A stretch of 24,074 nucleotides of DNA, from positions 1 to 24,074 of the IMG/VR virus record IMGVR_UViG_3300026285_000005, one strand, 5' to 3'. The notes below the pieces were generated by a model. It searched no databases, was not told where the DNA came from, and worked only from the letters and a program-made list of their open reading frames with translations. Shown here one piece after another: positions 1-24,074 of this stretch. Within the stretch, counting starts at the first letter, position 1, and every line of letters starts with the position of its first letter. Source of the stretch: a virus. A program made the position numbers and the translations under genes.

Positions 1-45
1 CCTATACACACGGCAATCCCGTTCCAAATGTGCCCGTTTATTCAT
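1..45 (-). CDS. Start of an unidentified leftward gene (partial)
   Basis: A minus-strand reading frame begins with ATG at 45-43 and stays open to the window edge, giving 15 residues (MNKRAHLERDCRVYR). Its ATG overlaps the TGA of the preceding gene in an ATGA arrangement, which suggests translational coupling in the same leftward operon. No strong ribosome site is seen. The fragment is too short to identify, and the call rests on the overlap and the compactness of the operon. Confidence 0.45.
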   Translation of the reverse strand, partial: MNKRAHLERDCRVYR

Positions 46-248
46 GGAGTGTAGATAAACATCTTAGCTCTTTTAACAGAGAGCCAAGTATAATTGAGAA
101 TCTTGATGTCTTTAGATTCTCGAATGACAGCTTCAACATCATCAATATCAACCGGATGTCTCGCGGCAAGATCAACAATCAATTCAGTGAATTTAATACC
201 TCCTGAATGATAGTCTAGTATCTCAAGAATCTCTTGATGAAGAGACAT
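42..248 (-). CDS. Small unknown protein, possibly winged-helix-like
   Basis: This gene encodes 68 residues. The ATG at 248 has an excellent ribosome site (AGAGAGGAA) that overlaps the end of the upstream gene, with its TAA immediately before the ATG. The first about 55 residues read as three short helices followed by a beta-like segment (HQEILEILDYHSGG, then DVEAVIRESKDIKIL, then YTWLSV). That layout is compatible with a small winged-helix or DNA-binding fold, but there is no diagnostic motif. It belongs to the leftward operon of small genes. The function is unknown, and the winged-helix idea is inference from helix spacing only. Confidence 0.7.
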   Translation of the reverse strand: MSLHQEILEILDYHSGGIKFTELIVDLAARHPVDIDDVEAVIRESKDIKILNYTWLSVKRAKMFIYTP

Positions 249-578
249 TTATTCCTCTCTGAATGGGTTAAGATCAAAGTCTTTAGAGCGTCTCTTTACT
301 GCTTTAGAGAGACGTTGAGTTTTGTTCAGCTCAAGATAATACTTATAAATCTCCCGTTTATGTTTCCGTTTAATTTCTTTGAGCTTGATCTTGAGCAATG
401 GCAATGTATCAAGTCGAATTGCTGATTCGAGATCAGGTCCAAAGAAACGTAATGCGTGAGGAGATTTTCTTTTCTTGAGTTGTTTATCACAAGCTGCTTT
501 GATCTTCTCAAGAAATGAAATGATTGTAGTTAGTCTGTGTTCTTGTTCCGCCATCTTATTGAGAGAATCTATGGACAT
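249..578 (-). CDS. Basic, lysine-rich helical protein of unknown function
   Basis: The frame encodes 109 residues from ATG at 578, placed just one base after the TGA of the upstream gene. A longer version could start at the TTG at 599, adding seven residues, but ATG is the better codon and the spacing fits tight coupling. The protein is almost entirely helical by composition and very basic in its second half (LKIKLKEIKRKHKREIYKYY and KAVKRRSKDF), with two leucine/isoleucine-rich helices before it. Such a protein might bind nucleic acid, but no catalytic motif or known domain is recognised. It is part of the leftward small-gene operon. Confidence 0.65.
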   Translation of the reverse strand: MSIDSLNKMAEQEHRLTTIISFLEKIKAACDKQLKKRKSPHALRFFGPDLESAIRLDTLPLLKIKLKEIKRKHKREIYKYYLELNKTQRLSKAVKRRSKDFDLNPFREE

Positions 579-579
579 T

Positions 580-828
580 TCAATACCCACATATCTCAAT
601 AATAAGATGTCTGAGTCTACCAGCTTTCAATCCTAACTCATGATGTTTTGTATCAGCATCAAATGAACCCCAATAATTCATGTTATCAGAGTTCAAGGTG
701 AAATGCTCTGTGATACCCTCGCGCAGCTCTATCATAAGTTGGATGATATCCAGCTCATGATTCTGTCTCATGTTTTCACGGTGAGCGTCGATTGCATTGT
801 AATGACTCACATCACCATTAAACTTCAT
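580..828 (-). CDS. Small unknown protein
   Basis: This gene encodes 82 residues starting MKFNGDVSHYNAID. I chose the ATG at 828 because a strong GGGAG ribosome site lies seven bases upstream. An in-frame ATG at 888 would add 20 cysteine/serine-rich residues that overlap a separate small membrane-protein frame, so it is unlikely. The product is acidic in the middle, with a helix around IIQLMIELREGITEHF. The end (LKAGRLRHLIIEICGY) overlaps nothing and is followed within one base by the next ATG. No family is recognised. It sits in the leftward operon. Confidence 0.65.
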   Translation of the reverse strand: MKFNGDVSHYNAIDAHRENMRQNHELDIIQLMIELREGITEHFTLNSDNMNYWGSFDADTKHHELGLKAGRLRHLIIEICGY

Positions 829-919
829 CGTTGTCTCCCGAGTTTTTGTGACTGAGAATGATTGCATACAGAGTGATACCACATACAACTCCTAACCAGA
901 AACAAATGAAGCAGATCAA
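818..919 (-). CDS. 33-residue single-span membrane protein (candidate)
   Basis: This is a tiny minus-strand frame starting at TTG (919-917), whose last two bases overlap the TGA of the upstream gene, with AGGAAA just before it. It reads MICFICFWLGVVCGITLYAI then ILSHKNSGDNDEV. The first about 22 residues form one strongly hydrophobic span, followed by a short charged tail. It ends at 818, overlapping the start of the next gene, so it exactly fills what would otherwise be an 87-bp gap in a gap-free operon. Evidence against it is the TTG start and the very small size. If real, it could be a holin-like or accessory lysis peptide, because its neighbour is also membrane-anchored, but this is inference. 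Confidence 0.4.
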   Translation of the reverse strand: MICFICFWLGVVCGITLYAIILSHKNSGDNDEV

Positions 920-1119
920 TTTCCTGATTGATCGAGATGATACTCAAGTATCTTGATTCGTCTCTCATGATCGTCTTCACCTGTTCCGAGAGAATCAATT
1001 TGTTCTTGAAGATATTGAATATCAGACCTCAAAACTTTTTGTTTTGGAGGAGATATTAGGTCAACTATAACTGATCCTAATAAAACTCCAACAACAAGAG
1101 CAATGATATTATTTCTCAT
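916..1119 (-). CDS. Small membrane-anchored coiled-coil protein
   Basis: This gene encodes 67 residues. Residues about 5-23 (IIALVVGVLLGSVIVDLIS) form one transmembrane or signal-anchor segment. The rest is charged and helical (VLRSDIQYLQEQIDSL, then HERRIKILEYHLDQ) with heptad-like leucine/isoleucine spacing, so it is probably a short coiled coil exposed outside the inner membrane or in the cytoplasm. The ATG at 1119 lies directly after the TGA of the upstream gene, and AGGAGG-like bases lie about 8 nt upstream. The architecture resembles small inner-membrane spanins or membrane scaffold proteins of phages, but no sequence signature confirms a lysis role. Confidence 0.65.
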   Translation of the reverse strand: MRNNIIALVVGVLLGSVIVDLISPPKQKVLRSDIQYLQEQIDSLGTGEDDHERRIKILEYHLDQSGN

Positions 1120-1311
1120 TCATATCCTCCTGTTCATAATGAATGCGTTAGGATCAAATTCCTTCTTGATTCGCGCGAGTACATTCTCAGCATTGATCTT
1201 GTGATAGAACTTCATAGCTAGCACAAGTTCTTTGCGCCACAAACCACGGCCAGCGTAATACAAACCTTTTACTTCAAGGTCTTTTACTCCGACGCAAATG
1301 ATGTAATGCAT
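1120..1311 (-). CDS. Small basic protein, first gene of the leftward operon
   Basis: The reading frame is open from an ATG at 1323 (67 residues), but the AAAGGAG ribosome site touches that ATG directly. The in-frame ATG at 1311, 12 bases downstream of the site, is therefore a more workable start and gives 63 residues beginning MHYIICVG. The product has a beta-like N-terminus (YIICVGVKDLEVKGLYYAG) and a basic helical C-terminus (ENVLARIKKEFDPNAFIMNR). The downstream gene's ATG follows immediately after its TGA. No family is recognised, and the start is uncertain. Confidence 0.6.
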   Translation of the reverse strand: MHYIICVGVKDLEVKGLYYAGRGLWRKELVLAMKFYHKINAENVLARIKKEFDPNAFIMNRRI

Positions 1312-1338
1312 CGAATAACGCATCTCCTTTCTTTAGAA

Positions 1339-1356
1339 CATTCCATGGCATTCCAT
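1339..1356. repeat. Two CATTCCAT copies at 10-bp spacing
   Basis: CATTCCAT occurs at 1339-1346 and again at 1349-1356, exactly one helical turn apart, 16-45 bp upstream of the leftward operon's first start codon. This is compatible with a regulator binding one face of the helix, or with a phage-specific promoter element. The function is inferred from position and phasing only. Confidence 0.5.
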
Positions 1357-1441
1357 CAATCGAATTATTTTCTAATTTTTGATTAGATTTAATCCGATTT
1401 ACGATCCGATAAAACTTTATTTCACACACGAAAACACCGAT

Positions 1442-1470
1442 ACCCCGCTATCTATCTTCGATAGCAGGGT
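1442..1470 (-). terminator. Intrinsic-type terminator of the gene at 1529-1861
   Basis: The two 11-base arms (1442-1452 and 1460-1470) flank a 7-base loop. Read as minus-strand RNA, all 11 pairs form, one being a U-G wobble. As plus-strand RNA the same position would be a C-A mismatch. This strand bias says the hairpin works on the leftward transcript. It lies about 60 bases after the stop codon at 1529. Only a short TTTT follows after a few bases, so termination may be partial, and the downstream leftward operon could receive read-through. Confidence 0.6.
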
Positions 1471-1528
1471 CGGTGCATTCGGTGCGCGTTCGCGTGGCAT
1501 GGGTTGTGTTGCGTTGACTGCTTCCGCC

Positions 1529-1861
1529 CTATGCCGCTTCTTCTTGCTCGTTCTCCGCTTCCGCGATTTCGGCGAGCATATCCGCATCGAGTCGCGATGC
1601 GAAAACATCCTCACTCTTAGCGAGTTTGCCAGCCTTGCGGTTTGCAATCCGCTTCGTTGCCTTCTTGACAATGAAGTTTGCAATCCCGCGCTCTTGTGCG
1701 TTGTACTCGGTCGCTCTGGCAGCATCCGTGATACCAGCCGCTTTCGCGGCACTTCGAGCACCGTCATTCGAATCCCGGTAGTGACGAGCGAACTTGACAA
1801 TGTACTCGTCTTCGAGATTCGCCGTTGCGATGCCTTTGGGACCTTGTGCGACTCTTGGCAT
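1529..1861 (-). CDS. Small helical protein resembling phage small terminase subunits (moron-like)
   Basis: This gene encodes 110 residues. The ATG at 1861 has an AAAGG ribosome site about 9 bases upstream and a consensus promoter about 80 bp upstream, and a hairpin terminator follows the stop. Residues 18-66 (DEYIVKFARHYRD, then ARSAAKAAGITDAARA, then ERGIANFIVKKATKRI) follow the pattern of the N-terminal HTH of Terminase_2-type small subunits: helix, AA-x-AAGI turn, recognition helix, then an I-x-x-FI helix. Residues 84-110 are strongly acidic and alanine/glutamate-rich. The segment is much richer in G+C than its neighbours. It is transcribed away from the packaging genes, so it may be a second TerS, a decoy or regulator of packaging, or an unrelated HTH protein. 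The existence of the gene is well supported; the family call is tentative. Confidence 0.75.
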   Translation of the reverse strand: MPRVAQGPKGIATANLEDEYIVKFARHYRDSNDGARSAAKAAGITDAARATEYNAQERGIANFIVKKATKRIANRKAGKLAKSEDVFASRLDADMLAEIAEAENEQEEAA

Positions 1862-1944
1862 ATCATTCTACCTTTCGCGATATGCCACGCATTCAACGCG
1901 CACCGTTATTCAGTTGTCAATCCTGTGTTCGCTCCGACGTGAAC

Positions 1945-1973
1945 ATCATAGACGAGCGGGACTAGCGTGTCAA
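1945..1973 (-). promoter_or_regulatory. Consensus sigma70-type promoter, leftward
   Basis: On the minus strand, TTGACA (1973-1968) is followed by a spacer of exactly 17 bp and TATGAT (1950-1945). This is a perfect -35 and a five-of-six -10. Transcription would start near 1938, giving a leader of about 77 nt before the ATG at 1861. The spacer contains GACGAGCGGG (plus-strand reading), one arm of the inverted repeat whose partner lies at 2069-2078, so a protein recognising that element could block the promoter. Confidence 0.8.
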
Positions 1974-2078
1974 GAGAATTCGGTATCTATCTACGCCGTA
2001 TCCCGATTCCCATTCTCGCAGCGCGGTCACATGAACCGTGCCACCCGAGGGGACGTTGCGGTCTACTGCCCGCTCGTC
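1951..2078. repeat. Segment bounded by a perfect 10-bp inverted repeat; possible structured RNA or operator pair
   Basis: GACGAGCGGG (1951-1960) and CCCGCTCGTC (2069-2078) are perfect reverse complements. Between them lie further pairings: GAGAAT/ATTCTC (1974-1979 with 2012-2017), GCAGCG/CGTTGC (2018-2023 with 2054-2059) and CGGT/ACCG (2024-2027 with 2035-2038). The second and third stems abut at 2017/2018. In plus-strand RNA the G2021-U2056 pair is a wobble, while the minus strand would have A-C, which slightly favours a plus-strand RNA. The left arm also sits inside a minus-strand promoter spacer, so a paired operator is an equal alternative. No known RNA family is recognised. Confidence 0.4.
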
Positions 2079-2086
2079 ACTCTATG

Positions 2087-2115
2087 AATATATACCTCCC
2101 ATGCGCTGCGGTCAA
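2087..2115 (-). promoter_or_regulatory. Second leftward sigma70-type promoter
   Basis: On the minus strand, TTGACC (2115-2110) is separated by 17 bp from TATATT (2092-2087). These are five-of-six and four-of-six matches at ideal spacing. The start would fall near 2080, so the transcript would begin at or just before the inverted repeat and contain the whole 1951-2078 segment before running into the gene at 1529-1861. It is in tandem with the promoter at 1945-1973 and divergent from the packaging operon. Confidence 0.6.
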
Positions 2116-2133
2116 CTAAAAAATGAAGGTATA

Positions 2134-2190
2134 GGGGTATGTCCCCAAAATAGTTGAGGCAAATGCGTACTTAGGTGTGCGACCCCAAAA
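2134..2190. repeat. Direct repeats GTCCCCAAAA / GACCCCAAAA 40 bp apart before the small terminase
   Basis: GTCCCCAAAA (2141-2150) and GACCCCAAAA (2181-2190) match at 9 of 10 positions and are offset by exactly 40 bp. The first also forms a small hairpin with an upstream GGGG (2134-2137, loop TATGT). The pair ends 20 bp before the start of the small terminase, a usual place for a packaging initiation (pac or cos) site or for autoregulation by TerS. The role is inferred from position. Confidence 0.45.
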
Positions 2191-2210
2191 CCAAAAAGTG
2201 AGTGCCATAA

Positions 2211-2972
2211 GTGCCTGTAAACATTGAAGATATAAAGAAATTCATCCTAGAACATCCTGACCTTCATATCCCCAAGATTATGAAGCATTTTCAGTGTTCT
2301 ATGAAGAACGTTGCCCAAGCTCGCAAAGAACTTGGTATCGGTCCACGTCCTCCCAAAGAGAAACGTGTTCGTATGGGCAGACCTCGCCAGACCACTTTCG
2401 TCAAGAAATGGCTTGAGAAGCATCCGAACGCCTCAATTAAAGAAACAATCGAAGGAACTAAGACCTCAAAGCGCACAGTTGAACGTGCGCGGATAGAGTT
2501 AATGGAAGATGGCCTCTTAACTCCTTCCCGTCGAGCTATCTTAGACGGTGAACCAGACTATTCAAATCAAACACTAGACACCCAAACTCTCCAGAACATA
2601 GCTAAAACTATAACTTCAGACGAGAGTAACGAGATAATTGAAGCCGCCGAAGATTATGACGAGGAAACTCGTCTTAAGATGCTCAAAGAAGTCAAGAACA
2701 TTGCTCTCAATTCTGGTGCTCACCCCGATACTCGTCTCTCCGCTATTCAAATTTGGGCGAAGCTCAAGGATATTGCTAAAGCAAAAGACATCGGGCCGGG
2801 GCCGCCGAGGAATGAGCAGGAGATTATTGACAGATTATCCCGTATCATGGTCGGTGTCGGCCCTACATTAACCATAAAAGCTCTTGATTTTGCATTTAAA
2901 AAGGAAAAACCCGATGCGAATGAGCAAATTGCGCCTGTTAACGGAACTTCGGAGGCTCTTAGTACGATCTGA
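2211..2972 (+). CDS. terS: Terminase small subunit, double HTH
   Basis: This gene encodes 253 residues, the probable DNA-recognition subunit of the packaging motor, which selects phage DNA and hands it to the large terminase. The start is GTG at 2211: a TAA lies in frame at 2208, and the next ATG (2280) would remove most of the first HTH. Residues about 4-41 and 63-98 are two similar helix-turn-helix units (each with KxxLEHPxx or KxxLEKHPNAS followed by a recognition helix). They are joined by a basic linker with an AT-hook-like GRPR at 56-59. The middle (112-155) is acidic. The C-terminus (156-230, ending with PPRNEQEIIDRLSRIM and GPTLTIKALDFA) resembles tails of small subunits next to TerL in related phages. 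The ribosome site is weak. The call is by position and architecture; an HTH regulator is the alternative. Confidence 0.7.
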   Translation: MPVNIEDIKKFILEHPDLHIPKIMKHFQCSMKNVAQARKELGIGPRPPKEKRVRMGRPRQTTFVKKWLEKHPNASIKETIEGTKTSKRTVERARIELMEDGLLTPSRRAILDGEPDYSNQTLDTQTLQNIAKTITSDESNEIIEAAEDYDEETRLKMLKEVKNIALNSGAHPDTRLSAIQIWAKLKDIAKAKDIGPGPPRNEQEIIDRLSRIMVGVGPTLTIKALDFAFKKEKPDANEQIAPVNGTSEALSTI

Positions 2973-3303
2973 CACTCACATTATTAACCGAAAACTCCGT
3001 GATCATTGTGGAAAAAGCACCTGGGAAGAAGATTTTGACGAAAATAAGCTCATTTTTGCCAAAAACATCCGAATTTACCTCGATCCTCGCCGAGATGGTC
3101 CTGTCACTCTCGTTATACATGAGCTTCTTCATATTTATATGTCGCTCTATCTCCGAATCGGATCAATTTTAGCTCTAGAACTCGAAGAAGTTGCAATTTT
3201 AGCTTGGGAACGTAAGTTATTTGATTATTTACATGCTCCTCAACACGAAAAATTACTCGAATCTTGGTCAAACGCGATCAAGAGAAAGTTGGTGGACAAA
3301 TGA
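2914..3303 (+). CDS. Small HExxH metallopeptidase-like protein
   Basis: This gene encodes 129 residues from the ATG at 2914, which has AAGGAA seven bases upstream. An upstream in-frame ATG at 2884 lacks a site and lies deeper inside terS. Residues 69-73 are HELLH, the zinc-binding and catalytic HExxH motif. They sit in a helix after a beta-like stretch (IRIYLDPRRDGPVTLVI), and conserved-looking glutamates follow at 89-92 (ELEE), a plausible third zinc ligand. This order (strand, HExxH helix, Glu helix) is that of minimal gluzincin or SprT-like domains. It overlaps terS by 59 bp and the next gene by 4 bp. It might process virion or host proteins, or be a structural zinc protein. The peptidase activity is inferred. 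Confidence 0.7.
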   Translation: MRMSKLRLLTELRRLLVRSDTHIINRKLRDHCGKSTWEEDFDENKLIFAKNIRIYLDPRRDGPVTLVIHELLHIYMSLYLRIGSILALELEEVAILAWERKLFDYLHAPQHEKLLESWSNAIKRKLVDK

Positions 3304-3548
3304 TAATGGATTCACCTAATCGAAACGAAGCTCACCTAGTTAGTTTCCCCGCTGGTCATGTGCTATCTACCGATTGTTGGTGCGAACCTTCTAAAATGTA
3401 CTGGAAAATTAATCCTAATGGCGTTGAAATCTTCGTCGTCGAGCATACTGACGACGGACCCTATCACCACAAAGTAATTCTCCGCGAACGTGAAGATAAG
3501 CAAGACTGGATAACAACAATGCTTGAATCCGTTCAATATCACGCATAA
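3300..3548 (+). CDS. Unknown 82-residue protein
   Basis: The start at ATG 3300 overlaps the TGA of the upstream gene (ATGA) and follows a GGTGG-type site. The frame is open from 3264, but that would extend into the metalloprotein gene without a better site, and a third candidate ATG is at 3306. The product has a beta-rich look (AHLVSFPAGHV, then MYWKINPNGVEIFVVEH, then HHKVILRERED). A CWC pair and several histidines lie in the first two thirds, so metal binding is possible. It ends with a short helix. No family is recognised. It is tightly packed in the packaging operon. Confidence 0.65.
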   Translation: MIMDSPNRNEAHLVSFPAGHVLSTDCWCEPSKMYWKINPNGVEIFVVEHTDDGPYHHKVILREREDKQDWITTMLESVQYHA

Positions 3549-3592
3549 TGGTAGACTGGCTAACAAAATATCTCTTAGATAAAAGGAACTCT

Positions 3593-3865
3593 ATGCCTCT
3601 TTCATCGACTTGCCGTAATTGCGGCCTCGTTAAAACTCCTGACTATTACCACCAAAGCTATTGTAAAGATTGTACTGAAGCAATTAAAGAAGCTCGTAAA
3701 TCCGCCGAAGAAGCTAACGCAGACCTCGGAGCAGCTACTCGTATAGCTCTCGCAGAACGTGCCCATAACACCCATAGAAATAGACCTGACCCTCGTTCTC
3801 CTATCTCTAAAGCAGATTATTGGGGTCCGCCCCGAGGAAACGATGTGCCCGTGTCCGAACTGTAA
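3593..3865 (+). CDS. Small CxxC-CxxC zinc-finger protein
   Basis: This gene encodes 90 residues beginning MPLSSTCRNCG. I prefer the ATG at 3593 because AAAGGA lies 5 bases upstream. The frame is open from an ATG at 3548 that overlaps the previous stop (TAATG), which would add 15 residues. Cysteines at 7, 10, 24 and 27 (CRNC and CKDC) form a four-cysteine zinc site like the knuckle at the front of endonuclease VII/HNH-type phage proteins. The HNH catalytic part is not visible: the rest is an alanine/glutamate-rich helix (about 28-58) and a proline-rich tail. This may be a remnant or a stand-alone zinc knuckle. Confidence 0.65.
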   Translation: MPLSSTCRNCGLVKTPDYYHQSYCKDCTEAIKEARKSAEEANADLGAATRIALAERAHNTHRNRPDPRSPISKADYWGPPRGNDVPVSEL

Positions 3866-3938
3866 TTCAACTATGAAAGATGTTCACTGTAAATTAAGGT
3901 GTGATAATTGTGGATACTTTGAGGACTGTAGCGGATAG
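3843..3938 (+). CDS. 31-residue zinc-ribbon miniprotein
   Basis: The reading frame from ATG 3843 to TAG 3938 has a near-ideal GAGGA ribosome site four bases upstream. It reads MCPCPNCNSTMK, then DVHCKLRCDNCGYFEDCSG. Cysteine pairs CPNC and CDNC, with CGYFEDCS at the end, are the hallmark of tiny treble-clef or zinc-ribbon proteins common in phages. It overlaps the previous gene by 23 bp and the next frame by 38 bp. Its small size would make many gene finders miss it. The high cysteine density and the ribosome site make it convincing. Its role is unknown; it could bind nucleic acid or a protein partner. Confidence 0.65.
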   Translation: MCPCPNCNSTMKDVHCKLRCDNCGYFEDCSG

Positions 3939-4131
3939 ACGTAATTATGGCCTTTTGATGCTTCAAAATGCCCGTAAAGCCCTAGTTAACGATGAATACC
4001 CTTATTGTGGTTGTGGTAAATCTGCCTCTTATATACTCGGTAAAACAGATGAACACTTATTTCTCGTCTGTGAAGATTGTAAAACTTGGTGGACGCGAAT
4101 TGATCCTGACGTAATGATCTGGACTAGATGA
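3901..4131 (+). CDS. Small cysteine-rich (CxC...CxxC) protein
   Basis: This gene encodes up to 76 residues. The start is uncertain: GTG 3901, GTG 3910 (AAGG ten bases upstream) and ATG 3958 are possible, the last giving 57 residues. The core is clear whichever start is used. CGC (36-38) and CEDC (57-60) flank a beta-hairpin-like stretch (SYILGKTDEHLFLV), a typical four-cysteine zinc ribbon, followed by a tryptophan-rich end (KTWWTRIDPDVMIW). The TGA overlaps the ATG of the large terminase (ATGA), implying coupled translation. It is the third zinc-type miniprotein in a row before TerL. No precise family is recognised. Confidence 0.65.
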   Translation: MIIVDTLRTVADRRNYGLLMLQNARKALVNDEYPYCGCGKSASYILGKTDEHLFLVCEDCKTWWTRIDPDVMIWTR

Positions 4132-6002
4132 AAGTAAAAACAAAAATTCGTTGGGATTTAACCGCAGAACGTGATATTTGGCGAGCTATCTGCGCTCCTA
4201 ACAGATGGTTTAATGATTCGGGGAAAACTATAACCCATCCCCGCTCCCTCTGGTGGTTTATTCACCTAGCTTGGGGCGCAGAGTTTTATTTTCGTAAGCA
4301 TCCCCAACATCCTCGCTGGCTCTCCGAAACCATCCACGGTCCCTATCTAACTTGGCTTCAAGAGCATCTTCTTATATGGAAAGAAGATTGTCTCCTCGGT
4401 GGCACCGATAGATATTACCTGGCTATTGTGCTGCCCCGAGGATTCGGCAAAACAGTTACAGGCACTAAATCAGCTATGTTATGGCTTCATCTTGATGAAC
4501 CTGACATGTCTACGCTTGTAGCTAGCGCGACTGAGCCGCTCTCTAATGATATTTACATGGCTATCAAAGCCGTTATGTCAGGAGAAGATCGAGACTCTTG
4601 GTTCTGCTGGCTCTATGGAAACTGGAGAAAAGGAGCCAAAGAATGGACGAAAACTTATCTCCATCACGGATTTCGCCAATCTAACAACTTAAGCGAACCT
4701 TCCTTCGACATTAGTGCTGTCGGAATTGGTATGACAGGTTATCACCATCGAATTCATTGTTGGGATGATCCTATCACGATTAATAAACTCCGAGAAGGTC
4801 GAGAAGCATATGCGCGAGCAGTTCATTCTGCTGTCAATGCCTCTTATAACGCTCTCCAAACTAACGGTCTTATGATGTTTGTTCTTACCCGCTACTTCGA
4901 TGATGATGTTGCCGGTAAGCACTTTCGAGAAGAAGGTATCGCAACATGGTCTGGTATGGATTGTCCTCATATCGACATGTTCGATAAAGTTCCATTTGGG
5001 AAAGGAATATGGCATGTCTACTTCATGCAGACCGAAGATGAACTCACGGGAGAACCGACGCATCCTCTACTATGGGATAAAAAGAAAATTGCAGAAGCAA
5101 AACGACGTGATCCCGAAGACTTCGCCTGCCAGCAACAAAATAATCCTGGAACCGGAGAACGTGCTCCAATCCTCGAACACCAACTCCGCGATCTTTTCAT
5201 CGACTATAACGAGTTTACCTATGACACCATCATTGAATCTGCGTCTGTTCACATTGATACGGCATTTAAGTCCCATAATACAGTTCGTACTGGTGATGAC
5301 TCCGCGATTGTAGTTTGGCTTCATGATTCACGTCGAAATGGTCTTATTTATCTCGACACCGATTTAATGCGAGCTTCAAATGAATGGCGAGAAGAAGATT
5401 TTAATGATGAACTCATTAAAGTCTTTCTCAACCTTCGTCGCAGAGTAATATATGTTAAAGCCCTTACAGATGAAAAAGAGGGCATGGGTAAATTCGGAAG
5501 TTATAAAAATAGACTTTTAAGCATCATTCATGGTGCTGGTTGTACTCTTAGCCCTAATAACTTCAAGCAACTTAATAGAACAGTAAAAAAGACAGATCGT
5601 GTTCGTCAAACTTTAGGTTATTGGGCTGAGAATTATGTCCGAGTTCTTCTCCATAAAGACATCAGTGGTCAATGGATAATCCCTCCAGTCGTTCGTAAGT
5701 TCTTCAGTCAAATTCTACGAATTGACACGATTAAACATAATGATATAGCCGACGCTGCTTCAGATGTCTTTACTCCTGGTATTTGGGTTCGTCCAAGCCG
5801 TCAAGATTATCAATATGAAGGTGGAACTGATCCTTGGGCACCTGCTGATGAATTCTTTAAATCGCTTTCCCGTCCGGTATCCAATCAAGAGCTATACGCT
5901 ATGATTGACGAAAACCGAGAAATTCAAGAAACTATGGGTCCCACTCATGGCTGGTCTGTAGATGATTATGATATATACTTATCACCAAGAGAACCTATAT
6001 AG
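4128..6002 (+). CDS. terL: Terminase large subunit (packaging ATPase and nuclease)
   Basis: This gene encodes 624 residues, the motor that pumps DNA into the prohead and cuts it. The N-terminal ATPase half shows a Walker A variant PRGFGKT (103-109), a Walker B region HRIHCWDDP (207-215, acidic residues D213/D214) and a coupling motif region near VLTRYFDDD (252-260). The C-terminal half has an RNase H-like nuclease signature: D377 in SVHIDTAF, a following strand pair (IVVWLH and GLIYLD), and a late acidic cluster in HNDIADAASD (D539, D542, D546). The length is normal to slightly long for the family. The ATGA overlap with the zinc miniprotein upstream couples translation. The call is secure; the packaging mode (cos or headful) cannot be told. 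Confidence 0.95.
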   Translation: MKVKTKIRWDLTAERDIWRAICAPNRWFNDSGKTITHPRSLWWFIHLAWGAEFYFRKHPQHPRWLSETIHGPYLTWLQEHLLIWKEDCLLGGTDRYYLAIVLPRGFGKTVTGTKSAMLWLHLDEPDMSTLVASATEPLSNDIYMAIKAVMSGEDRDSWFCWLYGNWRKGAKEWTKTYLHHGFRQSNNLSEPSFDISAVGIGMTGYHHRIHCWDDPITINKLREGREAYARAVHSAVNASYNALQTNGLMMFVLTRYFDDDVAGKHFREEGIATWSGMDCPHIDMFDKVPFGKGIWHVYFMQTEDELTGEPTHPLLWDKKKIAEAKRRDPEDFACQQQNNPGTGERAPILEHQLRDLFIDYNEFTYDTIIESASVHIDTAFKSHNTVRTGDDSAIVVWLHDSRRNGLIYLDTDLMRASNEWREEDFNDELIKVFLNLRRRVIYVKALTDEKEGMGKFGSYKNRLLSIIHGAGCTLSPNNFKQLNRTVKKTDRVRQTLGYWAENYVRVLLHKDISGQWIIPPVVRKFFSQILRIDTIKHNDIADAASDVFTPGIWVRPSRQDYQYEGGTDPWAPADEFFKSLSRPVSNQELYAMIDENREIQETMGPTHGWSVDDYDIYLSPREPI

Positions 6003-6012
6003 AAAGGAAGCT

Positions 6013-6615
6013 ATGAAGCTTCTAGTCTTTGACCTCGAAACTCGTAAACTTAATACAGACCTTAGACCTGATAATCCCGAAGAAGGATGGGACGCTCTAA
6101 AACGTGGTGAAGGTGGTATTTCCTGCTTAATGATTTGGGATGACACTGAGAAATGGATGTCGATATATGATGACAAAACTATCCTCGCCGGAGCAATGCA
6201 CCTGGAATCTGCCGATTTACTTATCGGATTCCATACCATCGGGTTCGATATTCCTGTTATCGAAGGTGTCCTCGGGCGGAAACTGCAGATTAAACAACAT
6301 TATGATATATACGCTGAAATCTCCAAAGCGAACGCGCACATGGGCGTTATCGGTCGTAAAGGCGAGTTTACCTTGGATGCTGTGGCTCGTCGTGCTTTTG
6401 GCCGTGGTAAAAATGGTCATGGCGCTAATATCACAGTTCTCTTGAAAGAACAACGTTATGGTGAACTTTTTAATTATTGTGCGAATGATGTTAGACTCAC
6501 TCGTGATCTCTTTGAATATATTCGTGAGAACAATGGTATTCCCTCCACGAATAATCGTTTTTTAACGCTCGCTGTACCTGACTGGTTAAAACAGCCTGTA
6601 GAGGATAAATGTTAA
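6013..6615 (+). CDS. DEDDy-type 3'-5' exonuclease-like protein
   Basis: This gene encodes 200 residues from ATG 6013, directly behind AAAGGAAG; the frame is open upstream into terL, but that part lacks a site. All DEDDy motifs are visible. Exo I is VFDLET with D7 and E9. Exo II is GFHTIGFDIP with D79. Exo III is YCANDVRLT with Y155 and D159. A further acidic DIY at 98-100 and the basic GRKGEFTLDAVARRAFG lie between them. These residues coordinate two metal ions in DnaQ/PolB-type exonucleases that trim 3' DNA or RNA ends. The protein is a stand-alone nuclease with no polymerase domain, set between the large terminase and the portal. It overlaps the portal gene by 7 bp. It may trim DNA ends at packaging or degrade nucleic acids. 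The fold call is strong, the substrate unknown. Confidence 0.85.
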   Translation: MKLLVFDLETRKLNTDLRPDNPEEGWDALKRGEGGISCLMIWDDTEKWMSIYDDKTILAGAMHLESADLLIGFHTIGFDIPVIEGVLGRKLQIKQHYDIYAEISKANAHMGVIGRKGEFTLDAVARRAFGRGKNGHGANITVLLKEQRYGELFNYCANDVRLTRDLFEYIRENNGIPSTNNRFLTLAVPDWLKQPVEDKC

Positions 6616-8549
6616 CAACTTCGTCTCAAACATCTTCAAGTATAATTATACAAAAAGCCGAAGGTACAGTAGCGTATCGTGATCAGATCGTAGACGTTGT
6701 GACCTCCAGGAAAAAGCTCTCCGAATCTTATTTCACCGGAATTCGCAATCAATGGCCTCGTCTCTATGATTTATGGCGTGGTACCTGGACAGGTCGATTT
6801 CATCCCCACAAAAATAACGTTCATATCCCTCTTATTTTCTCAGCTATTTGGGCCGACGCCGCACGAAAAGCCGCCACTTCCCTTAATATGTGGCCTATCG
6901 TTACTTTTCTCGGTTACGGCCCTGATGATATTGCAATAGCTCGTAAACGTGAAGCTCTCATCTCTGCTCAAATGAAAGATGATGATGCTTTTCTTAAACA
7001 AACGGACTTTATTGTCTCTGCTGATTTATATGGTAAAAGTATCATGCAAATCGGTTGGAAACGAAAATCAGAAGTTCGTATCATAGAATTCATTGATAGA
7101 CTCCCAATCTCAGGTAGAGTCGTCAAATCCATCAAAAAAGGTAAGATCACCTCTTTCGATGGTCCAATAACAGAACAAATTGATCTCCTAGACTGTTTCC
7201 CTCAGCCTGGAGTCAAACGTTTACGAGACATGAAATGGTTTATACGTCGATATTTCCTTGATCTGGATGATGTTAGGTATCTCGCCAGCGAGGAAACCTT
7301 CGATAAAAACGAAGTTCGACGTTTAGAATTTGAAGGTGGTGTTGGTTATCAGGGAGCAGATCAAGCTTCTATGATTCGTAGATTCGCTGTACGTTCAGGC
7401 ATGGACGACGAATCTGTTCGGATGATGGATAAGTATACACGTCCGATTGAAATATGGGAGATGTGGGGTGATATTCCCTCCGAATTATCCCCTGATGGAG
7501 TCTTACGTCGCGTAATAACAGTCGCCAATGGTCGTTATCTATTTCGGAACAGACCGATTCCGTTTTGGCATGGTCTATTACCCTTTGTCGATTTCTCACC
7601 AACACCTGACCCTCATTATTACTATGCTCCAGGGAAAGCAGAGATTGTTGAAAAATTACAGCTTGTAGGTAATCGCTACCTTAACCAATCTCTTGACGCC
7701 GCCGATCTTATAATTGATCCGATGTGGTTCTATGACCGTGGAGCAAATCTTAACACTCGTAATCTATACTCTAAACCTGGGAGATGGATTGCGGGGGATG
7801 GTAATCCATCTACCTTTGTTTCTCCGATGCAGTCTGAATTAAATGGCTTAACAATCGCAGACACGAAGATTAATCAAATTCGTGAGTTTACTCAGATGGG
7901 AACAGGTATAGTTGACGACGCCGTTCAAGGTCTACAAGGCGATCGTCAAACTGCTCGTGAGTTTATTGGTCGTCGAGAAGCAGCCGGAACTCGTCTACTC
8001 TTAGAATCTCGTATCTATGAAGAAATGACTCTCGAACCTGAAGCTAATATGTTTGTAGCTCTTAATAAACAATTCCTTGATACACCCGTTGAAGTCTTAA
8101 TTCTCGGTGACGCAGCAATGTTCGATCCTGTTACTCTTGAACCTATAGTTGGAACTCGTGAATATCTTGATGATTATGACCTAGTTCCTAATTACGCTGC
8201 TCGTGCAGTTGGAGCAACCTCTGCTTTATCAAAAGGAATGAAACAAGAAAGGCTTCTTCAACTTCTCCAAGCCTTAAATTCCCCAATAGGTCAAATGGCG
8301 ATGGGTCAAATTAACGCAGTTAATTTCTTCCGTGGTATTTTTCGCGAATTCGAGATTCCTAATATTAATGAAATCTTCGCAGGACAACCTCAATTAGCGA
8401 ATATGGCGGATCAAGCTTCAGGTGGACAAGGATTAAATGCTGTCCCTTCCTCGGGGCAGATAGTAAAGGGAACAGGACCATTACCATTACCATCTATGCC
8501 AGGTGAACAGAAACCTATAACACTACAAAATACACTGCCGGGCACGTAG
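6609..8549 (+). CDS. Portal protein
   Basis: This gene encodes 646 residues, forming the dodecameric ring at one capsid vertex through which DNA passes. The ATG at 6609 follows GAGGAT and overlaps the exonuclease stop. The size, the position after terL and before scaffold and capsid, and the composition fit podovirus-type portals. The N-terminal part (about 35-140) has helical segments with many aromatic and basic residues (NQWPRLYDLWRGTWTG, then HIPLIFSAIWADAARKAA). A central long helix region (KAEIVEKLQLVGNRYLNQSLD) and a later helix (TQMGTGIVDDAVQG, then ETAREFIGRREAAG-like) resemble the crown and stem. The C-terminus is glycine/proline/glutamine-rich and probably disordered. No short exact motif defines the family, so the call combines length, order and general resemblance. 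Confidence 0.85.
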   Translation: MLTTSSQTSSSIIIQKAEGTVAYRDQIVDVVTSRKKLSESYFTGIRNQWPRLYDLWRGTWTGRFHPHKNNVHIPLIFSAIWADAARKAATSLNMWPIVTFLGYGPDDIAIARKREALISAQMKDDDAFLKQTDFIVSADLYGKSIMQIGWKRKSEVRIIEFIDRLPISGRVVKSIKKGKITSFDGPITEQIDLLDCFPQPGVKRLRDMKWFIRRYFLDLDDVRYLASEETFDKNEVRRLEFEGGVGYQGADQASMIRRFAVRSGMDDESVRMMDKYTRPIEIWEMWGDIPSELSPDGVLRRVITVANGRYLFRNRPIPFWHGLLPFVDFSPTPDPHYYYAPGKAEIVEKLQLVGNRYLNQSLDAADLIIDPMWFYDRGANLNTRNLYSKPGRWIAGDGNPSTFVSPMQSELNGLTIADTKINQIREFTQMGTGIVDDAVQGLQGDRQTAREFIGRREAAGTRLLLESRIYEEMTLEPEANMFVALNKQFLDTPVEVLILGDAAMFDPVTLEPIVGTREYLDDYDLVPNYAARAVGATSALSKGMKQERLLQLLQALNSPIGQMAMGQINAVNFFRGIFREFEIPNINEIFAGQPQLANMADQASGGQGLNAVPSSGQIVKGTGPLPLPSMPGEQKPITLQNTLPGT

Positions 8550-8559
8550 AAAGGCAAAT

Positions 8560-8949
8560 ATGTCGAAGTTTCAAGATGTATTTGATATTAAAAAATTAGA
8601 TGATCAGCAAATAGGACATCTTCAATATGTTCTTCATTCTCCAAGCTATGCAGATGTCTTCGAACCATATCTTAAGAGAATGCGTGAAAGTCTAGCAACT
8701 AGATTACTTAATCCATCATCCACTAGAAAACGAGAATATTCTGATGATTTTATTCGGGGTAGTATTGTAATGATAGATGGCCTCTTAACTTTATTCGCTA
8801 GACTTATACAAGAAACAGAATTTGAGAGATTAGCCCGAATTAATGAAGGTCTAACTGATCAAGATCGCTATGATATATTAAGACGTGAAGGTCAAATTAA
8901 ACCCATGACTGGAATAATTGAAGAAGAAAATATTGAAGAGGATTACTAA
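8560..8949 (+). CDS. Unknown 129-residue helical protein after the portal
   Basis: The start at ATG 8560 follows GAAAGG. The product is mostly helical (KLDDQQIGHLQYVLH, then FEPYLKRMRESLATRLL, then DDFIRGSIVMIDGLLTLFARL) and ends in a very acidic tail (EEENIEEDY). It lies between the portal and the capsid genes and overlaps the next gene by one base (TAATG). Position suggests a virion assembly role, for example a portal-associated or head-completion factor. No domain is recognised, so this is inference from context only. Confidence 0.75.
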   Translation: MSKFQDVFDIKKLDDQQIGHLQYVLHSPSYADVFEPYLKRMRESLATRLLNPSSTRKREYSDDFIRGSIVMIDGLLTLFARLIQETEFERLARINEGLTDQDRYDILRREGQIKPMTGIIEEENIEEDY

Positions 8950-9125
8950 TGGCTCGTAAAAGTCCCAAAATACGTGGTGTAAATAAAGTCGAGAAAGTCA
9001 TGCACGAGTTTAAGCATGGCGAGCTTCACTCTGGTTCTAAAGCAGGACCACAAGTTAGAAATCGTAAACAAGCAATCGCCATCGCTATGTCAGAACAACG
9101 AAAAGCGAATAAAGGCGGATATTAA
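8949..9125 (+). CDS. Small basic DUF6496-like protein
   Basis: This gene encodes 58 residues from ATG 8949 (sharing an A with the previous TAA) to TAA 9123-9125. It begins MARKSPKIRG and contains KVMHEFKHGELHSGS, then VRNRKQAIAIAMSEQRKA. This is the pattern of the DUF6496 family of short basic proteins: K-V-M-x-E-F-x-x-G-x-L-x-S-G-S followed by N-R-K-Q-A-I-A-I-A. Similar proteins occur in phage and bacterial genomes, and the biochemical role is unknown. The high Lys/Arg content suggests nucleic-acid contact. The tRNA gene begins on the very next base. The family match is by memory of the motif. Confidence 0.8.
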   Translation: MARKSPKIRGVNKVEKVMHEFKHGELHSGSKAGPQVRNRKQAIAIAMSEQRKANKGGY

Positions 9126-9201
9126 TGCGGGAAGGTGAACTGATGGACACGTTGGGTTCATATCCCAAACACGGTGGGTTCGATTCCCACTCCCGCATCC
9201 A
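9126..9201 (+). tRNA. tRNA with CAU anticodon (Met-type, initiator-like stem)
   Basis: This is a 76-nt cloverleaf with encoded CCA. The acceptor stem has 7 perfect pairs (9126-9132 with 9191-9197), the discriminator is T, and CCA is at 9199-9201. The D arm has 3 pairs, GTG with CAC. The anticodon stem TTGGG/CCCAA encloses the loop TTCATAT, anticodon CAT. The variable loop has 5 nt. The T arm is GTGGG/CCCAC with the loop TTCGATT. The anticodon stem has three consecutive G-C pairs at 29-31/39-41, a mark of initiator tRNAs, and pair 1-72 is U-A, weaker than in elongators. Pair 11-24 is U-A, as in elongators. The base at 38 is U, not the usual A. Initiator, elongator Met or Ile2 (lysidine) charging cannot be decided. 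Confidence 0.9.
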
Positions 9202-9233
9202 CTCTTTGACTGGACAACCCACAAGGAAATAAA

Positions 9234-10331
9234 ATGGACCCTGTAACACAGACACACGCAGAAGCAGACCTATTAGCACGTTTCGCTAAAGAAATTGTTG
9301 ATCCTGAAGTTATGGAACCGATGGATAAAATTAATTGGTCTGAAGCATCTCCCCCTCCACCGCGACAACCCGGCAGCGAGGGAACAACAGAACAAAAGCC
9401 AGTGGAAGCTACAGTTAAAACGGACAACCCGCCTGTAACTGAGAAATCTGCTGAACCCGTGATAAAAACCGATATTGATTGGGAGTCTTTACGTGATCCT
9501 AAATCTGGCTTGATTCTAAATAAATATACGAGTCCTGCTGAATCAATAAAAGGCGTCGGTCACGCGGTAGAAATGGCAAAGCAAGCATTCAGAGAACGAG
9601 ACGAAGCACAACAAGAATTAGCACGACTCCGTTCTCAACCAGCTTTACCAACTCCTCAACCCACACAAGAAATCCGACAACCGGAAAAAACAATAAGTGT
9701 GGAGGAATTAGATACGGTTCTTAATAAGATTGTACAAGAGGGCGGAACTCTAGATGAACAGAATATTTCTGATCTTCGAGAAGCTCTCAATAAGCAATCA
9801 CGAGAAATCGCTAAAAACACCGTTGAAGAGTATCTTAAACAGCGCGATGCTAAAGCTGTAAAAGAAAATGATGATTGGATTAAAGTTGAAAATTATATGC
9901 GTCAACATCATCCTGAATCTGTGAAATTCACTGATGAAATTAGTTTGTTCATTCAATCTGACCCAACATTTGGGCCAGCAGTTCGAGCAATGTTATCAGA
10001 AGGAAATAAACAGGGTGCCACTGAATTAGCTTGGCGAGGATATCAACAAGCTAAAGACAGTCAAACTTTAGCAACTAAGAACGCAGAAGATGAAAAGAAA
10101 GAAATTCAATTATCTGCTGCCGATCAAGTGCGTAAAGAAGCTGTAGATAATGCACGTAAAGATGCTGGTGTGTTAGCGACAGCAGCTAGTGGTGTTCATG
10201 AAACACCTGCTACTGGAACTTCACAAGAAGAAATTGAAGCAGCTGCACGTGAAATGCAATCTACAGGACTAGGGACAAGATGGAGGGCGTTAACTATTGG
10301 TAAGGACTTAAAAGGTCCTTGGTTTGATTAA
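9234..10331 (+). CDS. Capsid scaffolding protein
   Basis: This gene encodes 365 residues, expected to bind the inside of the assembling shell and leave or be degraded before maturation. The ATG at 9234 follows AAGGAA. It has the usual features. The N-terminus is acidic and proline/glutamate-rich and probably disordered (about 1-75, with SPPPPRQPGSEGTTEQKP). Long charged helices and coiled coil follow (about 105-135, MAKQAFRERDEAQQELARLR; about 150-205). The C-terminal region is helical and polar, ending in a short basic/aromatic tail (TRWRALTIGKDLKGPWFD) that could dock on the capsid protein. It lies immediately upstream of the major capsid gene. No sequence family motif is available, so the call is from order and composition. 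Confidence 0.8.
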   Translation: MDPVTQTHAEADLLARFAKEIVDPEVMEPMDKINWSEASPPPPRQPGSEGTTEQKPVEATVKTDNPPVTEKSAEPVIKTDIDWESLRDPKSGLILNKYTSPAESIKGVGHAVEMAKQAFRERDEAQQELARLRSQPALPTPQPTQEIRQPEKTISVEELDTVLNKIVQEGGTLDEQNISDLREALNKQSREIAKNTVEEYLKQRDAKAVKENDDWIKVENYMRQHHPESVKFTDEISLFIQSDPTFGPAVRAMLSEGNKQGATELAWRGYQQAKDSQTLATKNAEDEKKEIQLSAADQVRKEAVDNARKDAGVLATAASGVHETPATGTSQEEIEAAAREMQSTGLGTRWRALTIGKDLKGPWFD

Positions 10332-10344
10332 GAGGTAAATCAAT

Positions 10345-11382
10345 ATGGCAGGTTCTGTTGCCGGTGATTTTGGCTCTTATAAATTTGGTTTTAACCCCGG
10401 TGTCGGTGTTAACAAAGAAGATTTATTAGACCAAATCACCAATGTTGATCCTTGGGACACTCCTTGGGTATCTCAGGCTCCAAAGGTGACGTGTCAACAC
10501 GTTTATCATCAATGGCCTATTGATACACTAGGTACTGTTACAACGGATGGCGCGGCTGAAGGTGCGGATTATACGTATGATTCGACAACTACACCAAGCC
10601 GTGTGTTTAATGTTACACAAATTCTGCGTCAGGATATTGGTGTGTCCGAAACGCAACGCGCGATTAACTCGGCAGGGTTCCGCGATGCTTATGCTTATGA
10701 AATTCAAAAAGCAACGAAGCGTCTTGCGATTAAGTTAGAGAAGGTGGTTTTTGCTAATCTAACTACCGCAACTGGTACTTCTGCTTCTGGTACAGCTAAT
10801 GCGCGTGTTATGAAGAATTTTAATACGTTTCTTGCTACTAATACCGCATACGCGGGTGTAAACGCTGGTTTAAGTGCCGGTGATGCTACTCACGACGGTC
10901 AATTAGCAGCGGGCGATTTCAATGATATGCTGGAGAAGATTTATAAAGCTGGCGGAAACCCCGAACAGGTTTATGTTTCTCCTAAAGTGAAACGTCAAAT
11001 TAGTGCGTTCACAGTTCCTGGTGCTGCGGCTGGTACTCCTCATGCTCGCAACATTGCTGCTGTGGATAAGAAACTGGTTTCCGCAATTGATTTCTATGAT
11101 TCGGATTTCGGTTTAATTCAAGTTGTGCTCGATCGTTGGGTTCCTGAATCGACAAGTCTGGTTAGTGCTACTGCGTCTGCAACTGGAACTGGTGGAAACG
11201 CCTTCTTCCTACAACGCAATATGAACCGTCTTGCTTGGTTACGTCCTATGGTTCATCAGCTTGTTGGTAAGCGTGGTGATTCCGTTGCAGGTATAATCGT
11301 GGGTGAAGTTACCCTCGAAGTTCTAAATGAACTTGCAAACGGTCGTATAATCAATATCAACGCAAAAAGCTCTGTGACATAA
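10345..11382 (+). CDS. Major capsid protein, DUF5309-like (HK97-type fold)
   Basis: This gene encodes 345 residues, the main shell protein. The ATG at 10345 follows AGAGG. Conserved stretches of the DUF5309 capsid family are evident. The N-terminus has NKEDLLDQITNVDPWDTPWV and then HQWPIDTL. Next come QILRQDIGVSETQRAI and the long spine-helix region (YAYEIQKATKRLAIKLEKVV). The region GNPEQVYVSPKVKRQIS follows, then FYDSDFGLIQVVLDRWVP, then LAWLRPMVHQ, and the end has EVTLEVLNELANGRIININ. Its codons are somewhat richer in G+C than neighbouring genes, as is usual for a highly expressed protein. A stable hairpin follows the stop codon. The family call is from remembered motif pattern and gene order. 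Confidence 0.92.
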   Translation: MAGSVAGDFGSYKFGFNPGVGVNKEDLLDQITNVDPWDTPWVSQAPKVTCQHVYHQWPIDTLGTVTTDGAAEGADYTYDSTTTPSRVFNVTQILRQDIGVSETQRAINSAGFRDAYAYEIQKATKRLAIKLEKVVFANLTTATGTSASGTANARVMKNFNTFLATNTAYAGVNAGLSAGDATHDGQLAAGDFNDMLEKIYKAGGNPEQVYVSPKVKRQISAFTVPGAAAGTPHARNIAAVDKKLVSAIDFYDSDFGLIQVVLDRWVPESTSLVSATASATGTGGNAFFLQRNMNRLAWLRPMVHQLVGKRGDSVAGIIVGEVTLEVLNELANGRIININAKSSVT

Positions 11383-11390
11383 TCATAGAG

Positions 11391-11433
11391 TAATTGGATG
11401 GGGGCCACTCTATGTGGCCTCCTATCCTAATTA
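11391..11433 (+). terminator. Long hairpin downstream of the major capsid gene
   Basis: The left arm (11391-11408) and right arm (11414-11433) pair over 18 positions around the loop TCTAT, with one G-U wobble and two single-T bulges on the 3' side. The core is GGCCAC/GTGGCC. It begins 8 bases after the capsid stop codon. There is no T-run after it, so a strong intrinsic terminator is not certain. It may instead be an attenuator or a 3' stabiliser that lowers expression of the genes beyond the capsid gene and protects capsid mRNA. As minus-strand RNA the wobble becomes an A-C mismatch, which favours the plus strand. Confidence 0.6.
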
Positions 11434-11443
11434 TAGGTAAGTT

Positions 11444-11665
11444 ATGAAACAATTAGGTTACACCGAAAAAGAACAACCCGCTGAAGGTCGTCCTGAACCA
11501 TTCATTGGTGGGATTGCTGTAAGTGGGAATCCAGCCGAGTTTATAGATGATAAAGCACTCACAGCTGGTGAGCATCCTGATAACTCTGATGGTGATTGGG
11601 ATGGTGATAACCCATCAATGCCAACAGCCGTACCATTTGCTAATGGTGTGGATGTGAGGAAATAA
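11444..11665 (+). CDS. Small acidic, probably disordered protein
   Basis: This gene encodes 73 residues. The ATG at 11444 follows AGGTAAGTT. The product is rich in Asp, Glu, Gly and Pro (TAGEHPDNSDGDWDGDNPSM), with a short ordered-looking stretch (PFIGGIAVSGNPAEF). There is no transmembrane segment or enzyme motif. It is the first gene after the capsid hairpin and is followed by a similar acidic proline-rich protein, so the two may be virion accessory or decoration proteins. That role is inference from position alone. Confidence 0.65.
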   Translation: MKQLGYTEKEQPAEGRPEPFIGGIAVSGNPAEFIDDKALTAGEHPDNSDGDWDGDNPSMPTAVPFANGVDVRK

Positions 11666-11667
11666 TT

Positions 11668-11886
11668 ATGGATATGTATCATGCAAAACCTGGGGATGTT
11701 CTCGCCGATTGGGAAACACCTGTAGGACCATATGTTTGTGCGGAATCTGCACCTGCTATGCCTACAGATGGAGATAATCCTTCTTATCCATCAACGGGTA
11801 CATTATCAGACCCAGGTGATCAACGAAATAAATCTGGTGGAAGTAATACGAATCCCGTTCCTGGAAAAGTTGGAGCACTAGACTAA
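11668..11886 (+). CDS. Small proline/glycine-rich protein after the capsid
   Basis: This gene encodes 72 residues. The ATG at 11668 follows GAGGAA, with ATG again two codons on. The product is low in hydrophobic residues and rich in Pro, Gly, Asp, Ser and Asn (MPTDGDNPSYPSTGTLSDPG), and is probably flexible. It resembles its upstream neighbour (both carry D-G-D-NPS), which suggests an old tandem duplication. Its stop codon TAA overlaps the next ATG (TAATG). The function is unknown. A decoration or head-fibre role is possible but unsupported by motif. Confidence 0.6.
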   Translation: MDMYHAKPGDVLADWETPVGPYVCAESAPAMPTDGDNPSYPSTGTLSDPGDQRNKSGGSNTNPVPGKVGALD

Positions 11887-12068
11887 TGCGTAAAAGCCCC
11901 AAAGGTAGAGTTAAGCATATTGGATTTGAAGCAGCCGCTGAACATGCTGCTGCGGGTGCTGGTGTTAGTTTAGAACGTGGTAAAGCTATAATTGCTGCTG
12001 GCGCGAGGAAAGCTTCTACTGGTGCGAAGAAAGCAAATCCACGTCTTAAGAAAGTTCACGGTGCGTAA
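11886..12068 (+). CDS. Small basic conserved phage protein
   Basis: This gene encodes 60 residues from ATG 11886. It begins MRKSPKGRVKHIGF and has an alanine-rich helix (EAAAEHAAAGAGVS), then KAIIAAGARKASTGAKKANP and RLKKVHGA. Short basic proteins with an A-I-I-A-x-G-A-R-K-A-S stretch ending NPRLKKV are frequent near phage head genes; I recognise the pattern but no assigned function. The strong positive charge suggests DNA or RNA contact inside the head. It is coupled by one-base overlaps to both neighbours. Confidence 0.7.
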   Translation: MRKSPKGRVKHIGFEAAAEHAAAGAGVSLERGKAIIAAGARKASTGAKKANPRLKKVHGA

Positions 12069-12229
12069 TGGATACATCTTATAAATTTGGTGTCCTTCCA
12101 GGTGAAGGAGTGAATACAGGAGGTCGTCGTAAGTCTCCTCGCAGTCGTATCCGAACTGCACCTAAATATAATTATCCCAAATTTAAAGGTAAAATAAAGT
12201 ACCCGAAAGCAAGGAAATCTCGTGACTAA
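12068..12229 (+). CDS. 53-residue very basic protein
   Basis: The frame begins at ATG 12068, sharing an A with the preceding TAA, and ends at TAA 12227-12229. It reads MDTSYKFGVLPGEGVNTGGR, then RKSPRSRIRTAPKYNYPKF and KGKIKYPKARKSRD. Lysine, arginine and proline dominate, and no fold is obvious. It could be a nucleic-acid-coating peptide. Its end overlaps the GTG start of the next gene by 8 bases, and that gene's ribosome site (AAGGAA) lies inside it. The support is perfect operon packing; the function is unknown. Confidence 0.6.
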   Translation: MDTSYKFGVLPGEGVNTGGRRKSPRSRIRTAPKYNYPKFKGKIKYPKARKSRD

Positions 12230-12656
12230 AGCAGAAATTAAACTTAATAAAATTAAGTCTCGTGAACATTATCACATGAATTTGCTATCTGAAGTTCTTG
12301 ATCCTAATGTTTTACATCAACGAGTTCCGCGTCTTGAAGAAGTAGCAGAAGCACGAATTGCTCATAAGAATAAATTTAATACTATTCAGAAACTTGGTCA
12401 ACTAGGAACAACTGGATTTAATGAAGATAGAAGTCTTCAATATATCGCACAGATTGATCAAGCTGTATGGAGTGCGGTGGTTTCTGTATTCTCTCGATAT
12501 GATCCTGAGACTGGTAAATTAATGGATGATGGACTTCTTTATAAAACTGATCCAGTTGATGGTCATGTTAAACTTAATCGTGATTTCTTTTTTGCTCTCT
12601 TATCGGGACCACTCAAGAACTATGATATGCGTGGTAAAACAAGTATAATGGTTTAG
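12222..12656 (+). CDS. Unknown 144-residue protein of the head region
   Basis: The start is GTG 12222 with AAGGAA seven bases upstream; the first residues are MTKAEIKLNKIKSREHYH. The N-terminal half is helical and charged (NLLSEVLDPNVLHQRVPRLE, then EARIAHKNKFNTIQKLGQL). The second half has a mixed composition (QIDQAVWSAVVSVFSRYDPE, then LNRDFFFALLSGPLKNYDMR). No catalytic motif is seen. It lies between the small basic proteins and the glycosyltransferase. A head or connector role is possible but not shown by sequence. Confidence 0.7.
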   Translation: MTKAEIKLNKIKSREHYHMNLLSEVLDPNVLHQRVPRLEEVAEARIAHKNKFNTIQKLGQLGTTGFNEDRSLQYIAQIDQAVWSAVVSVFSRYDPETGKLMDDGLLYKTDPVDGHVKLNRDFFFALLSGPLKNYDMRGKTSIMV

Positions 12657-12667
12657 AAAGGATTCAA

Positions 12668-13984
12668 ATGGATTGGTATATTTGGGCTACTAATAGAGCA
12701 CGTAATCCTAACGCATGTCAGTATTACAGGATAAATGTTCCGCTTCAACAATTAGAAAAATTACAATACGCATACGGATACGAAGATAAAGGTGAACGTG
12801 GTGATGATGATCTTCGTGCCATGTTAACCTCAGATGTTTGTATATTTTATTCTTTGATGGGGGAGACTGTCTTATATCAATTACAAACCATAAAGAACAT
12901 GAAATCTGGGATTAGAATAGATGGTAAAAGACAGTTTCCCCCTATTGTTATATATGACGTAGATGATAATTCTGATTATGTTCACCCAATGAATCCGACC
13001 TTTTCTTACCTCGGGGTGAGATCATATCCTGATGAAAAATTTCTAGAACCAGGAAATATAATTGAATGGGAAAATCCTGATGGTGAAAGAGAAATTTTAT
13101 GGGAAGATAAGATAACTAAAGACGGTCTTATTCTATTTGATATTGAACGTAATCTCAAAGAACTTAAGATTCGACATGAAATAGTTCGAACCTGTCACGG
13201 AGCTACAGTAACCACCCCACCATTAGCTAATTATTTTCGAGAGGTCATTGGTCAAAAAAATGTCTACGTCTTTCCTAATACAATTATACCAGGGCATTAT
13301 GAACAATTTGATGTTGTTAGAACAGATCATAATGTTCGAATTCTATGGCAAGGATCACAATCACATTATGTAGATTGGTATCCTATGCGTGATGCTCTTA
13401 AAACTGTAAATGATAAATATCCTAATATAACCTGGGTTATATATGGTACTAAATTTAGTTGGATTCACGATATAATTCCCGAAGATAAGATTGAATATCA
13501 TTCTTGGTCGCCTTACCAATCTTATAAACTTCGTAGAGGATTACTTAATATTGATATAAATTTATGTGTACTCTCTGATAATGGATTTAATAGATGTAAA
13601 TCTGCTATCAAATGGTACGAAGGTTCAATTTGGGATAAACCCGAAGCTACGATTGCTGCAAATGTAGCACCTTATTTTGAAATCCAAGATGGAAAAACAG
13701 GATTATTATATAACTCACTTGATGAATTCGTTGAGAAAATGGGTACATTAATTGAAAATGCTGAATTAAGAAAAAGACTTGGTGAAAATGCTAGGAAATG
13801 GGTTCTCAATAATCGAACACCAGAAAAAACAATTCCAGGTTTATTCGAATTTTATAAAGAATTAAAAGATGCTCAGAAGCGTGAATTAGCTCCAATGGTT
13901 AAGATTGGGACTAACGCAGAGTTTAGGAAGCTGACCGCGAGGAAACAGCAGGAGAAAGAATGCCTTCCAGTCCAGGAAATGTAA
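12668..13984 (+). CDS. GT-B-fold glycosyltransferase (GT4-like) within the virion operon
   Basis: This gene encodes 438 residues, predicted to transfer a sugar from a nucleotide-sugar donor. The ATG at 12668 follows AGAAAGGA. The N-terminal domain carries a basic start (NACQYYRINVPLQQL) and IVIYDVDDNSDYVHP (93-107). The C-terminal domain shows VYVFPNTI (199-206), the strand-loop ILWQGSQSHYVDW (225-237), NRCKSAIKWYEGS (308-320) where E318 would contact the donor ribose, and DGKTGLLYNSLDEFVEKM (341-358). It ends with the RKRLGENARKWVL helix typical of GT4-type enzymes. It overlaps the adaptor gene by 25 bp. Nearby virion proteins or the host surface are likely acceptors; DNA modification is less likely because no hypermodification gene is nearby. 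The fold call is strong, the donor and acceptor unknown. Confidence 0.85.
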   Translation: MDWYIWATNRARNPNACQYYRINVPLQQLEKLQYAYGYEDKGERGDDDLRAMLTSDVCIFYSLMGETVLYQLQTIKNMKSGIRIDGKRQFPPIVIYDVDDNSDYVHPMNPTFSYLGVRSYPDEKFLEPGNIIEWENPDGEREILWEDKITKDGLILFDIERNLKELKIRHEIVRTCHGATVTTPPLANYFREVIGQKNVYVFPNTIIPGHYEQFDVVRTDHNVRILWQGSQSHYVDWYPMRDALKTVNDKYPNITWVIYGTKFSWIHDIIPEDKIEYHSWSPYQSYKLRRGLLNIDINLCVLSDNGFNRCKSAIKWYEGSIWDKPEATIAANVAPYFEIQDGKTGLLYNSLDEFVEKMGTLIENAELRKRLGENARKWVLNNRTPEKTIPGLFEFYKELKDAQKRELAPMVKIGTNAEFRKLTARKQQEKECLPVQEM

Positions 13985-14940
13985 ATTTATCTATATCGCG
14001 AACCAACGCGAAATTATATATATCTAGAATTATCGGTGGTGGCGGTACTGGAGACAATATCGCGCTTGCCGAAGAGATATTACTTCGAGCTTTTATTGAT
14101 TGGCAGAATGAAAAAGATTGGGAATTTCTTCTTAAGGATGTTTCTAATAATTTTACTGTTGACAGTTGTGTGACTTCTTCAGGTTTACCAACGATTTCTG
14201 CTCCCGTAACAGCGGCTTTTGATGGAATTAATATAGGAATAACAGTGACGGGTACAGGAATTCCTGCGAGCACTACAATCTTAAGTTATACAAGAGGATC
14301 AGACGGAACGGTTAATCAGATAACTCTATCTAATAATGCAACTGGATCATCGACAGTCACATTAACATTTGGTGGAACTATTCCAGTTCGAATTGGAGTT
14401 CAAGATTATAATCTTCCAACGGATTTCTATAAGCATTATGGTGTTAGATTTACATCTACTCTTAAGTGGCCATTAATGTTTGTTAGACCTCGTGATTGGA
14501 ATCGAATTACTCTAGATCAAACTGTTCAGGGTTCTCCAGAATTATATACTATTTTTAATCCTGTAAGTCCGCTAACTCAGAATAAAGGAGTTTATCGTCT
14601 AAGATTATACAGAATTCCAAGCGCAACAGATACTTTATTAGTACAATATTATCGTAAATTTGATGCGTTAGCTGATCCAATTGATATGGATAGTGTTTAT
14701 CTCTATAAGTTCTTAGATTATTGTCGATCTCTGATACTTAGTGTTAAAAAAGGATTTGATGATCCCGCTTCTTATGCTGCTGAAGCATTTCAAGGACTTC
14801 AAAAAGCTAAGTCTAGTGATGAAGCAGTAACTGAAGATCAAGATGTTCGAATGAAATCTCAAATGGAAATGAATAATGACTTTAGAATGCCTCTCTGGTC
14901 TAATGGTGCATTTACACCATTTCCAGATTACGGCTGGTAA
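13960..14940 (+). CDS. Head-to-tail adaptor protein with an inserted repeat module
   Basis: This gene encodes 326 residues. The ATG at 13960 follows AGGAG-like bases within the end of the glycosyltransferase gene. It has the layout of podovirus adaptors, which bind below the portal. An N-terminal helical part includes IALAEEILLRAFIDWQNEKD and WEFLLKD. Then comes a beta region with YNLPTDFYKHYGVRF, and a helical C-terminus with LYKFLDYCRSLILSVKKGFDD. Between WEFLLKD and YNLP lies an extra segment (about 64-138) with GTGIPASTTILSY, one of five copies of a module also found in the nozzle and fibre. It precedes the nozzle gene by 3 bp. The call comes from order, length and the Y-x-LP-x-D pattern. 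Confidence 0.75.
   Translation: MPSSPGNVNLSISRTNAKLYISRIIGGGGTGDNIALAEEILLRAFIDWQNEKDWEFLLKDVSNNFTVDSCVTSSGLPTISAPVTAAFDGINIGITVTGTGIPASTTILSYTRGSDGTVNQITLSNNATGSSTVTLTFGGTIPVRIGVQDYNLPTDFYKHYGVRFTSTLKWPLMFVRPRDWNRITLDQTVQGSPELYTIFNPVSPLTQNKGVYRLRLYRIPSATDTLLVQYYRKFDALADPIDMDSVYLYKFLDYCRSLILSVKKGFDDPASYAAEAFQGLQKAKSSDEAVTEDQDVRMKSQMEMNNDFRMPLWSNGAFTPFPDYGW
14151..14372 (+). repeat. Module copy 1 (in the adaptor)
   Basis: Residues about 64-138 of the adaptor show the shared pattern: V-D/N-C-x-T-x...G-I-x-V-T-GTGIPAST-T-I-L, then ITLSNNATGSST, then a TLTF end. It is the most diverged copy in its second half (L-S-N-N-A-T in place of I-S-Q-A-A-T). It replaces or extends a loop before the conserved YNLP of the adaptor. 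Confidence 0.7.
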
Positions 14941-14943
14941 CTA

Positions 14944-17900
14944 ATGCCTACACCTATAACTGAATTTTTCAATGGTGGCGTGGTCACAGCCCGACATCCT
15001 GCATTATTAATGCCCGGAGAAGTACAGCAAGCTGATCATTGTGTTTATCGTCTTCATGACACATCTATTCAACGTGCTCCTGGGCGAACTATATATAACT
15101 CAACACCTCTTAGTGCTGGTCTTAAAGGACTTGCTCAATTAACTTTCGATCAGAGAACAGATCAATTAATTGCATGGCCTCAAGGTGATGGTACAAATTC
15201 ATTCTTATATAAGAGTGATTTTACAGCAATTACAGGTGTATTTTCTATTATTACTGGTCCCGGAGTTGTAATTGCTAATACTCATTCTAATACAACTATA
15301 GATGGTGCGCCAGCCGGTTCTTTTACTAATATGATTGTAGGTACAAGAATAACTGGTTCTGGAATTCCAAATGGTACATATGTCACTATAGTCAATTCGG
15401 GTACAGCAATTACTATTTCTCAAGCAGCAACCTCTACATTAACAGGTACAACACTGGCATTTGATGCTGGAATAGCATTATCTTTTCAAGACTTAGGAAC
15501 TGAGACTCTTGATATAATTCAATGGCAAAATAGTTTCTTTGTACTTCCCAAAAATGGAAATGTTGTCCGATTATTTTGGAAACAATTTCCAACTGGAACT
15601 GTACCTGAAACCTTAATTGGTCGGCCAGCTGGTTTATTACCTATTACATCACCACCCACAATTACAGTTCAAAATGGTGCTGGTTGGTCTTCTGTTCTCG
15701 GTAATGGATATTATTGGTTTCTAGTTACTGAAATACTCACATCTGATAATCCTGATGTACCAGATATTGAAGCAGGTTATACGGCTAATGAAGGACGAGC
15801 GGTTGTTGTTCAGATAACTACATATGCTACACAATTTATTAGAATAACATTTCCCACAATTAAGAATGATGGTACCAATGGTACTAATCGTGCTACACAT
15901 TGGGGAATCTATATGTCTTTTATTACGGCAGGAGTAGCTGCTTATTCTGATCCTACGAATATGCCATCTTTAGCGACTTTTCGAAGAATCGCTAAGATGC
16001 CCATCGAGGATACCGTAAGAGATATTAAATTTGATAATACTACTCAAGGAACCAAACTTCCAACTATAGCAGGTGTAGGACCTGATGGATTAGCTCAATT
16101 TTCTAATACAGTTGGATTTTTTGATCGTGGTGGACAAATCGCTAGTGGTGTTTCAGGTTCTGGAACAACGATGGAAGAAGCTCTATCTGGTTTTGGATTT
16201 AGTGCAGGTTCTCCTTATAGCGGCTACAGTATAACTGGAATTAAAGTAACTATTGTAAGTAGTATTGGAAATAATAATACTGCTGGTTATTATTTATGGT
16301 TAGATAATGCTGGTAGTAAATCTAGTAATCGTAATTTTGGTGTTTCTGATCGAACTACTATGTTCGCTAAAGAATGGGGTGGTCAGTTTGATCCTTGGGG
16401 ACAAACGTGGACACCAACAGATATCTCAAATCTCAGAGTTATTGTTCTAAAAGGTTTTTCAGCTGCAGCACAAGTCCTAAAAGTTGATTATATTGAAGTT
16501 ACTGTTTATTATAGTGGTGCATCTCTTGATGTAGGAAGTATAAATCTCGATGGTCCTTACTATCCTATCGTAACTTATCGTTCTCAAGTTGGATTTACCG
16601 TAAATGATACGGCTAATTTTACCATTCCCTCAGCTTCTACTGGAGATATATTTAAAGGATCATTAGTTTTAAATGATGCATCTAATCCTAGTCTTATTCG
16701 TTATTCTATTCCTAATGCTCCTGAGTCTTTTCCCAAACCCTACTTTCTAAAATTTAATTCTAAGAAAAAAGATATTATAACATTTATCCGTAAAGTTGGT
16801 CAAATTTTAATTGTAGGTATGCGTGATTCCATTAAACGTGTTAATTACCTTCCAACTGAGCTTGATATAGAATTTCAACAAGGAATTGCCCATGAAGATG
16901 TTGTTACGGATCATGGAATTGCAGGACCTTTAGCAGCAACTCTATTTGATTTATCTAATAGTGGAGTTGTTCTCGCGTACGCGAGCTATAACGGTTGGTA
17001 TTTTACAGATGGTATTACCGCTAGACCATTAAATCTTGATATTAAACTACAAGACCTTGTTAAATCTACTGCATTAGGTACAAGTGTATTTCGTGTGTAT
17101 CCCCGAGAAAAATGGCTTGTTTTCTTTTATTGCCCAAACGGTGCTACTCATACCAAAAATACACGAGCAATTATCTTTCACTATGCTTCAGATAAAATAA
17201 AAGAAGGTGGCTTTTTACCCGCAACAGGTCCTCTCTCAATTTCAGCGAGATCAGCAGCAGAAGCTCATATCGCGGGCCTTCCTTATCTTCTTACAGGCCA
17301 TCAAACGGATGGTAAAGTTTATGTAGAAGATAGTGGAGATACTCAGGCAGCTAGTTATCAAGTCCATAATGATTCTGATTCTCTAGTAAGTGCTCCTATT
17401 GTTCCTCTAATTCGTACTCGTAAAATATTCGCTTCAGGTTATGCTAGAGATACTGCTGTACAAAGAATTTATATCTTACATCATGCTACAGGAACATCTT
17501 ATACTATATCTTCGACAACTACAATTAGTAGTACCGCAGTCACCTCGGCTGCAGCCTTCACTAATGTTGTTGTTGGAATGAAAGTTCGTAGTACAGGATC
17601 AACGATTCTACCAGATACTATTGTCACTGTTAAAACAGATAATAGTAATATTACGATATCTCAAGCAGCCACAGCTAATGGCACAGAGAATCTGGTATTT
17701 GATGATGGTACACTAACACTAGTGCTTAGAGGTTCCGCTATTGATGAAAATATGGTTGACTTAGCCACTGGCTACCCCTCAACGTTGACTGGTGATCTCT
17801 TAGTTAAAGGACTCGACGATATAAAACAAGGACTTGAACTAAAGATTCAGAAGGTTTTATTACCTTCCGCGAGCACAGCTGATTTAGGACAACAAATGAA

Positions 17901-17964
17901 ATTAAATAACTTCACATATCTTGCCGATGATAGTCTCACTGAAATTAATCGGAGTACACAGTAA
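14944..17964 (+). CDS. Tail nozzle/tail tubular protein B-like, with inserted domains
   Basis: This gene encodes 1006 residues, predicted to form the tapering tube below the adaptor. The N-terminus (FFNGGVVTARHPALLMPGE, then QRAPGRTIYNSTPL) has the F-x-G-G-x-x-T...L...GE...R-x-G pattern seen at the start of nozzle proteins of short-tailed phages. The core contains ITFIRKVGQILIVGMRDSIK and GIAHEDVVTDHGIAGPLA, followed by NGWYFTDGITARPLN. Three extra segments interrupt it: repeat modules at about residues 100-175 and 852-921, and a beta-sandwich-like domain at about 400-525 (with DPWGQTWTPTDI and DYIEVTVYYSG). Its stop overlaps the fibre start (TAATG). No enzymatic motif is seen. The nozzle call is from pattern and order. 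Confidence 0.75.
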   Translation: MPTPITEFFNGGVVTARHPALLMPGEVQQADHCVYRLHDTSIQRAPGRTIYNSTPLSAGLKGLAQLTFDQRTDQLIAWPQGDGTNSFLYKSDFTAITGVFSIITGPGVVIANTHSNTTIDGAPAGSFTNMIVGTRITGSGIPNGTYVTIVNSGTAITISQAATSTLTGTTLAFDAGIALSFQDLGTETLDIIQWQNSFFVLPKNGNVVRLFWKQFPTGTVPETLIGRPAGLLPITSPPTITVQNGAGWSSVLGNGYYWFLVTEILTSDNPDVPDIEAGYTANEGRAVVVQITTYATQFIRITFPTIKNDGTNGTNRATHWGIYMSFITAGVAAYSDPTNMPSLATFRRIAKMPIEDTVRDIKFDNTTQGTKLPTIAGVGPDGLAQFSNTVGFFDRGGQIASGVSGSGTTMEEALSGFGFSAGSPYSGYSITGIKVTIVSSIGNNNTAGYYLWLDNAGSKSSNRNFGVSDRTTMFAKEWGGQFDPWGQTWTPTDISNLRVIVLKGFSAAAQVLKVDYIEVTVYYSGASLDVGSINLDGPYYPIVTYRSQVGFTVNDTANFTIPSASTGDIFKGSLVLNDASNPSLIRYSIPNAPESFPKPYFLKFNSKKKDIITFIRKVGQILIVGMRDSIKRVNYLPTELDIEFQQGIAHEDVVTDHGIAGPLAATLFDLSNSGVVLAYASYNGWYFTDGITARPLNLDIKLQDLVKSTALGTSVFRVYPREKWLVFFYCPNGATHTKNTRAIIFHYASDKIKEGGFLPATGPLSISARSAAEAHIAGLPYLLTGHQTDGKVYVEDSGDTQAASYQVHNDSDSLVSAPIVPLIRTRKIFASGYARDTAVQRIYILHHATGTSYTISSTTTISSTAVTSAAAFTNVVVGMKVRSTGSTILPDTIVTVKTDNSNITISQAATANGTENLVFDDGTLTLVLRGSAIDENMVDLATGYPSTLTGDLLVKGLDDIKQGLELKIQKVLLPSASTADLGQQMKLNNFTYLADDSLTEINRSTQ
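15241..15468 (+). repeat. Module copy 2 (nozzle N-terminal part)
   Basis: About residues 100-175 of the nozzle read VIANTHSNTTIDG, then MIVGTRITGSGIPNGTYVT, then ITISQAATSTLTGTTLAFD. It keeps the three landmarks of the family: the GxGIPxGTxVT turn, the I-T-I-S-Q-A-A-T strand and the L-A-F-D end. Confidence 0.75.
17500..17706 (+). repeat. Module copy 3 (nozzle C-terminal part)
   Basis: About residues 852-921 of the nozzle read STTTISSTAVTSAAAFTNV, then VGMKVRSTGSTILPDTIVT, then NITISQAATANGTENLVFD. Its DNA around 17634-17673 matches copy 5 at about 34 of 40 positions, so these two copies are related at nucleotide level and not only in protein. Confidence 0.75.
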
Positions 17965-20351
17965 TGCCTAAATCGCCCTCCTTAATTTCTAAAGATATAC
18001 CAAGATGGCTATATGAAGTCTTACGTAAGCTTGACGACCGCGCCGAGGAAACCTCCCAACAAATGGGTGCTATTTCTCGTGGTGAATCTCCGGTTGGTGG
18101 TGGTTTATCACTTGATTTAACAGATTATCTTAAATTAAGTGGCCGACCTAATCAATGGGCTCATGGTAGAAATATATTTGATGCTAAGATTTCAACGCCT
18201 ACAGGCTCATTTTATTTCTCTACATCTCAAACTGGATTTGGTTTAAGAGCTTTAACATCTCCTACTATTCCACCTCCTGGTTTACCGAATACATATGTCA
18301 ATGTTAATTTCAGTATTGAAGAAAGTCTCGCTAGTAGAACATTATATGTAAATAGAGAATGGATTTTTCCGAACTTCAATGAAGTAGAAGGAGATACAAC
18401 GGGATATCACATCTTTGCTGATACTTCCGATTATCAACATTTTACAAAGAAAACACTTGATATTGGTTGTATACATTCATTTTCTGATTCAGTAGTTGCG
18501 AATAATAGTGGTATTAGTGATGAATCTGAAACAAAAATGATTCAACTTAAAATTAGTGGTAGTATGGCTGCTAATCGTGATGCTTCTACTCATGCTATGA
18601 CAGATACTTGGCCTGTTATTCAGTTTCCAGCAATGGACCTTCGTCTTAGTCAAGGTGTTACATCTAGAGATAGAACACATACTTTTTGTATCCTAAAGAC
18701 TCCAACTTCTGGTGGTGCTCATACTGGAACACCTTTTGAAATTGATGGTTTTATTTATGGTGGAGATACAAGACGTGAGTTATATTCTATGTATGGTGGA
18801 GCTAAAGGAACATTACCTGCTCCGACAACCGGAAGTTTAATTCAATGGAATCCTGCTATTACTGGATTAACAGGTACTTTTACTGTAAGTAGTCCGATAG
18901 TCAGTGGTATTACACCTAATACAACGGGTATTAAAGTTGGTATGCGCGTGCGCGAGTCTGTGAGTAATTATAGACTTACTGAAGATACATTTGTTGTATC
19001 GGTTGATAGTTCTAGTCAAATTACAATGAGTCAAGATTGGACTGATTCAACAAATAGCAAAGCATTTGTTTGTTTCGGACCTAATTATATTACTACAGCA
19101 GCACTTTCGGGTATTTTAACAATTGAGCATTCTTCGACGACAGATCGCGATACTTATACTGTAAACTGTACTACGAATGGAACTACTGTTGTAACTTCAG
19201 CTGCATTATTCGGTCCAGTTCAAGTTGGTCACGCGATATTTGGAACAGGTATTCCTGCCGGAACAACGGTAACAGTTGTAACTGATACAAGTAATATTAC
19301 AATATCACAAGCAGCAACAGACTCAACTACTAATATTCGAAACTTTGCATCTGATGATCATACACAATTAATTCGAAAATATGGTCCTACAGGACAATTT
19401 ATTGGAGTTCAACCAGGTGGAACGATTCCAGCGGGTGGACTCCATATGAGTGGATTCTTAAGTGTTGGAAGCACAGTTCCATCTTCAACTACGGGAACGG
19501 TGAATATCGAGAAGATCGTAACTGGCGTGCTTTCAAACTTTGTAATCTTCAAGATGACGCATGGCGGTACTGGATCAGTAAGCAGTGCGCACAAAACACT
19601 GATTGTCCAGAATTTCGGTGCTCCATCTAGGTCTGCTGGAAGTCCAAACTTCACCGGGATTGATGTTTTTATTACGCCGAATGTGCCAGGCGGGCTTACC
19701 GACAATATTATTCTCGGAATCAACATGACCGCCGTTCCCTCTTTGGGTGGTGGATCGGTAGTCAATCAAATTACTGGTGTGAATGCTGAATGTGGATGCG
19801 GTGGTAGCGGGAGCGCAACGCTCATGCAAGGTGGTACATTTACACTGCGACCGGGTGCTTCTACGATTGGGTCTATTCGTGCAATTGAACTTGTATCAAG
19901 TTCTAGCCCGACACAAACAGCTACAGTTTCTAATATGTTTGGTATTTATATGGATACTCTCGGTGCTCCAGCAACAATAAGTGGTGCCGGAGCGATTACC
20001 AGTTTTTATGGCATTTATCGTGTTAGTACAGTTTCTGCGACAAATAAATGGTTTATTTATATGACTGTTACTGATTTACCTAGTATTCATACTGGACCAC
20101 TACGTTTAGGAGATGCTGTAACACCAACACATATTCTAGAACTTGCTGCAGGAACCACAACAAAAGCTCCTATACTATTCACAGCTGGAACAAATCTTAC
20201 AACAGCACTAGCCGGAGCAATGGAGTGGGACGGAAGTAGAGCATATTTAACACAAACAGTCGGACCAACAAGAAAGACTATTGCGTATACAACGGATAGT
20301 TTACCAGCTGTTCCTGGATTTTCAAGAATTTTTGCAACAATGGGAGCATAA
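17964..20351 (+). CDS. Tail fibre / receptor-binding protein
   Basis: This gene encodes 795 residues. The ATG at 17964 overlaps the nozzle stop. The N-terminus has a helix (IPRWLYEVLRKLDDRAEETS) that could attach to the tail, then YLKLSGRPNQWAHGRNIF, the L-S-G-R...G pattern common in fibre shafts. Two repeat modules lie at about 303-371 and 396-462. A glycine/serine-rich, GC-shifted part follows at about 507-640, including CGCGGSGSATLMQGG. The C-terminus (APILFTAGTNLTTALAGAME, then WDGSRAYLTQTVGPTRKTI) has the T-x-G-T-x-L-T-T...AGA-x-E-x-D-G pattern of phage fibre tips. There is no peptidase or depolymerase motif. The fibre probably binds the host surface. The function is inferred from order and pattern. 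Confidence 0.8.
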   Translation: MPKSPSLISKDIPRWLYEVLRKLDDRAEETSQQMGAISRGESPVGGGLSLDLTDYLKLSGRPNQWAHGRNIFDAKISTPTGSFYFSTSQTGFGLRALTSPTIPPPGLPNTYVNVNFSIEESLASRTLYVNREWIFPNFNEVEGDTTGYHIFADTSDYQHFTKKTLDIGCIHSFSDSVVANNSGISDESETKMIQLKISGSMAANRDASTHAMTDTWPVIQFPAMDLRLSQGVTSRDRTHTFCILKTPTSGGAHTGTPFEIDGFIYGGDTRRELYSMYGGAKGTLPAPTTGSLIQWNPAITGLTGTFTVSSPIVSGITPNTTGIKVGMRVRESVSNYRLTEDTFVVSVDSSSQITMSQDWTDSTNSKAFVCFGPNYITTAALSGILTIEHSSTTDRDTYTVNCTTNGTTVVTSAALFGPVQVGHAIFGTGIPAGTTVTVVTDTSNITISQAATDSTTNIRNFASDDHTQLIRKYGPTGQFIGVQPGGTIPAGGLHMSGFLSVGSTVPSSTTGTVNIEKIVTGVLSNFVIFKMTHGGTGSVSSAHKTLIVQNFGAPSRSAGSPNFTGIDVFITPNVPGGLTDNIILGINMTAVPSLGGGSVVNQITGVNAECGCGGSGSATLMQGGTFTLRPGASTIGSIRAIELVSSSSPTQTATVSNMFGIYMDTLGAPATISGAGAITSFYGIYRVSTVSATNKWFIYMTVTDLPSIHTGPLRLGDAVTPTHILELAAGTTTKAPILFTAGTNLTTALAGAMEWDGSRAYLTQTVGPTRKTIAYTTDSLPAVPGFSRIFATMGA
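18872..19077 (+). repeat. Module copy 4 (tail fibre, degenerate)
   Basis: About residues 303-371 of the fibre read GTFTVSSPIVSGITPN, then IKVGMRVRESVSNYRL, then SSQITMSQDWTDSTNSKAFV. Only the K-V-G-M turn, the Q-I-T-M-S-Q strand and the spacing remain; the GIPxGT turn is lost. This is the weakest of the five. Confidence 0.55.
19150..19350 (+). repeat. Module copy 5 (tail fibre)
   Basis: About residues 396-462 of the fibre read DTYTVNCTTNGTTVVTSAA, then VGHAIFGTGIPAGTTVTVV, then NITISQAATDSTTNIRNF. All landmarks are present. It is the best match to copy 3, including near-identical DNA at the I-T-I-S-Q-A-A-T strand. Confidence 0.75.
19485..19870 (+). other. GC-shifted mosaic segment inside the tail fibre gene
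   Basis: From about 19485 the coding sequence changes visibly: ATC, GGC, CTG, GCG and GAG codons replace the ATT, GGT, TTA and GAA codons used on either side, and this lasts to about 19870. The reading frame is intact through both edges. This looks like a recombined receptor-binding segment taken from another phage or host. The boundaries are by eye. Confidence 0.55.
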
Positions 20352-20681
20352 ATGGCGGATACCCTAAAAGTTTTAGCTCAAACAAATCCTACGGCTGCAA
20401 GTCTAACGGATTCTTATACGGTTCCAGGTGGAACTAGTGTAACAGTGAGTTCAGTAGTAATCACAAATAGAAGTGCAACACCTACTTCATACAGAATTTC
20501 TGTTGCAGTCGCGGGTGCTGCTGATAATAATAAACAATATATTGCTTATGATATTCCTATAGGTGCTAACGTTACAGATACATTTACTATTGGAATTACA
20601 CTGGCTGCAACAGATATTATTCGAGTTTATGCAACTCTTGCAACACTTAGTTTTAATATCTTTGGTGTTGAGGTTACATAA
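20352..20681 (+). CDS. Small beta-rich tail-associated protein
   Basis: This gene encodes 109 residues; its ATG at 20352 follows the fibre TAA directly. The sequence is beta-strand rich and almost free of charge: SYTVPGGTSVTVSSVVITNR, then YRISVAVAGAADNNKQYIAY, then IIRVYATLATLSFNIFGVEV. I recognise this as a frequently seen but unnamed phage protein type placed next to tail fibres. It is probably a single beta-sandwich domain in the virion, perhaps a fibre or tip accessory. Translation is coupled to the next gene (TAATG). Confidence 0.75.
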   Translation: MADTLKVLAQTNPTAASLTDSYTVPGGTSVTVSSVVITNRSATPTSYRISVAVAGAADNNKQYIAYDIPIGANVTDTFTIGITLAATDIIRVYATLATLSFNIFGVEVT

Positions 20682-21112
20682 TGTCTGTTATTAGACATGG
20701 TATAAAATCTATTCCTCGTATTACACCAATTCGTGGAAAAGTCTCATTTGGTGTAGTAACTACAACAACTTCAACTCAACGATCTATTGCTGTTGAAAAT
20801 GCGAGATTTATATTAGGAAGAAGTAGTTTCGGTATAGTTACTCGTGCTAACATCAAACAAACTGAAATTGATTTCGGGACTACTCCCATAGCCGAGGCAT
20901 CCTTTACTATAATAGATACTGATGTCTTAACTAATTCTATGATTATCGGAACAGTTGCATATGAAGCACCAACAGGAAAAGATTTAGATGAATTAGAAAT
21001 GGATGGACTTGATCTAAAATTTGGTCCAGGAGCGGGACAATTTCTGCTCTATGCCCGTGGACAAGATGGTTATATTGCAGATAAATTTAAGATTAATTAT
21101 TTAATAGGATAA
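20681..21112 (+). CDS. Unknown beta-rich probable virion protein
   Basis: This gene encodes 143 residues from ATG 20681, overlapping the previous stop. The N-terminus is basic (IRHGIKSIPRITPIRGKVSF). The rest contains DFGTTPIAEASFTIIDTDVL, then APTGKDLDELEMDGLDLKFG and AGQFLLYARGQDGYIADKFK. The T-E-I-D-F-G...APTGKD-x-DE-x-EMD arrangement recurs in phage proteins near fibre genes, but I know no function for it. A tail or fibre accessory role is inferred from its neighbours. Confidence 0.7.
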   Translation: MSVIRHGIKSIPRITPIRGKVSFGVVTTTTSTQRSIAVENARFILGRSSFGIVTRANIKQTEIDFGTTPIAEASFTIIDTDVLTNSMIIGTVAYEAPTGKDLDELEMDGLDLKFGPGAGQFLLYARGQDGYIADKFKINYLIG

Positions 21113-21115
21113 AAT

Positions 21116-21730
21116 ATGGCTATAATAAAATCAGGAGCTTCCACTGATCAACTAACTATTGATCCCACTAGTAAAGCAGCTCGCGTAACACTTTACGGAA
21201 GTGACGGAACCTATATTGGAGAACGAGCTACATATCGAGCTGCAACAACTGCAAACGTTGTAGCAGCAGCAGGTGCTGCAATGTTCTTTGTAATCGCAGG
21301 TTCTTCAACAAAAACAGTGAAGGTATGGCATATTAGAGTTAGTGGAGAAACTCTAACAACTTTAGCTGTTAACTCAATTGTAGTCGAGAAATGGTCTACT
21401 GCCCCAACAGGTGGAACTATTACAACTCTTACTCCAATCCCACATGATTCCAATGATCCAGCTTCTACAGCTAGTTTAGTACAAGTTTATACAGCTGCTC
21501 CAACAGAGGGAACATTAGTAGGTACAGTTGGTTGTAATCGCCATATACAAAAGTCTAGTACCGTTGTTGATGGTTCATCTTTTGATGATGTGGAGTGGAT
21601 ATTCGGCACTTATGGTGAGACACGACCTATTGTACTGAGAGGAACAACGCAGGCTCTCTCTTTAGCATTTGGAGCTGCTCCTGCTACTGCTGTTACGTTA
21701 TCTGTTGAAATTGAATGGACTGAAGAATAA
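21116..21730 (+). CDS. Unknown beta-rich probable virion protein
   Basis: This gene encodes 204 residues; the ATG at 21116 follows ATAGGA. It opens with IIKSGASTDQLTIDPTSKAA then RVTLYGSDG, a start often seen in phage tail-region proteins. It then has repeated strands and turns (FFVIAGSSTKTVKVWHIRVS, then GTITTLTPIPHDSNDPAST) and an end typical of a beta-sandwich (LSLAFGAAPATAVTLSVEIE). There are no enzyme motifs. It is coupled to the next gene (TAATG). A tail-surface or decoration role is likely but not proven. Confidence 0.7.
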   Translation: MAIIKSGASTDQLTIDPTSKAARVTLYGSDGTYIGERATYRAATTANVVAAAGAAMFFVIAGSSTKTVKVWHIRVSGETLTTLAVNSIVVEKWSTAPTGGTITTLTPIPHDSNDPASTASLVQVYTAAPTEGTLVGTVGCNRHIQKSSTVVDGSSFDDVEWIFGTYGETRPIVLRGTTQALSLAFGAAPATAVTLSVEIEWTEE

Positions 21731-22047
21731 TGCCAACTAAAGTTCAAGCAAAAGCAACAATAGATCAGGTTGCGACAGACTCTAAGAATGATATAGATAA
21801 TATCCTTCCCGCAGGCGTTAATATCAATGATGGAGCTATATCTTTCGGTCCAGAACGATATACTATTCAATTAAACGCAGGTGGAAACGCAGCTACTGCT
21901 CTTAGTTGGTTTAATTCAATAGTAACAGCACTTACGAATGCTGGCCGAACACCTTCAATATCATTACTACAAAGACGTGGAACAGATTTTCCTAAAGGAT
22001 ACGCTATCACTGAAACAAAACTTACAGTTACAATTACTAATTTCTAA
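21730..22047 (+). CDS. Unknown 105-residue protein
   Basis: The start at ATG 21730 overlaps the previous TAA. The sequence mixes a helical N-terminus (QAKATIDQVATDSKNDIDNI), a beta stretch (ISFGPERYTIQLNAGG) and a second helix (TALSWFNSIVTALTNAGR), followed by an end with KLTVTITNF. No family is recognised. It is the last of four small proteins between the fibre and the ejection-type proteins, so it is probably a minor virion component. Confidence 0.65.
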   Translation: MPTKVQAKATIDQVATDSKNDIDNILPAGVNINDGAISFGPERYTIQLNAGGNAATALSWFNSIVTALTNAGRTPSISLLQRRGTDFPKGYAITETKLTVTITNF

Positions 22048-22056
22048 GAGGTATAA

Positions 22057-22773
22057 ATGGGTCCAGCAGCATTAGTTTTAGCAGCAGCTTCATTAGCAGG
22101 AGGAATCCTCGGGGGCAAGCGCAAGCATATTGATCCAGAATGGTTAAAACAACATTTCGGTCCAGGTGCGGTTAGTGAAGAAGCATTAAATTTATTCAAT
22201 AACTTAATAAATTCTCCCTATGGGCAGAAAATTATGACTAATGCTGCAGAACAAGGACAACAATTCGGAAGAAATGTTAACCAACAAGCTGCTGAATCTG
22301 GTTTAGCTGGCCCCGAGGGAACGTCAGGAACTGGTATCTTTGCTACATCCGCTGCACAGGGAGCTACTGATTCTCTACAACGAGGTGTTAAAGGTGATTT
22401 TTATCAGATGGTTCTTCCTATCGCTCAACAAATGGTGAGTGAAAGGATGCAAGCGTATCTGAATGATCAACAGCAAGGAGGATATCAAACTGGTGCTGCT
22501 AAAACTTGGCAACAAATTGGTCAAGCAGCAGGAACAGCAGGAGCAATGATTCCAGAAAATACTCAACAGCCACAGGGAACACAATCAAGTGTACCTTTTA
22601 GTGGAATTCCTTCAACTCTAAAACCTCCGTCTCCATATCCTTCTTTTATGCAAGCTGGTAGTGCCCCGATGAAAACCTCTATGACGCCCAATGTTAATCC
22701 AGTTCTACCAACAATGCAAAGACAATCGCGTTTTGATGTATTTCGTAATGTTCAACCCGCGTACACGAGATAA
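22057..22773 (+). CDS. Internal virion / DNA-ejection-type protein
   Basis: This gene encodes 238 residues; the ATG at 22057 follows AGAGG. The N-terminus is a short hydrophobic glycine/alanine segment (PAALVLAAASLAGGILGG) that could insert in a membrane. It is followed by a helix- and glutamine-rich middle (NAAEQGQQFGRNVNQQAAES, then MVLPIAQQMVSERMQAYLND) and a proline/serine/methionine-rich disordered end. Similar glycine/alanine N-termini and glutamine-rich bodies are typical of small internal core proteins that are ejected with DNA (T7 gp14-like position). The call is from composition and order only. Confidence 0.6.
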   Translation: MGPAALVLAAASLAGGILGGKRKHIDPEWLKQHFGPGAVSEEALNLFNNLINSPYGQKIMTNAAEQGQQFGRNVNQQAAESGLAGPEGTSGTGIFATSAAQGATDSLQRGVKGDFYQMVLPIAQQMVSERMQAYLNDQQQGGYQTGAAKTWQQIGQAAGTAGAMIPENTQQPQGTQSSVPFSGIPSTLKPPSPYPSFMQAGSAPMKTSMTPNVNPVLPTMQRQSRFDVFRNVQPAYTR

Positions 22774-22775
22774 TA

Positions 22776-23627
22776 ATGCCTAAAACTTTTCAACAAGCAG
22801 TTGATCCAGAGGGGAATCCAATAGAACAAAGTGCCCCAATGATGCAACCTGCTGAACAAGCATCTCCAGGTCCAGCGGGTATAGAACCATATGATCAAAA
22901 CGTTAATCAAGCAGAGACACAATTAAATGCTCTCTTATCACAGTATCCAGATGTAGACTATCAAGGAAAATATCAGGAATTAGTTAAAGGTGTTGAAAAT
23001 CGTCCTGTTTCTGAGTCTCCAAATCCTCTGTTATCATTTGCTTATGCAATGGGTTCTCCTGAAAAGGCACCCGCGATTCTCCATGAGAAAATGATAAGAA
23101 AACAAGAAGAAGCAGATAAAAAAGATGCTGATCTTATGAAGTTAAAAGAAAATCTTCTTCAAGGGACTATTCAGCAAGAAATTGCTAAAGGTAATTTTAA
23201 ATTAGCTCTATCTCAATCTGAAAAACTCGCGGACTTACAACGTGCTAATGCTGATCGTGAACGTTTCTTAAATATGCAGGATTGGAAACAGAAACAACAG
23301 ATTAAAACTGAAGATGCTAAAAAATTAATCGCAAAGAGAATTACACAGCTTGCTGCGAATTTCCATCTTACTGAAAAACAAGCATTAGAAGCTCAACGAG
23401 AAGCAGCTAGATTTGCTACGTCATTAGCAGGTAAAATGGATATAATGGGCAATCCAGCTTATACTTCTGATGAAATTGCTGATCTAACGGATGCTCATAT
23501 TCGTCAAGCTTATAGTCTTTCTTCAACACTTCAAAATCCTCCAGCTAAAGTAGAAACACCTAAAGTACCCACAGCTGGTGAAAAATTACGTTCTATTATA
23601 GAAAACAATAGGAAAAATAAGCAATAA
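22776..23627 (+). CDS. Coiled-coil internal virion / ejection-type protein
   Basis: This gene encodes 283 residues; the ATG at 22776 lies three bases after the previous stop. The first about 70 residues are proline/glutamine-rich and probably flexible (EGNPIEQSAPMMQPAEQASP). From about 105 to 215 it is a long charged helix or coiled coil (KMIRKQEEADKKDADLMKLK, then LALSQSEKLADLQRANADRE, then KQALEAQREAARFATSLAGK). The C-terminus is basic. This is the usual look of a second internal core protein between a small membrane-type protein and a very large one. The call comes from architecture and order. Confidence 0.6.
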   Translation: MPKTFQQAVDPEGNPIEQSAPMMQPAEQASPGPAGIEPYDQNVNQAETQLNALLSQYPDVDYQGKYQELVKGVENRPVSESPNPLLSFAYAMGSPEKAPAILHEKMIRKQEEADKKDADLMKLKENLLQGTIQQEIAKGNFKLALSQSEKLADLQRANADRERFLNMQDWKQKQQIKTEDAKKLIAKRITQLAANFHLTEKQALEAQREAARFATSLAGKMDIMGNPAYTSDEIADLTDAHIRQAYSLSSTLQNPPAKVETPKVPTAGEKLRSIIENNRKNKQ

Positions 23628-24074
23628 ATGCCAGGCGCAAGTTATACATATGGAGAACAAGATTTACCTAAAAAAGACTTAGTTGAATCTATTCTTCCTC
23701 TGCCATCTGAAGAATTACAAAAGGGTCATGAACAAAGAAGGCTAGATTCTTATCTATCCCATATCGGCACAAAGCTTCGTAAAGATTATCCAGAAGCTGG
23801 TGATGCTAATGATCGAGAGATAATTCAAGCATTTCATCAATTAGAAGCTCCTGATTCTTCTCCTGAAGAATTTGGAAAAGCTCTAGACCAAATGTATCCT
23901 GGATGGACTCCACCTAAAGAACCATCTCTAGCATCAAGAGCAGTTCACACTGCTGCTGATTTTCCAGTCTCTATCCTTCGCGATGTTATTAAAGCTCCTG
24001 TGGGAGTCGGTGAAGAAATCGCAGGTATTAGTAAATTAGCTACAGCTAAAACGCCAGAAGAAGAACAAGCCGCT
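23628..24074 (+). CDS. Start of a probable large internal virion/ejection protein (partial)
   Basis: The frame opens at ATG 23628, immediately after the TAA at 23625-23627, and is open to the window end (149 codons). The visible part begins MPGASYTYGEQDLPKKDLVE and is acidic and helical (EELQKGHEQRRLDSYLSHIG, then NDREIIQAFHQLEAPDSSPE). It then has an amphipathic helix-like segment (FPVSILRDVIKAPVGVGEEI). It continues the run of ejection-type genes, where the largest member usually comes last. The function is inferred from order, and no transglycosylase motif is visible yet in this fragment. Confidence 0.65.
   Translation, partial: MPGASYTYGEQDLPKKDLVESILPLPSEELQKGHEQRRLDSYLSHIGTKLRKDYPEAGDANDREIIQAFHQLEAPDSSPEEFGKALDQMYPGWTPPKEPSLASRAVHTAADFPVSILRDVIKAPVGVGEEIAGISKLATAKTPEEEQAA

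Follow-up and report, generated by a model that had tools for sequence, protein, structure and literature searches.

How does one small beta domain come to sit in several neighbouring parts of a single phage tail, and what might it do there? The question is raised by an uncultured virus record (IMG/VR record IMGVR_UViG_3300026285_000005), whose 24,074 bases are the window analyzed here in full. The virus belongs to an SU10-like podovirus lineage, and three of its proteins match SU10 families in Pfam: the portal (E = 1.4e-20), the major capsid protein (E = 1.7e-67), and the adaptor (PF24175, SU10_adaptor; E = 9.8e-9, 36.4 bits at a cutoff of 27). Cultured phages are distant. The capsid protein shares only ~30% identity with its nearest cultured counterparts, and a search of 50,697 phage records detected no match to the adaptor or the nozzle. 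Relatives are found in IMG/VR, on contigs of up to 57–65 kb.

Are the repeated segments members of one family? The original prediction had picked out five related segments, a single one in the adaptor and a pair each in the nozzle and the fibre, and aligning them, building a profile, and searching viral proteins revealed significant similarity among all five. The profile grew to 111 members through iterative searches that started from the window's own copies; after removal of all window sequences, the remaining 105 relatives still recovered exactly five copies across the window (adaptor 1, nozzle 2, fibre 2). Beyond these five, the 105-member profile had no other significant match in the window, and reversed proteins gave zero module matches. 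All copies lie on the plus strand and are 71–75 residues long (n = 5): M1 (adaptor residues 66–140; positions 14155..14379; E = 2.6e-17), M2 (nozzle residues 105–176; 15256..15471; E = 1.6e-16), the C-terminal M3 that follows the nozzle propeller (residues 849–922; 17488..17709; E = 2.4e-17), M4 (fibre residues 301–372; 18864..19079; E = 4.2e-10), and M5 (fibre residues 395–465; 19146..19358; E = 8.7e-19). Pairwise shuffle z-scores among them range from 2.6 to 13.6, and the two lowest (2.6 and 3.0) both involve M4. This copy also has the weakest E value and lacks the GTGIP turn, confirming that one of the two fibre copies is degenerate. The module is one ~70-residue, six-stranded beta domain rich in Thr and Ser, which together make up 31–35% of its residues vs. 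12–23% of the remainder of the same proteins.

Which proteins carry the modules? M1 lies in the adaptor, a head-to-tail ring protein of 326 amino acids (13960..14940, plus strand) recognized by both PF24175 and its fold. Its AlphaFold model, built with 29 orthologs (pLDDT 80.5, with most of the insert at ~90–96), resembles the adaptors of cyanophage A4 (9k09_d, Z = 13.6), T7 (gp11, Z = 11.6), and SU10 (7z47_A, Z = 10.9). M2 and M3 lie in a nozzle protein of the beta-propeller type (1006 amino acids; 14944..17964, plus strand), identified by fold. The nozzle model (28 orthologs, pLDDT 87.2) has the platform plus beta-propeller of SU10/T7-type nozzles and matches the Pa223 nozzle (Z = 27.3) and the SU10 nozzle (Z = 24.9 over 480 residues; Foldseek E = 3.3e-18). 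M4 and M5 are carried by a tail-fibre-like protein of 795 amino acids (17964..20351, plus strand) that had no match in Pfam or PHROGs. Its position after the nozzle and an N-terminal stretch of ~80 residues, common to the post-nozzle protein of relatives, are the two observations that support calling it a tail fibre. Of the three protein names originally proposed, adaptor and nozzle are therefore upheld by Pfam and/or fold, and fibre by position and the common N terminus only.

We then asked whether the modules are separable from the proteins that carry them. In the adaptor model, M1 sits between short strands at residues 58–60 and 141–143, and in the nozzle model M3 is flanked by strands at 837–846 and 925–931; in both, entry and exit strands are adjacent, as in six-stranded beta-barrel insertion domains. 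Whether each segment folds as a domain of its own was asked for adaptor, nozzle, and fibre alike; the adaptor and nozzle models give a confident, separately folded insert. The modules are independent insert domains in three adjacent tail proteins. Relatives with empty sites point the same way. Among 32 sequences, the adaptor insertion site holds 72–92 residues in all but three: L148 (4 residues), L135 (50 residues), and copy 3 of the triplicated L102 adaptor (11 residues), which is cleanly without the module. When the insert columns were left out of the adaptor tree, copy 3 of L102 grouped with L067 (91% bootstrap, only 66% SH-aLRT) inside a module-bearing group, and because it is nested there we read it as a module loss. 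The L135 adaptor represents a partial loss. Since the domain has been cleanly lost in one case and partly lost in another, it is not essential. The module-free L148 adaptor lies on a long branch and may retain the ancestral state; no module was found in the L148 nozzle either. M3 was not detected in the nozzles of L142 and L144, which have a module copy at a different internal site. In ten relatives of 57–65 kb, with modules assigned by position and frame length, the modules were confined to the adaptor, the nozzle, and/or the following (fibre) protein. Profile, insert models, and empty-site relatives thus agree with the proposal of one module family spread across three neighbouring tail proteins.

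The accompanying suggestion that such a module is unusual in a compact adaptor did not hold, because nearly every relative's adaptor contains the insert and a fibre-dock domain is already present in the adaptors of SU10, T7, and KP32 (PMC9509320). The SU10 adaptor ring docks the long fibres, and the SU10 nozzle has Ig-like domains and a short-fibre dock loop (residues 839–857), to which M3 might correspond in position (loop: PMC9509320); added beta domains at adaptor and nozzle surfaces therefore have clear precedent.

What does the pattern of conservation say about function? The conserved profile positions—G29, G34, G36-I37, G40-T41, V43, I52-T53, S55, and F69—are turn glycines and strand hydrophobics. 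Trp (0.2%) and Tyr (1.1%) are nearly absent, charged residues (D+E+K+R) make up under 6%, and the modules showed no conserved patch of surface-type aromatic or charged residues, the sole conserved aromatics being two core-type Phe columns. Residue conservation thus reads as that of a scaffold rather than of a common binding site. Module identity was close to that of the carrier cores in the adaptor (0.43 vs. 0.45) and at the nozzle-C site (0.49 vs. 0.50), and fell below it at the nozzle-N site (0.33 vs. 0.50). Because M1 and M3 are conserved as much as the cores of their carriers, specific structural contacts are probable for both; the nozzle-N copy, M2, fits a looser constraint.

The homology of the copies, their nature as inserts, their conserved sites, their clean absence from some relatives, and the kinship with a decoration protein are shown. 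That this old, mobile domain, inherited site by site, acts as a rigid spacer or contact pad on the tail surface is inferred; we consider it somewhat probable and the most likely role. In such a scheme, a single autonomously folding, six-stranded insertion domain of phage virion proteins, ~70 residues long, would have entered hairpins of the adaptor and nozzle and the post-nozzle fibre long before the window's virus arose, and its copies would then have been inherited site by site in the SU10-like lineage. Each stable barrel would stand on two antiparallel strands, giving the adaptor ring and nozzle a larger outer face, and could brace contacts between neighbouring subunits and fibre bases, much as decoration proteins and coat-protein I-domains do on capsids.

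Could the modules bind glycans instead, as had been suggested? As lectin-like domains making low-affinity, many-copy contact with host polysaccharide, they might gain high avidity from ring stoichiometry, if the 12 adaptors and 6 nozzles of SU10 (PMC9509320) are a guide. Modules also occur in collar-type fibres and an amidase, and the authors of the LKA1 tailspike structure hold that its insertion domain makes a substrate groove deeper (PMC5701251). However, the scarcity of Trp, Tyr, and charged residues, with only the two core-type Phe columns conserved, is atypical for a sugar-binding surface, and the copies in the adaptor and at the nozzle-C site change no more rapidly than their cores. Glycan binding is accordingly unlikely, and the lack of a conserved patch of the kind described above speaks against the suggestion as well.

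Sugars might also be attached to the modules rather than bound by them. Directly upstream of the adaptor gene, and outside the module set, lies a possible partner: a GT4/GT-B-like glycosyltransferase gene (12668..13984, plus strand; NF038229, E = 1.2e-9; PF13524, E = 8.8e-5) that is kept beside the adaptor in ~30 module-bearing relatives, including the divergent L142 and L144. If the modules were O-glycosylation acceptor pads for this syntenic enzyme, a sugar coat would shield or tune the tail rather than the head. Their high Thr and Ser content would suit such a role, and phage-encoded glycosyltransferases modify capsid and tail-tube proteins of mycobacteriophages, according to the account of Freeman 2023 given in PMC12363180. 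Thr richness is, however, common in beta domains, and L148, which has no module, likewise has NeuB-type and nucleotide-sugar genes next to its adaptor. Moreover, in unrelated phages the surroundings of the modules yielded no relative of the window's glycosyltransferase, which means that the module can do without this enzyme. On balance, a glycosylation role seems rather improbable.

We hold equally doubtful the view that the module is an easily tolerated plug-in without positive function, which drift alone has kept in permissive loops. Its clean absence from L102 copy 3 and L148, its partial loss in L135, and the fast divergence of M2 speak for such neutral hitchhiking; but the same sites are kept in nearly all relatives, and M1 and M3 are conserved like the core.

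Is the presence of several copies in one genome the result of recent copying? The original prediction noted that copies 3 and 5 agree at about 34 of 40 bases (from positions 17634 and 19280), and the count is exactly 34/40. When the two copies were back-translated with the window's codon usage, however, 30.1 ± 2.1 of the 40 bases were expected to agree, and 34 or more did so with P = 0.06. Synonymous codon sharing was at background level in 9 of the 10 copy pairs and exceeded expectation only in copies 3 and 5 (17 shared codons vs. 11.7, z = 2.0), whose third-position identity is only 0.41. Copy 3 also resembles its same-site counterpart in another virus more (65–67%) than it resembles copy 5 (51–54%). 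More generally, the nearest relatives of M1, M3, and M5 are each found at the same site in another virus (for M5, the fibre module of L005, at 67%). Mean identities, somewhat inflated by the Thr/Ser-rich composition, were 0.47 (adaptor), 0.48 (nozzle-C), and 0.37 (nozzle-N) for same-site modules across viruses; when the adaptor, nozzle-N, and nozzle-C copies of a single genome were compared with one another (~0.29–0.33), they were no more similar than cross-site copies from different genomes (0.31–0.34). The module tree, a quick one, grouped 10 of 11 adaptor copies and 20 of 23 nozzle-C copies by site; with just 69 usable columns, few of its branches are well supported. It also suggested a horizontal replacement of M2 by a module from an amidase or another phage; we rejected this, as the L005 nozzle ortholog is as close or closer in pairwise comparison. 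A recent duplication or gene conversion within the window's genome that carried the module from nozzle to fibre is thus largely refuted and very improbable: the 34/40 bases and codon z-score of copies 3 and 5 speak for it, and the null expectation, the same-site nearest relatives of M1, M3, and M5, the L005 ortholog of M2 (pairwise as close as any), and the low third-position identity speak against it. The proposed DNA-level duplication or recombination is not supported; clustering follows the insertion site rather than the genome, and the module is an old, family-wide accessory part.

How far does the family extend? A gp6-like head-tail connector from a different type of phage (L011) also carries the module, as do collar-domain fibres (L013 and L039), an amidase (L006), a large virion protein (L015), and bacterial proteins of the surface type. 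Several virion-structural families of PHROGs include it, and no Pfam family covers any of the 66 modules searched; the Ig-like profiles of Pfam gave no credible match to these 66 either, the best Ig-named one (PF12421) reaching 0.056 in one member. Searches of cultured phages by tblastn with single modules and a consensus found nothing, a probable effect of the low-complexity filter, which masks queries rich in Thr and Ser. A promiscuous beta domain on virion proteins is a known kind of thing; this family and its conserved adaptor/nozzle/fibre set appear to be undescribed within the searchable literature. They define an uncatalogued yet widespread virion domain, with no Pfam model and one solved relative, in which the same part is used in capsid decoration, head-tail adaptors, nozzles, fibres, collar proteins, and an amidase. 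The module can also serve as an annotation marker for tail proteins that diverge fast in those uncultured podoviruses in which no match to the adaptor and nozzle is detectable among cultured phages, and relatives with naturally empty sites allow the contribution of an accessory beta domain to a tail machine to be asked directly.

How does this arrangement compare with known systems? The closest whole-tail parallel is the SU10-like (Kuravirus) tail, which has the same host proteins by fold (SU10 adaptor gp11 and nozzle gp17) and the window's gene order of portal, capsid protein, adaptor, and nozzle. Solved adaptor chains (SU10, VP1, and others; 202–227 residues) roughly match the window's adaptor minus its insert in length, and the SU10 nozzle has Ig-like domains and a short-fibre dock loop in place of modules (PMC9509320). 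The module itself is kin, by sequence and independently by structure, to a protein that decorates the capsid of another phage, Arthrobacter phage Bridgette (8eci chain 1, residues 3–77). This decoration protein is the module's sole sequence relative with a solved structure: it matched the module profile with E = 8.8e-8 (five rows) and 2.5e-10 (66 rows), and the entire nozzle with 6e-6 via the M2 stretch, and it superposes on adaptor model residues 58–140, which contain M1, with Z = 6.4 (rmsd 2.6, 75 residues, 33% identity). The same domain family makes up most of a separate decoration protein in Bridgette, whereas here it is an insert within the adaptor, nozzle, and fibre reading frames rather than a free-standing, capsid-binding subunit. 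Virion structural proteins of the cultured cyanophages S-H9-1 and S-RSM4 (phrog_5838 relatives; E = 1e-10 and 1e-9) likewise carry one module copy, although these are large Kyanoviridae phages and the host protein is unrelated. Over the M1 insert alone, the best fold matches were 8eci and the beta-barrel of Pseudomonas phage LKA1 tailspike gp49 (4ru4, residues 284–369), the latter a weak one (Z = 4.8, rmsd 2.0, 66 residues). Weak, too, were the matches to a Mystique tail-tube stretch (residues 103–177, Z = 4.5) and, in Foldseek, to F1-ATPase chains (E ~0.4–0.6), which are fold-level at most. The LKA1 authors describe gp49 residues 284–370 as a six-stranded beta-barrel insertion domain (PMC5701251); like the module it interrupts another fold, but it lies beside an enzyme groove and did not match the module sequence profile. 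They liken it to the coat I-domain of P22, itself a six-stranded beta-barrel insert, and to a V-type ATPase domain (PMC5701251), and any kinship of the module with the P22 I-domain would be indirect, solely through their DALI result. The coat protein of crAss001 also has a beta-barrel I-domain insert, which adds wall thickness and capsid stability (PMC10172136, PMC11243222). The I-domains of P22 and crAss001 are, like the module, inserts in a virion protein, and differ from it in being located in the capsid.

In which other proteins, and at which other sites, does the module occur? Two divergent relatives carry it at an additional, internal nozzle site (L142:7393-7599; L144:7324-7527), at which the window nozzle has none. 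In a further compared sequence, three tandem adaptor domains, 42-48% identical to one another, are encoded by a single ORF of 832 aa (L102:12484-14979). An insert of module length is present in copies 1 and 2 and absent from copy 3, which is also placed apart from the other two on the tree built without insert columns. Four chains of this triple adaptor could make up a 12-subunit ring.

Within the structural cluster, the immediate upstream neighbor of the adaptor is a glycosyltransferase gene (window 12668-13984), kept at this position in about 30 relatives. The module-free adaptor of relative L148 is adjoined by a polysaccharide-biosynthesis dehydratase (PF02719), a cytidylyltransferase (PF02348), a NeuB-type synthase (PF03102), and a methyltransferase (L148:1116-4131), which suggests that this virion gene cluster contains nonulosonic-acid sugar genes.

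The module of a phage amidase (phrog_5107; L006:1970-3787) is among the sequences closest to nozzle copy M2 (55-59%). The module is also found, at residues 117-195, in proteins of Verrucomicrobia whose N-terminus is prepilin-like (GFTLIEMMLAVSIGSLMLAA) (L151:4476-5324; L156, L158, and L159). Finally, in a different, unplaced phage group (L038-L051), adjacent proteins of 316 and 904 aa each bear it (e.g., L043:3543-4490 and 4497-7208); they resemble an adaptor/nozzle pair, with no detectable sequence kinship.
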